Positions 1 through 64,000 of a stretch of DNA of 64,000 bases are shown piece after piece (position 1 is the stretch's first letter; every line of letters begins with the position of its first letter). Under the pieces are notes generated by a model. The model did not search any database, was not told the DNA's origin, and saw nothing but the letters and a program-made list of their open reading frames with translations. The position numbers and the translations under genes are program-made. This DNA is from Leucobacter musarum subsp. musarum (GTDB lineage Bacteria > Actinomycetota > Actinomycetes > Actinomycetales > Microbacteriaceae). Where the stretch lies: NCBI RefSeq assembly GCF_001273845.1, contig NZ_JHBW01000086.1, positions 62,001 to 126,000 of the forward strand. Direction: 5' to 3'.

Positions 1-1603
1 GGTGGCTGCCGCCATGCGCGAGCAGTTCCCCGAGGACAACACCATCTTCCGCATGGTGTCGTCGGGTGCTCGTGGTAACTGGCTGCAGATCCGTAACATC
101 GCCGGTATGCGTGGCCTGGTGTCGAACCCGAAGGGTGAGATCATCCCTCGCCCGATCATCAACTCGTACCGCGAGGGCCTGTCGGTGGCGGAGTACTTCA
201 TCGCGACGCACGGTGCGCGTAAGGGTCTGGCCGATACGGCACTCCGTACCGCCGACTCGGGCTACCTGACCCGTCGTCTCGTCGACGTGTCGCAAGACGT
301 CATCATTCGCGAGGAAGATTGCGGCACCCGCCGTGGCCTGGACCTCCCGATCGCCGCTCCCGACGCCAATGGCGTGCTGGTCGGCGACGAGAACGTCGAG
401 AACTCGGTCTACGCTCGTACGCTCGCCGCTGACGCGGTGAACGGCGAGGGTGCGGTTGTGGCTCAGGCGGGCGAAGACGTGGGCGACGTGCTCATCGAGA
501 AGCTGGTCGCCGGCGGCGTCACCGAGATCAAGGTGCGCTCCGTGCTCACCTGCGAGTCGGCTGTCGGCGTCTGCGCGACCTGCTACGGCCGTTCGCTCGC
601 GACCGGCCAGCGCGTCGACATCGGCGAGGCCGTGGGCATCATCGCGGCGCAGTCGATCGGTGAGCCGGGCACGCAGCTGACGATGCGTACCTTCCACACC
701 GGTGGTTCGGCTTCGGCAGACGACATCACGCAGGGTCTGCCCCGCGTGCAGGAGCTCTTCGAAGCGCGTACCCCCAAGGGTGCATCGCCGATCGCCGAGG
801 CCGCAGGCCGCGTCGTGATCGACGACACCCCCAAGGGTCGTGTCGTGCTGCTCACTCCGGATGACGGTACCGAGGAGAAGGCGTACCCCGTGCTGAAGCG
901 CGCCACGCTGCTCGTCGAAGACGGTGACCACGTCGAGCTCGGCCAGCCCTTCCTCGCCGGGACGCTCGACCCGAAGGACATCCTGCAGGTCGGCTCCACC
1001 GAGAACGGCAAGCACATCCCGGGCGAGCGCGCGGTGCAGAAGTACCTCGTCGAGGGCGTGCAGGGCGTGTACCGTTCGCAGGGCGTGCCGATTCACGACA
1101 AGCACATCGAGGTCATCGTGCGCCAGATGCTGCGCAAGGTGACGGTGGTGGATCACGGCGAGACCGAGCTGCTCCCGGGCGAGCTCGTCGATCGCGCACG
1201 CTACCAGCGCATCAACCGCGAGGCGCTGCTCGAGACGAAGCGCGCTGCGACGGCACGCCCCGAGGTCATGGGTATCACCAAGGCCTCGCTGGCGACCGAA
1301 TCGTGGCTGTCGGCCGCGTCGTTCCAGGAGACGACCCGCGTGCTCACGCAGGCGGCGATGGAAGGATCGAAGGATCCGCTCATCGGCCTCAAGGAGAACG
1401 TCATCATCGGTAAGCTCATCCCGGCCGGCACCGGCCTGGGCGTCTACCGCGATGTCGACGTGGCGGCCACCGAGGAGGCGAAGGCGGAGCGCTACCCGAA
1501 CCGCCTGTTCGCGACCGAGGGCACCTTCGACGAGAACGACCTGTCGTTCGTGGACTTCGACAGCTTCACCGCTGACGAGTTCAACCCGGGCAACTACAGC
1601 TGA
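1..1603 (+). CDS. rpoC: DNA-directed RNA polymerase subunit beta' (C-terminal part, 5' end outside window)
   Basis: This is the C-terminal 534 or so residues of the beta' subunit, which forms the catalytic clamp of RNA polymerase with beta. The reading frame is open from the left edge, so the start lies outside the window. The trigger-loop region is visible near visible residues 35-95 ([20 protein letters not shown], then [20 protein letters not shown]). The second zinc site is visible as EDCGT followed about 75 residues later by C-x6-C-x2-C ([11 protein letters not shown]). The [16 protein letters not shown] stretch and the C-terminal [19 protein letters not shown] motif are standard for the family. 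It ends just before a strong hairpin terminator, so it closes the rpoBC operon. The actinobacterial length and motif order look normal. Confidence 0.98.
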
Positions 1604-1618
1604 TCCGGCGTTCCTGCG

Positions 1619-1656
1619 CAACGGGCGTCCGCACCTTCGGGTGCGGGCGCCCGTTG
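1619..1656 (+). terminator. rpoBC operon terminator, 17-bp stem with TTCG loop
   Basis: Bases 1619-1635 pair with 1640-1656 (one T-G wobble) around the tetraloop TTCG closed by C-G. The following CCGTTTC is only weakly T-rich. It starts 15 bases after the rpoC stop codon. Confidence 0.85.
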
Positions 1657-1790
1657 CCGTTTCATCGGGTTGTCGGCTCGCGGCGCGTGGTCCGCGCGAT
1701 CTTCCGCGAACCTTGTACTGTGGCGGCACAGTGACTGTGTTCTGTCGTCTGCGGACGTCGAACACCACGAACGCTACGAGAGGTGAAGCG

Positions 1791-2813
1791 ATGAGCGACG
1801 AGCGCGAGGCATCGAGGGCTGCGGAGACGCCGGAAACCGCTGCCACTCCGGGTGCCCCGGTCGAGGAGACCGAGGCGAGCCAGACCGAGGTACTCCGCGC
1901 GGTCGAGCGCTCGCGCGTTCCCGGGTCGGATGAGACCGTCGACAAGGCACCGGGCGCGACGCCCGCAGCCGGCGCAGACGTGAACGAGGCCGAGGCCGCT
2001 GCGGCTGCCGAACGCGCGCATCGCGAAGAGGTCTCGCTCGTTGACACCGAGCTCAATCTCGAGCCGCCGTCGGCGCAGACGACCTCGCCTGCCGCGCCGC
2101 TGACGCGGGAAGAGACGTCTGGGCTCCCGGCGCTCGACGACCTGCCGAGCGCTGCCGCGGCGGCCCCGGCTGCGTCGGAACGAGACGGCGAGATTCGCAT
2201 CAGTTCGGATCACCCGATGGCCGGGCTGTACGTGCAGTCGCCGCTGCCGCCCGACATCAAGGGCAATCGCGGTGCGGGCGCACTCATCGCGCTCGTCGCG
2301 ACGATCGGGTTCGCCATCGTGTTCGCGGGAGTGCTCGCACTCTGGCTCGCACCGACGTTCCCCCCGTCGACGTTCCTCACTGAGGCGTTGGTACCGTGGG
2401 TGACCTCGTGGCCCGTGATCGCCGCAGTGGTGGCGTTCTTCCTGGGGCTGCTGCTCGTCGTGCTGATCGTCGGTCGCGCCGGATGGTGGGCGTACGTACT
2501 GGGCGGGTTCTTCGTCGCAGCGCTCGTATGGGTCGCCGTGACGCTGTCGCTCGCATACTTCGGCACGCCGTTCGAGACTCCGCGCGAAATGCTCGGCGGA
2601 TCCCGCGGTTGGTCGGGAGACCTGCAGACGCTCGTGACCCGCTTCGGGCTCACGGTGCCCGCTCTCGGTGCGGCACTCGTCGCGCGCGAGGCGACGGTGT
2701 GGTTCGGTGCCTGGATCGGTGCTCGTGGGCGTCGCGTCAAGCTGCGCAACGCGCGTGAACTCGCGGACTACGAAACCGCGCTCGCCGAGTCCCAGACCGC
2801 CGCACAGGCATGA
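1791..2813 (+). CDS. Membrane protein with long acidic N-terminal region, function unknown
   Basis: I do not recognise this 340-residue protein. The ATG at 1791 is preceded by GAGAGGTG at a normal spacing. The frame stays open further upstream, but that part has no start with a ribosome site. Residues 1-150 are low-complexity and rich in Ala, Glu, Thr and Pro, so probably disordered and cytosolic. Residues about 155-310 hold four hydrophobic segments (for example ALIALVATIGFAIVFAGVLA and AAVVAFFLGLLLVVLIVGRA). The end is a short charged tail. It overlaps the next gene by 4 bases (ATGA), so the two are translationally coupled. Its place downstream of rpoC gives no functional clue. Confidence 0.8.
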   Translation: MSDEREASRAAETPETAATPGAPVEETEASQTEVLRAVERSRVPGSDETVDKAPGATPAAGADVNEAEAAAAAERAHREEVSLVDTELNLEPPSAQTTSPAAPLTREETSGLPALDDLPSAAAAAPAASERDGEIRISSDHPMAGLYVQSPLPPDIKGNRGAGALIALVATIGFAIVFAGVLALWLAPTFPPSTFLTEALVPWVTSWPVIAAVVAFFLGLLLVVLIVGRAGWWAYVLGGFFVAALVWVAVTLSLAYFGTPFETPREMLGGSRGWSGDLQTLVTRFGLTVPALGAALVAREATVWFGAWIGARGRRVKLRNARELADYETALAESQTAAQA

Positions 2814-3292
2814 CCGACGGCCCGCGGCGCGGAGTGACCCGAGGCTATGTCGGGGCACTCATCGGCGCAGCGGGCATTGCCGCCGTGGCGGTTTTGGTCG
2901 CGGTCTGGGGCGGCCTCGCGCTCGCGCTGGATCGCGAACCCGTGACCACGGACGGCGTTGCGGCATGGACGGCGCCTGTGGTGATCCTCGTCGCGCTCAT
3001 CGCCCTCGCGGTGTCGCTGTGGGCCTCGGCCATCGCGCTCCTGCGCGGGAGACGATCGCCCTCGTGGGGAATCGTGCTCGGTCTCGGCTTCGGCGTCTAC
3101 CTCTGGTGGTGCCTCGCGGGTATGCTCGGCGGCATGTCGGTTGCCGAGACCTGGTTCAGTGCCTTCGCACTCGGCCTGGCGATCATCTGGGGCCTGGCGG
3201 CTCTGGCGTTCTGGGCCGTGCTCGCACGACGCGTCTATACCGATCGGCCGGCTCCGCGGTGGCCCTGGGAACGCGATGAGGCGGGCGAGTGA
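2810..3292 (+). CDS. Small polytopic membrane protein, function unknown
   Basis: 160 residues with about four transmembrane helices: residues ~12-38, ~50-72, ~85-105 and ~112-135. The C-terminal tail is basic and Trp/Pro-rich (APRWPWERDEAGE). The ATG overlaps the stop of the preceding membrane protein (ATGA), and its own stop overlaps the next start (GTGA), so the three genes form one tightly coupled operon. No catalytic motif is visible. It may act with the preceding membrane protein, but that is inferred from gene coupling only. Confidence 0.78.
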   Translation: MTDGPRRGVTRGYVGALIGAAGIAAVAVLVAVWGGLALALDREPVTTDGVAAWTAPVVILVALIALAVSLWASAIALLRGRRSPSWGIVLGLGFGVYLWWCLAGMLGGMSVAETWFSAFALGLAIIWGLAALAFWAVLARRVYTDRPAPRWPWERDEAGE

Positions 3293-3930
3293 GCGCGGCG
3301 AATACGATCGAGGGTCGGGTCAACGCGGCGGTCGACGCGTGGTTGCGATGGGTGCCGAGCTGGAAACCGGGAACGCACCGCGGTCGCGCACGGGTGTGCC
3401 GACGCTGCACCGGATCGCCTATTCTCGCCGCGTCGGGGCTCGCCGCCGATGTGCCGCATCAGGTGACGCACGCGCTCGTTTCGCGCATGCAGCGCATCAT
3501 CGATAAGCGGGTGGAGGAGTTCACCGCCTCCGAGCTCCCCGCGCTGCACGCTGAACTCTCCGACGCAGAGATGTGGAACGCCGGGGGGTACGACCCGTCG
3601 CAGGGGCTCGAGCCCGAGTTCGAGGGGCTTGATCCCGATCCCGAACCTGAAGAGGGGGATCAGCCGTTCCTCTTCACCCTCACCGGTCTCGCTGAGGAGT
3701 CCCGGCCGGAGCCGCCGCTGCCGCGCCCGCCACTCAGTGCTGATGAGAAGGTGCGCCTGCGGCGGGAGATCGAGCTGGCCGATGCGCAAGCGGAGGAGGC
3801 CGGGCGCGAGGTGTGCTTCGCGCTGGTCGCCCATCGCCCGCGCATCGAGGCCGCAGTGCATCGCTTCGTGGAGCCGCTCATTCAAGACATGCTCGACGAG
3901 CTGAGTCGCAACCTGGAGCCACCGCAGTAG
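3289..3930 (+). CDS. Soluble protein with a CxxC motif, function unknown
   Basis: 213 residues, GTG start overlapping the previous stop by 4 bases. No signal peptide or transmembrane segment is visible. A single C-x2-C lies at residues 37-40 (RVCRRCTGSP) in a basic, Trp-rich N-terminal region. This could be half of a zinc site, but I see no second Cys pair nearby. The middle is acidic and Pro-rich (DPDPEPEEGD) and the C-terminal ~70 residues look helical. It is the last gene of the unknown three-gene cassette. I cannot assign a function. Confidence 0.78.
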   Translation: MSAANTIEGRVNAAVDAWLRWVPSWKPGTHRGRARVCRRCTGSPILAASGLAADVPHQVTHALVSRMQRIIDKRVEEFTASELPALHAELSDAEMWNAGGYDPSQGLEPEFEGLDPDPEPEEGDQPFLFTLTGLAEESRPEPPLPRPPLSADEKVRLRREIELADAQAEEAGREVCFALVAHRPRIEAAVHRFVEPLIQDMLDELSRNLEPPQ

Positions 3931-3990
3931 CAGGCGTTCTCTGGGGCCAGGCATAGGTTGCGCAAAGCCGGTGCGGCTTCACTCGGGGAT

Positions 3991-5031
3991 ATGGACACCA
4001 ACCCCACTCCGAATTCCGCGTCACGCGTGGCTTCCACGCAGCTTGAGTCGAATCTGACACCCCCGAAGCCGAAGCTCCGCCGATCGCGGCGGTTCCGAAT
4101 TGCGCTCGCGGCGTCCATCACCGCCGTCGCGCTCGTACTCGGCGGAGGCGCTGCCTGGGCCGCCGACCGATTTCTCATCGCGAAGGTCGAGATCTCCGAC
4201 GTCACGAGCTACGAGGCGGCGCACGCATCGCAGACGACGAGCGAGACCGCCACTGACTCGGACGATGCGGCCACGACCGGCACCGTCGACGGCGATGAAT
4301 ACACGAACGGCGATACCTCGGTCAGCGTGAGTCAGGTGACCACGGGAAGCGGCGACGACACCGTGACCTATTACGTGGCCGATGTGCAGCTCGGCGACGC
4401 GACGGACCTCCGATCGGCATTCGCGCAGAATCAGTTCGGCGAGAACATCACCGAGACGACGAGCGAGATCGCAGCCGACAACGGAGCGGTGTTCGCGATC
4501 AACGGCGACTACTACGGCTTCCGCGACACCGGCATCGAGATTCGCAACGGCGTCGTGTACCGTGACGAGGGGGCCCGGGAAGGTCTGGCGTTCTACACCG
4601 ACGGTTCAGTTCGGGTGTACGACGAGACCCAGACCGACGCGGCGACGCTGCTCGCCGACGGCGTCTGGAACACGCTCAGCTTCGGCCCCGCAATCGTCGA
4701 AGACGGCGCAGTCGTCGACGGGATCGAGAGTGTCGAGGTCGACACCAACTTCGGCAATCACTCCATTCAGGGCGAGCAGCCGCGCACCGCGGTCGGGGTC
4801 ATCGATGACAATCACCTCGTCTTCGTGGTCGTAGACGGGCGCGACCCCGGATACAGTCGCGGCGTCACGATGACCGAACTCGCCGGGATCATGCAGGATC
4901 TCGGAGCGACGACCGCCTACAACCTCGATGGAGGCGGCTCCTCGACGATGGTGTTCGACGGTGAGGTGCTGAACCAGCCCTCGAACGGCGGGGAGCGCGG
5001 TACCAGCGACATCCTGTATGTGGCGGAGTGA
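3991..5031 (+). CDS. Membrane-anchored phosphodiester glycosidase (NAGPA-type domain)
   Basis: 346 residues from the ATG at 3991; a TTG 33 bases upstream in the same frame is the alternative start. One hydrophobic segment at residues ~36-58 after a basic patch (RRSRRFR) suggests a signal anchor with the rest outside. The catalytic domain of the family related to N-acetylglucosamine-1-phosphodiester alpha-N-acetylglucosaminidase fills the C-terminal half. It shows AINGDYYGF near 169, QPRTAVGV near 263 and the diagnostic NLDGGGSSTM near 310. Bacterial members cleave sugar-phosphodiester bonds in exopolymers or peptidoglycan-linked glycans. A Ser/Thr/Asp-rich linker separates anchor and domain. 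The next gene starts 3 bases after the stop, so the two are co-transcribed. The substrate is unknown. Confidence 0.85.
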   Translation: MDTNPTPNSASRVASTQLESNLTPPKPKLRRSRRFRIALAASITAVALVLGGGAAWAADRFLIAKVEISDVTSYEAAHASQTTSETATDSDDAATTGTVDGDEYTNGDTSVSVSQVTTGSGDDTVTYYVADVQLGDATDLRSAFAQNQFGENITETTSEIAADNGAVFAINGDYYGFRDTGIEIRNGVVYRDEGAREGLAFYTDGSVRVYDETQTDAATLLADGVWNTLSFGPAIVEDGAVVDGIESVEVDTNFGNHSIQGEQPRTAVGVIDDNHLVFVVVDGRDPGYSRGVTMTELAGIMQDLGATTAYNLDGGGSSTMVFDGEVLNQPSNGGERGTSDILYVAE

Positions 5032-5034
5032 ACC

Positions 5035-6147
5035 ATGTTCGTGCTGATTCCCGCCTACGAACCCGACCAGCGGCTGCTGAATCTCGTTGCCGAGTTGCAG
5101 TCGCGTGCTCCGCGGCTCGAGATTCTGATCGTAGATGACGGCTCGGGTGTCGCATACGCGAACATCTTCGATGCGGCGCGGGTCGCGGGCGCTCGCGTGC
5201 TGACCTTCGCCCAAAACCGTGGCAAGGGTGCGGCGCTCAAAGCCGGGTTCGCCTGGATATCCGGGGAGCGGCCCGGCGAATCCGTGGTGACCGCGGATGC
5301 CGATGGGCAGCACACGGTAGCCGACATCGAGCGGATCGCCGCCGCGCTGACGGCGGGGGCGGCGAATCGCGACGACGGAAACGCTGTGCCGTCGATGGTG
5401 CTGGGCTGCCGCGATTTCGCCGGTGAGGTCCCGTTCCGCAGCCGCTTCGGCAACGCCGTCTCCCGCGGCCTCTTCTGCGCGGTGGCCGGATGGCGACTCC
5501 GCGACACCCAGACCGGGCTGCGCGGCATTCCGTCGCAGATGCTCGACTGGCTGGCAACGGTGCCGGGGGAGCGATTCGAATACGAGCAATCGGTACTCTT
5601 GCGACTGCGCGGGGCCGGGTACGGCGCCGTCCAGATCCCGATCACCACGGTGTATCTCGAGGAGAACCGCTCCAGCCACTTCCGGCCAATCCTCGATTCC
5701 GTGCGCGTGATGCTGCCGCTCGCACTCTTCGCGGCGTCGTCGCTGGCGGCATTCGCGATCGATGCGATCGCACTGTTGGTGCTGCAAGCCCTCACCGGCG
5801 CGTTAATTCCGTCGATCATTGGCGCGCGCGTGCTGAGCGCCGGGGCGAACTTCGCGGTGAATCGCCGGCTCGTCTTCGCCAGACGAGGGCGTGCCGGGCT
5901 CGTGCGAGAGGCGCTGCAGTATCTCGCGCTGGCGGCGCTGCTGCTCGCCTCGAACATCGTGTGGATGTCGTTCCTGACCGAGCACGGCATGCCACTGTGG
6001 CTCGCAAAAGTCGTGACCGAGGGAGTGCTGTTTCTCACGAGCTATCGGGTGCAGCGGGGCGCCATCTTCACGGCGCGTGGCAATACCGAAGTCGCAGCTG
6101 ATCCTGAGCCGACGACCATTGCCAAAACGCCGTTCAGGGCCGTATAG
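5035..6147 (+). CDS. GT2 glycosyltransferase fused to a GtrA-type membrane domain
   Basis: 370 residues. The N-terminal half is a GT2 enzyme of the dolichyl/undecaprenyl-phosphate glycosyltransferase type: LIPAYEP at 4-10, VDDGSG at 33-38, GKGAALKAGF at 63-72, the metal-binding TADADGQH at 86-93, and DTQTGLRGIP further on. The C-terminal part (~225-345) has four hydrophobic segments with the GtrA-family pattern, including ARVLSAGANFAVNRRLVF. GtrA proteins are thought to flip polyprenyl-phosphate-linked sugars, so this fusion may make and flip one lipid-linked sugar. It sits 3 bases after the phosphodiester glycosidase gene. The sugar is unknown. Confidence 0.88.
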   Translation: MFVLIPAYEPDQRLLNLVAELQSRAPRLEILIVDDGSGVAYANIFDAARVAGARVLTFAQNRGKGAALKAGFAWISGERPGESVVTADADGQHTVADIERIAAALTAGAANRDDGNAVPSMVLGCRDFAGEVPFRSRFGNAVSRGLFCAVAGWRLRDTQTGLRGIPSQMLDWLATVPGERFEYEQSVLLRLRGAGYGAVQIPITTVYLEENRSSHFRPILDSVRVMLPLALFAASSLAAFAIDAIALLVLQALTGALIPSIIGARVLSAGANFAVNRRLVFARRGRAGLVREALQYLALAALLLASNIVWMSFLTEHGMPLWLAKVVTEGVLFLTSYRVQRGAIFTARGNTEVAADPEPTTIAKTPFRAV

Positions 6148-6148
6148 T
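6119..6148 (+). promoter_or_regulatory. Probable promoter of the str operon
   Basis: TTGCCA at 6119-6124 and TATAGT at 6143-6148, separated by 18 bases, form a good primary-sigma promoter. It overlaps the end of the upstream glycosyltransferase gene. The transcript would have a leader of about 210 bases before rpsL, and I see no known riboswitch in it. Confidence 0.65.
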
Positions 6149-6365
6149 TGTGTGTTGGTGTGTTCCACTGGTTCCGTCGTGCCCGCACGTCGGCGTCGAG
6201 GGACTGCATCACAGGGTCAGACGCCTCGCCAGAGGCGAACCCCCACGGCATACCTGCACTCGGTTCCGCTTCGGTGGAACAGCAGGTCAGCGTCAGCGCA
6301 AGCAGTCGCACATGCTCATCCATTGAAGCATTCCTGTCACCGTGCAGGACGAATGAGGAGAAATA

Positions 6366-6737
6366 TTGCCTACCATTCAGCAGTTGGTCCGTAAGGGCCG
6401 GTCGCCGAAGGTCACCAAGACCAAGGCGCCCGCTCTGAAGGCGAACCCGCAGCAGGCTGGTGTGTGCACGCGTGTGTACACCACCACCCCGAAGAAGCCG
6501 AACTCGGCGATGCGCAAGGTCGCTCGTGTGAAGCTCCGCAACGGCACCGAGGTCACCGCCTACATTCCCGGCGAGGGCCACAACCTGCAGGAGCACTCGT
6601 TGGTGCTCGTGCGCGGTGGCCGTGTGAAGGACCTCCCCGGTGTTCGTTACAAGATCGTGCGCGGCGCGCTCGACACGCAGGCGGTCAAGGATCGCCAGCA
6701 GGCTCGCAGCCGCTACGGTGCAAAGAAGGTGAAGTAA
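6366..6737 (+). CDS. rpsL: 30S ribosomal protein S12
   Basis: 123 residues; decoding-centre protein of the small subunit. It starts with TTG at 6366 after GAGGAG (6355-6360) with 5-base spacing, giving [12 protein letters not shown]. The streptomycin-determining lysines are the wild-type K43 (in TPKKPNS) and K88 (in GRVKDLPG), so no rpsL-type streptomycin resistance is expected. The stop overlaps the rpsG start by one base. First gene of the str operon. Confidence 0.98.
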
Positions 6738-7207
6738 TGCCCCGTAAAGGTCCCGCTCCCAAGCGCCCCGTCGTCGCTGATCCCGTCTACGGTTCGCCCG
6801 TAGTCAGCCAGCTCGTCAACAAGATTCTGCTCGACGGCAAGAAGGGTCTCGCAGAGCGCATCGTTTACGGTGCACTCGAGGCTGTTGCTGCCAAGTCCGA
6901 TCAGGATGCCGTGACCGTGCTCAAGAAGGCGCTCGACAACGTGCGCCCCACCCTTGAGGTGCGTTCGCGTCGTGTTGGCGGCAGCACCTACCAGGTGCCC
7001 GTCGAGGTCAAGCCTCATCGTGCAAACACGCTCGCCCTCCGCTGGCTCACCAGCTACGCGAAGGCTCGTCGTGAGAACTCGATGACCGACCGCCTCACCA
7101 ACGAGATCCTCGACGCATCGAACGGCCTCGGCGCCGCGGTGAAGCGTCGCGAGGACACGCACAAGATGGCGGAGTCGAACCGCGCGTTCGCTCACTACCG
7201 CTGGTAG
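6737..7207 (+). CDS. rpsG: 30S ribosomal protein S7
   Basis: 156 residues, the usual bacterial length. It nucleates assembly of the 30S head and binds the 3' major domain of 16S rRNA. The ATG at 6737 shares its A with the rpsL stop. Typical sequences are seen ([20 protein letters not shown] at the start, [17 protein letters not shown]-like end). In E. coli S7 is the str-operon feedback repressor; whether that holds here is unknown. Two hairpins lie in the spacer to fusA. Confidence 0.98.
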
Positions 7208-7214
7208 TACTCAG

Positions 7215-7290
7215 GTGTCGGGTCGGATCGCCTCGCGCGCTCCGACCCGGCACCCCGAGTCCACCACCGCGACTCGCTCGTTCGAGTCGC
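7215..7290 (+). other. Two hairpins in the rpsG-fusA spacer
   Basis: The first pairs 7215-7227 with 7241-7253 (13 bp, one wobble, 13-base loop). The second pairs 7269-7276 with 7283-7290 (8 bp, 6-base loop). Neither has a T-run, so they may be attenuation, processing or translational-control elements rather than terminators. They lie about 40-115 bases upstream of the fusA start. Confidence 0.5.
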
Positions 7291-7330
7291 AATCTCCCGA
7301 ACTTTCACCCCCACCCCGGAGGAGAACCCT

Positions 7331-9445
7331 GTGGCACAAGACGTGCTCACCGACCTGAGCAAGGTCCGCAACATCGGCATCATGGCCCACATCGATGCCG
7401 GCAAGACCACCACCACCGAGCGCATCCTGTTCTACACGGGTGTGAACCACAAGCTGGGTGAAACGCACGACGGCGCTTCGACGACCGACTGGATGGAGCA
7501 GGAGAAGGAGCGCGGTATCACCATCACCAGCGCTGCCGTCACGTGCTTCTGGAACAAGAACCAGGTCAACATCATCGATACGCCCGGTCACGTCGACTTC
7601 ACCGTCGAGGTGGAGCGCTCGCTCCGCGTGCTCGACGGCGCGGTTGCCGTGTTCGACGGCAAGGAGGGCGTTGAGCCCCAGTCCGAGACCGTCTGGCGCC
7701 AGGCCGACAAGTACGGCGTGCCCCGCATCTGCTTCGTCAACAAGATGGACAAGATGGGCGCCGACTTCTACTTTACGGTCGACACCATCATCAGCCGTCT
7801 GGGCGCGAAGCCGCTCGTGATGCAGCTGCCGATCGGTGCCGAGTCTGACTTCATCGGTGTCGTCGATCTGCTCTCGATGCAGGCATTCGTCTGGGAAGGC
7901 GACGCCAAGGGCGACGTTTCCCTGGGTGCCGCGTACGAGACGCAGGAGATCCCCGCGGACCTGCAGGCCAAGGCCGAGGAATACCGTGCGCAGCTCGTCG
8001 AGGCCGTCGCCGAGAGCGACGACGCCCTGCTCGAGAAGTACTTCGGCGGCGAAGAGCTCACCATCGACGAGCTCAAGGCGGGTATCCGCAAGCTCGTCGT
8101 GAACAACGAGATCTACCCCGTGTACTGCGGCTCGGCGTTCAAGAACCGCGGCATCCAGCCGATGCTCGACGCGGTCGTCGACTTCCTCCCGAACCCGCTC
8201 GACGTGGGCTCGATCGAGGCGCACGACCCCCGCGACGAGTCGATCGTCATCGAGCGCAAGCCGGCAGCGAGCGAGCCCTTCTCGGCACTCGCCTTCAAGA
8301 TCGCCGTGCACCCGTTCTTCGGCCGCCTCACCTACGTGCGCGTCTACTCGGGCAGCATCCCCTCCGGCACCCAGGTCGTCAACTCGACCAAGGGCAAGAA
8401 GGAGCGCATCGGCAAGATCTTCCAGATGCACGCCAACAAGGAGATCCCGGTCGACGATCTCAACGCGGGCAACATCTACGCCGTGATCGGTCTGAAGGAC
8501 ACCACCACCGGTGACACCCTCTCGGATCCGAACAACCAGGTCGTGCTCGAGTCGATGACCTTCCCCGAGCCCGTGATCGAGGTGGCCATCGAGCCGAAGA
8601 CCAAGAGCGACCAGGAGAAGCTCGGCGTCGCGATCCAGAAGCTCGCCGAAGAGGACCCCACGTTCCGCGTGAGCCTCAACGCCGAGACCGGCCAGACCGT
8701 GATCGCCGGCATGGGCGAGCTTCACCTCGACATCCTCGTCGATCGCATGAAGCGCGAGTTCAACGTCGAGGCGAACGTCGGCAAGCCCCAGGTGGCTTAC
8801 CGCGAGACGATCCGCCGCGAGGTGCCGAAGTACGACTACACCCACAAGAAGCAGACCGGTGGTTCCGGTCAGTTCGCAAAGGTGCAGATCTCGCTGGCTC
8901 CGCTCGAGACCGACGACGACAAGGTCTACCTGTTCGAGGACAAGGTCACCGGTGGTCGCGTGCCGCGCGAGTACATCCCATCGGTCGACGCCGGTATCCA
9001 GGACGCCATGCAGTACGGCATCCTCGCCGGGTTCCCCGTCGTCAACGTCAAGGCACAGCTGCTCGACGGCCAGTACCACGACGTCGACTCGTCGGAAATG
9101 GCGTTCAAGATCGCCGGCTCGATGGCCTTCAAGGAGGCCGCGCGTCTGGCTCAGCCCGTGCTGCTCGAACCGCTCATGGCGGTCGAGGTGCGTACTCCCG
9201 AGGAGTACATGGGCGACGTCATCGGCGACCTGAACTCGCGTCGCGGTCAGATCCAGTCGATGGAGGACGCAAGCGGCGTGAAGGTCGTGCGCGCGCTCGT
9301 TCCGCTGTCGGAGATGTTCGGGTACATCGGTGACCTCCGGTCGAAGACCAGCGGTCGTGCCGTGTTCTCGATGACCTTCGATTCCTACGCCGAGGTTCCT
9401 AAGGCCGTGGCTGAGGAGATCGTGCAGAAGGCTAAGGGCGAGTAA
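7331..9445 (+). CDS. fusA: Elongation factor G
   Basis: 704 residues; ribosomal translocase GTPase, also active in recycling. GTG start at 7331 after GGAGGAG (7318-7324). G-domain motifs are present: [15 protein letters not shown] (P-loop, residues ~19-33), RGITITSAA (switch I), DTPGHVDF (G3) and NKMDKMG (G4). The domain III-V regions follow, with GMGELHLDI and the C-terminal [18 protein letters not shown]. Length and order are normal. A long open frame on the opposite strand is a codon-bias shadow. Confidence 0.98.
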
Positions 9446-9456
9446 CTCCGCCCCGA

Positions 9457-9489
9457 GGTCGGCGGCGATGCCGAGCATCGCCGCCGACC
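9457..9489 (+). terminator. Hairpin between fusA and tuf
   Basis: Perfect 14-bp stem (9457-9470 with 9476-9489) around the 5-base loop CCGAG, 12 bases after the fusA stop. No T-run follows, so termination may be partial. A weak -10-like TAACATAGT lies at 9525-9533, so tuf may have its own promoter. Confidence 0.5.
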
Positions 9490-9608
9490 GAATCGCTCAG
9501 CTCGCGATCACAGCGCTGAGCTTGTAACATAGTGACACCAACCCCGTACCAGGGCCCTCCGAAACCGTCGGAGTCGCAAGGGTACTTAACGTCCTGAGGA
9601 GGACCATA

Positions 9609-10802
9609 GTGGCGAAGGCCAAGTTCGAGCGGACCAAGCCGCACGTAAACATCGGAACGATCGGTCACGTTGACCACGGTAAGACGACTCTTACCGCGGC
9701 GATCTCGAAGACCCTCGCCGACAAGTTCCCGTCTGACGTGAACGTGCAGCGCGACTTCGACACGATCGACTCGGCTCCTGAGGAGCGCCAGCGCGGCATC
9801 ACGATCAACATCTCGCACGTCGAGTACGAGACCGACAAGCGTCACTACGCTCACGTTGACGCCCCCGGTCACGCTGACTACATCAAGAACATGATCACCG
9901 GTGCTGCTCAGATGGACGGCGCAATCCTCGTGGTTGCGGCGACCGACGGCATGATGGCGCAGACCAAGGAGCACATCCTGCTCGCCAAGCAGGTCGGCGT
10001 CCCCTACCTGCTCGTTGCACTCAACAAGAGCGACATGGTCGACGACGAGGAAATCCTCGAGCTCGTCGAGATGGAGGTCCGCGAGGAGCTCACCAAGAAC
10101 GGCTACGACGGAGACAACGCTCCCGTCGTCCGTGTCTCGGGCTACGAGGCTCTGCAGGGTACCGAGAAGTGGGTCGACTCGATCGTCGAGCTCATGACCG
10201 CTGTCGACGACAGCATCCCGGACCCGGTGCGCGACAAGGACAAGCCGTTCCTGATGCCCGTTGAGGACGTCTTCACGATCACCGGTCGTGGCACCGTCGT
10301 CACCGGCCGCGCCGAGCGCGGTACGCTGAAGATCAACTCTGAGGTCGAGATTGTGGGTCTGCGCCCGACGCAGAAGACCACCGTCACCGGCATTGAGATG
10401 TTCCACAAGCAGCTCGACGAGGCATGGGCTGGCGAGAACTGTGGCCTCCTGCTCCGCGGCACCAAGCGTGAAGACGTTGAGCGCGGCCAGGTCGTCGTGG
10501 CCCCGGGCTCGATCACCCCGCACACCAAGTTCGAGGGCACCGCCTACATCCTGAAGAAGGAAGAGGGCGGCCGCCACAACCCGTTCGAGACGAACTACCG
10601 TCCGCAGTTCTACTTCCGTACGACTGACGTGACCGGTGTCATCACCCTCCCCGAGGACAAGCCGATGGTTATGCCCGGCGACACCACGGACATGTCGGTC
10701 GAGCTGATCCAGCCGATCGCTATGGAAGAGGGCCTCGGCTTCGCGATCCGTGAGGGTGGCCGCACCGTCGGCGCCGGCACGGTGACCAAGGTTTCCGAGT
10801 AA
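9609..10802 (+). CDS. tuf: Elongation factor Tu
   Basis: 397 residues; GTPase that carries aminoacyl-tRNA to the ribosome. GTG start at 9609 after a strong GAGGAGG. Motifs: [11 protein letters not shown] (P-loop), [14 protein letters not shown] (switch I), [12 protein letters not shown] (G3; Ala replaces the more usual Cys) and [10 protein letters not shown] (G4). Domains 2 and 3 follow, with [13 protein letters not shown] and the C-terminal [18 protein letters not shown]. Last gene of the str operon, followed by a perfect terminator. Confidence 0.98.
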
Positions 10803-10844
10803 GTCTCGTAGCACCGCCTTCTTCGGCCTGACGGCCGATGATGT

Positions 10845-10881
10845 GAACCCCCGGGAATTCGTTCCCGGGGGTTCTTGCGTT
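10845..10881 (+). terminator. tuf terminator, 13-bp perfect stem with TTCG loop
   Basis: Bases 10845-10857 pair exactly with 10862-10874; the loop is TTCG (10858-10861), followed by TTGCGTTTT. It begins 42 bases after the tuf stop and ends the str operon. Confidence 0.9.
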
Positions 10882-10988
10882 TTCGCCGCGGTGCGCGCGG
10901 CCTGCGCGGGTACCCAGCACCGAAGCGGTATCCTCGAAATCTGATCCACGTCGGCGCTCCCGCGCCGCGCCATATGAAGGGAGCCCAC

Positions 10989-12788
10989 GTGCCGCAGACC
11001 GTAGCGGGCCGCATCGCTCACTTCACCCGGCAGTACGGCGTACTCTTCCTGATCGATGCGCTCGCCTGGGCCATCGGGATCCTGGCCGCACTCGTGCTGC
11101 GCTTCGACTTCAACCTGATGCGCATTCACTGGGGCTGGACGCTGACGGTGATCGGAGTGACCGCGATCCTGCAGCTGCTATTCGGCTGGGTGTTCTGGCT
11201 GTATCGCAACCGCTACCAGGTGGGCAGCTTCGATGAGGTGCGCGTGCTCGTGCTCGACGTCACCGCAGTGCTGGTGGTGGCCTGGCTCTTCGCCTATCTG
11301 GTGGGGTATGGCAACGGGATTCCGCGCAGCACGCTGGTGATTGCCGCCCCCATCACGTTCAGTCTGATGGGCGTCGCCCGCTACGTCGTTCGGCTCTACA
11401 ACGAACGACAACTGCTTCCCGGCATGGAGGCCGAACGGACGCTGCTGTACGGCGCCGGCTATCTCGGAGTGCAGACGGCCAAGCGACTGTTGACCGATGC
11501 CAAAGGGTCCACGCTTCCCGTCGGGTTCATCGACGACGATCCCATGAAGCGCAACCAGGAGGTTCGTGGAGTGCGGGTGCTGGGCGGCTTCGCCGATCTC
11601 GCCCAGGTCGCGCGCGATACCCGTGCCACCAAGGTCATCGTGTGTATCGGCGACGCTGATGCGACGCTGATGCGCCAGGTCGACGAGGTCGCGAACGAGG
11701 TCGGCATGACAGCGCTCGTGCTGCCCCCACTCGATCAAATTCTTCGCAACAACTCGGTGATCTCCGATTTCCGGCAGCTGTCGATCGAGGATCTCATCGG
11801 CCGCCATCCCGTGCGACTCGAGACAGAATCGATCGCCTCGTACCTGCAGGATCGCCGTGTGCTCGTCACCGGCGCAGGCGGCTCGATCGGTTCGGAGCTG
11901 TGCCGACAGCTCGCACGCTTCGCTCCTCGCGAGCTCATCATGCTCGACCGCGATGAAACTTCATTGCAGGAGTCGCAACTCTCGATCAGTGGTCACGGAC
12001 TGCTCGACACGAATGACGTTGTCCTCGCTGATATCCGTGACGCCGCCGCACTCGAGCGCATCTTCCTCGAGCGACGCCCCGAAGTCGTGTTCCACGCGGC
12101 GGCGCTCAAGCACCTCCCGATGCTTGAGCAGTACCCCGATGAGGCATGGAAGACCAATGTGCTCGGCACGCTCAACGTGCTGCGGGCCGCGGAAGCCGTA
12201 GGGGTCGGCACATTCGTGAACATCTCGACCGATAAGGCCGCGAACCCGACCAGCGTGTTGGGGCATTCGAAGCGCGTCGCCGAGAAGCTGACTGCCTACA
12301 TGGCCGAGCGCACCGGTCAACGCTACCTTTCCGTGCGCTTCGGCAACGTGATCGGCAGTCGCGGTTCAATGCTTCCGACCTTCCGCTCACTCATCGAGTC
12401 GGGCGGTCCGGTGACGGTCACGCACCCCGACGTGACCCGGTTCTTCATGACCATTCCCGAGGCCTGCCAACTCGTGGTGCAAGCCGGGGGCATCGGGCGC
12501 CCGGGCGAGGTGCTGATCCTCGATATGGGGGAGCCCGTGCGCATTCTCGACGTGGCGCAGCGCATGATTGAGCAGTCGGGCCGCGATGTCGACATCGTCT
12601 TCACCGGGCTGCGTCACGGTGAGAAACTGCACGAGGAGCTCGTGGGCGACGGCGAAGGCGACGAGCGACCGTTCCACCCGAAGATCTCGCACGCCACGGT
12701 CGATACCATCTCGCCGGAGGTGCTCGACCATGAGGGCTGGGTTGCGCGTATGGATCTGACCGCAGAGGCCGAGGAGCGGGTGCAGTGA
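10989..12788 (+). CDS. Membrane nucleotide-sugar 4,6-dehydratase (CapD/PglF/WbpM type)
   Basis: 599 residues from the GTG at 10989, which has an AAGGGAG site upstream; an in-frame ATG at 10974 lacks one. The N-terminal ~130 residues contain about four transmembrane helices, starting with a segment at ~16-39. A small nucleotide-binding-like domain follows (LLYGAGYLGVQTAKRL). The extended SDR domain starts near 289 (VLVTGAGGSIGSELCRQLA). It carries STDKAANPTSVLGHSKR near 411, with Leu-Gly where Tyr is seen in ordinary epimerases. This architecture fits UDP-GlcNAc 4,6-dehydratases used for surface glycan sugars. It overlaps the next gene by 4 bases (GTGA). The exact nucleotide sugar is not known. 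Confidence 0.88.
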   Translation: MPQTVAGRIAHFTRQYGVLFLIDALAWAIGILAALVLRFDFNLMRIHWGWTLTVIGVTAILQLLFGWVFWLYRNRYQVGSFDEVRVLVLDVTAVLVVAWLFAYLVGYGNGIPRSTLVIAAPITFSLMGVARYVVRLYNERQLLPGMEAERTLLYGAGYLGVQTAKRLLTDAKGSTLPVGFIDDDPMKRNQEVRGVRVLGGFADLAQVARDTRATKVIVCIGDADATLMRQVDEVANEVGMTALVLPPLDQILRNNSVISDFRQLSIEDLIGRHPVRLETESIASYLQDRRVLVTGAGGSIGSELCRQLARFAPRELIMLDRDETSLQESQLSISGHGLLDTNDVVLADIRDAAALERIFLERRPEVVFHAAALKHLPMLEQYPDEAWKTNVLGTLNVLRAAEAVGVGTFVNISTDKAANPTSVLGHSKRVAEKLTAYMAERTGQRYLSVRFGNVIGSRGSMLPTFRSLIESGGPVTVTHPDVTRFFMTIPEACQLVVQAGGIGRPGEVLILDMGEPVRILDVAQRMIEQSGRDVDIVFTGLRHGEKLHEELVGDGEGDERPFHPKISHATVDTISPEVLDHEGWVARMDLTAEAEERVQ

Positions 12789-13882
12789 CCGTGACGGCGC
12801 TCGCCTGGGTGGTCGGGGGAGTCGCGGCGCTGCTCAGTATTGCGCTGCCCGTCGCGGTGCGGCCGCTGCTCGTGCGGCTCGGCATCATGGACGTGCCGAA
12901 TGAGCGGTCGTCGCATGAGCGGCCGGTACTGCGCGGACTCGGGCTCGCAGTGCTGATCGCGATCGCTATCGCGGAAGGGATCGCTGTCGCTGTCCTGGTC
13001 GGTTCCGATGATGCGTCCGGCGGGTGGCGGGTGCTCCTCATCGTGGCGCTCGGCACCTTCGCCTCCGGGATGCTCGGCCTGGCCGAAGACCTGCGTGGAC
13101 TCAGCGTGGGCGTGCGCAGCGTGCTGCTGCTCGGTATCGCCCTCGCCGCAGCGGTTGCGCTGCTCATCATGGCTCCGGCTGGAGGTGGCGTCGCCACCGC
13201 AATCGGCGATGGTGCTGCGTCGTTCGGATGGACGGCCGGTGTGGGGGCGCTCCCGCTCTGGGCATCGGTGCTGCTCGCCATCTACGCCGTGCTCTTCATC
13301 TCGAGCTATATCAATGTCGCGAATTTCATGGACGGGCTCAATGGCATCAGCGGCTTCCATGGCGTGATCGCCGGGCTCACCTTCGCCGTCTCGGGTTGGT
13401 TTGCCGGGATGCCGTGGCTCATCGTCGCCGGCGCCGCTCTCGCTGCGGGATTCGCGGGCTTTCTCCCCTGGAATCTCACCAAACCGGGGGCGTTCCTCGG
13501 CGATGTGGGCAGCTACCTCCTCGGGGGAGCCGTCGCGATCACCAGCTTCGCCGCACTGGTTTCGGGGGTGCCGCTGCTTGCAACCATTGGCCCCATGGTC
13601 ATCTGCTTCGGCGACGTCGCGGTCACGCTCGTCAAGCGCGTGCGGACCGGTCACCGCTGGGATGAGCCGCACAAAGAACACGCGTATCAGCGCATCCAAC
13701 AGCTCGGGTACTCGCACGTGCAGGCGTCGGCCTGCACCGCGGGCGCCAGTCTCCTCACCTCCGCACTGGGCCTCGCGTCATTCTTCACCGGGCTCGGCGG
13801 AGCCCTGCTGCTGCTCGTCGCAGGTCTCGCTGTATTGGTCGTCTACCTCCTCCTGCCGCGCCTCCTGCCGAACCGCAGTTGA
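12785..13882 (+). CDS. Polyprenyl-phosphate sugar-1-phosphate transferase (WecA/TagO/MraY family)
   Basis: 365 residues, about ten transmembrane helices, GTG start overlapping the dehydratase stop. Family signatures visible: DVPNERSSHERPV near the N-terminus, the catalytic NVANFMDGLNGI, FLGDVGSYLLGG, and the basic-His loop PHKEHAYQRIQQLG near residue 300. It would transfer a sugar-1-phosphate to undecaprenyl phosphate and so start a surface polysaccharide or cell-wall glycopolymer. Coupling with the dehydratase suggests that enzyme's product, or one derived from it, is the donor. It is not MraY proper, which would be expected in the division/cell-wall cluster. Confidence 0.88.
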   Translation: MTVTALAWVVGGVAALLSIALPVAVRPLLVRLGIMDVPNERSSHERPVLRGLGLAVLIAIAIAEGIAVAVLVGSDDASGGWRVLLIVALGTFASGMLGLAEDLRGLSVGVRSVLLLGIALAAAVALLIMAPAGGGVATAIGDGAASFGWTAGVGALPLWASVLLAIYAVLFISSYINVANFMDGLNGISGFHGVIAGLTFAVSGWFAGMPWLIVAGAALAAGFAGFLPWNLTKPGAFLGDVGSYLLGGAVAITSFAALVSGVPLLATIGPMVICFGDVAVTLVKRVRTGHRWDEPHKEHAYQRIQQLGYSHVQASACTAGASLLTSALGLASFFTGLGGALLLLVAGLAVLVVYLLLPRLLPNRS

Positions 13883-14271
13883 CGGTCGACACCTCAATGC
13901 CTGAGGCGATCCGACACGCGACACGCCCGGGTTGCACGGAGGCTCTCCGCGTGCGAGAATAGACAGGTTCAGTACTCCACGCCCCGGTGTGGGTCACTGC
14001 CAGGCAGTGCATAATCGCCCCGAGTGATCGGGGTTCGGGTTAGGCCGCGGGTAGCGAACAACACCCGCACGCCGTTCGGCGGCCAGACATTAGTCCGGCC
14101 GCTTTCGTGCGCGCGGGGCCGACTGCTCGTCGATACGGGCGGTCGGTTTTGACAGGTGAACAGAGACCCAGCACGAGGCGCGAGAGCGCCAACGCCAGGG
14201 CGCTGGTACGTAAGACGTCCAATGCGGCGCACTTCGGTGCGCAGTACGACGCAAGTAGAAAAGAGAGTCAC
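13883..14271 (+). promoter_or_regulatory. Leader of the S10 operon with candidate promoter
   Basis: 389 bases without a gene. TTGCAC (13932-13937), 17 bases, then GAGAAT (13955-13960) is a plausible promoter, giving a ~300-base leader. The leader holds several small inverted repeats, for example CACTGCC/GGCAGTG near 13994, CCCCG/CGGGG near 14019-14034, and GCGGCC (14079-14084) with GGCCGC (14097-14102) followed by TTTCG. Such leaders carry feedback control in other bacteria, but I cannot match this one to a known L4 or other binding structure. Confidence 0.5.
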
Positions 14272-14580
14272 ATGGCGGGACAGAAGATCCGCATCCGACT
14301 GAAGTCGTATGACCACGAGGTCATCGACAGCTCCGCACGCAAGATTGTCGACACGGTCACCCGCGCTGGTGCCACCGTGATCGGCCCCGTGCCGCTCCCC
14401 ACGGAGAAGAACGTGATCGCAGTCATCCGTTCGCCCCACAAGTACAAGGACAGCCGCGAGCACTTCGAGAAGCGCACGCACAAGCGCCTGATCGACATCG
14501 TCGATCCCACCCCGAAGGCCGTCGATTCGCTCATGCGTCTCGACCTGCCTGCCGACGTCAATATCGAGATCAAGCTCTAA
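14272..14580 (+). CDS. rpsJ: 30S ribosomal protein S10
   Basis: 102 residues ([20 protein letters not shown]...), the usual length. The ATG at 14272 is chosen because family members begin [11 protein letters not shown]; the frame is open upstream. Small-subunit head protein, and in other bacteria also the transcription antitermination factor NusE. First gene of the S10 operon, 14 bases before rplC. Confidence 0.98.
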
Positions 14581-14594
14581 GGGGGGATCCGGAC

Positions 14595-15248
14595 ATGTCA
14601 GTAGTACGTAACGTGAAGGGTCTTCTGGGCACCAAGCTCGGTATGACGCAGGTCTGGGACGAGAACGGCAATGTCGTTCCCGTCACCGTGATCGAGGTGG
14701 CACCCAACGTGATCACCCAGATCCGCACCCCCGAGGTCGACGGCTACAGCGCCGTGCAGATCGCCGCGGGTCAGATCGATCCCCGCAAGGTGAACAAGCC
14801 GACGGCTGGTCACTTCGAGAAGGCCGGCGTAACGCCGCGCCGTCACCTCACCGAGGTTCGCACCTCCGACGCGGCTGAGTACGCGCTCGGCCAGGAGCTC
14901 ACCGTCGATGGCACCTTCGAGGCCGGTCAGAAGATCGACGTCGTTGGCACCTCGAAGGGCAAGGGCTTCGCCGGTGCCATGAAGCGTCACAACTTCAAGG
15001 GTGTTGGCGCATCGCACGGTGCTCACCGCAACCACCGCAAGCCGGGCTCGATCGGTGGAGCCGCGACCCCGGGTCGCGTCTTCAAGGGTCAGCGCATGCC
15101 GGGCCGCATGGGTGGCGAGCGCGTGACCGTGCAGAACCTCACCGTGCAGGCGATCGACGCCGAGAAGAACCTCATCCTGGTCAAGGGTGCAGTTCCCGGT
15201 GCACGCGGTCGTCTCGTTTTCGTTCGCAACGCAGTGAAGGGGGCGTAG
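14595..15248 (+). CDS. rplC: 50S ribosomal protein L3
   Basis: 217 residues; binds near the 3' end of 23S rRNA and starts 50S assembly. ATG at 14595 after a G-rich site. Family sequence [17 protein letters not shown] at the start and the central loop [15 protein letters not shown], which reaches toward the peptidyl-transferase centre. rplD follows after 3 bases. Confidence 0.98.
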
Positions 15249-15251
15249 TTC

Positions 15252-15905
15252 ATGGCTACCGCTACCAAGCTCGAGGTGTTCGACGCCCAGGGTAAGAAGG
15301 CCGGGTCGGTTGACCTGCCCGAGACCATTTTCGGTGTCGAGACCAACGTCCCGCTGATCCACCAGGTGGTCACCGCTCAGCTCGCAGCTGCGCGTCAGGG
15401 TACGCACAAGACCAAGAACCGCGGCGAGGTCTCCGGTTCGGGTGTCAAGCCGTTCAAGCAGAAGGGCACCGGCCGCGCTCGTCAGGGTTCGGTTCGTGCT
15501 CCTGAGCACCGCGGCGGCGGCGTCGTGCACGGTCCCGTGCCGCGCGACTACTCGCAGCGCACCCCCAAGAAGATGATTGCTGCTGCGCTCCGCGGTCTGC
15601 TGTCGGATCGCGCTCGCGCGAACCGCCTGCACGTCGTCGAGGGCTTTGGCATCGCCGACAAGCCCAGCACCAAGGCCGCACGCGTTTTCCTCGCGTCGGT
15701 TGCTCCGGGCAAGCGCGTTCTCGTGGTCGTCGACCGCGATGACGAGCTGACGGCGCTCAGCGTGCGCAACCTGGAGCACGTCCACGTGATCTTCCAGGAT
15801 CAGCTCAACGCCTACGACGTGGTCGTCAGCGACGATCTCGTCTTCACCAAGGCCGCCTTCGACGCCTTCGTCACCGGCCGTGCCGCTCAGGAGGTCTCGA
15901 AGTGA
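15252..15905 (+). CDS. rplD: 50S ribosomal protein L4
   Basis: 217 residues; L4 lines the peptide exit tunnel with a long loop, seen here as [20 protein letters not shown]. In E. coli L4 also represses the S10 operon; that control is not conserved in all bacteria. The stop overlaps the rplW start (GTGA). Confidence 0.98.
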
Positions 15906-16201
15906 GCTTGAACAAGTCCGCACACGACGTCATCATCCGCCCGATCGTTTCGGAGAAGAGCTACGGTCTCATCGACGCCAACGGCCAGTACACCTTCGAG
16001 GTGCAGCCGGAGTCGAACAAGACCGAGATCAAGCTCGCTGTCGAACAGGTCTTCAATGTGAAGGTCGCCAAGGTCCGCACGCTGACCCGCAAGGGTAAGA
16101 CCCGCCGCACCAAGTTCGGTCTGGGCAAGCGCAAGGACACCAAGCGCGCGATCGTCACCCTGAAGTCGGGCTCCATCGACATCTTCACGGCTGCGCTGTA
16201 G
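15902..16201 (+). CDS. rplW: 50S ribosomal protein L23
   Basis: 99 residues, GTG start overlapping rplD by 4 bases. L23 sits at the tunnel exit and docks trigger factor and SRP. The sequence contains [15 protein letters not shown] and the basic loop [20 protein letters not shown], typical of the family. Confidence 0.97.
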
Positions 16202-16223
16202 AAGGGGCGAAGAGGAACACATC

Positions 16224-17060
16224 ATGGCAATTCGCAAGTACAAGCCGACGACCCCGGGTCGTCGCGGCTCGAGCGTTGCTGATTTCGCAGAGATCACGCG
16301 CTCCACGCCCGAGAAGTCGCTGCTTCGCCCGCTTCCCAAGACCGGCGGCCGCAACAACCAGGGCCGGATCACCACCCGTCACATCGGTGGTGGCCACAAG
16401 CGTCAGTACCGCGTCATCGACTTCCGTCGTCACGACAAGGACGGCGTCGACGCCAAGGTCGCTCACATCGAGTACGACCCCAACCGCACCGCACGCATTG
16501 CACTGCTGCACTTCCAGGACGGCACGAAGCGCTACATCATCGCGCCGAACAAGCTGAAGCAGGGCGACGTCGTCGAGTCGGGTGCCGGCGCTGACATCAA
16601 GCCGGGCAACAACCTGCCGCTGAAGAACATCCCGACGGGTACCGTCATCCATGCGATCGAACTGAAGCCCGGTGGGGGAGCGAAGCTCGCTCGTTCCGCA
16701 GGCACCTCGGTTCGCCTCGTTGCGAAGGACGGCCCCTACGCTCAGCTGCGTCTCCCCTCGGGTGAGATCCGCAACGTCGACGTGCGCTGCCGCGCAACCG
16801 TCGGCGAGGTCGGCAACGCCGAGCAGTCGAACATCAACTGGGGCAAGGCCGGCCGTATGCGCTGGAAGGGCGTCCGCCCGACCGTGCGTGGTGTCGTCAT
16901 GAACCCGGTGGATCACCCCCACGGTGGTGGCGAAGGCCGCACCTCGGGTGGTCGTCACCCGGTCAGCCCCTGGGGCCAGAAGGAAGGCCGTACGCGCCAT
17001 CCGAACAAGGAAAGCGACAAGCTCATCGTGCGTCGCCGCAACGCTGGCAAGAAGCGTTAG
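16224..17060 (+). CDS. rplB: 50S ribosomal protein L2
   Basis: 278 residues; binds domain IV of 23S rRNA and is needed for peptidyl-transferase activity and subunit association. The C-terminal signature [20 protein letters not shown] includes the functionally important His. RBS GAAGAGGAA precedes the ATG. 22 bases after rplW. Confidence 0.98.
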
Positions 17061-17084
17061 TCGACAGGTAGGAGAGAGTAGAAG

Positions 17085-17366
17085 ATGCCTCGTAGTCTCA
17101 AGAAGGGCCCCTTCGTCGATAACCACCTGTTGAACAAGGTGATTGTGCAGAACGAAGCTGGCTCCAAGAACGTGATCAAGACCTGGTCGCGCCGCTCGAT
17201 GATCATCCCCGCCATGCTGGGACACACCATCGCGGTGCACGACGGTCGGAAGCACATCCCCGTGTTCGTCACGGAGACCATGGTCGGTCACAAGCTGGGC
17301 GAGTTCGCGCCCACGCGTACCTTCCGTGGACACGTGAAGGACGACAAGAAGGGCCGTCGCCGCTAA
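17085..17366 (+). CDS. rpsS: 30S ribosomal protein S19
   Basis: 93 residues; forms a complex with S13 in the 30S head. Starts [16 protein letters not shown] and contains the family core [27 protein letters not shown] lies upstream of the ATG. Normal length. Confidence 0.98.
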
Positions 17367-17391
17367 GCGGTGACGTGAAGGAGGAAGAGAA

Positions 17392-17772
17392 ATGGTGGAG
17401 TCGATCGCACGCGTGCGTCATATCCGCGTTACCCCCCAGAAGGCCCGTCGCGTTATTGATCTGGTTCGTGGGAAGAACGCTCAGGAGGCACTCGCCATCC
17501 TGAAGTTCGCCCCGCAGGCCGCATCGGAGCCGATTTTCAAGCTGGTGGCCTCGGCGATCGCGAATGCGCGCGTCAAGGCTGACAAGGAAAATCTGCGTCT
17601 CAACGAGGACGAGCTGGTCATCGCTCGTGCCTTCGTGGACGAGGGTGCGACGCTGAAGCGTTTCCGCCCCCGCGCACAGGGACGCGCGTTCCGCATCAAC
17701 AAGCGCACCAGCCACATCACGATCGTGCTGCAGTCGGCTGATGAGCTGGCTGCCGCGAAGAAGGGAGCCTAA
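17392..17772 (+). CDS. rplV: 50S ribosomal protein L22
   Basis: 126 residues; its beta-hairpin lines the exit tunnel. The core motif [20 protein letters not shown] and the hairpin region [20 protein letters not shown] are visible. AAGGAGG lies upstream. Four bases separate it from rpsC. Family length. Confidence 0.98.
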
Positions 17773-17776
17773 CGGT

Positions 17777-18535
17777 ATGGGCCAGAAGATTCATCCCTAT
17801 GGCTTCCGCCTCGGGATCACCACTGATCACGTGTCGCGTTGGTTCTCGGACTCGACGAAGGCCGGTCAGCGCTACGCTGACTACCTCGCCGAGGACATCA
17901 AGATCCGTCAGCACCTGACCAAGCAGCTCGACCGTGCGGGCGTTTCGCGCGTCGAGATCGAGCGCACCCGTGACCGTGTTCGCGTGGACATCCACTCGGC
18001 ACGTCCCGGCATCGTCATCGGTCGCCGTGGCGCTGAGGCCGAGCGCATCCGCGCCGACCTCGAGAAGCTCACCGGCAAGCAGATCCAGCTGAACATCCTC
18101 GAGGTCAAGAACCCCGAGGCCGACGCTCAGCTCGTCGCGCAGGGCATCGCCGAGCAGCTCGCTGCTCGTGTGGCGTTCCGCCGCGCGATGCGCAAGGGTC
18201 TGCAGGGCGCTCAGCGTGCCGGCGCCAAGGGCATCCGTATCCAGGTCTCCGGCCGCCTCGGCGGCGCCGAGATGAGCCGCTCGGAGTTCTACCGTGAGGG
18301 TCGCGTGCCGCTGCACACGCTCCGCGCGAACATCGATTACGGCTTCTACGAGGCAAAGACCACCTTCGGCCGCATCGGCGTGAAGGTCTGGATCTACAAG
18401 GGTGACCTGACCAACAAGGAACTCGCTCGTGAGCAGGCGGCCCAGAAGCCGTCTCGCGACCGCGGCGACCGCCGCCGTGCGCCCCGTGGCGCACAGGCCG
18501 AGGCTGCACCTGCTGCAGCAGGAGCGGAGAAGTAA
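17777..18535 (+). CDS. rpsC: 30S ribosomal protein S3
   Basis: 252 residues from the ATG at 17777 ([18 protein letters not shown]); an earlier in-frame GTG is inside rplV and unlikely. KH domain with the GXXG-type [18 protein letters not shown] near 75-92. The C-terminus extends past the usual core as a basic then Ala-rich tail (residues ~220-252). It forms the mRNA entry site with S4 and S5. Confidence 0.98.
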
Positions 18536-18537
18536 GC

Positions 18538-18957
18538 ATGCTGATTCCCCGTCGAGTCAAGTACCGCAAGCAGCACCACCCCAGCCGCACCGGTCAGTCC
18601 AAGGGTGGCAACACCGTGGCATTCGGTGAGTTCGGCATCCAGGCGCTGACCCCCGCTTACGTGACGAACCGTCAGATCGAGTCCGCTCGTATCGCCATGA
18701 CGCGTCACATCAAGCGCGGCGGCAAGGTGTGGATCAACATCTACCCGGACCGCCCCCTCACCAAGAAGCCTGCGGAAACCCGCATGGGTTCCGGTAAGGG
18801 CTCCCCGGAGTGGTGGGTTGCCAACGTCAAGCCGGGCCGCGTCCTCTTCGAGGTCGCCGGCGTCGATGAGGAGCTTGCACGTGAGGCGCTCACCCGCGCC
18901 ATCCACAAGCTGCCCCTCAAGGCCCGTATCATCAAGCGCGAGGAGGGCGACGCGTAA
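18538..18957 (+). CDS. rplP: 50S ribosomal protein L16
   Basis: 139 residues; contacts the A-site tRNA and completes the peptidyl-transferase region. Starts [19 protein letters not shown]; the core [18 protein letters not shown] is clear. Two bases after rpsC; its stop shares one base with the rpmC start. Confidence 0.98.
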
Positions 18958-19265
18958 TGGCGATCGGTACCCAGGAACTGGCCATCACCGAGCTCGATAG
19001 CTTCGAGAACGAGCGACTGGCAGAAGAACTCAAGAAGGCGAAGGGCGAGCTCTTCAACCTTCGTTTCCAGTCGGCCACCGGCCAGCTGGAAAGCCACGGC
19101 CGCGTTCGCCAGGTGAAGCGCGACATCGCTCGCATCTACACCGTGCTGCGTGAGCGTGAGCTCGGCATTCGTGCCACGCCCGCTGCTGCTGCGCCCGCAA
19201 AGGCGAAGAAGAGCAGCAAGAAGACCGAGCAGGCGGATGCCGCCGCTGAGACGAAGGAGGCCTGA
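18957..19265 (+). CDS. rpmC: 50S ribosomal protein L29 with extended C-terminal tail
   Basis: 102 residues. The L29 core lies at residues ~10-70 ([20 protein letters not shown]...[18 protein letters not shown]). The usual protein has about 65-75 residues. The extra ~30 C-terminal residues are Ala/Lys/Glu-rich low complexity. L29 sits beside L23 at the tunnel exit. Start overlaps the rplP stop by one base (TAATG). Confidence 0.96.
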
Positions 19266-19267
19266 AC

Positions 19268-19540
19268 ATGGCTGAGGTCGAGAAGGAACAGCGCGGCTAC
19301 CGTAAGGCTCGCCGCGGCTACGTCGTCAGCGACAAGATGGAGAAGACCATCGTTGTCGAGGTCGAGGATCGCGTGAAGCACCCGCTCTACGGCAAGGTGC
19401 TCCGTCGCTCGTCGAAGGTGAAGGCCCACGACGAGCAGAACACGGCCGGCATCGGCGATCTCGTGCTCATCCACGAGACCCGCCCGCTGAGCGCGACCAA
19501 GCGCTGGCGTCTGGTCGAGATCCTCGAGAAGGCGAAGTAA
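19268..19540 (+). CDS. rpsQ: 30S ribosomal protein S17
   Basis: 90 residues; OB-fold protein binding 16S rRNA helix 11. Family sequences [20 protein letters not shown] and [20 protein letters not shown] are present. Follows rpmC after 2 bases; 32 bases separate it from rplN. Confidence 0.97.
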
Positions 19541-19572
19541 GCCTCCGGGCTTACTGAGTGAAGGAGTAACAA

Positions 19573-19941
19573 GTGATTCAGCAGGAATCCCGACTCAAGG
19601 TTGCCGACAACAGCGGCGCCAAGGAGTTGCTCACGATTCGTGTGCTCGGTGGCTCGAAGCGTCGTTACGCCGGTGTCGGCGACACGATCGTCGCGACCGT
19701 CAAGGACGCAATCCCCGGCGGCAACGTGAAGAAGGGCGACGTCGTCAAGGCGGTCGTCGTTCGCACGCGCAAGTCGACTCGTCGCGCGGATGGCTCGTAC
19801 ATCGCGTTCGACGAGAACGCTGCCGTCATCCTCAAGGCCGATGGGGAGCCCCGCGGCACCCGTATCTTCGGGCCGGTCGGACGTGAGCTGCGCGATAAGC
19901 GGTTCATGAAGATCGTCTCGCTCGCACCGGAGGTGATCTAG
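19573..19941 (+). CDS. rplN: 50S ribosomal protein L14
   Basis: 122 residues, GTG start at 19573 after AAGGAG. Subunit-interface protein; starts [20 protein letters not shown] and ends with [20 protein letters not shown]. Normal length. First gene of the spc part of the cluster, with no clear terminator before it. Confidence 0.98.
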
Positions 19942-19945
19942 TCCT

Positions 19946-20311
19946 ATGGGCGCAAAGATCAAGAAGGGTGACCTCGTCGAGGTCATCTCGGGCCCGTCGC
20001 AGGAACGCGGCGGCTACAAGGGCAAGCAGGGTCGCGTCATCGAGGTCCTGACCGAGACCGACCGCGTCGTGGTTGAGGGCGTCAATTTCGTCACCAAGCA
20101 CGTCCGCGTCGGCCAGTCGGAGCGTGGCACCCGCGAGGGTGGCATCGAGACCGTCGAGGCCCCGATTCACGTGTCGAACGTCGCCATCGTCGACCCCGAG
20201 ACGAAGAAGCCGACCCGCGTCGGGTTCCGCGTCGAGGAGATCGAGAAGGACGGCAAGAAGAAGACGGTTCGCGTGCGCTACGCGAAGTCGTCCGGGAAGG
20301 ATCTCGCATGA
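19946..20311 (+). CDS. rplX: 50S ribosomal protein L24
   Basis: 121 residues, slightly longer than the E. coli protein as in many actinobacteria. KOW motif region [20 protein letters not shown] at the N-terminus. An assembly initiator of the large subunit. Its stop overlaps the rplE start (ATGA). Confidence 0.97.
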
Positions 20312-20877
20312 CCGAGACTGCAGCGACCAACGCTCAGCCCCGCCTGAAGCAGAAGTACCGCGCCGAGATCGTCCCCGCGCTCCGCGAGGAGTTCAACTTC
20401 GCCAACATCATGCAGGTTCCGGGGATCGTCAAGGTCGTCGTGAACACGGGTGTCGGCGAGGCTGCGCGTGACAGCAAGGTGATCGAGGGCGCAATTGCCG
20501 ACCTCGTGAAGATCACCGGTCAGAAGCCCATGGTTACCAAGGCTCGGAAGTCCATCGCGCAGTTCAAGCTGCGTGAGGGCCAGGCCATCGGTGCGCACGT
20601 CACGCTTCGTGGCGATCGTTCGTGGGAATTCCTCGACCGTCTGATCAATCTCGCACTGCCCCGTATCCGCGACTTCCGTGGCCTCTCGCCGCGTCAGTTC
20701 GATGGAAACGGCAACTACACCTTCGGTTTGACCGAGCAGAGTGTGTTCCACGAGATCGATCAGGATAAGATTGATCGCGTGCGTGGGTTCGACATCACTG
20801 TCGTGACCACCGCAAAGACCGACGACGAGGGTCGTGCGCTGCTTCGCGCGCTCGGCTTCCCCTTCAAGTCGGAATAA
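20308..20877 (+). CDS. rplE: 50S ribosomal protein L5
   Basis: 189 residues; binds 5S rRNA and contacts P-site tRNA. Family sequences [20 protein letters not shown] and [20 protein letters not shown] are present. After it the usual rpsN (S14) is absent; a 118-base spacer with a 12-bp hairpin precedes rpsH. Confidence 0.98.
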
Positions 20878-20897
20878 CTGAATAGTCCAAGCGGCGA

Positions 20898-20923
20898 GGG
20901 TGCCCGGGTTTACCCGGGCACCC
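20898..20923 (+). terminator. Hairpin between rplE and rpsH where rpsN is often found
   Basis: Bases 20898-20909 are exactly complementary to 20912-20923, which leaves a very tight loop, so the real loop is probably 4 bases. No T-run follows. It may be an attenuator, an RNA-processing signal or a partial terminator. Confidence 0.5.
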
Positions 20924-20995
20924 CATCCGTGTGTCACCTAGGTCGTGCGTCGGTGTACCGGCGCATGAAACCAGGCGAGAAAGAAAGAGTCACTC

Positions 20996-21394
20996 ATGAC
21001 GATGACTGATCCGGTAGCAGATATGCTCACCCGGTTGCGCAATGCAAACTCTGCGCATCATGACGACGTTTCGCTCCCCGGCTCGAAGCTGAAGGAGCGG
21101 ATCGCTGAGATCCTCAAGCGCGAGGGCTACATTCAGGACTGGAAGGTTGAGCCGGCACGCGTCGGAACGACCATCACCATGTCGCTGAAGTACGGCCCGA
21201 ACCGCGAGCGTTCCATCGAGGGCATCAAGCGGGTCTCCAAGCCCGGCCTTCGCGTGTACGCGGGCACCACTGAGATCCCGAGCGTGCTCGGCGGCCTCGG
21301 CATCGCGATCCTGTCCACCTCCTCGGGTCTCCTGACCGACCGCGAGGCTGAGCAGAAGGGCGTTGGCGGGGAAGTCCTCGCTTACGTGTGGTAA
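20996..21394 (+). CDS. rpsH: 30S ribosomal protein S8
   Basis: 132 residues, starting [20 protein letters not shown]. In E. coli S8 binds helix 21 of 16S rRNA and represses the spc operon. The C-terminal motif [20 protein letters not shown] is typical. 118 bases after rplE, 6 bases before rplF. Confidence 0.98.
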
Positions 21395-21400
21395 CCCGTC

Positions 21401-21937
21401 ATGTCACGTATTGGTAAGCTTCCCATCGCCGTTCCCGGCGGTGTCGACGTCAAGATCGATGGCCAGAAGGTCACGGTCAAGGGTTCGAAGGGCGAGCTCG
21501 CGCTCGTCGTTTCGGAGCCCATCCGCGTTGCGTTCGAAGACGGACAGGTGCTGGTCACCCGTCCCGACGACGAGCGCGATTCCCGAGCGCTGCACGGCTT
21601 GACCCGCACGCTCATCAACAACAACATCATCGGTGTCACCGAGGGCTACACCAAGCAGCTCGAGGTCGTCGGAACCGGCTACCGCGTGCAGCAGAAGGGC
21701 GCCGGCCTTGAGCTCGCGCTCGGCTTCTCCCACCCGGTGAACGTGGATGCTCCCGAGGGCATCACGCTCGCAGTCGAGGGCAACACCAAGATCACCGTCA
21801 GCGGGATCTCGAAGCAGGCTGTCGGCGAGGCCGCAGCAAACATCCGCAAGCTGAAGAAGCCGGAGCCCTACAAGGGCAAGGGCATTCGCTACGCGGGCGA
21901 GGTTGTCCGTCGCAAGGCAGGAAAGGCTGGTAAGTAA
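21401..21937 (+). CDS. rplF: 50S ribosomal protein L6
   Basis: 178 residues; two related alpha-beta domains near the factor-binding site. Starts [20 protein letters not shown] and ends with the motif [16 protein letters not shown] followed by a short basic tail. Normal family length. Confidence 0.98.
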
Positions 21938-21939
21938 CC

Positions 21940-22314
21940 ATGGCCGCTTCAGTAACCCGGGCTAAGGGTCGGACCGCTGCGCGCGTTCGCCGCCACACCC
22001 GCCTGCGTAAGAAGATCGTCGGCACGGAGGTTCGCCCCCGTCTCGTCGTGAACCGTTCCGCGCGCCACGTCTTCGTGCAGATCGTTGACGATTCGAAGGG
22101 TCTCACCCTCGCATCGGCTTCGACCATGGAAGCCGACCTGCGTTCGTTCGACGGTGACAAGACCGCCAAGGCACGCAAGGTCGGCGAGCTCGTCGCCGAG
22201 CGCGCCAAGGGCGCCGGCATCGACGCGGTCGTCTTCGACCGCGGCGGCAGCAAGTACGCCGGTCGCGTCGCAGCGATCGCCGACGGCGCTCGCGAAGGGG
22301 GACTGACCCTGTGA
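21940..22314 (+). CDS. rplR: 50S ribosomal protein L18
   Basis: 124 residues; 5S rRNA-binding protein of the central protuberance. [20 protein letters not shown] and [20 protein letters not shown] are family sequences. 2 bases after rplF; stop overlaps the rpsE GTG by 4 bases. Confidence 0.97.
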
Positions 22315-23018
22315 GCAACGAAACGAAGGAGCAGGAAGTGTCTGCAGAGGCCCAGTCTGAGACGACGGCCGCGCAGGCCCCGGCTCAGGATCACCGCAAC
22401 GAGCCGCGTGAGCAGCGTCGTGGAAGCCGCGATCGCGGCACCCGCAACGAGCGCAGCGGCCGCGATCGCAACGAGAGCCAGTTCCTCGAGCGCGTCGTGA
22501 CCATCAACCGCGTGTCGAAGGTCGTCAAGGGCGGCCGTCGCTTCAGCTTCACCGCGCTTGTCGTGGTGGGCGATGGCAACGGCACCGTGGGCGTCGGCTA
22601 CGGCAAGGCGAAGGAAGTTCCCCTCGCGATTGCCAAGGGCGTCGAAGAAGCCAAGAAGAACTTCTTCCGCGTGCCCCGCGTCGGCAGCACCATCCCGCAC
22701 CCCGTGCAGGGTGAGGCCGCAGCCGGCGTCGTGCTGCTGCGCCCCGCTGCTGCCGGTACCGGTGTTATCGCCGGTGGCCCGGTCCGCGCCGTACTCGAGT
22801 GCGCGGGCATCCACGACGTGCTGAGCAAGTCGCTCGGTTCGTCGAACACCCTGAACATCGTGCACGCGACCGTCGAGGCGCTGCAGCTGCTCGAGGAGCC
22901 CCGCTCCGTCGCAGCTCGCCGTGGCCTTGACTTCGACCGCGTCGCCCCGGCCCGCATCGTGCGCGCTGAGGCGAAGGCTGCGGCCGACGCTGCCGCGAAG
23001 GCAAAGGCAGGTGCGTAA
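22311..23018 (+). CDS. rpsE: 30S ribosomal protein S5 with N- and C-terminal extensions
   Basis: 235 residues against ~165 in E. coli. The conserved core begins near residue 60 ([20 protein letters not shown]) and includes [20 protein letters not shown]. The first ~58 residues are a charged Arg/Glu/Gln-rich extension and the last ~15 an Ala/Lys tail. The GTG at 22311 overlaps the rplR stop and gives the best coupling. S5 acts in decoding fidelity and at the mRNA entrance. Confidence 0.97.
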
Positions 23019-23206
23019 TGGCGAAGAGCCTGAAGGTTACGCAGACGAAGTCCGTCATCAGTGAGAAGCAGAACCAGCGCGACACGCTGCGCAGCCTCGG
23101 CCTCAAGAAGATCGGCCAGTCGGTCGTTCGTGAGGACACGAAGGCCAACCGCGGCTACATTCGTGCGGTCGCTCACCTGGTAGTGGTTGAGGAGATCGAC
23201 GCATGA
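23018..23206 (+). CDS. rpmD: 50S ribosomal protein L30
   Basis: 62 residues, normal size. Sequences [20 protein letters not shown] and [20 protein letters not shown] are typical. ATG shares one base with the rpsE stop; its stop overlaps rplO by 4 bases. Confidence 0.97.
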
Positions 23207-23664
23207 GCGAGAAGAACGAGGAGCGTGAGTCGGTGCTGAAGGCACACCACCTCCGTCCGGCTCCGGGCGCCAAGAAGGCCAAGACCCGCGTGGGTCGCGG
23301 TGAGGCGTCGAAGGGCAAGACCGCTGGCCGCGGTACCAAGGGCACCAAGGCCCGGTACCAGGTCAAGGTCGGCTTCGAGGGTGGGCAGATGCCGCTGCAC
23401 ATGCGCACCCCGAAGCTGCGCGGGTTCAAGAACCCGTTCCGCACCGAGTACCAGGTCGTGAACGTTGCCAAGCTCGCAGAGCTCTACCCCCAGGGTGGCG
23501 ACGTGACCGTTGATGATCTGGTGGCCAAGGGCGCCGTGCGCAAGAACCAGCCCGTCAAGGTGCTGGGCGACGGCGACCTGCAGGTCAAGCTCACCGTGCA
23601 GGTCGACAAGGTCTCGAGCTCGGCTGAGCAGAAGATCGTCGCCGCCGGTGGTGCAGTGAAGTAA
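23203..23664 (+). CDS. rplO: 50S ribosomal protein L15
   Basis: 153 residues; late-assembly protein of the large subunit. Starts with a short charged extension, then [20 protein letters not shown] and the Gly-rich [20 protein letters not shown]. Last gene of the S10-spc transcript, because a strong T-rich terminator follows. Confidence 0.97.
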
Positions 23665-23709
23665 CGATCCGTCAGGATCATGCAGTACTCCCGGGTGTAT
23701 CCCGGGACG

Positions 23710-23763
23710 CGGGGGCTCGGGCCGGGCGGCAGCACTGCCGCTCCGGCCTGACCCCCGTTTTTT
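23710..23763 (+). terminator. Strong intrinsic terminator after rplO
   Basis: CGGGGG at 23710-23715 pairs with CCCCCG at 23752-23757. Inside it, 23719-23725 pair with 23743-23749 and 23726-23731 with 23736-23741. Six T residues follow (23758-23763). This is the clearest rho-independent terminator in the window. Confidence 0.92.
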
Positions 23764-23795
23764 GCTTGTCCGCCGCCGTCTTTCGCGACGGAGGC

Positions 23796-23825
23796 TTCAG
23801 GCGCACGGCCGATGCCGTGTAGTCT
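23796..23825 (+). promoter_or_regulatory. Candidate secY promoter
   Basis: TTCAGG (23796-23801), 18 bases, TAGTCT (23820-23825). It lies between the rplO terminator and the secY start, leaving a ~50-base leader with a perfect AGGAGG. Confidence 0.55.
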
Positions 23826-23883
23826 GGAGAAATTGGTTCTCGTCGTTAGGCGAAGCCCCTTACGACGTTCCAGGAGGCAGATT

Positions 23884-25212
23884 TTGTTCAGCGCCATCGG
23901 ACGGATCTTCCGGACTCCCGACTTGCGCCGGAAGATCGTGTTCACACTCGCGATCGTTTCGCTGTTCCGGTTGGGGTCTTTCATCCCCGCGCCCTTCGTT
24001 GACTTCAACAACGTGCAGGCCTGCCTCGTGGCAAACCAGGCGAGCAGCGGAGGCAACGGCCTCTACGACATGATCAACCTGTTTAGCGGCGGTGCGCTGC
24101 TGCAGCTCTCGATCTTCGCGCTCGGCATCATGCCCTACATCACGGCATCGATCATCACGCAGCTGCTCCGCGTGGTCATCCCGCACTTCGAGGCACTCCA
24201 CAAGGAGGGTCAGGCGGGCCAGAGCAAGCTGACGCAGTACACGCGCTACCTCACCATCGCACTCGCGATTCTCCAGTCGACCACGCTGATCACCGTCGCG
24301 CGCTCGGGCCAGCTCTTCGGCTCGCTCGCGAACCAGGCCTGCCAGAACCTCGTGTCGCAAGAATGGTGGGCCGTGCTCATCATCATCATCACGATGACGG
24401 CCGGCACCGGACTCATCATGTGGTTCGGCGAACTCATCACTGAGCGCGGCATCGGTAACGGCATGTCGCTGCTGATCTTCACGTCGATCGCGGCACAGTT
24501 CCCCGGTGCGATGTGGATCATCAAGGAGTCGCGCGGCTGGGAAGTCTTCTTCATAGTTCTCGGCGTCGGCTTGCTGGTCGTGGCAGCGGTGGTCTTTGTC
24601 GAGCAGTCGCAGCGCCGCATCCCGGTGCAGTACGCGAAGCGCGTCGTGGGCCGGCGTACCTATGGCGGCAGCAGCACCTACATCCCGATCAAGGTCAACA
24701 TGGCGGGTGTGATCCCCGTCATCTTCGCGTCGGCGATCCTCTACCTGCCGATGCTCATCACGCAGTTCAACCAGCCCAAGATCGGTGAAGACCCGAAGCC
24801 GTGGGTCGTCTGGATTCAGAACAACCTCGTGCTCGGCGACCAGCCGTTCTACATGCTCGTGTTCTTCCTGCTCGTCATCGGGTTCACATTCTTCTACGTG
24901 CAGATCACCTTCAACCCTGAAGAGGTCTCCGACAACATGAAGCAGTACGGCGGCTTCATTCCCGGTATCCGTGCTGGTCGTCCGACTGCCGAGTACCTCA
25001 ACTACGTGCTGACGCGCATTACGAGCGCTGGCTCGCTCTACCTCGGTGTCATCGCACTGCTTCCGCTTGTCGCCCTGTCGTTCTTCGGTGCGAACCAGAA
25101 CTTCCCCTTCGGCGGTTCCTCGATTCTCATCATCGTGGGCGTCGGCCTTGAGACGGTAAAGCAGATCGATGCCCAGCTGCAGCAGCGCCACTACGAAGGG
25201 CTTCTCAAGTGA
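23884..25212 (+). CDS. secY: Preprotein translocase subunit SecY
   Basis: 442 residues, ten transmembrane helices; the protein-conducting channel of the Sec system. The TTG at 23884 is chosen because AGGAGG (23872-23877) lies 6 bases before it and the product begins [20 protein letters not shown] as in relatives; an upstream GTG has no such site. Family motifs [27 protein letters not shown] and [20 protein letters not shown] are present. It overlaps adk by 4 bases (GTGA). Confidence 0.97.
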
Positions 25213-25808
25213 CTGAGACCACCACCACGCGACTGCTCATCATCGGCCCTCCCGGGGCCGGCAAGGGCACGCAAGCCGGCAAGATCGCGGAACGCTACGG
25301 AGTGCCGGCGATTTCGACCGGTGACATCTTCCGCGCGAACATCAAGGGTGGCACGGAGCTCGGCAAGCAGGTGCAGGCCATCATCGAACAGGGTGAACTC
25401 GTTCCCGACTCGCTGACGAATGACATCGTCGCCGACCGTCTGACGCAGGCCGACGCGGCCTCCGGGTTCTTGCTCGACGGGTATCCGCGCACCGTTGATC
25501 AGGTACACGCGCTCGACGGCATGCTCGACGGCTCCTCGCTCGATGCGGTCGTGCTGATCGAAGCCGATGTCGACGAGGTCGTTGCCCGTCTGCTCAAGCG
25601 AGCTCAGGTCGAGGGTCGCGCAGACGATACCGAAGAAGTGATTCGCCACCGGCAAGACGTGTACGCCGCGCAGACTGCGCCGCTCGTCGAGCTGTTCTCG
25701 GAGCGGGGCATTCTCCTCTCCGTCGACGGAATCGGCAGCGTGGATGCCGTCGCGGAACGTATCGCCAGTGGGCTCGACGCTCAGCTCGGCGCCCGCGTCG
25801 CCTCCTAG
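25209..25808 (+). CDS. adk: Adenylate kinase (short form)
   Basis: 199 residues; interconverts ATP+AMP and 2 ADP. P-loop [20 protein letters not shown] at ~8-27, AMP-binding region [17 protein letters not shown], and LDGYPRT. The LID is short and lacks zinc-binding Cys residues ([19 protein letters not shown]), which is normal in actinobacteria. GTG start overlaps the secY stop; 3 bases to map. Confidence 0.97.
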
Positions 25809-25811
25809 ATC

Positions 25812-26654
25812 GTGAGTCCGCGCGGGTTCCTGCGCCGGTCGATCTACAAGTCGCCGGCGCAACTCCGATTGATGATTGAGCCTGGGCTCGCGACAGCTGC
25901 AGCGCTTACCGCGATGCGCGAGGCGGTGCGACCGGGAATCACGACGCTCGAACTCGACGCAATCGCGGAATCCGCAATTCGCGCTCGTGGCGGTGCGCCG
26001 AACTTCATGCTCGAGCCCGGGTACCGACACACCATATGCGCGAACGTCAACGAACACGTAGTGCACGCGATTCCGACCGAGCGTCCGCTCGCCGCGGGCG
26101 ACATCGTGGCGCTCGACGCGGGTGCGGTGGTCGGCGGGTGGCACGGCGATGCGGCGTTCACCGCGGTACTTCCTGACTTTGCCGACGATGCGCGCACTGC
26201 GGCGAACCAGCGTCTCAGCGAGGTCACCGAGCAAGCGATGTGGCGCGGCATCGCGCGGCTCGCCACTGCCAAGCACCTGAACGAGGTCGGGGCCGCAGTG
26301 TCGAGCTACGTGCGGGCACAGAGCGACTACGGGGTGCTTGAGGACTACATCGGGCACGGTATCGGTCGCTCCATGCATGAAGACCCCCCGGTGTTCAACG
26401 TGCCGACGCGACGCCGGGGCCCCGAAGTCAAGCCGGGACTGGTGGTCGCGATCGAGCCCATCATCTCCGCAGGAGGCATCGAGACGGACGTCGAAGACGA
26501 TGACTGGACCGTGACCATGTCTGACGGATCGATGAGCGCTCAGTGGGAGCACACAGTCGCCGTACATGAGCATGGCATCTGGGTGCTGACGGCCGAAGAC
26601 GGGGGAGCCAGTGGGCTCGCTCCACTGGGCGTGCATCCGGTGCCGATTCCCTAG
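25812..26654 (+). CDS. map: Methionine aminopeptidase, type I
   Basis: 280 residues, GTG start 3 bases after adk. Removes N-terminal Met from nascent proteins. The metal-site pattern is intact: LDAGAVVGGWHGDAAFT supplies two Asp, GHGIGRSMHEDP supplies His, and VVAIEPI plus the C-terminal QWEHTVAVHE supply two Glu. ANVNEHVVHAIP is the substrate-side His motif. It shows no N-terminal SH3-binding extension. End of the secY-adk-map operon. Confidence 0.96.
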   Translation: MSPRGFLRRSIYKSPAQLRLMIEPGLATAAALTAMREAVRPGITTLELDAIAESAIRARGGAPNFMLEPGYRHTICANVNEHVVHAIPTERPLAAGDIVALDAGAVVGGWHGDAAFTAVLPDFADDARTAANQRLSEVTEQAMWRGIARLATAKHLNEVGAAVSSYVRAQSDYGVLEDYIGHGIGRSMHEDPPVFNVPTRRRGPEVKPGLVVAIEPIISAGGIETDVEDDDWTVTMSDGSMSAQWEHTVAVHEHGIWVLTAEDGGASGLAPLGVHPVPIP

Positions 26655-26698
26655 CCCTGCTGAACCATTCGTTCGCAGCACGACGGGCCGTTCTCGGC

Positions 26699-26727
26699 TT
26701 TACAAAATGAGACACGCCCGGTACGCT
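26699..26727 (+). promoter_or_regulatory. Probable promoter of the infA-rpmJ-rpsM operon
   Basis: TTTACA (26699-26704), 17 bases, TACGCT (26722-26727). It sits in the 180-base gap between map and infA and would give a ~100-base leader. Confidence 0.6.
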
Positions 26728-26834
26728 TGATCTTTGGTGCTTTGCGCCTGTTTTTGCGTTCTCGTTTTCGAGACGGTTGAGCGGGAGTCAAGCATTCGCA
26801 TGACCAGTACACCTACGCAAGCGATAGTGAGGCT

Positions 26835-27056
26835 ATGGCCAAGAAAGACGGCGTCATCGAGATCGAGGGACACATTGTCGAGGCTCTGCCCAACGCGATG
26901 TTCCGCGTCGAGCTGACCAACGGACACAAGGTGCTCGCTCATATCTCGGGCAAGATGCGCCAGCACTACATCCGTATCCTCCCTGAGGACCGCGTGATCG
27001 TGGAGCTGACGCCCTACGATCTGACCCGCGGCCGCATCGTCTACCGCTACAAGTAG
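26835..27056 (+). CDS. infA: Translation initiation factor IF-1
   Basis: 73 residues, the standard actinobacterial form: [20 protein letters not shown] at the start and RGRIVYRYK at the end. OB-fold factor blocking the A site during initiation. The ATG at 26835 lacks a strong ribosome site but matches family starts. rpmJ follows after 69 bases. Confidence 0.98.
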
Positions 27057-27125
27057 GTCGCTGGGAAGTAACGACTCGCGGCACCCCGCGAGTACGAGGA
27101 CAGCGAAATACACGAAGGAAACATC

Positions 27126-27242
27126 ATGAAGGTCAACCCCAGCGTCAAGCCGATCTGCGATCACTGCAAGGTCATCCGTCGCCACGGGCGCGTCATGGTG
27201 ATCTGCAAGAGCAACCCGCGCCACAAGCAGCGCCAGGGTTAA
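27126..27242 (+). CDS. rpmJ: 50S ribosomal protein L36 (zinc-binding form)
   Basis: 38 residues, beginning [20 protein letters not shown]. The zinc ligands C11, C14, C27 and H33 are all present, so this is the zinc-containing type. AAGGAA precedes the ATG at 27126. It lies between infA and rpsM, the usual place. A hairpin (CCCACCG/CGGTGGG) lies in the 181-base spacer to rpsM. Confidence 0.96.
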
Positions 27243-27423
27243 GCCCCGGCGATGGCGGCTGAAGATTCGTCCGCAGTCGGCACGCGCTCTCGCAGAGCAC
27301 ACAACTGAATCACCGATCCAGCGCATCGAAGAACCCACCGGGTCACCGGTGGGGGACACCTCGGGACAGAGGCCCGGACCCCCGGTGCGCACCACACCTC
27401 TACAATCCGCAAGGAGAGCCAAC

Positions 27424-27792
27424 ATGGCACGTCTCGCAGGAGTAGACATCCCACGCGACAAGCGCGTTGAGATTGCACTCACTTACATCTACGGCGTCGG
27501 GCGCACCAGCGCACTGAAGACCCTCGCCGACACCGAGATCGACGGCAACATCCGCGTCAAGGATCTGTCCGACGAGCAGCTCGTCGCGCTTCGCGATTAC
27601 ATCGAAGCCAACTTCAAGGTTGAGGGCGATCTCCGCCGCGAGGTCACTGCTGACATCCGCCGCAAGGTTGAGATCGGCAGCTACCAGGGGCTCCGCCACC
27701 GTAAGGGCCTGCCTGTGCACGGTCAGCGCACCAAGACGAACGCTCGTACCCGTAAGGGCCCGAAGCGCACCGTCGCCGGCAAGAAGAAGTAA
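27424..27792 (+). CDS. rpsM: 30S ribosomal protein S13
   Basis: 122 residues from the ATG at 27424 after AAGGAGAG; family members start [20 protein letters not shown]. Head protein contacting P-site tRNA and the large subunit; the C-terminus is the basic tRNA-contact tail [17 protein letters not shown]. The frame is open upstream but not coding-like. Confidence 0.98.
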
Positions 27793-27840
27793 TCGCCGGT
27801 CCGTTAGACCTACACACAGAGCTTTTCAGGAGAACACTCA

Positions 27841-28239
27841 ATGGCTGCACCAAAGACCGCGGCTCGCAAGCCGCGTCGCAAGGATAAGAAGAACGTTGCT
27901 GTGGGCCAGGCCCACATCAAGTCGACGTTCAACAACACGATCGTTTCGATCACGGACACCACCGGTGCTGTGATCAGCTGGGCTTCCTCGGGCGGCGTGG
28001 GCTTCAAGGGCTCGCGCAAGTCGACCCCGTTCGCCGCGCAGCTCGCAGCTGAGTCGGCTGCTCGCAAGGCACAGGAGCACGGCATGAAGAAGGTTGACGT
28101 CTTCGTCAAGGGTCCGGGTTCGGGCCGCGAGACCGCGATCCGCTCGCTGCAGGCCGCCGGCCTCGAGGTGGGCTCGATCAACGACGTGACACCGCAGACC
28201 CACAACGGCTGCCGTCCGCCGAAGCGTCGCCGCGTCTGA
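27841..28239 (+). CDS. rpsK: 30S ribosomal protein S11
   Basis: 132 residues; platform protein in the mRNA exit region. Core sequences [20 protein letters not shown] and [20 protein letters not shown], ending [17 protein letters not shown] precedes the ATG. After it rpsD (S4) is missing; a 150-base spacer with an 11-bp hairpin leads to rpoA. Confidence 0.98.
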
Positions 28240-28246
28240 GTGGAAC

Positions 28247-28272
28247 GCTGCGCCGGCTCCGGCCGGCGCAGC
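28247..28272 (+). other. Hairpin after rpsK, at the usual place of rpsD
   Basis: Perfect 11-bp stem, 28247-28257 with 28262-28272, loop TCCG. It begins 8 bases after the rpsK stop. No T-run, so it may moderate read-through or mark processing. Confidence 0.5.
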
Positions 28273-28389
28273 TGCCGCTCCCGGCGGCGATCCGCCTCTT
28301 CTCGCGCTGGCCTTCCCAGCGCTTCAGGCCACTTCACTCCCGATACCGCATGAGTCATATAGCGGACTCCAGCGAAAGGATCACACACC

Positions 28390-29376
28390 GTGCTGATTGC
28401 ACAGCGACCCACTCTGACTGAAGAATCCATCTCCGAGTACCGTTCGCGCTTCGCCATCGAGCCGCTCGAGCCCGGCTTCGGCTACACGCTCGGCAACTCG
28501 CTGCGGCGCACGCTGCTGTCGTCGATTCCCGGCGCAGCGGTCACCAGCGTCCGCTTCGAGGGCGTTGCTCACGAGTTCACGACCATTCAGGGCGTGACCG
28601 AGGACGTCACCGAGATCATCCTGAACATCAAGGATCTCGTCGTCTCGAGCGAGCATGATGAGCCCATCACCGCGTACCTGCGTAAGACGGGAGCCGGCGA
28701 GGTTACTGCTGCCGACATCTCTGCTCCCGCCGGTGTCGAGGTGCACAACCCCGAGCTCGTCATCGCGACGCTCGGTGATTCGGCGCAGTTCGAGCTCGAG
28801 CTCACCATCGAGCGCGGCCGCGGCTACGTCTCCGCAGCGCAGAACCGCAATGAGGATGCCGAGGTCGGTCGTATTCCGGTCGACTCGATCTACTCGCCCG
28901 TGCTCAAGGTGACCTACCGCGTCGAGGCGACTCGTGCCGGTGAGCGCACCGACTTCGATCGCCTGGTGGTCGATGTTGAGACGAAGCCGGCGATCGGCCC
29001 CCGCGATGCCATCGCGTCGGCTGGTTCGACGCTGGTCGAGCTGTTCGGTCTTGCACGCGAGTTGAACACCGCTGCCGAGGGCGTCGAGATCGGCCCCGCG
29101 CCGGTTGAGGTCGTCACCGAGGGCGAGCTGTCGATTCCGATCGAGGATCTCGATCTGTCGGTGCGCAGCTACAACTGCCTGAAGCGCGAGGGCATCAACA
29201 CGGTGAGCGAGCTCGTAGCGCTCTCCGAGGCCCAGCTGATGAACATCCGCAACTTCGGCCAGAAGTCTGTATTCGAGGTGCGCGACAAGCTCACCGAGAT
29301 GGGCCTCTCGCTGAAGGACGCAGTGCCCGGGTTCGACGGCGCGCAGTTCTACAGCTACGAAGACGACAACAACTAA
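28390..29376 (+). CDS. rpoA: DNA-directed RNA polymerase subunit alpha
   Basis: 328 residues, GTG start at 28390 after AAAGGA. The N-terminal dimerisation domain has [20 protein letters not shown]. The C-terminal promoter-contact domain (~245-310) has [20 protein letters not shown] and [17 protein letters not shown], and a short acidic tail follows. The alpha-CTD residues for UP-element contact look intact. rplQ follows after 45 bases. Confidence 0.98.
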
Positions 29377-29421
29377 CGATCCGGCATCGCTGGCCTGATC
29401 GCACACTTACTGGAGTAAACA

Positions 29422-29925
29422 ATGCCCAAGCCCAACAAGGGCCCCCGCCTCGGAGGCGGCCCCGCACACGAGCGTCTGATGCTCAACCAGCTGGCTTCGC
29501 AGCTCTTCGAGCACAAGCGCATCCAGACGACGGAGACGAAGGCCAAGCGCCTCCAGCCCGTCGCCGAGCGTCTCGTGACCTTCGCAAAGCGCGGAGACCT
29601 GCACGCACGCCGTCGCGTCATGCGTCAGATCCTCGACAAGTCGGTCGTGCACGAGCTCTTCACCGAGATCGCGCCGCTGGTCGAGAACCGCGAGGGCGGC
29701 TACACCCGCATCATCAAGACCGGTTTCCGCAAGGGTGACAATGCTCCCCTCGCAGTGATCGAGCTCGTGCTTGAGCCGGTTGCTCCGAAGCCCAAGGCGA
29801 AGAAGGCAGCCGCTGAGAAGCCGGCCGCCGAGGTCGTCGAAGAGGCTCCGGCCGAGGAGACCGCTGAGGTCACCGAAGCTGCTGAGGAGACCACCGAGGC
29901 CGCTGCCGAGGAGAAGGCCGAGTAA
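29422..29925 (+). CDS. rplQ: 50S ribosomal protein L17 with Ala/Glu-rich tail
   Basis: 167 residues against ~120 usual. The L17 core ends near residue 118 ([17 protein letters not shown]). The remaining ~45 residues are almost only Ala, Glu, Val, Thr and Lys. Starts [20 protein letters not shown]. Last gene of the cluster, before a 16-bp terminator. Confidence 0.97.
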
Positions 29926-29942
29926 TTCGAGCCCGGTTCCGT

Positions 29943-29979
29943 CACGAAACCCCCGTCGCAATGCGACGGGGGTTTCGTG
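29943..29979 (+). terminator. rplQ terminator
   Basis: Perfect 16-bp stem (29943-29958 with 29964-29979), 5-base loop. It starts 18 bases after the rplQ stop. The tail is CGTTCG, so a long T-run is lacking. Confidence 0.85.
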
Positions 29980-30172
29980 CGTTCGGGCACGACACGCCCG
30001 TTCATCGGCGTGCACGTGCCGTTCACCCGCAGGGCAACTGGCAGGGGTATGGACGTAACTCCCGCACCGTAGCGTCGTGATGGTCGCCTGGTCCACGGGC
30101 TGACGCAAGCCGCCGGATCACGCCGGCGCCCCGGAGTCGCGCGATGCGGTTCCGTCAGTCACGGAGAAACTG

Positions 30173-33100
30173 GTGCCCCAGAAACGATCACAACGCTTGT
30201 GCGCCGCAGCTGCCATCGCAGCTGTCGCGGCAGCACCGCTCATCGCGACACCCGCGTACGCCGCCCCCGACGGATCAGGGGTGGTGATCAATGAGATCTA
30301 TGCTGCCGGTGGCAACGGGGGAGCCGTTCTGAACGCCGACTTCGTGGAACTCGCGAACCCCACGGCATCGCCGATCAGTCTCGAGGGTTGGTCGCTCCAG
30401 TACCGGTCAGGGACGTCGACGAACCCGGCATCGGGTTCGAACGTGATGCCACTGCGAGGGTCGATTCCCGCGCAGGGTTCGTTCCTGATCACCGGAACGG
30501 TCGGGGCGAACGGCGCGGCAGTTGCCGGCGCGGATCTCGCGACGAGCCTGGCAGCGGGTGCCGGCGGTGGTCAGATCGTGTTGGCGAAGACGACGTCGCC
30601 CATTGCGGTCGGTGCCGAAGGTGATGCCACCACCGTTGCCGACTTCGTGGGCTACGGCAGCGCCACACGGTTCGAGGGGGCGGGGGCAGCCCCGGCTCCC
30701 TCGACCACGGCAAGCATCGAACGCACGGCGACGGCCGACTCGGATGACAACGCTGCGGACTTTGTCGCTGTCGCCCCATCACCCACGGGATCGGGGCAGG
30801 AGCCCACGGTCGAACCCGAACCTGAGGTGCCGGCCGATGTCACCCCGATCGCCCAGATTCAGGGCACCGGACCGACGAGCCCGCTGGCGGGAACACAGGT
30901 CAAGACCCGCGGCATCGTGACCGCGGTGTACCCGACGGGTGGTTTCGCCGGCTACACGATCCAGACCCCGGGAACCGGCGGCGACGTCGATCCGGCAACG
31001 CACACCGCTTCGGAGGCGGTCTTCGTCTATTCGAGCGCAACGGTCGCTGAGGCGTCTGTGGGTAGCTACGTGGAGGTGACCGGTGCGGTTTCGGAGTTCA
31101 ACGGGCTGACCGAGATCACCGTGGCCGCGGGCGGTCTGGTATCGGTCGCGGAAGAGGTCGCACCGGTCGTGCCGGCCGCGATCCCGTTCCCGAAGACGGA
31201 TGCCGAGCGCGAGGTTTTCGAGAGCATGCTTATCGCGCCGCAGGGCGCTTTTACAGTCTCTGACACGTACGACACCAACTTCTACGGTGAGATCGGCCTC
31301 GCTGCCGACAGCTCCCCGCTGCTCAACCCGACGGCCGCCGGTCTCCCCGGCAGCGAGGCGTACACGGCGGCTCAATCGCGCAATGCCGAGATCGGCGTAC
31401 TGCTCGACGACGGCGCGAGCATCAACTTCAACTCGACGGCGAACAAGGGGGTGCCACTGCCGTATCTCTCGACCACGGCCCCCGTGCGCGTCGGCGCTCC
31501 GGTGACCTTCACTGCTCCTGTGGTGCTCGACTACCGCAATGGAGCCTGGAAGTTCCAGCCGACCACGCAGCTGACGCCCGACAACGCGGCGACGGTGCAG
31601 CCGGCAACGTTCGCGAACACGCGCACGGAGCACCCGGATGAGGTCGGCGGCGACGTGCGGCTGGCCGGCTTCAACGTGCTGAACTACTTCACGACGTTCG
31701 GCGTCGACATTGCGGGCTGCGAGGCCTACACGGATCGCGCGGGCAACAAGATCGCCGTGAGCAAGGGCTGCGATGCGCGCGGTGCCTGGGACCAGGCGAA
31801 CTTCGACCGTCAGCAGGGCAAGGTCGTCGTCGCGATCAACGCGCTCGATGCGAACGTGATCTCGCTCGAGGAGATCGAGAACTCGGCGCGGTTCGGTCAG
31901 GATCGCGATGCAACACTGGCGAACCTCGTCGCTGCGCTGAACGCCGATTCGGGCCTCACCGGTGGCGACTGGGATTACGTACGATCGCCCGCCGAGCTGC
32001 CGCAGAACGAGGACGTGATCCGCACGGCCTTCATCTTCAAGAAGGAGTCGATCGCGCCGGTCGACGCATCGGTGATTCTGACTGATTCGCCCGCGTTTGC
32101 GAATGCACGCGAGCCGCTCGCGCAGCACTTCTCCGTGACGGGAACTGACACCGATTTCGTGGTCGTCGCGAACCACTTCAAGTCGAAGGGCGACAGCACC
32201 CCTGCAGCAACCGGTGACAACGCCGACCTGAAGGATGGCGTCGGCGCATTCAACGGCGATCGTACCCGCCAGGCCGAGGCGCTGGTGACTTTCGCGGCCG
32301 ACATGGAGGAGCAGGCGGGCACTGACCGCGTCTTCCTCGTGGGCGACTTCAACTCGTACGCGGGTGAGCAGCCGATCCAGACGATTCTGGGGGCCGACTA
32401 CGTCAGCCAGGGCGCGAAGACCGGCAAGGAGACCTACACCTACGACGGTGCGGTGGGATCCCTCGACTACATCTTCGCCTCGCCGAGTGCGGAGAAGCTC
32501 GTCACCGGAGCGGACATCTGGAACATCAACTCCGTCGAAGCCGTTGCACTCGAGTACAGCCGCTACAACTACAACGCGCTCGACCTGTTCGCCGAGGGCC
32601 CGTACCGCTCGTCCGACCACGACCCGATCGTGGTCGGCATCTCGGCAGAGGGTGCTGCGTCGGAAACCACGCAGCTCAACTTCCTGAACATCAACGACTT
32701 CCACGGGCGTATCGACGCCAACACGGTGAAGTTCGCGGGCACGGTCGAGGGGCTGCGCGCCGAGTACCCCGACAGCAGCGTGCTGCTCTCGAACGGTGAC
32801 AACATCGGTGCATCGCTCTTCGCCTCGTCGGTGGCGCAGGATCAGCCGACGCTCGACGTGCTGAACGTGCTGGGCGTCGCCGCGTCGTCGGCGGGCAACC
32901 ATGAGTTCGATCAGGGCTACGACGACCTCGACGGTCGCGTGAAAGCCGCCGCCCAGTTCCCGTACCTCGCGGCGAACGTGACGCGCGACGGCAAGCCCGC
33001 CGTGCAGGAGTACGAGATCATCGAGGTCGACGGCGTGAAGGTCGGCGTCATCGGCGCGATCACGCAGGAGACGCCGGCGCTCGTATCGCCCGGTGGCATC

Positions 33101-34879
33101 GAAGGCCTGACCTTCGGCGATCCGGTGGCCGCGGTGAACCGCGTCGCGGCGCAGCTCACCGACGGCGACCCGGAGAACGGCGAGGCCGACGTCATCGTCG
33201 CCGAGTACCACGAGGGCGCTGCCGGCGGCAACGCCGAGCAGTCGTCGCTCGAGCAGGAACTCGCTGCCGGAGGCGTCTTCGAACGCATCGTGAACGAGAC
33301 GAGCCCCGCGGTCGACGTGATCTACAACGGTCACACGCACGCGGAGTACGCCTGGAACGCCCCCGTGCCCGGCGCGACCGACGGCAGCACCCGCCCGGTG
33401 CTGCAGACCGGCAGCTACGGCGCGAACGTCGGCCAGGTCGTGCTCGACTACGATCCGGCAACGGGCGACACGAACGCCACCGTCACCCGCAATGTGCCGC
33501 GCGTCACCACCGATGAAGCCGTCTTGGTCGCGGGATCGCCGGTAGTTGCCGAGGTCGACGGCATTGTGCGCGAGGCGCTCGCGAACGCCGCTGAGATCGG
33601 CAACCAGCCGATCAGCGAGGCGACCGCCGACATCACGACGGCCTTCACCGGCGAGACGCGTGATGATCGCGGTTCGGAGTCGACGCTCGGCAACTTCGTC
33701 GCGGACGCGCTGCTCTCGAGCCTGTCGTCGTCAGACCGTGGCGGTGCCGAGATCGGCGTCGTCAACCCGGGTGGGCTCCGCGCGGAGCTCGAAGCCGGTG
33801 AGATTACCTACGCCGAGGCGAACGCGGTGCTCCCGTTCCTGAACAACCTGTGGACCACAACGCTGACCGGCGCGCAGTTCAAGACGGCGCTGGAGCAGCA
33901 GTGGCAGCGCACGGCCGAGGGCGCGGTGCCTTCGAAGCCGTACCTGCAGCTCGGCCTGTCGAAGAACGTCAGCTACACGTTCGATGAGACGCGCGAAGAG
34001 GGCGATCGCATCACCAGCATCATGGTGAACGGGGCGCCGATCGATCCGGAGCGCGAGTACCGGATCGGCTCCTTCAGCTTCCTGCTGCAGGGCGGCGACA
34101 ACTTCCGCGAGTTCGCAAACGGAGTGGACACCAAAGACACGGGTCTCGTCGATCGCGACGCCTGGATCGAGTACCTGCGCGCGAACAGCCCGGTGTCACC
34201 GAGCTACGACCGTCGCTCGGTGCAGATCAGTGGTCTGCCGACCGGCTCGGTCGAGCCCGGGCAGACGCTCAGCCTGCAGTTCTCGAAGCTGGATCTGACG
34301 TCGCGCGGCGTGCCCGCGAACACGCAGGTCTCGGCCTCGATCGCTGCGGACTCGGGTGCCGTTGCTCGCGCGGCTGCTGCAGCCGCGACTCCGCTCGCCA
34401 CGGCTCCGGTCGTGGATGGCGCGGCGACCCTGGAGTTCGCGATCCCGGCAGACCTCGCGGGGGCCGCAACCCTCACCATCGCCACCGATGTCAGCGGCAC
34501 GACCGTGACGGTGCCAGTGCAGGTCGACGCCCCGGTCACCGGCGCGGAGGGCGGCGCCAACGGTACCGCGGGTGGTGCCGCGGATGGCGCCGCAGACGGT
34601 GCAGGAGCCGCTGCCGACGGAGCATCGGGCGCGGGAGCCGCGGCCGAGGGCGCCGGATCGGCGGCCGGTACGGGCACGAGCGGAGCCGCAGGCACGAACG
34701 CCGCGAATGCGACTGACGGTTCGCAGGCTTCTGGCTCGGCGGCTTCCGGCACATCTGCGAACGGATCGCTGGCGTCGACCGGTGGCATGAGCCCCTGGTT
34801 CGCTGCAGCAGGAGCAGCCGCGCTGCTGGCGCTCGGAGGTGCCGTGCTCGTCGCACGTCGCGCGCGCATGGAGCGCTGA
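30173..34879 (+). CDS. Secreted ExeM/NucH-type endonuclease fused to a 5'-nucleotidase, with LASTG sorting signal
   Basis: 1568 residues. GTG start at 30173 after GGAG; signal peptide 1-30, likely cut after AYA. Domains in order: lamin-tail-like domain ~33-185 (VVINEIYAAGG, FVELANP); OB-like nuclease domain ~215-325; endonuclease/exonuclease/phosphatase domain ~495-825 (AGFNVLNYF, VGDFNSYAG near 722, SSDHDPIVV near 813); calcineurin-like metallophosphatase ~835-1110 (NINDFHGR near 836, GNHEFDQG near 909, NGHTH near 1052); 5'-nucleotidase C-terminal domain ~1160-1330. Then comes an Ala/Gly-rich linker and LASTG near 1532, a hydrophobic segment and ARRARMER. It should degrade nucleic acids and dephosphorylate nucleotides at the cell surface. 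LAxTG is the class E sortase motif. No sortase gene is nearby. Confidence 0.93.
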   Translation: MPQKRSQRLCAAAAIAAVAAAPLIATPAYAAPDGSGVVINEIYAAGGNGGAVLNADFVELANPTASPISLEGWSLQYRSGTSTNPASGSNVMPLRGSIPAQGSFLITGTVGANGAAVAGADLATSLAAGAGGGQIVLAKTTSPIAVGAEGDATTVADFVGYGSATRFEGAGAAPAPSTTASIERTATADSDDNAADFVAVAPSPTGSGQEPTVEPEPEVPADVTPIAQIQGTGPTSPLAGTQVKTRGIVTAVYPTGGFAGYTIQTPGTGGDVDPATHTASEAVFVYSSATVAEASVGSYVEVTGAVSEFNGLTEITVAAGGLVSVAEEVAPVVPAAIPFPKTDAEREVFESMLIAPQGAFTVSDTYDTNFYGEIGLAADSSPLLNPTAAGLPGSEAYTAAQSRNAEIGVLLDDGASINFNSTANKGVPLPYLSTTAPVRVGAPVTFTAPVVLDYRNGAWKFQPTTQLTPDNAATVQPATFANTRTEHPDEVGGDVRLAGFNVLNYFTTFGVDIAGCEAYTDRAGNKIAVSKGCDARGAWDQANFDRQQGKVVVAINALDANVISLEEIENSARFGQDRDATLANLVAALNADSGLTGGDWDYVRSPAELPQNEDVIRTAFIFKKESIAPVDASVILTDSPAFANAREPLAQHFSVTGTDTDFVVVANHFKSKGDSTPAATGDNADLKDGVGAFNGDRTRQAEALVTFAADMEEQAGTDRVFLVGDFNSYAGEQPIQTILGADYVSQGAKTGKETYTYDGAVGSLDYIFASPSAEKLVTGADIWNINSVEAVALEYSRYNYNALDLFAEGPYRSSDHDPIVVGISAEGAASETTQLNFLNINDFHGRIDANTVKFAGTVEGLRAEYPDSSVLLSNGDNIGASLFASSVAQDQPTLDVLNVLGVAASSAGNHEFDQGYDDLDGRVKAAAQFPYLAANVTRDGKPAVQEYEIIEVDGVKVGVIGAITQETPALVSPGGIEGLTFGDPVAAVNRVAAQLTDGDPENGEADVIVAEYHEGAAGGNAEQSSLEQELAAGGVFERIVNETSPAVDVIYNGHTHAEYAWNAPVPGATDGSTRPVLQTGSYGANVGQVVLDYDPATGDTNATVTRNVPRVTTDEAVLVAGSPVVAEVDGIVREALANAAEIGNQPISEATADITTAFTGETRDDRGSESTLGNFVADALLSSLSSSDRGGAEIGVVNPGGLRAELEAGEITYAEANAVLPFLNNLWTTTLTGAQFKTALEQQWQRTAEGAVPSKPYLQLGLSKNVSYTFDETREEGDRITSIMVNGAPIDPEREYRIGSFSFLLQGGDNFREFANGVDTKDTGLVDRDAWIEYLRANSPVSPSYDRRSVQISGLPTGSVEPGQTLSLQFSKLDLTSRGVPANTQVSASIAADSGAVARAAAAAATPLATAPVVDGAATLEFAIPADLAGAATLTIATDVSGTTVTVPVQVDAPVTGAEGGANGTAGGAADGAADGAGAAADGASGAGAAAEGAGSAAGTGTSGAAGTNAANATDGSQASGSAASGTSANGSLASTGGMSPWFAAAGAAALLALGGAVLVARRARMER

Positions 34880-34913
34880 CGGCCGGGTGATCCTCACCTG
34901 AGCCACCGGCTCG

Positions 34914-34952
34914 GTTCGGCCCCGCACCTCGTTCGAAGGTGCGGGGCCGAAC
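34914..34952. terminator. Bidirectional terminator between convergent genes
   Basis: 16-bp perfect stem, 34914-34929 with 34937-34952, 7-base loop. It lies between the nuclease gene (plus) and the acyltransferase gene (minus), whose stops are 78 bases apart, and can serve both. Confidence 0.8.
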
Positions 34953-34957
34953 TCGTC

Positions 34958-36844
34958 TCACCGGCGGGGAAGCCCGTACCCGATGCCCTCGCCAGGGCGC
35001 TGCAGATCGTCGAGTGCCTGCTGCACGCACGCCGCGTAGAGCTCGCCCCCGTTGGGGTTGGGGTGAATACCATCGCCCGCGAGCGCCGAGCTGGGAGCGC
35101 GAGAGATGGAACCGTTCCAGTCCGCGACGACGACGCCGCGATGGGCATCGGCGTACTCGGCGAGTGCTGCATTGACGCCGGGAATCCAATCTCGGTCGGC
35201 ATGGGCGTTCACCAGTACGAGCGGGCGCCCCTGCGCGCTCGCACGGAGCGCATCGAGTTCGGCAGTGTCGACCGGACCGTTGGTGCCGAGACCCACAACG
35301 AGCACCTGCCTAAGCCCGCCGTCTGACGCCAGGCGCTCGGAGAGCTCGACGCCGACGCCCATGCCGCGCGAGACCTCCGCGTCCACGGAGATACCGGGGA
35401 AGTGCGCCTCGAGTTCGGGCAGGCTCGCGAGCATCACGGAGTCGCCGATCGCGTTCACCTCCGAACCGGTCGGTGTTGCGGGGGTCGCGGGTGCGCTCGC
35501 CGAGGCCTCATCCTCTGGAGCAGGAGCAGCAGGCGACGGGGTCGCGGCTGCGGAATCCTGCACCGCTCGGCCGCGGTCGACGGCGGCCGCACCAGAACTC
35601 ACCTTCGGCGCCGTGGCGACCGCCACACCCGCAGCCGGCACCGTGGTGAGGAGAACGACCCCGAGCGCGATCGCCACGGTGCGACGGCGCGCGGTGTGAT
35701 GCGCGGGGCGGAGGAGCATCGCCAGCGATCGGCGCAGCCCGAACCTCCGCACCGGCTCTTCCACGAAGCGGTACGAGAGTGCGGCTGCCGCGACGGTTGC
35801 GGCGAGAGTGCACCCCGCGATCCACCATGGCGACACCGCACCGAGCCACGCGGTGATGATGAGCAGCAGCGGCCAGTGCCACAGATAGATGCCGTACGAG
35901 CGCTCGCCGATCCAGCGCAGTGGGCGTGCGTCGAGAGCGATGCCCGCCCAGGCGCCCGGGCGTGACACCGCCCACACGGTGACGAGCGCGGCAACGGTTG
36001 CCAGCTGGAAGCCGCCCGCAAAGCTCTCCGCGCCCGCTTCGGTGATCGTGAACGCGAGCCAGCCGAGTGTGGCGAGGCCTGCGCACGTGAGCGCGGCGAG
36101 CCCGAGCTGCGCGACACGACCGAGCGCAGCCGGAGCCGTGCTCAGGGCGCCGGGCGCGGACGCTTTCGGCGCGGTAAGCATGGCAAGCGCGGCGCCCAGC
36201 AGCAGTCCGAACGTGTGCGTGTCCGACCCGAAATACACGCGCGTCGCATCGGCCCCGGTCGCCGCGAGGGTGGCCATGAGCAGGGCTGATGCGACGCCGA
36301 GCAGGAGGAGCGGAAGCGCGCGCACCCATCGACGGCGAAACCTCACCAGCGCGAGCAGCAGGAACGGAAGCACCAGGTAGAACTGCTCTTCGATCGAGAG
36401 CGACCAAGTATTTCGGAAGAGTTCGGGAGTGTCTGCTGAGAAGTAGTCGGCGCCCGCCGAGATTGACGTCCAGTTGCTCACGAACAGGGCGGCGCCGACG
36501 ACCTGGCGTCCGATGCCGACGAGCAGGTCGCGCCCGACGAGCAGTGCCAGTGCGGTACAGGTCACCAGTACGAGGCCGAGAGCCGGCAGGAGGCGCCGAG
36601 CGCGCCGACGCCAGAATGAGCCGAGCCGCACCCTGCCGCTGGTGCGGTGTTCGCGCAGCAGCAGGGTCGTGATCAAGAAGCCGCTGATCGCGAAGAAGAC
36701 GTCGACGCCCAGAAAGCCACCGGGCAAGGCTGACGGGAACAGGTGGCAGCCGAGCACCAGGCAGACCGCGATCGCACGGAGACCATCGAGGCCGCCGAGA
36801 CGGAACGGGCGTGCGGCGGGTGAGGCTGTCTGCTGCGGGGTCAT
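34958..36844 (-). CDS. OafA/YrhL-type membrane acyltransferase with SGNH domain
   Basis: 628 residues from the ATG at 36844; an in-frame ATG at 36883 is the alternative, and neither has a clear ribosome site. The N-terminal acyltransferase-3 domain begins GLDGLRAIAVCLVLGCHLFP, with the catalytic-type His, and has about ten transmembrane helices. The C-terminal SGNH hydrolase-like domain (~440-628) shows GDSVMLA near 466, GLGTNG, and DGIHPNPNG near 593, so the Ser and the Asp-x-x-His are present. Such proteins O-acetylate surface polysaccharides or peptidoglycan: the membrane part moves acyl groups outward and the SGNH part transfers them. A -10-like TACACT lies at 36886-36891 on the complementary strand. 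It is divergent from truA. Confidence 0.9.
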   Translation of the reverse strand: MTPQQTASPAARPFRLGGLDGLRAIAVCLVLGCHLFPSALPGGFLGVDVFFAISGFLITTLLLREHRTSGRVRLGSFWRRRARRLLPALGLVLVTCTALALLVGRDLLVGIGRQVVGAALFVSNWTSISAGADYFSADTPELFRNTWSLSIEEQFYLVLPFLLLALVRFRRRWVRALPLLLLGVASALLMATLAATGADATRVYFGSDTHTFGLLLGAALAMLTAPKASAPGALSTAPAALGRVAQLGLAALTCAGLATLGWLAFTITEAGAESFAGGFQLATVAALVTVWAVSRPGAWAGIALDARPLRWIGERSYGIYLWHWPLLLIITAWLGAVSPWWIAGCTLAATVAAAALSYRFVEEPVRRFGLRRSLAMLLRPAHHTARRRTVAIALGVVLLTTVPAAGVAVATAPKVSSGAAAVDRGRAVQDSAAATPSPAAPAPEDEASASAPATPATPTGSEVNAIGDSVMLASLPELEAHFPGISVDAEVSRGMGVGVELSERLASDGGLRQVLVVGLGTNGPVDTAELDALRASAQGRPLVLVNAHADRDWIPGVNAALAEYADAHRGVVVADWNGSISRAPSSALAGDGIHPNPNGGELYAACVQQALDDLQRPGEGIGYGLPRR

Positions 36845-36935
36845 AGGCGAAGGATCGGGCGCGCGGGCGCGCGCCTCGGCCATCCAGTGTACGCACGAGA
36901 CACGAGTGCGCGCTGCGTCTGGCAGGATCATGGGT

Positions 36936-37865
36936 ATGCCCGACGCCGATCTGACTCGCCTGCGCCTCGACCTGGCGTACGACGGCACGGACTTCGCCGG
37001 GTGGGCGATGCAGCCCGGGCTGCGCACGGTGCAGGGCGAGATCGAAGCGGCGATCGCCCAGTTGCTGCGGGTCAAAGCACCCGACTCCGTCCGGCTGACG
37101 GTGGGCGGTCGCACCGACGCCGGCGTCCACGCACGCGGCCAGGTCGCGCACGTGGATGTGAGCGCTGCGCACCTGGAGAAGTGGGCGTCGCGGCGGCGCC
37201 CGGGTGACCCGGCACCGAGCGAGACCGAGCTCATGCACGTGCGTGCACGCAAGCTCACCGGGGTGCTGAAACGCACGGCACCCGACGTAGTCATCCACTC
37301 CGTACGGGCGGTGCCCCCGGAATTCGATGCCCGGTTCGGGGCGCTGCGGCGCCGATACGAGTACCGTCTGCGGGGCGACGGGATGCGCCAGGATCCGCTC
37401 ACCTCCCGATTCACCGCGCAGATTCCGAGAGCGCTCGATCTCGACCTGATGCAGCGCGCCGCCGACGAGTTGCTCGGGCTCAATGACTTCACGACCTTCT
37501 GTAAGGCGCGCGAGGGGGCGACGGCGGTGCGCGACCTGCTCCGCTTCGACTGGCGTCTCACCGATGACGGCGCGTATGCGGCCCGTATCGAGGCAGACGC
37601 GTTCTGCCACTCGATGGTGCGCGCGCTGGTCGGTTCCGTGGTCGCCGTCGGCAGCGGACGCCTCGCGCTCGATGACCTGCGCGAGCTCCGCGATGCGCGG
37701 ACGCGCACGAGTCGCTTCACGGTGATGCCGGCGCTGGGCCTCTCCCTGGAAGAGATCGCCTACCCGGCCGACGACGCACTCGCCGAGCGCGCCGAGGCGA
37801 CCCGTGCGCGCCGCGAACCGTTGGCGAGCGTCGAACCGGGGGAGTCGACCCCCTCGACGCACTGA
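36936..37865 (+). CDS. truA: tRNA pseudouridine(38-40) synthase
   Basis: 309 residues from the ATG at 36936; an ATG 6 bases upstream is nearly equivalent. Converts U38-U40 of tRNA anticodon arms to pseudouridine. RLDLAYDGTDFAGWAMQPGL and the catalytic-Asp motif GGRTDAGVHARGQVAHVD are clear; RRRYEYRL and CHSMVRALVGSVVAVGSG follow. It is slightly long because of an inserted segment after ~80 and a charged C-terminal tail. It precedes rplM, as truA often does, but here it is separated from rplQ by two surface-related genes. Confidence 0.96.
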   Translation: MPDADLTRLRLDLAYDGTDFAGWAMQPGLRTVQGEIEAAIAQLLRVKAPDSVRLTVGGRTDAGVHARGQVAHVDVSAAHLEKWASRRRPGDPAPSETELMHVRARKLTGVLKRTAPDVVIHSVRAVPPEFDARFGALRRRYEYRLRGDGMRQDPLTSRFTAQIPRALDLDLMQRAADELLGLNDFTTFCKAREGATAVRDLLRFDWRLTDDGAYAARIEADAFCHSMVRALVGSVVAVGSGRLALDDLRELRDARTRTSRFTVMPALGLSLEEIAYPADDALAERAEATRARREPLASVEPGESTPSTH

Positions 37866-38021
37866 TCCGGGGGAGTCACGGCACGATCCTGTGCTAAGCT
37901 CGTTCCTTGGTGCGCAAGCACCCGATTTGTTGAGCCCTCCATCCGCGCGAGCACCCGTCAGGGACCACGCACCGGAGCGGGATTCACGAACTCCTCCAAT
38001 TCGACAGAAAGCAGCACTCAA

Positions 38022-38468
38022 GTGACTCGCACGTATTCACCGAAGGCCGCAGAGCAGAAGCACGACTGGCTGATCATCGACGCCACCGACGTGGTGCTCG
38101 GCCGCCTCGCCTCGCACGCAGCAGCTCTGCTCCGCGGCAAGCACAAGACCACGTTCGCCCCCCACATGGACATGGGCGACTACGTCATCATCATCAACGC
38201 CGACAAGGTCGTGCTGACGGGCAACAAGGCCGCGAACAAGCGCGCCTACCGCCACTCGGGCTACCCGGGCGGCCTCCGTTCGGTCAGCTACACCGAGCTG
38301 CTCGACAAGAACGCCGACCGCGCAGTGGAGAAGGCCATCCGCGGCATGCTCCCCAAGAACTCGCTCGGAGCCGATCTGTTCCGCAAGCTGAAGGTGTACA
38401 AGGGTGCCGAGCACCCGCACGCTGCTCAGCAGCCCACCCCCTACACCTTCGGCCAGGTCGCGCAGTAA
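38022..38468 (+). CDS. rplM: 50S ribosomal protein L13
   Basis: 148 residues, GTG start. Early assembly protein of the large subunit. [20 protein letters not shown] and [20 protein letters not shown] are family motifs. A TAAGCT at 37895-37900 may be the -10 of a promoter in the 156-base gap after truA. rpsI follows after 33 bases. Confidence 0.98.
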
Positions 38469-38501
38469 TCGCGCCCCGAAACCTCAGAGAGAGAATTCAC
38501 A

Positions 38502-38981
38502 GTGACTGAAGAGCAGACCGTGGCCCCCGAGAGCTACACCACCGAGACGCCGGCCGGCCAGGCCACCGTCGCGACCCCGCGCCCCGCGCTCACCGTTTCG
38601 GGTGGAGCCGTCGGCCGCCGCAAGCAGGCCATCGCCCGCGTGCGCCTCGTTCCCGGTGCCGGCACCATGACCGTCAATGGTCGCGAGCTTGCCGAGTACT
38701 TCCCGAACAAGCTGCACCAGCAGCTCATCACCGATCCGTTCACCGCACTCGAGCTGGGTGGCTCGTACGACGTGATCGCCCGCATCGTCGGCGGCGGCCC
38801 CTCGGGCCAGGCCGGTGCACTGCGCCTCGCGATCGCCCGTGCGCTCAACGAGATCGACGCCGAGCACAATCGCCCGACGCTGAAGAAGGCCGGCTTCCTG
38901 AGCCGCGACGCTCGCATCAAGGAGCGCAAGAAGGCCGGTCTCAAGAAGGCGCGCAAGGCGCCTCAGTACTCGAAGCGCTAA
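38502..38981 (+). CDS. rpsI: 30S ribosomal protein S9
   Basis: 159 residues, GTG start after AGAGAGA. The core begins near residue 35 ([20 protein letters not shown]) after a Thr/Ala/Glu extension. The C-terminal tRNA-contact tail ends KAPQYSKR, with the conserved final Lys-Arg. 17 bases before glmM. Confidence 0.98.
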
Positions 38982-38998
38982 TCCGGAGCTTCCTGCAC

Positions 38999-40348
38999 AT
39001 GGGACGCCTGTTTGGCACCGATGGGGTTCGAGGGCTGGCTGGGGTCGATGTGACCGCCGAGCTGGCCCTCAGCCTCGCACGCGCTGCGGCTCTCGTTCTC
39101 GGGCGTTCTGCCCGGAGCGAGAGCCGTCGCGCTGTCGCCGTCGTTGCACGCGATCCGCGTGTCTCCGGTGAGTTCATCGCGGCCGCCGTTTCGGCCGGCC
39201 TCGCCTCAGCCGGGGTCGACGTGCTCGACGCCGGGGTGATTCCGACGCCGGCCGCGGCGTACCTCGTGGCCGACACCGGAGCCGACTTCGGCGTCATGGT
39301 CTCGGCCTCGCACAACGCGGCCCCCGATAACGGCATCAAGTTCTTCGCCGAGGGCGGGCGCAAGCTCCCCGACGACGTGGAAGATCAGATCGAAGCTGCG
39401 ATCGATGGTGCGACCGTCGCCGTCACCGGCCGCGAGGTCGGCCGCATTCGCCGATTCGCCGATGCCGAAGATCGCTATTTGGTGCACCTGTTGGGCACGC
39501 TCGAGGGCCTGCGGCTCGACGGCATCCACGTCGTGCTCGACTGCGCGCACGGCGCCGCAGCCGGCATCTCTCCCGACGTCTTCACCGACGCCGGCGCGAA
39601 GGTCACGGTGATCGGCAACGATCCCGACGGCTTCAACATCAACGACGGCGTCGGATCGACCTACCTCGAGCCGCTGCGCGCGGCCGTGCGCGAGCACGGC
39701 GCAGACCTCGGCATCGCCCACGACGGCGACGCTGACCGCTGCCTCGCGGTCGACGCTGCCGGTGACGTCGTGGACGGCGACAAGATCATGGCGATCCTCG
39801 CGCTGTCGATGGCACGTCGTGGCAAGCTCGAACGCAACACGCTCGTCGCCACCGTGATGTCGAACCTGGGGCTCAAGCTTGCGATGGCCGACAACGGCAT
39901 CGACGTGGTCGAGACGGGAGTCGGCGACCGCTACGTGCTCGAAGCCATCAATGCCGAGGGTTACTCGCTCGGCGGGGAGCAGTCGGGCCACGTCATCATG
40001 AGCGATCATGCGACGACGGGCGACGGCATCCTCACGGGCCTGCACATTGCCGCCGAGATCGTGCGCAGCGGGCAGACCCTCGCCGAACTCGCGCAGTGCA
40101 TGACGGTGTACCCGCAGGTGCTCGTCAACGTGCGCGGCGTCGACCGTACCGGTGTGCACGGCGATGAAGTGCTGCAGCAGGCCGTCAGCCAGGCCGAGAT
40201 CGCGCTCGCGGGCAAGGGGCGGGTGCTGCTGCGCCCCTCCGGCACCGAGCCGGTCGTACGCGTGATGGTCGAGGCCGAGCACGAAGAGCAGGCTCAGCGT
40301 CTCGCCGACGACCTCGCACAGGTTGTGCTGGAGCGTCTCGCCGTCTGA
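38999..40348 (+). CDS. glmM: Phosphoglucosamine mutase
   Basis: 449 residues; converts glucosamine-6-phosphate to glucosamine-1-phosphate for UDP-GlcNAc and peptidoglycan synthesis. The active-site Ser is S104 in [16 protein letters not shown]; the metal loop is [13 protein letters not shown]; the sugar-binding GGEQSGHVI and phosphate-binding [12 protein letters not shown] are intact. It is co-transcribed with rplM-rpsI (17-base gap). glmS, the previous pathway step, lies 2.3 kb downstream. Confidence 0.97.
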
Positions 40349-40361
40349 ATCGCATCCGTGA

Positions 40362-40408
40362 GCAAGGAGCGTCCGGACCCGCCACGTGCGGGCCAGGGCG
40401 CTCCTTGC
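40362..40408. terminator. Terminator after glmM, convergent site
   Basis: GCAAGGAGCG (40362-40371) pairs with CGCTCCTTGC (40399-40408), with a further GACCCGC/GCGGGCC-type pairing inside. TTTC follows on the plus strand. It lies between glmM and the minus-strand gene ending at 40417. Confidence 0.75.
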
Positions 40409-40416
40409 GTTTCGGC

Positions 40417-41637
40417 TCAGTACCAGTGCGGGTCGCGTGCCTGCCAGGTGTTCCACGCATTGCACGGAGTGCCGTAGACCGACTGGATGTACGCGAGACC
40501 CCAGTCGACCTGAGTGTTTCCGTTCGTCAGCCAATCTGCGCCAGCAGTCGCCATCTTCTCGGCGGGCAGAGACTGGGGAATGCCGTACGCGCCGCTCCAG
40601 GGGTTCAGCGCGTCAGCGCGCCAATCGGACTCGCCCGTCCAGAGCGAGACAAGGCACGAGAACTGATCGTCGCCCCATCCGTACGCTGGCAACACCGATC
40701 GAGCGTGCGCCTGAGCGCCGGCGGGATCCACGACGACCGAGCCGCCACCTGAGCCACCAGAGCCTGATCCGCCGGAATCGCCCCCGCCGCCACTTGAGCC
40801 GCCACCCGTACCGTCATTCTCCTGCTGCTCCTGCTGCTGCCGCGCGGCTTCCTCGCGCGCACGCTCCTGTTCGGCAGCCTGCTCGGCGACCTGCACGCCG
40901 ATCTGATAGCGCCGTTCGACATCGGCGGTGGTGCCGCGCAGCGACGCCAACTGTGCGTACATCGTGTCGCTGCGTTCGTCGGCGAGCGCGACCGCCTGTT
41001 GCGCCGTGTGCGCTGCCGCTGCCGCGTCGGCGGCGGCAGCATCGGCGGCCTGGGAGAGGCGCTCGCGTTCTGCGGCAGCGTCGGCGGCCTGCTCGTTCAA
41101 TGAGGCGGCGTTATTCACTTGCGATGCCGCGCGCTCGGCGATGCCGTTCCAGGTGCCCGACACCTGCGTCGCCATTCCGATCTTCGCCATGAAGTCTTCG
41201 GGGTTCTGTGCGTCAGCGAGCGCGCTGGCACTCGCAAGACCCGTCCCGTTCGTGTACAGCCACGACACCATGCGTCCGAGTGCCTCATCGTTGTCGGCGA
41301 ACTCGTGCTCGGAGGCCTCGATCTGTTGCTGCAACGACGCTTCCTTCGCCTGCGCGAGCTGCAGATCGTGGTTCGCCGCCCTGGCGACTGCCGTCGCATC
41401 CGCGGCCGCAGCGGTCGCCGTGCTGGCCTCGCCTTGCGCGCGCTGGAGCGCGCGCTGCAGCTGTGCGTATTCGGCCTGGGAATCGCTTTCGGACTGCTTC
41501 GCCGCCTGTACTTCTTCCCAGGTCGGATAATCGTCGGCGCTCTGCTCCACCGCGAGGGCCGGAAGAGTGCCGGTGACGACGATCGCGGCCGCGAGTGCGG
41601 CTGCCGCAGTGTGGCGGAGGAGACGGGGGCGACGCAT
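40417..41637 (-). CDS. Secreted coiled-coil protein with transglycosylase-like C-terminal domain
   Basis: 406 residues. Signal peptide ~1-29 (RRPRLLRHTAAAALAAAIVV, cut near ALA). Residues ~35-275 form a long Ala/Glu/Gln coiled coil like those of NlpC/P60 and EnvC-type cell-wall proteins. Next is a Gly/Ser linker (~280-310), then a lysozyme-fold-like domain with SLWTGESDW (E336 likely catalytic) and SGAYGIPQSLPAEKM. The end is CNAWNTWQARDPHWY. It probably cleaves or remodels peptidoglycan; activity is inferred. A TACCCT -10-like box 7 bases before the ATG suggests a leaderless mRNA. Confidence 0.85.
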   Translation of the reverse strand: MRRPRLLRHTAAAALAAAIVVTGTLPALAVEQSADDYPTWEEVQAAKQSESDSQAEYAQLQRALQRAQGEASTATAAAADATAVARAANHDLQLAQAKEASLQQQIEASEHEFADNDEALGRMVSWLYTNGTGLASASALADAQNPEDFMAKIGMATQVSGTWNGIAERAASQVNNAASLNEQAADAAAERERLSQAADAAAADAAAAAHTAQQAVALADERSDTMYAQLASLRGTTADVERRYQIGVQVAEQAAEQERAREEAARQQQEQQENDGTGGGSSGGGGDSGGSGSGGSGGGSVVVDPAGAQAHARSVLPAYGWGDDQFSCLVSLWTGESDWRADALNPWSGAYGIPQSLPAEKMATAGADWLTNGNTQVDWGLAYIQSVYGTPCNAWNTWQARDPHWY

Positions 41638-41644
41638 GGAGCCC

Positions 41645-41650
41645 AGGGTA
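41645..41650 (-). promoter_or_regulatory. -10 box (TACCCT) of a probable leaderless transcript
   Basis: On the minus strand TACCCT ends 7 bases before the ATG at 41637, so transcription would start at or next to the start codon. No ribosome-binding site is seen. Confidence 0.5.
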
Positions 41651-41667
41651 GACCTTCAGTCTGAGGC

Positions 41668-42663
41668 CTACACCTTTCTCAGAAGCACCTTCTGCACCCG
41701 GTGGTCTGATTCCTTGCGGAGCACGAGACTGGCGCGTGCGCGCGTCGGTCGGATATTCGCGACGAGATTCGGTTCATTGATGTTATTCCAGAATTCATCT
41801 GCCACCGCGACGGCGGCGTCATCGTCGATCGAGGCGAAGCGCTTGAAGTGCGAACTCGGGTTCGCAAACGCGCTTTCGCGCAGCTGCAAGAAGCGATGCC
41901 GGTACCAGCGTTGAATGTCGGCCGTGCGCGCGTCGACATAGACGGAGAAATCGAAGAGGTCACTGACGGCGAGCGGATGATCCATCGACGCGGGCTGCAG
42001 CACGTTGAGGCCTTCGACGATGAGAATGTCGGGGCGTCGCACAATGGTGAACTCGTCGGGCACGATGTCGTACACGAGATGGCTGTAGTGCGGTGCGCGG
42101 ACCTCGGCGACGCCGGCTTTGACCTGGGAGACGAATCGCAGGAGCGCTCGGCGGTCATAAGATTCGGGGAAGCCCTTGCGATGCGCGATGCCGCGCCGCT
42201 CGAGCTCGGCATTGGGGTAGAGAAACCCATCGGTCGTGATCAGTTCGACGTGAGGGGTCTCCGGCCAGCGCGCAAGCAGATCGCGCAGGATGCGCGCGAC
42301 GGTCGACTTGCCAACGGCGACCGACCCGGCGATGCCGATCACGAACGGGCTCGGCTGCTCATCCGCGCGCTGCAAGAACCCGCGGGTGCGCTGGTGCATC
42401 TCACGAGCAGCAATTGCGTACTGGTTGATGAGCCGGCTGAGCGGCCGGTACACCTGCGAGACCTCGGCCAGATCGAGGGGCTCTCCGAGGCCCCGGAACG
42501 CCGCGATCTCCCCTTCTGTCAACGGCATCGGAGTCTCACCGGCGAGCCTCGCCCACTCGTCTCGGTCGATCTCGGTGAAGGGCGAGGTGAACTCGGGTCG
42601 CACCAGTGCGTGGGTGTCGGTCGAGACGTCGCCGCTACGGGGTGTCAGGGTGTTCTTGGTCAT
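41668..42663 (-). CDS. coaA: Pantothenate kinase, type I
   Basis: 331 residues; first step of CoA synthesis, usually CoA-inhibited. P-loop [17 protein letters not shown] near 105-121, then [18 protein letters not shown] and [16 protein letters not shown], and the end [16 protein letters not shown]. The start is 32 bases from the divergent glmS start, leaving little room for promoters. Confidence 0.96.
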
Positions 42664-42682
42664 CGTGCATCAATGCTGCCAC

Positions 42683-42688
42683 TAAACT
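42683..42688 (+). promoter_or_regulatory. -10 box (TAAACT) of a probable leaderless glmS transcript
   Basis: TAAACT ends 7 bases before the glmS ATG at 42696. No Shine-Dalgarno sequence precedes that ATG. Transcription should start at the A of the ATG or within a base of it. Confidence 0.65.
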
Positions 42689-42695
42689 ATGGGCC

Positions 42696-44546
42696 ATGTG
42701 TGGAATCGTCGGATATGTCGGCCCTAACGACACCGTTGAAGTACTGCTCAACGGACTGCGTCGCCTCGAGTACCGCGGCTACGATTCGGCCGGAGTCGCA
42801 GTCGCGGACTCCGCCGGAACGCTGTCGGTGCGCAAGCGCTCGGGCAAGCTCGCCCGTCTTGAAGAACTGTTGGAGGCCAGCCCGCTCGACGCGGCCGGCA
42901 CAGGTATCGGCCACACGCGGTGGGCAACCCACGGCGGCCCGACCGATGTCAATGCGCATCCGCACCTCGGAGACGATGGCAAGCTCGCACTCATCCATAA
43001 CGGCATCGTCGAGAACTTCGCCGAGCTTCGAGCCGAACTCGAGGCCGACGACATTGAACTGCTGAGCGAGACCGATACCGAGGTGGTAGCGGCGCTGTTG
43101 GGCCTCGAGGTGGCTCGCCAGGGCGATCTCGAAACCGCGTTCCGCTCGGTGGTCGGGCGCCTGCACGGCACCTTCACTCTGCTCGCGATGCACCGCGATG
43201 AGCCCGGCAAGATCGTCTCGGCGCGTCACCATTCGCCGCTCGTCGTTGGCCTCGGTGACGGCGAAAACTTCCTCGGCTCGGACGTCGCCGCATTCGTGTC
43301 GTCGACGCGTCGCGCCGTCGCCGTGGGCGAAGATAACATCGCCATCATCACGCCCGATGAGGTGCGAATTACCGACTTCGCCGGCGCTCCCATCGAATTC
43401 GAGGAGTTCGAGGTTGAGTGGGACGCGGAGGCGGCAGACAAGGGCGGCTGGTCCTCCTTCATGGCGAAGGAGATCACCGAGCAGCCCGACGCGGTCGGCA
43501 ACACCATTCGCGGGCGCCTCTCGGCCGCGGGCGTCGACATCCCGGAGCTCACGGCGTTGGGTGACGAACGCCTCGCGAACATCGAGCGCATCATCATCAT
43601 CGCCTGCGGCACCGCGGCCTATGCCGGCCAGGTCGGCGCCTACGCGATTGAGCAGTGGGCGCGCGTGCCCGTCGAGGTGCAGCTCAGCCACGAGTTCCGC
43701 TACCGCGACCCGGTGCTCTCCGACCGCACCCTGGTGATCTCGGTCAGCCAGTCGGGCGAGACCATGGACACGCTCATGGCTGTCAAATACGCCCTCGAAC
43801 GCGGGGTCACCACGATCTCGGTGTGCAACACCCAGAGCGCGACGATTCCGCGCGAGTCGGATGCCGCGGTGTACACACACGCCGGCCCGGAGGTCGCAGT
43901 CGCGTCGACCAAGGCCTTCGTCGCGCAGATCACGGCGCTCTACTTGATCGGGCTCCACCTGGGTCGCGTCCGCGGAGCGCTCTCGGCTGAAGACCAGGCC
44001 CAGGCCGTCGAACAGTTCGAGGCACTGCCCGCAAAGGTCGCCGAAGCGGTCGACACGCACGATCAGATCGCGCAGCTCGCGCACTGGATGGCCGACACCC
44101 GTTCGGTGCTGTTCCTGGGACGTCACGTCGGGTTCCCGATCGCACTCGAGGGCGCACTCAAGCTCAAGGAGATCGCCTACATTCACGCCGAGGGCTTCGC
44201 CGCCGGCGAGCTGAAGCACGGGCCGATCGCGCTCATCGATCACGGTCAGCCGGTGTTCGTACTGGTGCCGAGCCCGCGCACCTCGCCGCTCATGCATTCG
44301 AAGGTCGTCTCGAACATTCAGGAGATCCGGGCGCGCGGCGCGCGTGTCATCGCCATCGTGGAGAAGGGCGATACCGCCGTGCTGCCGTACGCCGATGACG
44401 TGGTCCGCCTTCCGCTGGCGGATGCGTTCTTCGAGCCGCTGCTGCAGGTCGTTCCGCTGCAGTGGTTCGCGCTCGAGCTCTCGTCGGCGAAGGGGCTCGA
44501 TGTCGACCAGCCGCGCAACCTCGCGAAGTCGGTCACGGTCGAGTAA
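42696..44546 (+). CDS. glmS: Glutamine--fructose-6-phosphate aminotransferase
   Basis: 616 residues; makes glucosamine-6-phosphate from fructose-6-phosphate and glutamine. The ATG at 42696 is required because the nucleophile is Cys2 (MCGIVGYVG). The N-terminal glutaminase domain has RRLEYRGYDSAGVAV and GIGHTRWATHGGP. Two SIS domains follow (IIIACGTAAYAGQVGAYAIE; LFLGRHVGFPIALEGALKLK) and the C-terminus is PRNLAKSVTVE. Probably leaderless, so a glmS ribozyme in the leader is excluded. acpS follows after 53 bases. Confidence 0.97.
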   Translation: MCGIVGYVGPNDTVEVLLNGLRRLEYRGYDSAGVAVADSAGTLSVRKRSGKLARLEELLEASPLDAAGTGIGHTRWATHGGPTDVNAHPHLGDDGKLALIHNGIVENFAELRAELEADDIELLSETDTEVVAALLGLEVARQGDLETAFRSVVGRLHGTFTLLAMHRDEPGKIVSARHHSPLVVGLGDGENFLGSDVAAFVSSTRRAVAVGEDNIAIITPDEVRITDFAGAPIEFEEFEVEWDAEAADKGGWSSFMAKEITEQPDAVGNTIRGRLSAAGVDIPELTALGDERLANIERIIIIACGTAAYAGQVGAYAIEQWARVPVEVQLSHEFRYRDPVLSDRTLVISVSQSGETMDTLMAVKYALERGVTTISVCNTQSATIPRESDAAVYTHAGPEVAVASTKAFVAQITALYLIGLHLGRVRGALSAEDQAQAVEQFEALPAKVAEAVDTHDQIAQLAHWMADTRSVLFLGRHVGFPIALEGALKLKEIAYIHAEGFAAGELKHGPIALIDHGQPVFVLVPSPRTSPLMHSKVVSNIQEIRARGARVIAIVEKGDTAVLPYADDVVRLPLADAFFEPLLQVVPLQWFALELSSAKGLDVDQPRNLAKSVTVE

Positions 44547-44599
44547 TCGAAGTACCCGCGCCGAACGAGATTCGGTGCGGGGCGTGTGAGGAGCAGGTC

Positions 44600-44974
44600 A
44601 TGATTCTCGGCATCGGGGTCGACACGGTCGACATCGCCCGGTTCGAGCGCACGCTCGCGCGTTCGCCGAAGCTGCAGGATCGCCTGTTCACCGTCGGCGA
44701 GCGCGAGCGTCCGCTGCATTCACTCGCGGCGCGTTTCGCCGCGAAGGAGGCGCTCATCAAAGCGCTCGGCGGTTCGGGCGAGCTGCGCTGGCACGACATG
44801 GAGATCACGCGCGAGCGGGATCGCCCCCCGCAGTTCGTGCCGAGCGAGCGATTGCAGCGCACGCTTGCTGAGCGTGGTGCCGGGCTGCCGCACGTCTCGA
44901 TGACGCACGACGGCGGGTTTGCGACGGCGTTCGTCGTACTCGAAACCGCGCCCACTGCCGGAGTCGCGGAGTGA
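44600..44974 (+). CDS. acpS: Holo-[acyl-carrier-protein] synthase
   Basis: 124 residues from the ATG at 44600 after GAGGAGCAGG. Transfers 4'-phosphopantetheine from CoA to ACP. Mg-binding motifs GIGVDTVDIARFER and RFAAKEALIKALG are intact. Its stop overlaps tsaE (GTGA). The acpS-alr-tsaE order of many actinobacteria lacks alr here. Confidence 0.96.
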   Translation: MILGIGVDTVDIARFERTLARSPKLQDRLFTVGERERPLHSLAARFAAKEALIKALGGSGELRWHDMEITRERDRPPQFVPSERLQRTLAERGAGLPHVSMTHDGGFATAFVVLETAPTAGVAE

Positions 44975-45501
44975 GCGCGCAGCGCACTGTCGAGACGCGG
45001 CACCCCGATGACCCCGACGCGATGCACGACCTCGGGGTGCAACTCGGGCGTGTGCTCCGCGCCGGCGACCTCGTCATTCTCACGGGGCCGCTGGGCGCGG
45101 GGAAGACCACGTTGACGCGGGGGATTGGTGAAGGGCTCGGAGTGCGCGGCCCGGTGCAGAGCCCGACGTTCGTGCTCGCTCGCACCCATCCCTCCCTGAG
45201 CGATGGCCCGCCGCTCGTGCACGTCGATGCGTATCGTGTGCGCGATGCCGAAGAACTCGACGATCTCGACCTCGACTTCGAGGGGGCCGTCGTGGTCGCC
45301 GAATGGGGGGCCGGTGTCGTCGATACTCGGTCGCACTGGATCGAGATCGTGATCGAGCGCCCGGTCGGAAGCGCCGACGATGATGGATCGGGTGACTCGG
45401 CTGGCGCTCCGGCTCAGGACTGGTCTGAGACGCTGGTCGAACCTCGAACGGTGACGATCTCTGCGTGGGGTGCCCGATGGGCAGAAGGAGTGCTGCAATG
45501 A
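44971..45501 (+). CDS. tsaE: tRNA t6A biosynthesis ATPase TsaE
   Basis: 176 residues, GTG start overlapping acpS. Walker A LTGPLGAGKTTLTRGIGEGL near 33-52, SPTFVLARTHPS, and HVDAYRVRDAEELDDLDLD are TsaE signatures. It drives turnover of the TsaB-TsaD complex in t6A37 formation. The C-terminus (~125-176) is longer and less conserved than in E. coli. Overlaps tsaB by 4 bases (ATGA). Confidence 0.95.
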   Translation: MSAQRTVETRHPDDPDAMHDLGVQLGRVLRAGDLVILTGPLGAGKTTLTRGIGEGLGVRGPVQSPTFVLARTHPSLSDGPPLVHVDAYRVRDAEELDDLDLDFEGAVVVAEWGAGVVDTRSHWIEIVIERPVGSADDDGSGDSAGAPAQDWSETLVEPRTVTISAWGARWAEGVLQ

Positions 45502-46142
45502 GCGAGGTCGCTCCGGAACTCGGCGAGCACGTGCTGCTCGCCATCGACACCGCGATCGGCACGAGTGTGGCCGTGGGGGCGGCCGGCCGCGTCACGGTGG
45601 CCTCGAGCGATGACGTGCGCGGTCACGCCGAAGCCATCGGTCTGCTGCTGGAACGGGCATTTGCCGAATCCGGCGTGTCGCCTGTCTCGGTCACCGGCGT
45701 CGTCGCCGGGATCGGCCCCGGTCCGTTCACCGGCCTGCGCGTCGGAATCGCCGCCGCGCACGCGTTCGCGACGGGGCGGCGCGTGCCGCTGCTTCCCGTG
45801 CAGGGGCATGAGGCGCTGGCGCTTGAGGTCTTGGAGCAGGGGGCCGCTTCGAGCGTCCGCGTAGTGCAAGACGCCCGTCGACGTGAGCTGTTCGTGACGG
45901 AGTTCCGTGCGCTGGACTGGGCTGGAATTCCCGAACCGGTCGCGGGGCCTCAGCTCTGGGCTCGCGCGGACTTCGCCGAGCAGCCGGGTGACGTCTGGCC
46001 CGAGCGCATTCCCGCGGCGTCGTTGGTGCGTCTCGCCGCGCGCCGGCTCGCGTCGGGCCGGGCATTCGACGACGATCGTGCGCGATACCTGCGGGCTCCG
46101 GATGTCGTGCAGCCCGGTGCCCCGAAGCGCGTGTCGACGTGA
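45498..46142 (+). CDS. tsaB: tRNA t6A biosynthesis protein TsaB
   Basis: 214 residues from the ATG at 45498 that overlaps the tsaE stop. ASKHA-fold partner of TsaD: LLAIDTAIGTSVAV at the start and the signature VAGIGPGPFTGLRVGIAAA near 73-91. It ends with [20 protein letters not shown]. It lacks its own catalytic metal site, as is normal. Overlaps rimI by 4 bases (GTGA). Confidence 0.94.
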   Translation: MSEVAPELGEHVLLAIDTAIGTSVAVGAAGRVTVASSDDVRGHAEAIGLLLERAFAESGVSPVSVTGVVAGIGPGPFTGLRVGIAAAHAFATGRRVPLLPVQGHEALALEVLEQGAASSVRVVQDARRRELFVTEFRALDWAGIPEPVAGPQLWARADFAEQPGDVWPERIPAASLVRLAARRLASGRAFDDDRARYLRAPDVVQPGAPKRVST

Positions 46143-46645
46143 CGAACGGCGATCCGGCACCCCTGGTGATGCGCGACGCGACCTTGGAAGACGTGCCGCA
46201 TATCTGGGCCCTCGAGGCCGAGGTCTTCGGCGCGGAGGCCTGGAGTGAATCGATGATGCGGGAGGAAGTCACCGGTGACCACCGCACCTACCTCGTGCTC
46301 ACCGATGCCGGGGGAGCGGTGCGCGGCTACGCCGGTCTCCTCGCCGTGGGAACCGAAGCCGATGTGCAGACGATCGCGCTCTCGGCGTCCGCGCGTGGCG
46401 CAGGTGACGGGCGCCGGTTGATGAACGCACTGCTCGACGACGCCGATGCGCGTGGCGTGCGAGAGGTCTTCCTTGAAGTGCGCGCGGACAACCCGGTCGC
46501 GCAGCGGCTATACGCCTCACTCGGGTTCGCCGAGATTGGTGTGCGCCCCCACTACTACCAGCCAGATGGCGTGGATGCCGTCGTGATGAAACTTGAGATG
46601 CGGCACCGCGAGGGCCGCACGAACGGAGAGGCGGAACGGTCATGA
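46139..46645 (+). CDS. rimI: Ribosomal-protein-alanine N-acetyltransferase-like GNAT protein
   Basis: 168 residues, GTG start overlapping tsaB. GNAT fold: [20 protein letters not shown] is the acetyl-CoA-binding region, and [20 protein letters not shown] and [15 protein letters not shown] are RimI-type sequences. RimI acetylates the N-terminus of S18 in E. coli; the target here is not shown. Placement between tsaB and tsaD is classical. Confidence 0.92.
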
Positions 46646-47724
46646 CGGTGCGCGAACCGCTCGTGCTCGGCATCGAGACGAGCTGCGACGAAACAGGCGT
46701 CGGCATCGTGCGCGGGCGCACCCTGCTCGCAAACGCTATTGCGTCGTCAATGGATGAGCACGCGCGATTCGGAGGCGTCGTGCCCGAAGTGGCGGCGCGT
46801 GCGCATCTCGAAGCCATGACGCCGACGATCGAGCGCGCACTCGCCGATGCCGGTGTGCGGCTCGACGAGCTCGATGCGATCGCGGTGACCTCCGGCCCCG
46901 GGCTCGCGGGTGCGCTGATGGTCGGCGTCTCCGCGGCGAAGGCGCTCTCGATCGCGCTCGACAAGCCGCTCTACGCGGTGAACCATCTCGTCGGCCATGT
47001 CGGCGCCGACCTATTGCACGGCGAGGGATTGCGCGAAGCCGTCGGTGCAGTCGGAGAACTCGAGTTGCCGACCATCGCGCTGCTGGTGTCGGGCGGGCAC
47101 ACCTCGCTGCTGCTCGTGCGGAATCTGGTCGGCGACGTCGAACTGCTCGGGGAGACGATCGACGACGCAGCGGGGGAGGCCTTCGACAAGGTGGCGCGCC
47201 TCCTTGGGCTCCCGTATCCCGGTGGCCCGCAGATCGATCGGGTGGCCGCTGATGGTGACCCGAACGCGATTCGCTTTCCGCGCGGCCTCACCCGCCCCAA
47301 AGATTTGGAACGTCACCGCTACGACTTCTCCTTCTCGGGGCTGAAGACGTCGGTCGCGCGCTGGGTCGAGCAGCAGGTGTCAGCCGGAGCCGAGGTTCCC
47401 GTTGCCGATGTCGCGGCGAGCTTCCGCGAAGCGGTGGCAGACGTGCTGCTCACGAAAGCCATTGCCGCGTGCCACGATCTCGGCGTACCCCGGCTGCTGC
47501 TCGGCGGAGGAGTCGTCGCGAACGCACGCGTGCGAGAACTTGCGGCAGAGCGCGCGGCGGCTGCGGGTATTCACCTCCGCGTGCCGCCCCTCTCACTGTG
47601 CACCGACAACGGCGCGATGATCGCGTCGCTCGGGGCACAGCTCGTCGCGGCCGGGCATGCGCCCTCGGGGCTCGGGTTCGGGGCAGACTCGACACTGCCG
47701 GTGCAGCAGGTGCAAGTCGGGTGA
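46642..47724 (+). CDS. tsaD: tRNA N6-adenosine threonylcarbamoyltransferase TsaD
   Basis: 360 residues, ATG overlapping the rimI stop. Catalytic subunit that places threonylcarbamoyl on A37 of ANN-decoding tRNAs. [20 protein letters not shown] at the start, the metal His pair in [24 protein letters not shown], and [18 protein letters not shown] are intact. Last gene of the glmS-to-tsaD run, where all starts after acpS are overlapped. Confidence 0.96.
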
Positions 47725-47850
47725 GTAGCGGTCGGCGACGAATTTCGTCGTCGTGCCCGCAGGAAATGCGTGCATCAGTCGAACCTGAGCGTTATCTTTG
47801 AAGAGCGAATTGGGGAATACGCCTCATCGATGCTTGATCGAAGGAGAATC

Positions 47851-48315
47851 ATGTCCGACAACCTGCCTGGCAACGAACCCGCTGCGGGACCGGTGCCGCC
47901 TGCCGCTCCGAGTGCATCATCGGTGCCGCCGGCTCCGTCCGCGCCCGTCGCTCCGGGAGTGCCGTCCTACGCCGGAGCCCCGGTGCAGAAGAAGGGTCTG
48001 GCGCTCTCCGCGCTGATCCTGGGCATTCTGAGCCTCGTCTTCTCGTGGGTGCCGATCGCTGGCGCCGTGGGCGGCATCATCGCGCTCATCCTCGGGATCG
48101 TGGCACTCCGCAAGGGACAGTCCAAGGGGCTGTCGCTGACCGGCATCATCACCGGTGCGCTCGCACTGATCATTGGTGCGATCGTGACGATCGGGTTCTT
48201 CGTCGCACTGAGCCTGGGTCTGGGCGCCGCTCAGGAGTGCCTGAACGGAGCTGACACCGTGGAGATCGCGGGTCAGACCGTCTCGTGCTCGAGCATCGAC
48301 TCGTCGGCGTACTAA
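47851..48315 (+). CDS. Small DUF4190-like membrane protein with Pro/Ala-rich N-terminus
   Basis: 154 residues from the ATG at 47851 after AAGGAG; a GTG at 47770 is in frame but has no ribosome site. Residues ~1-48 are Pro/Ala/Ser-rich. Two transmembrane segments follow: ALSALILGILSLVFSWVPIA with the next hydrophobic stretch, and GIITGALALIIGAIVTIGFF. Two Cys lie in the short C-terminal part. This pattern matches small actinobacterial membrane proteins of unknown role. A related architecture is encoded at 49678-50151. Confidence 0.75.
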   Translation: MSDNLPGNEPAAGPVPPAAPSASSVPPAPSAPVAPGVPSYAGAPVQKKGLALSALILGILSLVFSWVPIAGAVGGIIALILGIVALRKGQSKGLSLTGIITGALALIIGAIVTIGFFVALSLGLGAAQECLNGADTVEIAGQTVSCSSIDSSAY

Positions 48316-48326
48316 ACCGCGACTCC

Positions 48327-48366
48327 GCGAATGGCCCCGGAAGCTTCGGCTTCCGGGGCCATTCGC
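48327..48366. terminator. 18-bp bidirectional terminator with TTCG loop
   Basis: 48327-48344 pair exactly with 48349-48366 around TTCG closed by C-G. It separates the plus gene ending at 48315 from the minus gene ending at 48398, so it serves both. Confidence 0.88.
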
Positions 48367-48397
48367 GTCTGCGGCGCACGCCTGCCAGCAGTGCCCG

Positions 48398-49672
48398 TCA
48401 GCAGCGTTCGGTCAGCAGCGTGATGTGCTTGCCGGCCGCATCGCGGGTCAGTACGAGTGTCGCGCTGCGATCGCCTCGGAGTTTCAGCCGTGTGCGCAGC
48501 TGCGCCGGGTCGACGTCGGCTCCGCGCTTCTTGATCTCGAGCCGACCGATACCGCGCGCCGCGAGCTCGCGCCGCAGATCCTTCTCGCGAGATGGCAACG
48601 TATCGAGCACGCGGAAGGACTGCACGAACGGAGACGCCGTGAGCGTGTCGCTGGTCAGGTAGGCGATGTGCTCATTGAGCATCCCGGCACCGAGCTCGTC
48701 GGCGACGGCTCCGATGAGGCGCGCGCGAATCACCGCGCCATCGGGTTCGTGCAGGTAGGAGCCGAGCGTGCGCACCGGTGCGTCGGGAGCATCCGCTGCG
48801 GCCGTGAGTTCGTGGGTCTCGGCACCGCGATGCAGCAGCGCGGCACGCTTCACGCCGGTGCGGGCCGCACCGCCGAACCACAGCGCGGTTTCGACGACCT
48901 GCCCGTCGACCGAGACCCATTGCGCTTCGGCATCGTCGGGAATGAGGTCGCGGTCGAGCCCCGGCCCCAGCTTCACCCCGACGGGCAACCGGTCTGCGAG
49001 GCCGAATGCGAAGTCGAGGGACGGCGAGTAGTCGTCGGGGGAGGCGATGCGGCGGGTGTCGCGATGCCCGGCGGTGCGACGAGCCGGATCGAGAAAGGCG
49101 CCGTCGGCGCGATCGAGAGAGAATTGCGTCGCATCCCCGCAGACCACCTCGGGTTCCGGTGCCCCGGTGCTGCGGGCGACGACCCCGAGGTTCGCTGCGG
49201 CGAGCCGCGCGGTGAACGGATCGAGTTCGACGGCGATGGCCGAGATGCCTACTTCGAGGAGCGCGATCGACTCCGTGCCGATCCCGCACCCCAAATCTGC
49301 GACCCGAGTGCACCCGGCGTCGCGGAATCTGGCGGCGTGGCCGCGAGCAACAACCATGCGGCTCGCCTGCTCGAGGGCGGCAGGGGTGAAGAGCAGGGAC
49401 CGCGACAGCTCGCCGAACTTCGCGGACGCCTTGCGCTGCAGTGCGCCCTGAGTGAGGACCGCGGCGACCAACTCGGGGGCAGACCCTGCGGCGCGCAGAC
49501 GACGGTTGAGCGAATCCGCGGTTTCCCCGGCCTCGAGGGCGTTTCCGACCAGCGCGAGCGCTTCGAGGCCGTCCGGGGTCAGCAGAGCGTCCCAGCCCGG
49601 CAGGGCGGTGGCAGCAGTCGGCCCCGGGAGCGGATCCCGGGGCCGGTGCGGCTCATGAGCCGATGCGTGCAT
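48398..49672 (-). CDS. SAM-dependent methyltransferase with THUMP-like C-terminus
   Basis: 424 residues from the ATG at 49672, six bases after the stop of the upstream membrane-protein gene, so probably coupled. An N-terminal helical domain (~20-120) is followed by the class I methyltransferase fold: RVADLGCGIGTESIALLEVG near 125-145, IAVELDPFTARLAAANL, and the motif-IV-like GAFLDPARRT. The C-terminal ~70 residues (RELAARGIGRLEIKKRGADV onward) resemble the Thump_like domain. The family is thought to modify RNA. The substrate is not known. Confidence 0.85.
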   Translation of the reverse strand: MHASAHEPHRPRDPLPGPTAATALPGWDALLTPDGLEALALVGNALEAGETADSLNRRLRAAGSAPELVAAVLTQGALQRKASAKFGELSRSLLFTPAALEQASRMVVARGHAARFRDAGCTRVADLGCGIGTESIALLEVGISAIAVELDPFTARLAAANLGVVARSTGAPEPEVVCGDATQFSLDRADGAFLDPARRTAGHRDTRRIASPDDYSPSLDFAFGLADRLPVGVKLGPGLDRDLIPDDAEAQWVSVDGQVVETALWFGGAARTGVKRAALLHRGAETHELTAAADAPDAPVRTLGSYLHEPDGAVIRARLIGAVADELGAGMLNEHIAYLTSDTLTASPFVQSFRVLDTLPSREKDLRRELAARGIGRLEIKKRGADVDPAQLRTRLKLRGDRSATLVLTRDAAGKHITLLTERC

Positions 49673-49677
49673 GCGGC

Positions 49678-50151
49678 TCAGTAGCTGTAGGGGTCGTACC
49701 CCGAGTCGAACCCTGAGAACGCGGCTCCGAGCGACGCGATCATCGTGATCACGAAGCCGACGTACAGCACGACGAAGAGGGCGACGAGCACGAAGTAGGC
49801 GTAGCCGATAATGAGCCCGGTGAGTGCGATGCCGCGGCCGGCGTCGCCCGTGCGCTTGATCTGGCTCAGGCCCATGTGGCCGAACACGATTGCGGCGACC
49901 GGAGCGATGAACGCGAGGATGATCGCGAGCAGCGCGAAGGTGTTCGTCTGCGCGAGGGTGGTCGCCGTCGAGGCGGGCACGGGCTGTCGGTAGGGCTGTG
50001 CGGCATACCCCGTCGGCGCTCCGTATGGCGCCGCTGCGCCAGCAGGGGCGGGAGCTGCGGGGGCCTGCGGGAACGACTGCGTCGGCGCGGCAGACTGGGC
50101 GAGATCGGGGAGCGGGGTCGTCGGCTGCTCCGGGTACTGGGGTGTGGACAT
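49678..50151 (-). CDS. DUF4190-type membrane protein
   Basis: 157 residues, ATG at 50151 after GGAGGAGC. Residues 1-65 are Pro/Ala/Gln-rich. A DUF4190-type core follows (ALLAIILAFIAPVAAIVFGH, GLSQIKRTGDAGRGIALTGL) with two to three transmembrane helices and a Tyr-rich end (YDPYSY). A TACAAT at 50217-50222 on the complementary strand may be its -10 box. Function unknown. The methyltransferase gene follows after 5 bases. Confidence 0.8.
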   Translation of the reverse strand: MSTPQYPEQPTTPLPDLAQSAAPTQSFPQAPAAPAPAGAAAPYGAPTGYAAQPYRQPVPASTATTLAQTNTFALLAIILAFIAPVAAIVFGHMGLSQIKRTGDAGRGIALTGLIIGYAYFVLVALFVVLYVGFVITMIASLGAAFSGFDSGYDPYSY

Positions 50152-50260
50152 TGCGGCTCCTCCAGAACGATTCGGTGCGACGGACCCGTCGAGGCGCCAT
50201 CGCGGGCTTACTCCACATTGTAAGCGCGGCGTTCGCTGTCGGCGATCCTGGCTGACACGG

Positions 50261-50287
50261 TTGGCACTCCCCTTGCACGAGTGCCAA
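50261..50287 (+). promoter_or_regulatory. CIRCE operator (HrcA binding site)
   Basis: TTGGCACTC (50261-50269), nine bases, GAGTGCCAA (50279-50287): a perfect inverted repeat with the canonical 9-9-9 layout of CIRCE. It overlaps the -35 region of the groES promoter, as expected for HrcA repression of heat-shock genes. Confidence 0.93.
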
Positions 50288-50302
50288 CCGGAGCCATAGA
50301 CT
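50273..50302 (+). promoter_or_regulatory. groES promoter
   Basis: TTGCAC (50273-50278), 18 bases, TAGACT (50297-50302). The -35 box lies inside the CIRCE operator. The leader would be ~60 bases. Confidence 0.75.
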
Positions 50303-50368
50303 CGGACCTAGACGCGCTCGCATGGGGTGAGCGCGAACTCACTTTCAGACATTGGAAAGAGGTCAACC

Positions 50369-50665
50369 GTGTCGGTCGCCATCAAGCCGCTCGAAGATCG
50401 AATCGTTATCAAGCAGGTCGAGGCAGAGCAGACCACCGCTTCCGGTCTCGTCATTCCCGATAGCGCCAAGGAGAAGCCCCAGGAGGGCGAGGTCGTCGCA
50501 GTGGGCCCGGGCCGCGTTTCTGACGCAGGCACCCGCATTCCGCTCGACGTCACCGTGGGTGACGTCGTGATCTACTCGAAGTTCGGCGGCACCGAGGTCA
50601 AGGTCGGCGGCGACGACTACCTCGTGCTCTCGGCTCGCGACATTCTCGCGGTCGTCACGCGCTAA
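50369..50665 (+). CDS. groES: Co-chaperonin GroES
   Basis: 98 residues from the GTG at 50369, with AAAGAGG upstream; the upstream in-frame ATG at 50327 adds 14 residues not seen in the family. Heptameric lid of Gro[22 protein letters not shown] at the start, the mobile loop [19 protein letters not shown], and the end [14 protein letters not shown] are standard. groEL does not follow; a terminator and a transporter gene do. Confidence 0.97.
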
Positions 50666-50682
50666 ATATCGCGTTTTCGCGC

Positions 50683-50720
50683 AGCGGCCCCGATGATCCG
50701 GACGGATCGTCGGGGCCGCT
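50683..50720 (+). terminator. groES terminator
   Basis: 17-bp stem, 50683-50699 with 50704-50720, containing one non-Watson-Crick pair, 4-base loop. It begins 18 bases after the groES stop, so groES is a single-gene transcript. Confidence 0.8.
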
Positions 50721-50745
50721 GTCGTGTATGCGGCGTCGGCGGTCG

Positions 50746-50751
50746 TAGACT
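50746..50751 (+). promoter_or_regulatory. -10 box (TAGACT) of a probable leaderless rarD transcript
   Basis: TAGACT ends 6 bases before the ATG at 50758; no ribosome site is present between them. Confidence 0.6.
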
Positions 50752-50757
50752 GATTCG

Positions 50758-51681
50758 ATGGGGCAGACGCGTGCAGGGCTCGGATTCGGACTCGGCGCGT
50801 ACCTCTGGTGGGGCGCATTCCCGTTCTACTTCGGCCTCATCGCGATGGTCGGTCCGTTCGAAGTGGTGCCGTGGCGCGTCGCCACCTCGTTGATCTTCTG
50901 CGCGCTGCTCGTCACCGCGACGCGCAAGTGGGCTCAGGTACTGACGATCCTGCGCACCCCGCGTCTGCTCGGCTGGTTCGCCCTCTCCGCGCTGTTCTTG
51001 TATGCGAACTGGCAGATTTTCGTCATTGGCGTCATGACCGGGCACGTGCTCGAGACGGCACTTGGCTACTTCATCAACCCTCTCTTCACGATCCTCATCG
51101 GCGTCATCGTGCGCAAAGAACGCCTGACTCGCTTGCAATGGGTCGCCGTGGGCATCGCCGGCGTCGGGGTGCTCATCGCCGCGATCGCGTACGGATCGTT
51201 CCCGTGGATCGCGCTCGGTATCGCGCTCTCGTTCGGTCTGTACGGTGCGGTGCACAAGCACGCGGGGGAGTCGGTCAACGGCATCACCGGCCTCACGGTC
51301 GAGACGATCGCCACGCTGCCGATCGCCGCCGTGCAGCTCGCCATCATCGCCGCGACGACAGGGATCACCGCATTCTCGTTCGGTGCGGATATCACCGTGC
51401 TCGTGCTGCTCAGCGGCATCGCGACCGCAGTGCCGTTGATTCTATTCGGCGAGGCCACGCGGCGGTTGCCGCTGTCGTACATCGGATTCCTGCAGTTCCT
51501 CACACCGATCCTCAGTTTCCTCTACGGCACGTTCGTGACGCATGAGGAGATTACGGTCGGTCGTTGGATCGGCTTCATCGGAGTATGGATCGCGCTCGTG
51601 ATCCTCATCATCGACATGGTGCGCACACTGCGCCGTTCGCCGTCGGCGCAGGTGACCACCGCCCCCATACCTTTAGACTGA
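50758..51681 (+). CDS. rarD: EamA-family transporter, RarD type
   Basis: 307 residues, ten transmembrane helices in two EamA repeats. FGLGAYLWWGAFPFYFGLIA at the start and LETALGYFINPLFTILIGVI are RarD-type sequences, and SYIGFLQFLTPILSFLYGTF is in the second repeat. The substrate of RarD is not established. It ends within the presumed guaB promoter. The start at 50758 is supported by the upstream -10 box rather than a Shine-Dalgarno site. Confidence 0.88.
   Translation: MGQTRAGLGFGLGAYLWWGAFPFYFGLIAMVGPFEVVPWRVATSLIFCALLVTATRKWAQVLTILRTPRLLGWFALSALFLYANWQIFVIGVMTGHVLETALGYFINPLFTILIGVIVRKERLTRLQWVAVGIAGVGVLIAAIAYGSFPWIALGIALSFGLYGAVHKHAGESVNGITGLTVETIATLPIAAVQLAIIAATTGITAFSFGADITVLVLLSGIATAVPLILFGEATRRLPLSYIGFLQFLTPILSFLYGTFVTHEEITVGRWIGFIGVWIALVILIIDMVRTLRRSPSAQVTTAPIPLD
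51652..51679 (+). promoter_or_regulatory. Candidate guaB promoter
   Basis: GTGACC (51652-51657), 16 bases, TAGACT (51674-51679), overlapping the rarD 3' end. The leader is about 70 bases and ends with an AGAGG site before the guaB ATG. Confidence 0.5.
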
Positions 51682-51724
51682 GATGCAGCACGGGTGCCGC
51701 ATCCGGCGACCCGCGAATCTCTGA

Positions 51725-53257
<1,533 letters not shown>

Positions 53258-53265
53258 GCCGTACG

Positions 53266-53305
53266 CACCGCGGGCCCGGATCGGATTCGATCCGGGCCCG
53301 CGGTG
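53266..53305 (+). terminator. guaB terminator
   Basis: Perfect 18-bp stem (53266-53283 with 53288-53305), loop GATT, 8 bases after the guaB stop. Confidence 0.87.
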
Positions 53306-53404
53306 TATCCGGCCGGATCACCGACAGGCGTAGTGGCACCGCGCCGAGGGTGAACCGGCGGGTGAAGTTCCGACTCGGCACTGCTGCAGTGGCGTCCGCA
53401 TCAC

Positions 53405-53410
53405 TAGGCT
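53405..53410 (+). promoter_or_regulatory. -10 box (TAGGCT) of a probable leaderless transcript
   Basis: TAGGCT ends 7 bases before the ATG at 53418, and no ribosome site is visible. Confidence 0.55.
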
Positions 53411-53417
53411 CGCGCTC

Positions 53418-55511
53418 ATGGCTTTTTCTCAGGAAACGCATCCGACGTTCAGATTCGCGTGGCGTCGATGGAGCGGCGCGATGCTCGCGTGTGCGCTCGT
53501 CACCGGTCTTGCCGTGTCGGCGATCGGAGTTCCGGCGCCGGCGCACGCGGTGAGCGATGCGGAGCCAGCGACCACCGCACCGATCACCGAAGCGCTCGAC
53601 GCCCCGGTCGAGGGGGCGATTCCAGAAGATGCGGCTCCTGCAGATCCGGCTCCGTCGACCGAGTCAGCGCCCGAGGCCGAATTCGCTGCACCGGGTGTGT
53701 CGTTGTCGCCGGCCAACATCGAACTCGGGGACGCCGCGGTCACCGTCGCCGTGCAGATCACCTATGCGCCGGGTGATCCCGCAGCCGATCGTGAACCATT
53801 CAGTGAACTGCGCAACGGCACTGCGGTGAAGTCGGTCGCGGGGTGGCAGCGGTTGACGGGAGAGACCGGCGAACTCACGTGGACGGCGTCGGTGACGTTC
53901 GACGGCAGCGACCGAGTCGGGATCTGGACCCTGACGGGCCCTGACCCGCTGCTCACCGGAACGCTCATGGCGCTGCCCGAAATGCTGCGCGCCACCGCCG
54001 CGCCGACCGTGTCAGGTACCTTCGCGGTAGGCTCGACCCTGCAGGCGACCTCAGGCACCTGGGCGCCGAGCGTGCCGCAGGCGCCGAACGTCACACTGCA
54101 GTGGCTCCGGGGCGGCGAGGCGATCCCGAATGCGACCGCGGCAACGTACACCCTGACGGCGGCGGACGCTCAGGCGAAGATCAGCGTGCGCGCCACGGCG
54201 ACGCGCACAATTCCGGGGATCGATACTCCCGTCACCGCAGTGTCGACCTCGCCAGAGCGCGCGATCAGGGTGGGCCAGACGCAGGCGGGTCAGGTCGCGA
54301 TCAGCGGCCCCCCGCAGATGGCGCAAGACCTCACCGCGAAGACATCGGGATGGGCGTCGGGTTCGACACTGAGCTACCAGTGGAAGCGCAACGGAGCAGC
54401 GATTCCGGGGGCGACGCAGAACCGCTACCGGCTGGTTGCGGGTGACGTGAATCGTGCCATCTCGGTGACCGTCACCGGGCGACTGGCGGGGTACTCTGAC
54501 GTCTCACGCACCTCGGCAGCCTCGAAAGTTGTCGTTGCGGCCGCACTCCGCACCGCGACCCCGAAGATCACGGGCACCGCGGTCGTCGGAAAGAAGCTGC
54601 AAGCGAGCGCGGGCACCTGGACCACCGGGGCTAAGCTCACCTACCAGTGGAAGCGCAACGGTGCTGCGATCCGCGGCGCCACGAAATCGTCGTACACGCT
54701 CGTCGCGGCCGATGGCGGGGCCCGGGTCACGGTCGCCGTCACCGGGTCACTTGCCGGCTACCGCAACGCCAGCACCACCTCCGCGGCGAAGTCCGTGCTG
54801 CGCCTGCTCGCTCCCGTCACCCCGAAGCTGGTCGGCACCGCTCAGGTGGGGTCGACCGTGAGTGCGCAGACGGGCTCGTGGAAGCCGGTCTCGCCGAAAT
54901 ACTCCTATCAGTGGCTGCGCGACGGCTCTGCCATTCGGGGCGCGACGGGAGCGAGCTACCGCGTCGCCTCTGTCGACGCTGGGAAGACCCTTTCGGTGCG
55001 GGTGACCGGCACGAAATCGGGGTACCAGACCGCGAGCCGCACCTCGGCCGTGAAACGGGTGCCCAAGGTACTGAAAGCCGGGAACCCGCGCATTTCGGGG
55101 AGCGCCACGGTGGGGTCGAAGCTCTCGGGCTCGGCGGGCTCGTGGACGGCCGGCACCACGCTGCGCTACCAGTGGTATCGCAGTGGCACGGCCGTGCCCG
55201 GTGCCACGGGCACGAGCTACTGGGTGGGTGCGGCCGATGTCGGCCACACCATCACGCTGTACGTCGCCGGATCGAAGAGTGGCTACGTCTCGACCGCGCG
55301 TTCGACCGGCCCGACGCGCGTCGTGAGCTATCCCAGCCGCACGACCCCGTACGGCTGGGATTGCCCGGCCTGGGCGCCGATCAAGGGCAACGCCAGTTCG
55401 TGGATCTACCACGTGCCGGGCGGGGCGTACTACTCGCGGACAAAGCCCGAGGAGTGCTTCGCGACCAGGTGGGCTGCCGAACAAGCCGGGTACCGCGCGT
55501 CGATGCGCTGA
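53418..55511 (+). CDS. Secreted Ig-like repeat protein with C-terminal sunset-type domain
   Basis: 697 residues. Signal peptide ~1-43 (WRRWSGAMLACALVTGLAVS, cut near AHA). Residues ~45-95 are Ala/Pro/Glu-rich. An unassigned beta-rich region (~95-190) precedes five tandem ~85-95-residue repeats (~192-637). Each has the pattern ITGTAVVGKKLQASAGTWT, YQWKRNGAAIRGAT, then SYTLVAADGG and a VTG-x-SGY end. The last ~60 residues hold CPAWAPIKGNASSWIYHVPG and CFATRWAAEQAGYRASMR, a pattern I know from the small sunset-type domain of secreted actinobacterial proteins. No sortase motif or membrane anchor is seen. Probably an extracellular binding or surface protein. Confidence 0.85.
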   Translation: MAFSQETHPTFRFAWRRWSGAMLACALVTGLAVSAIGVPAPAHAVSDAEPATTAPITEALDAPVEGAIPEDAAPADPAPSTESAPEAEFAAPGVSLSPANIELGDAAVTVAVQITYAPGDPAADREPFSELRNGTAVKSVAGWQRLTGETGELTWTASVTFDGSDRVGIWTLTGPDPLLTGTLMALPEMLRATAAPTVSGTFAVGSTLQATSGTWAPSVPQAPNVTLQWLRGGEAIPNATAATYTLTAADAQAKISVRATATRTIPGIDTPVTAVSTSPERAIRVGQTQAGQVAISGPPQMAQDLTAKTSGWASGSTLSYQWKRNGAAIPGATQNRYRLVAGDVNRAISVTVTGRLAGYSDVSRTSAASKVVVAAALRTATPKITGTAVVGKKLQASAGTWTTGAKLTYQWKRNGAAIRGATKSSYTLVAADGGARVTVAVTGSLAGYRNASTTSAAKSVLRLLAPVTPKLVGTAQVGSTVSAQTGSWKPVSPKYSYQWLRDGSAIRGATGASYRVASVDAGKTLSVRVTGTKSGYQTASRTSAVKRVPKVLKAGNPRISGSATVGSKLSGSAGSWTAGTTLRYQWYRSGTAVPGATGTSYWVGAADVGHTITLYVAGSKSGYVSTARSTGPTRVVSYPSRTTPYGWDCPAWAPIKGNASSWIYHVPGGAYYSRTKPEECFATRWAAEQAGYRASMR
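53990..55323 (+). repeat. Five tandem Ig-like repeat units
   Basis: Five coding repeats of roughly 255-290 bp. Units 2 and 3 share an exact 21-base match at 54374-54394 and 54641-54661, showing fairly recent duplication or conversion. Units 1, 4 and 5 are more diverged. Confidence 0.8.
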
Positions 55512-55614
55512 GCCGGGCGGGCCTCGGGCTCGGGTCGCCATCGATTCGAGCCTGCGGTCAGTTCGGTACCCCCTGGATACCCTGCCGCGCTCGGCGCGTT
55601 CAGTCCGCTCCAGA

Positions 55615-55620
55615 TAGACT
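55615..55620 (+). promoter_or_regulatory. -10 box (TAGACT) of a probable leaderless guaB3 transcript
   Basis: TAGACT ends 6 bases before the GTG at 55627, with no ribosome site between them. Confidence 0.62.
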
Positions 55621-55626
55621 GGTCGG

Positions 55627-56748
55627 GTGAGCAACGAGATCGAGATCGGGCGCGGCAAGCGTGCACGCCGCGTGTACACCTTCGATGAGATCGGCATCGT
55701 GCCCACGCGGCGCACGCGCGATCCTGAACTCGTCTCGACCTCCTGGTCGATCGACGCGTTCCACTTCGACATTCCGGTGCTTGGCGCACCCATGGACTCC
55801 GTCATGTCGCCGGCCGCGGCCATCGCGCTCGGTGAGCTCGGCGGCCTCGGGGTGCTCAACCTCGAGGGCTTGTGGACGCGTCACGAGAACCCCGAGCCGC
55901 TGCTCGAGGAACTGGCGCAGATCACTGACGAGCGCGCCGCCATCGCACGTATGCGCGAACTGTACGCCGCGCCGATCCAGCCCGAGCTCATCACGGCACG
56001 ACTGAGCGAGATTCGCGAAGCCGGCGTCACGGTCGCCGGTGCGCTGTCGCCGCATCGCACCGCCGAGTTCACCGATACCGTCGTCAAGGCTGGTGTCGAC
56101 CTGTTCGTGATCCGCGGCAACACGGTGTCTGCGGAGCACGTCTCCGAAGAGGGGCGCGAACCGCTCAACCTCAAAGAATTCATCTACGAACTCGATGTAC
56201 CGGTCATCGTCGGCGGCGCAGCGACCTATCAGTCAGCACTGCACCTCATGCGCACCGGAGCCGCGGGCGTGCTCGTCGGGTTCGGCGGGGGAGCCTCGTC
56301 TACGACGCGCGCCACGCTGGGTATTCGCGCTCCAATGGCAAGCGCGATCGCCGATGTTGCGGGCGCTCGCTCCGATTACCTCGATGAGTCGGGTGGCCGG
56401 TATGTGCACGTCATCGCCGACGGCGGCCTCGGCACGTCGGGAGACCTGATCAAGGCGATCGCCTGCGGCGCAGACGCCGTCATGCTCGGTGCCGCACTGG
56501 CAAAGGCCTCTGATGCTCCCGGTCGCGGGTGGCACTGGGGGCAGGAAGCGCATCACGAAGATCTTCCGCGCGGCAAGCGCGTCGCGGTCGAGCCAGTGGC
56601 TCCCCTTGCCGAGATCGTGAACGGCCCCGCGCACGTCGTCGATGGGAGCGCGAACCTTGTCGGCGCGCTGCGCCGGGCGATGGCGACGACCGGCTACTCG
56701 GAGCTCAAGGAGTTCCAGCGCGTCGGCGTCGTATACGCCGAGCGCTAA
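55627..56748 (+). CDS. guaB3: GuaB3-family IMP dehydrogenase-related protein
   Basis: 373 residues, GTG start. TIM-barrel IMPDH relative without CBS domains: FDEIGIVPTRRTRDPELVST at the start, APMDSVMSPAAAIALGELGG, and YVHVIADGGLGTSGDLIKAI. The IMPDH catalytic Cys loop is replaced by GGGASSTTRATLGIRAPM, so Ser occupies the Cys region. Classical IMP dehydrogenase activity is therefore doubtful; the role of this family is not settled for actinobacteria. It starts a block with the SURF1, DUF3817 and guaA genes. Confidence 0.92.
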   Translation: MSNEIEIGRGKRARRVYTFDEIGIVPTRRTRDPELVSTSWSIDAFHFDIPVLGAPMDSVMSPAAAIALGELGGLGVLNLEGLWTRHENPEPLLEELAQITDERAAIARMRELYAAPIQPELITARLSEIREAGVTVAGALSPHRTAEFTDTVVKAGVDLFVIRGNTVSAEHVSEEGREPLNLKEFIYELDVPVIVGGAATYQSALHLMRTGAAGVLVGFGGGASSTTRATLGIRAPMASAIADVAGARSDYLDESGGRYVHVIADGGLGTSGDLIKAIACGADAVMLGAALAKASDAPGRGWHWGQEAHHEDLPRGKRVAVEPVAPLAEIVNGPAHVVDGSANLVGALRRAMATTGYSELKEFQRVGVVYAER

Positions 56749-56757
56749 GCGAGCATT

Positions 56758-57618
56758 TTGGCACGCAGTAAGCCGGAGTACCTGGGCGAGCCGACGCTCG
56801 CTCAGGTCATGTGGCGACCGCGCTGGATCCTGGCACTGCTGCTCGCGCTCGGCATCGCCGTCGCTTTCGCCGCGCTCGCGCAGTGGCAGGCGGGGGTTGC
56901 CGTGCAGAATCAGACGCAGCAGCAGGTGGATACCGAGACGGTGCGCCCGCTGTCGGAAGTCACGTCGTTCGACCGGGGCGTTACCGACGCGGGGGCCGGG
57001 GTCGTCGTGCAACTCGACGGAGCATTCGCGCCCGAAGACTTCTCAGTGGTGTCGCCGCGCGATAACGATGGCCGCACCGGAGCCTGGGTCGTGGGGCACC
57101 TCATCACCAGCGGCGAGCACGCCGAGGCAGGCGCGAGCCTGTCGGTCGCGGTGGGGTGGGCGCCCAGCGCCGACGACGCGCGCCGCATCGCCGAGGAACT
57201 GTCGGGTGATCCCGCATTCGCTGCCACCGCATCGCTCACCGGGCGATACATGCCGCCGGAGGGGCCGCAGGTGCCTGATCGCGATGAAGATCCGCAGACC
57301 CAGCACACCATGGTGCCCGCCGCGCTCGCCAATCAGTGGCAGGTCGTCGACGGCCCCGTCTACTCGGGGTATCTGGTGCTGCACGATGACTCGGGCTCGC
57401 GGCCGTTGCTCGACGCAGCCGGCCTCGATCCTGTCGATTCGGTCGCGCCGCTGCCGGCCGAGACCGTCAACTGGTTGAACGTCTTCTACGCGATCGAATG
57501 GGTCGTGTTCGCCGGGTTCGCCATCTTCTTCTGGTACCGCCTCGCGCGGGATGCGTGGGAGAAGGAACACGAACTCATGCTGCTCGAAGCCGGCGCAGAC
57601 GCCGAATCTGACTCCTAA
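56758..57618 (+). CDS. SURF1-family protein
   Basis: 286 residues from a TTG at 56758, 9 bases after guaB3. Two transmembrane helices, ~21-42 and ~245-265, flank an extracytoplasmic domain, as in SURF1. The first helix ends ALAQWQAGVAVQNQ. The second contains the family-type NWLNVFYAIEWVVFAGFAIF. SURF1 proteins help assemble the haem-copper oxidase CtaD subunit. No oxidase gene is in the window. The C-terminus is a cytosolic acidic tail. Confidence 0.82.
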   Translation: MARSKPEYLGEPTLAQVMWRPRWILALLLALGIAVAFAALAQWQAGVAVQNQTQQQVDTETVRPLSEVTSFDRGVTDAGAGVVVQLDGAFAPEDFSVVSPRDNDGRTGAWVVGHLITSGEHAEAGASLSVAVGWAPSADDARRIAEELSGDPAFAATASLTGRYMPPEGPQVPDRDEDPQTQHTMVPAALANQWQVVDGPVYSGYLVLHDDSGSRPLLDAAGLDPVDSVAPLPAETVNWLNVFYAIEWVVFAGFAIFFWYRLARDAWEKEHELMLLEAGADAESDS

Positions 57619-57660
57619 CCCCTCCTCCGACGTCGTGCGAGCGGTGTCAGAGGCCCGCCG

Positions 57661-57666
57661 TAGAAT
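57661..57666 (+). promoter_or_regulatory. -10 box (TAGAAT) of a probable leaderless transcript
   Basis: TAGAAT ends 7 bases before the ATG at 57674, near consensus. It also overlaps another ATG at 57665, which would then not be transcribed from this promoter. Confidence 0.62.
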
Positions 57667-57673
57667 GGATCCC

Positions 57674-58171
57674 ATGCAGTTGCAGCCCAAGCCCGCCGAT
57701 TTCCCGCGCATCCGTAAAGCGCTGAGCTTCTACAAGGTCACCTCGGTGATCACCGGCGTCATGCTGTTGCTGCTGTGCGCAGTCATGGTGATGAAGTACG
57801 CGTTCAACGTGCAGCTGTTCCTCTTCACCCCCGACGGGTTCGCGCACTTCTACGAACTCGCTCCCGAGGGGCTCGAATCCGACTTCCAGGCGAACGGGTT
57901 CGATCTGTTCAAAGCGATTCTCATCGCCCACGGCTGGTTCTACGTCGTGTACCTGATCTCCGACTTCCTGCTGTGGAGCCCGATGCGCTGGGGCTTCGGC
58001 AAGTTCCTGCTCATCGCTCTCGGCGGTGTGATTCCGTTCATGTCGTTCTTCCTCGAGGCGCGCATCGTGCGCCAGGTGAACGGCACTCTCGCAACACTCG
58101 GGAACGCGACCGACTCGGCCGCCGGCCCCGCCTCGACCTCATCCGCTGCGGCCTCGTCCGCGACTTCCTGA
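57674..58171 (+). CDS. DUF3817 membrane protein
   Basis: 165 residues from the ATG at 57674, chosen because of the -10 box; the ATG at 57665 would add three residues. [20 protein letters not shown] at the start, a conserved [18 protein letters not shown] helix and a third helix ([20 protein letters not shown]) fit DUF3817. The C-terminal ~30 residues are Ala/Ser/Thr-rich. Function unknown. guaA follows after 19 bases. Confidence 0.85.
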
Positions 58172-58190
58172 AAGGCTCACTGGAGCGAAC

Positions 58191-59777
58191 ATGACGATTC
58201 AGTCGGAACAGCCGGGGCACCGCCCCGTACTCGTCGTCGATTTCGGTGCGCAGTACGCGCAGCTGATCGCGCGACGCGTGCGCGAGGCCGGAGTGTATTC
58301 GGAGCTCGTACCTCACACCATCACCGCGGCAGAGGTGCAGGCGCGCAACCCGCTCGGCATCGTGCTCTCGGGCGGGCCGTCATCGGTCTACGAAGAGGGC
58401 GCACCGTCATTCGATGACAGCGTCTTCGAGCTTGGCGTTCCCGTGCTCGGCATCTGCTATGGCTTCCAGGTGATGGCCCGTGCACTCGGCGGCACCGTCG
58501 GCAACACCGGCGACCGCGAGTACGGCGCCACCGATGCGACGCTCGTCGGCGACGGTGGCGCGATTCTCGGCGGCCAGCCGGCGGAGCAGAACGTCTGGAT
58601 GAGCCACGGCGACGCCGTGCAAGAGGCCCCCGAGGGCTTTGAGGTGCTCGCGAAGACCGCAGTGACCCCGGTCGCTGCTTTCGGTTCGGCCGAGCGCAAG
58701 CTCTACGGTGTGCAGTGGCACCCTGAAGTGAAGCACTCGGATCACGGCCAGAAGATCCTCGAGAACTTCCTGCACCACGTCGCCGGCATCGCGCCCGACT
58801 GGAACGCCGGCAACGTCATCGCCGAGCAGATCGACCTCATCCGCAAGCAGGTCGGCAACGCACGCGTCATCTCCGCACTGTCGGGCGGCGTCGACTCGGC
58901 CGTCTCGACCGCGCTCGTGCACGAGGCGATCGGCGACCAGCTCACCGCGGTGTTCGTCGATCACGGGCTGCTGCGCAAGGGCGAGCGCGAGCAGGTCGAG
59001 AAAGACTACGTCGAGTCGACGGGTGTGCGCCTCATCACGGTGGAGGCCGCAGACACGTTCCTGGGTCACCTCGCGGGCGTCACCGACCCCGAAGAGAAGC
59101 GCAAGATCATCGGCCGCGAATTCATTCGCGCGTTCGAGCAGGTGCAGCGCGACCTGGTCGCTGAGGCCAAAGCCGAGGGCGAACCCATCAAGTTCCTCGT
59201 GCAGGGCACGTTGTACCCCGATGTCGTTGAGTCCGGCGGCGGCTCGGGCACTGCGAACATCAAGTCTCACCACAACGTCGGCGGCCTGCCTGAAGACCTC
59301 GACTTCGAGCTGATCGAACCGTTGCGCGCCCTCTTTAAAGACGAGGTGCGTGCGATCGGCCGTGAGCTCGGTATTCCCGAAGCGATCGTCGGTCGCCAGC
59401 CGTTCCCCGGCCCCGGCCTCGGCATTCGCATCGTCGGTGAAGTCACCCGCGAGCGCCTCGAGGTACTGCGCGAGGCCGACGCGATCGCTCGCGCCGAACT
59501 GACGGCCGCCGGTCTCGACAACTCGATCTGGCAGTGCCCGGTCGTGCTGCTCGCCGACGTGCGCTCCGTGGGCGTGCAGGGCGATGGCCGCACGTACGGT
59601 CACCCGATCGTGCTGCGCCCGGTCTCGTCGGAAGACGCGATGACCGCCGACTGGACCCGCGTGCCCTACGACGTGCTGGCTCGCATCTCGAACCGCATCA
59701 CCAACCAGGTTCCGGAGGTCAACCGAGTGGTGCTCGACGTCACGTCGAAGCCGCCGGGAACCATTGAGTGGGAGTGA
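58191..59777 (+). CDS. guaA: GMP synthase (glutamine-hydrolysing)
   Basis: 528 residues; aminates XMP to GMP. The glutamine amidotransferase domain (1-205) has [20 protein letters not shown], the nucleophile C89 in [16 protein letters not shown] and the His in [12 protein letters not shown]. The ATP pyrophosphatase domain has the P-loop [20 protein letters not shown]. The dimerisation domain includes [16 protein letters not shown] and ends [14 protein letters not shown] at 58191 with TGGAGCG upstream. Confidence 0.97.
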
Positions 59778-59820
59778 GCGTGTAGGGATTGCCCATTTCT
59801 GGGCAATCCTCGCTCACTCC
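59771..59820 (+). terminator. guaA terminator overlapping the stop codon
   Basis: GGAGTGAGCG (59771-59780, containing the TGA stop) pairs with 59811-59820. Inside, 59786-59795 pair with 59800-59809 around TTTC, leaving a small left-hand bulge. The last codons of guaA are part of the stem. Confidence 0.8.
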
Positions 59821-59862
59821 GAGATCGTCTCGGTCTCGGTCCGCTCGTAGAGCGGGAAGGCG

Positions 59863-59886
59863 AGAGCCCGGCTTCGGCCGGGCTCT
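59863..59886. terminator. Second hairpin downstream of guaA, TTCG loop
   Basis: Perfect 10-bp stem, 59863-59872 with 59877-59886, loop TTCG; followed on the plus strand by TCCCGTTT. It may be a backup terminator for guaA. Confidence 0.65.
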
Positions 59887-59936
59887 TCCCGTTTCACCGG
59901 TGATAACCACGCGTGGTCAGAGCGACCACCGGCCCG

Positions 59937-60014
59937 CGAATGCTCCCTTTCTCGCCGAGCGCCTCTGAAGTGCGCGTGCACATGGCAGGGGTTCGGCGAG
60001 AAAGGGAGCATTCG
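59937..60014. repeat. 22-bp perfect inverted repeat, possible dispersed palindromic element
   Basis: 59937-59958 is exactly complementary to 59993-60014. The pairing continues imperfectly inward (59959-59964 with 59987-59992, one mismatch and one wobble). The ~20-base centre has a small GTGC/GCAC hairpin. There is no T-run and no coding content. I found no second copy in this window. Confidence 0.75.
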
Positions 60015-60043
60015 GCGTTCGGAGCTCCCGCCCGCACGCACGA

Positions 60044-60077
60044 AAACGGGCCCGGCGCCGAAGCGCCGAGCCCGTTT
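60044..60077 (-). terminator. Terminator of the BI-1 family gene
   Basis: On the minus strand a 15-bp stem (60077-60063 with 60058-60044, one mismatch, 4-base loop) is followed by a T. It starts 17 bases after the stop codon at 60095. Confidence 0.75.
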
Positions 60078-60094
60078 GTGTGCGTTGCGAATCG

Positions 60095-60937
60095 CTAGTT
60101 GTTGCCGCGCAGAATCGCGAGGATGCGCAGGATCTCGACGTACAGCCAGATCAGCGTCACCATGAGGCCGAAGGCCGCCGACCAGGCCCACTTCTCGGGC
60201 ACGCGGTTGCGCACGCCGTTCTGGATCAGCTCGAAGTCCATGACCAGCGAGTAAGCGGCCAGCAACACGGCGAGGCCGCCGATGACGACGCCCAGCGGAA
60301 TACCGAAGATCGTTGCACCGCGCATGCCCCACGGATCCTGGTTGACGCCGGTGAGCATGAGCACGACATTGACGACCGAGAATGCGAGGTACCCGAAGAT
60401 CGCGACCATGAAGATCTTGTTCATCTTGGGGCTGGTGCGCACCTTGCCGCTGCGGAAGAGCAGCAGCGTCACACCGAATACAGCGAGTGTGCCGATGATC
60501 GCCTGCGAAACGATGCCCGACCACTGCGATTCGAAGATGCCCGAGATGCCGCCGAGGAAGACGCCCTGGAACACTGCGTACAGCACGATGAGGGGCACGC
60601 TGGGCTGCTTCTTGAACGAGTTTACGAGGCCGAGCACCAGGCCGATGATCGCGGCCGGGAGCGCGAGAGCCGGAACGAACCAGCCAACCGCACCGAATGC
60701 GAGCACGATGACGAACAGCAGCACGGTCTTGGAGATCGTGTTCTCGTAGGTCATCGGCTTGTCGGAGGGCGCGACCACGGGGGGCTGCTGCGCTCCGAAG
60801 CCGGCGTCGGTGGCGGGCGTATCGACACCCGGGCGCTGCGTCTGCGCAGCGGGCTGGTCGTAAATGCGGCGCAGCTCGTCAGCGGTAAGTGTCTTACCGT
60901 TGAGTGCGGGGTTGTTACTGAGAGCCGGATTGCTCAT
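60095..60937 (-). CDS. Bax inhibitor-1/YccA family membrane protein
   Basis: 280 residues, seven transmembrane helices after a ~70-residue soluble N-terminus (LTADELRRIYDQPAAQTQRP). Family pattern: a first helix VLLFVIVLAFGAVGWFVPAL and the C-terminal Asp-containing helix (AYSLVMDFELIQNGVRNRVP) with LIWLYVEILRILAILRGNN. YccA/YetJ relatives act as pH-sensitive calcium leak channels or FtsH modulators; the function here is unproven. AAAGGA precedes the ATG, and TAGACT (complement of 60974-60979) is a likely -10 box. Divergent from the phosphodiesterase gene. Confidence 0.92.
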   Translation of the reverse strand: MSNPALSNNPALNGKTLTADELRRIYDQPAAQTQRPGVDTPATDAGFGAQQPPVVAPSDKPMTYENTISKTVLLFVIVLAFGAVGWFVPALALPAAIIGLVLGLVNSFKKQPSVPLIVLYAVFQGVFLGGISGIFESQWSGIVSQAIIGTLAVFGVTLLLFRSGKVRTSPKMNKIFMVAIFGYLAFSVVNVVLMLTGVNQDPWGMRGATIFGIPLGVVIGGLAVLLAAYSLVMDFELIQNGVRNRVPEKWAWSAAFGLMVTLIWLYVEILRILAILRGNN

Positions 60938-60973
60938 GCGTCGGAATCCTTTCCAGGCGTATGGGACACGCCC

Positions 60974-60979
60974 AGTCTA
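60974..60979 (-). promoter_or_regulatory. -10 box of the BI-1 family gene
   Basis: TAGACT on the minus strand; the start would be ~30 bases before the ATG, leaving room for the AAAGGA ribosome site. Confidence 0.5.
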
Positions 60980-61047
60980 CGGAGTGAGCGCTTCGGATGC
61001 GCTGTGACTTTTGGACGCCGTTCACCCAGGGCGTAGCGCCGCAGCTC

Positions 61048-61053
61048 TAGGCT
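61048..61053 (+). promoter_or_regulatory. -10 box (TAGGCT) of a probable leaderless transcript
   Basis: TAGGCT ends 6 bases before the ATG at 61060; no ribosome site is seen. Confidence 0.58.
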
Positions 61054-61059
61054 GGGCAC

Positions 61060-62094
61060 ATGGTCAGCTCACGCCCCAGCCCACTTGTCATCGGTCATCG
61101 CGGGGCATCTGGATACCGCCCGGAGCATACGTTCTCCGCTTACCGTCTCGCGTGCGAGCTCGGCGCTGATTTGGTCGAGCCCGACATCGTTGCGACGAGC
61201 GATGGAGTGCTGGTCGTGCGGCACGAGAATGAGATCTCTGGGACGACGGACGTGGCGGATCACCCGGAGTTCGCCGACCGCCGCACGTCGAAGGTGGTGG
61301 ACGGCGAGCGGCTCGAGGGCTGGTTCACCGAAGACTTCACCTGGGCTGAGCTCGAAACGCTGCGCAGCAGAGAGCGGATGCCGCGTGTGCGCCCCGACAA
61401 CACCGCGTTCGATGGGCAGGAGGGGATCCTGCGCCTGAGTGACGTCTTTGCGGTGGTCGATGCGCAGAGCGCAGCGCTCGATCGTGAGATCGGGGTCGTG
61501 GTCGAGGTGAAGCACGCGCGCTTCTATGCCGATCGCGGCATCGATCTCGCTGCGCTCCTCATCACCGCGCTCGCTGCCACCGGATGGGACGACCGGCCGG
61601 ATCGCCTGGTCATCGAATCATTCGAGCTCGGCGTGCTCGACCGCCTGTGCGAGGCAGGCGTACGCGCCGCATTTGTCTTTCTCGCTGAGCACTTCGGGTC
61701 ACCGGCAGACGAGCCAGTCGGCGCTGCACCGCCGCGCAGCTACGCCTGGTACCGCAGTGACGCCGGTCTCGATGCGCTCGCGGCGCGCGTGCACGGCATC
61801 AGTGTGGCCAAAGAGAACCTGCTGCGCCGTGATGTGCTGGGCCGGGCGATCGGGCCGACCAACCTCGTCGACCGTGCTCATGCGCGCGGCCTTCGGGTGT
61901 TCACCTGGACGCTGCGACCCGAGAACCGTTCGCTCAACGCGCGCTTCCAGACCGATGCGGGGCGCATCGAATGGGGCGACTGGCATTCCGAGTTCGCGAT
62001 GATCGCGGCCTCGGGAGTCGACGGCATCTTCGTGGATCACCCGGATCTCGGCGTGATGATCCGCGACGGCGTTACGAAGACCTCGGTGGGGTGA
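61060..62094 (+). CDS. Glycerophosphodiester phosphodiesterase
   Basis: 344 residues. Hydrolyses glycerophosphodiesters to glycerol-3-phosphate and an alcohol. GDPD motifs: VIGHRGASGYRPEHTFSAYR at ~9-28 with the catalytic His, LVEPDIVATSDGVLVVRHEN with the metal-binding Glu/Asp and second His, and VVVEVKHARF. The C-terminus has GVDGIFVDHPDLGV. No signal peptide is seen, so it is probably cytosolic or non-classically located. Its last 23 bases overlap the end of the convergent acyltransferase gene. Confidence 0.93.
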   Translation: MVSSRPSPLVIGHRGASGYRPEHTFSAYRLACELGADLVEPDIVATSDGVLVVRHENEISGTTDVADHPEFADRRTSKVVDGERLEGWFTEDFTWAELETLRSRERMPRVRPDNTAFDGQEGILRLSDVFAVVDAQSAALDREIGVVVEVKHARFYADRGIDLAALLITALAATGWDDRPDRLVIESFELGVLDRLCEAGVRAAFVFLAEHFGSPADEPVGAAPPRSYAWYRSDAGLDALAARVHGISVAKENLLRRDVLGRAIGPTNLVDRAHARGLRVFTWTLRPENRSLNARFQTDAGRIEWGDWHSEFAMIAASGVDGIFVDHPDLGVMIRDGVTKTSVG

Positions 62095-63364
62095 CGCGTC
62101 TGCCGCGCACCAGCACCACGGCGAGCGCGAGTGCTGCGGTGCCCGTGGCTGCGGTCGCGAGGCCGAGCGCATCGACGGTGACCCAGAACGCGCCGCCGAA
62201 GGCCGCGAGGGCGGCGATGCACACGGCGACGTCGCCCGCTTTCCGTGACGCATAACCCGCGGGCACCTGTTCGAACCGCGCGAGTGGCACGGCGAGGGCG
62301 ATGACGGCGGCGACCACGACGAGGTAGACGATCGGTCGAGTCGCCCACCACACCGGAGACGCGGGTGTCGGCCCGCCGCCGGGCAACAGCAGCCCGAGAC
62401 CGGTGATCGCGATGATCAGGGGCAGATGCCACAGGTACACCGTCATCGCACGCGCTCCGATGAGGTACGCAACCCCCTGCACGGGGCGCAGCCGCATGAC
62501 GGAGCGCAGCACGGGTCGCAGCACCTCGAAGAGCGCGAGCTGGGCGATGCCGAGGAACACCAGCGAAACGGTCGGCGGGTTGAGATTCTGCAGCATATCT
62601 GCCGAGTCCCAACCCGCGGCGACGCTGGCTCCCAGCGCGGCGTAGGCGGCCGCAGCGATGGCAACGAGCAGCCACACCCCACCTGGCCGGGCGCGAAGTC
62701 GCTCGGTCGATCCGTCGAGCAGCACGAATCCGAGCTGCTGCACGAACCACCACACGAACGCAAAGTTCAGCCAGCCGAAAGCCTCGATTCCGGTGGCGAT
62801 TCGGATCGCATCGACGCCGATCGCCAACATGGCAAGGGCGATCGGCGTCTGCCACCGCCAGCGCGCATGCAGTGCGGCGAAGATCGGCACGATGCACTGC
62901 GCGAGCAGAAACGCGGCGAGAAACCAGATCGGCGTTCCTGCACCGGAGGCGACGGCGTCGAGCAGTGCCGCATCGATGCCTGCGGCACGGCCCGCGAGCA
63001 GCACGACGAGCCAGAAGACGAAGAACGGAAGCGCTGGGCGGGCGAGCCGCACGACGCGTCCGCGCACGTAGGCCATCGCGGTGGCCCCGCGGGCGTGCGA
63101 GCTGCGCCACGAACGAAGCCCGGTGAACCCGCCGAGCAGAAAGAAGAGCGGCATGATCTGGCCCACCCAAGTGGCCGCCGAGAACCAGGGCTGCGCCTCG
63201 AGCGGTCGCGAGAGCTGCACCCCGTTCGTTCCGACGGTGGCGCCGATCATCAAGAGATGGATCAGGACGACCAGCAGCAGGCTCCCGATACGCGCCGCAT
63301 CGATGGACAGGTCACGATCGGCAGGAACAATGACCTGCCGCGGGCGCGCATCGGGTCGAGTCAC
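62072..63364 (-). CDS. Acyltransferase-3 family membrane protein
   Basis: 430 residues from the GTG at 63364, which overlaps the asparaginase stop (GTGA). About ten to twelve transmembrane helices. RDLSIDAARIGSLLLVVLIH supplies the early Arg/His pattern, followed by IMPLFFLLGGFTGLRSWRSS. Later segments include ARAMTVYLWHLPLIIAITGL. No SGNH domain is present, unlike the gene at 34958-36844. It probably acylates a surface molecule; the substrate is unknown. Confidence 0.85.
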   Translation of the reverse strand: MTRPDARPRQVIVPADRDLSIDAARIGSLLLVVLIHLLMIGATVGTNGVQLSRPLEAQPWFSAATWVGQIMPLFFLLGGFTGLRSWRSSHARGATAMAYVRGRVVRLARPALPFFVFWLVVLLAGRAAGIDAALLDAVASGAGTPIWFLAAFLLAQCIVPIFAALHARWRWQTPIALAMLAIGVDAIRIATGIEAFGWLNFAFVWWFVQQLGFVLLDGSTERLRARPGGVWLLVAIAAAAYAALGASVAAGWDSADMLQNLNPPTVSLVFLGIAQLALFEVLRPVLRSVMRLRPVQGVAYLIGARAMTVYLWHLPLIIAITGLGLLLPGGGPTPASPVWWATRPIVYLVVVAAVIALAVPLARFEQVPAGYASRKAGDVAVCIAALAAFGGAFWVTVDALGLATAATGTAALALAVVLVRGRRVTPPRSS

Positions 63365-64000
63365 GACTCGTGATCCGCCCGTTCGCCCACCAGATTGGCG
63401 TGCATCAAGCGACGGAGCCCGTCGCCCGAGAACCCTCGGTCGAGCAGGTACCCGAGTTTCGCGGTCGCGGCTTCGACGGTAAGGTCGCCGCCGTCGATGA
63501 CGCCGGCTGCGGCGAGTTCGCGGCCGACGGCGTAGCGATCGAGATCGACCCCTCCGGTCACGCACTGGGTGACCGCGACGACCGGAAGCGCGGCGCACAG
63601 CTCGCGCAGCGTGCCGAGCATGCCGGGGCGCGACATTGGCCCGTTGCCGCTGCCGTAGCACTCGAGTACGAGGCCATGCGGGCCGCCGCCGACGGCGGCG
63701 CGGAGATCGTCGGCGGTGACGGCCGGCACGAAGCGGAACGACAAGACGCGCGCGGGAGCCGATGCGGTCTCACTGCGCGGAGTGGCTGCCTCTGGCGGCA
63801 CGCCAGAGCTGTGCGCTGCGAGCGGCAACTCGGCCCGGAACGCGGTGAGTGAGACGCTGTCATGCTTCGTCGTGCGCACCGCCGGCAGCAGGGAGCCACC
63901 GAAAGCGATCGCGGCGGGTGAGCCGGGGGCCGCTTTGACGGCAGCGCGAATGGCAAGCGCCAGGTTGTCATCGGCATCGGTACCGGGAGCGCCGTGCGGC
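63361..64000 (-). CDS. L-asparaginase (C-terminal part, 5' end outside window)
   Basis: The frame is open to the right edge, so the gene starts beyond it; at least 212 residues are seen. Visible near the edge is PGTDADDNLALAIRAAV, then AFGGSLLPAVRTTKHDSVSL, typical of the AnsA-type asparaginase middle region. The C-terminal domain has GLVLECYGSGNGP and VVAVTQCVTGGVDLDRYAVG. The first catalytic Thr lies outside the window. A GTG at 63879 could be misread as a start, but the homology continues upstream. It is coupled to the acyltransferase gene by a 4-base overlap. Confidence 0.88.
   Translation of the reverse strand, partial: PHGAPGTDADDNLALAIRAAVKAAPGSPAAIAFGGSLLPAVRTTKHDSVSLTAFRAELPLAAHSSGVPPEAATPRSETASAPARVLSFRFVPAVTADDLRAAVGGGPHGLVLECYGSGNGPMSRPGMLGTLRELCAALPVVAVTQCVTGGVDLDRYAVGRELAAAGVIDGGDLTVEAATAKLGYLLDRGFSGDGLRRLMHANLVGERADHES

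Follow-up and report, generated by a model that had tools for sequence, protein, structure and literature searches.

Between guaA and a convergent gene of the Bax-inhibitor-1 (BI-1) family, the genome of Leucobacter musarum subsp. musarum carries a long palindrome, which raises the question of whether it serves these two genes locally or belongs to a family of sequences that occur elsewhere. We analysed it within a window of 64,000 nt (the whole stretch of DNA under study), in the genome from which the window comes (the home genome) and in genomes of related bacteria. Genomes, contigs and loci are numbered by G, C and L, respectively.

The spacer is largely built as a sequence-only reading had described it. 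Positions 59937-59958 and 59993-60014 match in 22/22 bp as a perfect inverted repeat, the 34-nt centre holds a further hairpin, no T-run follows the palindrome, and the identities of guaA and BI-1 are both backed by Pfam (Table 1). Hairpins do flank the palindrome; they number three, of which two are located towards guaA and one towards BI-1, where the sequence-only reading had given two. Folded alone on the + strand, nucleotides 59930-60022 reach -64.2 kcal/mol, compared to -37.4 +/- 3.5 kcal/mol for 200 dinucleotide shuffles (z -7.8; 0/200 as low). The conserved element (59934-60017) exceeds the 22-bp palindrome in length, and each of its arms consists of two tandem 19-nt units. Elsewhere in the window, one-unit hairpins with perfect arms of 16-19 bp lie near gene ends at 29943-29979, 34914-34952 and 48326-48367, two of the three containing CGAA followed by a C-run; they resemble single element units and are probably ordinary terminators.

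Table 1 Features of the guaA/BI-1 spacer, in window positions
Feature	Position	Strand	Basis
guaA (GMP synthase), upstream convergent gene	58191..59777	+	ORF; Pfam GATase + GMP_synt_C
Hairpin adjoining guaA stop, terminator-like	59785..59810	+	fold; putative role
Second guaA-side hairpin, terminator-like	59862..59884	+	fold; putative role
84-nt palindromic element, 2x 19-nt units per arm and 24-nt centre	59934..60017	.	covariance model, alignments
Left outer unit core CGAATGCT; consensus CGARNNCC, 1 mismatch	59937..59944	+	
Left inner unit core CGAGCGCC, 19 nt past outer core	59956..59963	+	
Right inner unit core, + strand GGGGTTCG; consensus GGNNYTCG	59988..59995	-	
Right outer unit core, + strand AGCATTCG; 1 mismatch	60007..60014	-	
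Hairpin adjoining BI-1 stop, terminator-like	60036..60084	-	fold; putative role
BI-1 family gene, downstream convergent	60095..60937	-	ORF; Pfam BaxI_1 E 1.5e-76

A dispersed repeat family with fixed geometry

The palindrome is one copy of a dispersed repeat family, and we regard the family, its 19-nt/24-nt geometry with covarying arms and its preference for gene 3′ ends as established. A blastn-type search of the home genome yields about 10 related places, and a covariance model built on 10 copies recognises at least 15 distinct places at E < 1e-6, a lower bound because scoring covered 150 of the 9197 candidates from a first look. This bears out the dispersed palindromic repeat that had been suggested from the sequence alone; the opposite outcome would have been a single copy tied to the 3′ region of guaA, which is not what is seen. 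The window element corresponds to the model match C115:121934-122017 and is itself part of the model, while copies outside the model are recognised with E values of 1.3e-14 to 1.1e-8 (C96:6532, C19:65470, C98:103905, C18:14663 and C98:116167). Five weaker matches (E 2e-6 to 0.025) represent a 75-nt relative of the element. Contig C98 (217 kb) holds 6 of the 15 home elements, two of which flank a gene and are 57% and 70% identical to the window copy; the larger contig C116 (876 kb) has none among the covariance model matches, an uneven spread. Single units with at most one mismatch occur 430 times, compared to 114 for the reversed pattern, a difference confounded by codon use. At L177 (G000:C98:40644-40751), tandem genes are separated by an inverted repeat whose arms match perfectly over 31 bp around a centre of 46 nt; its sequence is of another type and possibly represents a further repeat family.

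In Rfam, 14 families or regions match at E <= 10 with at most 25.4 bits, compared to a gathering score of 100 for the top match, and we take all of these as chance. The element has no blastn match in plasmids and phages, and viral contigs contain neither the exact geometry nor a relative of the protein described below. Among the literature matches listed, from a search with most subscription papers outside its scope, neither the repeat nor its association with a gene is described.

We searched related genomes with the geometry pattern CGARNNCC-N11-CGARNNCC-N24-GGNNYTCG-N11-GGNNYTCG. With at most two mismatches, 10/398 Microbacteriaceae genomes contain matches: the home genome has 16 (overlapping registers unmerged), G040 has 3 that fall at 2 places, and four genomes from a second genus, g100, have 3-12 apiece. 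Matches in G127, G266, G301 and G357 (1-2 each) were judged by eye to be chance, and the reversed control pattern matches in one genome (G084). With at most one mismatch, the pattern is found in 9/396 genomes of the order, belonging to 2/110 genera (the home genus and g100), and the reversed control in none of these 396.

An 84-column alignment of 55 elements from both genera contains no gap; their sequences differ between Leucobacter and g100, and the geometry is common to both. The unit cores are nearly invariant, and the linkers change on both arms together. Both-side changes number 442, compared to 191 +/- 10 in shuffles, and covariation is 0.470, compared to 0.175 in shuffles and at most 0.132 when the arms are slid; these values contain a bias towards pairing for the Leucobacter copies, found partly via the structure model, the g100 copies having been found via cores alone. 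One further measure, which counts how many pairs show both-side change at all, is not outstanding (30 compared to 28.4, 103/500 shuffles as high). The foot of the element has the consensus CGCCGAR, of which CGAR was already demanded by the search pattern for the second-genus elements. A covariance model search of 40 genomes, the home genome included, gives matches in 11 at E <= 0.01. Named BI-1 homologs in a public collection place the home genome among Leucobacter. Six further Leucobacter genomes (G004, G009, G016, G017, G023, G024) each carry a sequence version of their own, and the matches in G019, G026, G029 and G039 resemble plain hairpins by eye. Some loci of G016 and G004 carry longer arrays with an exact 19-nt period.

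The position of the elements among genes is biased. Among 16 home elements (the 15 and L074 of the 75-nt type), 11 lie between convergent genes, 4 between tandem genes and 1 between divergent genes, where L072 is counted as tandem, its adjoining gene having been missed by the gene caller (as also beside L065). In two stretches of the home genome convergent gaps make up 50/305, compared to 11/16 for the elements (p 4.5e-6), with simple gene calls that label the window's own spacer as tandem in this background. The elements of g100 and G040 (n=31) comprise 19 convergent, 12 tandem, 0 divergent and 0 inside genes. For 19 further loci of relatives (L075-L093), some of which are plain hairpins of other genera and which are left out of the orientation counts, the numbers are 7 convergent, 9 tandem, 2 divergent and 1 overlapping a called gene. 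At two home element loci the relatives G004 and G040 are without the array, and one of these loci has a different long hairpin in G040. We set aside an origin in which the element entered the loop of a pre-existing terminator: across 15 elements, sequences outside the 84 nt pair slightly better with their own partner than with others at 20 and 30 nt and not at 40 nt (511, 533 and 6606 of 20000 permutations, respectively).

Nuclease-like genes bracketed by matching repeats

Matching repeats bracket AbiEi-like/DUF559-like genes in several genera. In the home genome, the copies C98:116167-116250 and C98:117393-117476, which are 67% identical and both recognised by the covariance model, enclose one gene (C98:116341-117381). 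The homologous gene is also enclosed by two copies in G016, and a homolog is adjoined by one copy in G009. The interior of the brackets, to which the scan was confined, leaves no room for a second gene, such as that of a paired AbiEii toxin, at L275, L276, L278 and L281.

The N-terminal part of the encoded protein is AbiEi-like (PADLOC AbiEi E 1.2e-10, 2.2e-10 and 4e-13); Pfam AbiEi_4 matches 11/23 members at E <= 0.1, the home protein weakly and below the curated cut-off. The C-terminal part aligns with DUF559 (hhalign E 7.1e-8, probability 94.6), while Pfam DUF559 directly matches 0/23 members and, in the home genome, only another gene (on C99). Residues E236, D267, D280 and K284 are invariant and E278 is nearly so, forming an E...D...ExD..K motif that we take to be of the PD-(D/E)XK nuclease type. 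A PDB sequence search returned no convincing relative (best E 0.048, an allergen). A profile of the protein finds matches in 160/248 genomes of the order at E <= 1e-15. Since 65/86 genera sampled have the protein and two have the exact 84-nt geometry, the form of other flavours must be different. Elements are present and a close homolog is absent in G040, G172 and G415, the latter two having a distant homolog. At L290 (G321:C53:97576-98247) the adjoining homolog seems to lose its reading frame within the catalytic part, so that the neighbour of some elements may be a broken gene.

We tested bracketing by comparing the 420 bp before each gene with the 350 bp after it, where a score >=20 denotes matching flanks, for (i) 24 homolog loci from 9 of 12 chosen genomes of two genera and (ii) the top locus in each of 28 genomes covered by the order-wide search, which are the strongest matches and thus non-random, and among which L302 repeats a gene of the first set. 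Matching flanks are found at 13/24 homologs of the first set (12 direct, 1 inverted) and at 10/28 of the second (3 direct, 7 inverted), leaving 11/24 and 18/28 without them at this threshold. For control genes, all from the home genome and not genus-matched, the count is 0/266 with a maximum score of 17, and at the homolog loci themselves windows lying farther out yield 0/50. The resulting Fisher p-values of 2e-16 (first set) and 1e-11 (second set) are too small because orthologous loci are counted repeatedly in the first set. The C98 locus of the home genome scores 14 and stays under the threshold because its two flanking copies have diverged. Among loci found via DUF559 itself, 6 of 27 testable ones (of 30) have matching flanks, the home C99 gene included. 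At this DUF559-type gene (L335, G000:C99:23618-23929 with flanks) similar palindromes of other sequence lie on both sides.

The 19-nt period likewise extends beyond the sequence of the window copy. Exact repeats of 8-mers 19 nt apart occur in the flanks of 17/24 and 10/27 homologs (L323 was dropped for its short flanks) compared to 13/266 controls, and a 20-nt period is also prominent in the second set (8/27 compared to 1/266). The period recurs with differing sequences, such as CACGAGAGTGCGGTTTTGC in G009, GAGTGTGAGGCGAAACGCT beside the home C116 gene and GCCGAGAGTCCCCTTTCTT in g93. Similarity of proteins and of unit cores is correlated (Mantel r 0.36, 10/20000 permutations) for 15 of the 24 proteins, with cores chosen by eye. 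Of the 75-nt type, the home copy C93:398628-398702 lies 79 bp past the home C93 gene, and the other 75-nt copies resemble, by eye, the flanks of that gene.

Comparison of the same gene pair between species separates the bracketed gene from solo palindromes. The gene with its repeats at L277 (G009) has as its counterpart the palindrome alone at L074 in the home genome, and the same holds for L287 (G358) and L243 (G415); in each case the genes on both flanks match. One flank only matches for L280 and L074, L299 and L243, and L293 and L259. Gene-bearing loci are orthologous between species, so that movement of the gene is rare or old.

Elements, too, occupy the same gene pair in several species, for example the guaA/BI-1 pair in the home genome, G016 and G023. 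Orthologous elements of close species are the most alike (0.80-0.92). For distant species, a home element resembles copies in its own genome by 0.70-0.72 and its ortholog by 0.58-0.63, and an element of g100 resembles copies in the same genome by 0.75-0.76 and its ortholog by 0.56; guaA/BI-1 orthologs are excluded from the ortholog comparison, and pairs with the mis-extracted elements L091, L076, L220, L206 and L231 (6-8 pattern mismatches) are left out. Seen from G016, G023 and G040, the paralog averages of 0.53-0.64 are not clearly above the ortholog values, partly because mis-extracted elements are included (in the averages of G016 and G023). These likenesses fit old positions whose sequence may have been homogenised within some genomes. 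Two further observations concern this gene pair. The guaA/BI-1 spacer of G040 (L097) contains a direct duplication, in which a terminator-like hairpin and the palindromic CACTCGATCGCCGGCGATCGAGTG each occur twice. In a Leucobacter relative (G009:C1:1375535-1376364) the BI-1 gene is apparently interrupted, with two matches, one of which has an internal TGA.

Alternative readings of the element

The reading that we hold to be the probable one, a REPIN/RAYT-like repeat system whose cognate gene is nuclease-like and unrelated to RAYT, has four competitors. The most serious, which we nevertheless consider unlikely, is an operator array, in which the AbiEi-like protein would be a regulator acting on palindromes in the manner of type IV antitoxin autoregulation, the dispersed copies being extra sites and nothing being mobile. 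According to the available portion of one report, AbiEi antitoxins recognise palindromes within the promoters of their own genes, and one of these antitoxins binds an oriT as well (PMC11062541). Better conservation of the unit cores and their spacing than of the linkers agrees with this reading, as do the outer units at L196 and L220 of G016, which by eye are apparently alike in the core only. However, copies lie downstream of the gene too, solo copies are found mostly between convergent 3′ ends and not at promoters, and a binding site alone leaves whole 84-nt copies with covarying linkers unexplained.

Less probable still is a bidirectional terminator or 3′-end RNA stabiliser common to convergent genes. 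The hairpin is highly stable, its arms covary, and elements often abut stop codons, many being located 6-50 bp from stop codons on both sides and L257 and L267 within 6-11 bp. Yet an RNA terminator is unlikely because G·U mismatches are no commoner than A·C mismatches and no T-run follows the element. For 16 elements between tandem genes, read on the known transcript strand, we count 35 G·U and 31 A·C (p 0.71), and 60 and 57, respectively, in 32 convergent elements, for which the strand is arbitrary. The mean T fraction is 0.14 in the 15 nt past the element, and the longest T run past the 32 convergent elements is 3. Both marks of an intrinsic terminator, a U-tract after the hairpin and tolerance of G·U above A·C, are thus missing here. 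Moreover, guaA and BI-1 each have other hairpins of their own, and gene bracketing and genome-specific flavours remain unexplained by termination or stabilisation. The absent RNA-type preference for G·U is compatible with a protein-binding cruciform, a possibility that had also been raised in the sequence-only reading.

That the element is a miniature form derived from a known transposon, be it RAYT, IS200/IS605 or a different insertion sequence, is very improbable, although dispersal, hairpin form and extragenic site are typical of REPs as far as described in the sections available of PMC3116915 and PMC3733652. The RAYT domain Y1_Tnp (PF01797, E <= 0.001), the only one searched genome-wide, matches in 0/30 genomes, the home genome included, compared to 5/14 controls, and searches of Pfam, NCBIfam and PADLOC with the bracketed gene give no match to a known transposase. 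The earlier suggestion of a MITE remnant, taken in its strict sense, loses its footing here, as no parent transposase was seen in the genome-wide search for Y1_Tnp. Least credible of all, and barely worth retaining, are ordinary palindromes kept perfect by template switching in replication and alike between loci by chance: such DNA-level correction would produce the equal G·U and A·C mismatches, but common cores, a fixed 19-nt period and a 24-nt centre across loci and genera exceed local correction, and gene bracketing likewise needs more than that.

Proposed repeat system and its relation to known systems

Under the REPIN/RAYT-like reading, the window palindrome would be a solo, non-autonomous copy of the dispersed family, and its likely cognate gene is C98:116341-117381, located between two further copies. 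We infer that the protein binds the 19-nt units and that its nuclease acts at the palindrome, at its extruded hairpin or at a target, whereby the repeat sequence would be copied or converted between loci. Such copying could lead to one sequence flavour per genome and gene, and copies would persist at sites where they cause little damage, in the unused DNA that separates convergent gene ends. What weighs most against this reading are the homologs whose flanks do not visibly match and the three genomes that carry elements and no close homolog.

Repeats that bracket nuclease-like genes in a range of related bacteria suggest an undescribed repeat-spreading system. Tentatively, and with somewhat less conviction than for the reading itself, we extend this to an undescribed class widespread in Actinomycetales, in which AbiEi-like/DUF559-type proteins may spread and homogenise palindromic arrays of 19-20-nt iterons, each gene with its own flavour, by nuclease-driven copying and not by single-strand transposition. 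REP-like repeats are regarded as RAYT-associated or orphan in the parts of the literature accessible to us (PMC3733652, PMC3116915). A second, unrelated gene family bracketed by palindromes would, if true, be a candidate maker of orphan repeats in Actinobacteria, and a common gene family known by toxin-antitoxin and DUF names only would gain a role.

Several known systems share single features with this one. Uptake-signal terminators, formed by inverted DUS pairs, likewise have a short genome-typical unit in inverted intergenic pairs, to judge from the excerpt available (PMC2267715), whereas the element here has few copies, 19-nt arrays, a bracketed gene and no T-run. AbiE type IV toxin-antitoxin systems, whose AbiEi binds inverted repeats in the portion of text available (PMC11062541), resemble the bracketed protein in its AbiEi-like N-terminal region. 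They differ in that the bracketed protein has a DUF559-like C-terminus and is encoded by a single gene between palindromes at the four loci examined. With DUF559/Vsr-like proteins and EDxHD homing endonucleases it has in common the catalytic-type motif E...D...ExD..K and a compact domain. Homing nucleases spread sequence through cut and copy; here no intron or intein is seen, and the companion is a palindromic repeat.

Repeats of the REP type come closest. CGTC-tagged REPs are palindromic, lie near convergent 3′ ends and have no dedicated transposase found, in the account partly available to us (PMC3733652); the element here is without the CGTC tag, larger (84 nt) and of strict 19/24-nt geometry. 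REPINs are described, in the passages available, as dispersed inverted doublets that form extragenic hairpins, with one flavour for each single-copy, mostly vertically inherited gene nearby (PMC3116915), and REPs prefer convergent and unidirectional gene ends, again from partial text (PMC3733652). The REPIN/RAYT cognate is a Y1 transposase and the gene here is AbiEi-like/DUF559-like; the units here are 19-nt iterons, of which each arm has at least two, and neither a GTAG nor a CGTC tag is present. We therefore do not file the element as a REP and call it REP-like in its working, because the enzyme is unrelated, RAYT was not found in 30 genomes and the tags that mark most REPs are absent. What it shares with the REPIN/RAYT system is an extragenic, dispersed palindrome that prefers gene 3′ ends, together with a gene flanked by the same repeat flavour (13/24 and 10/28 compared to 0/266).
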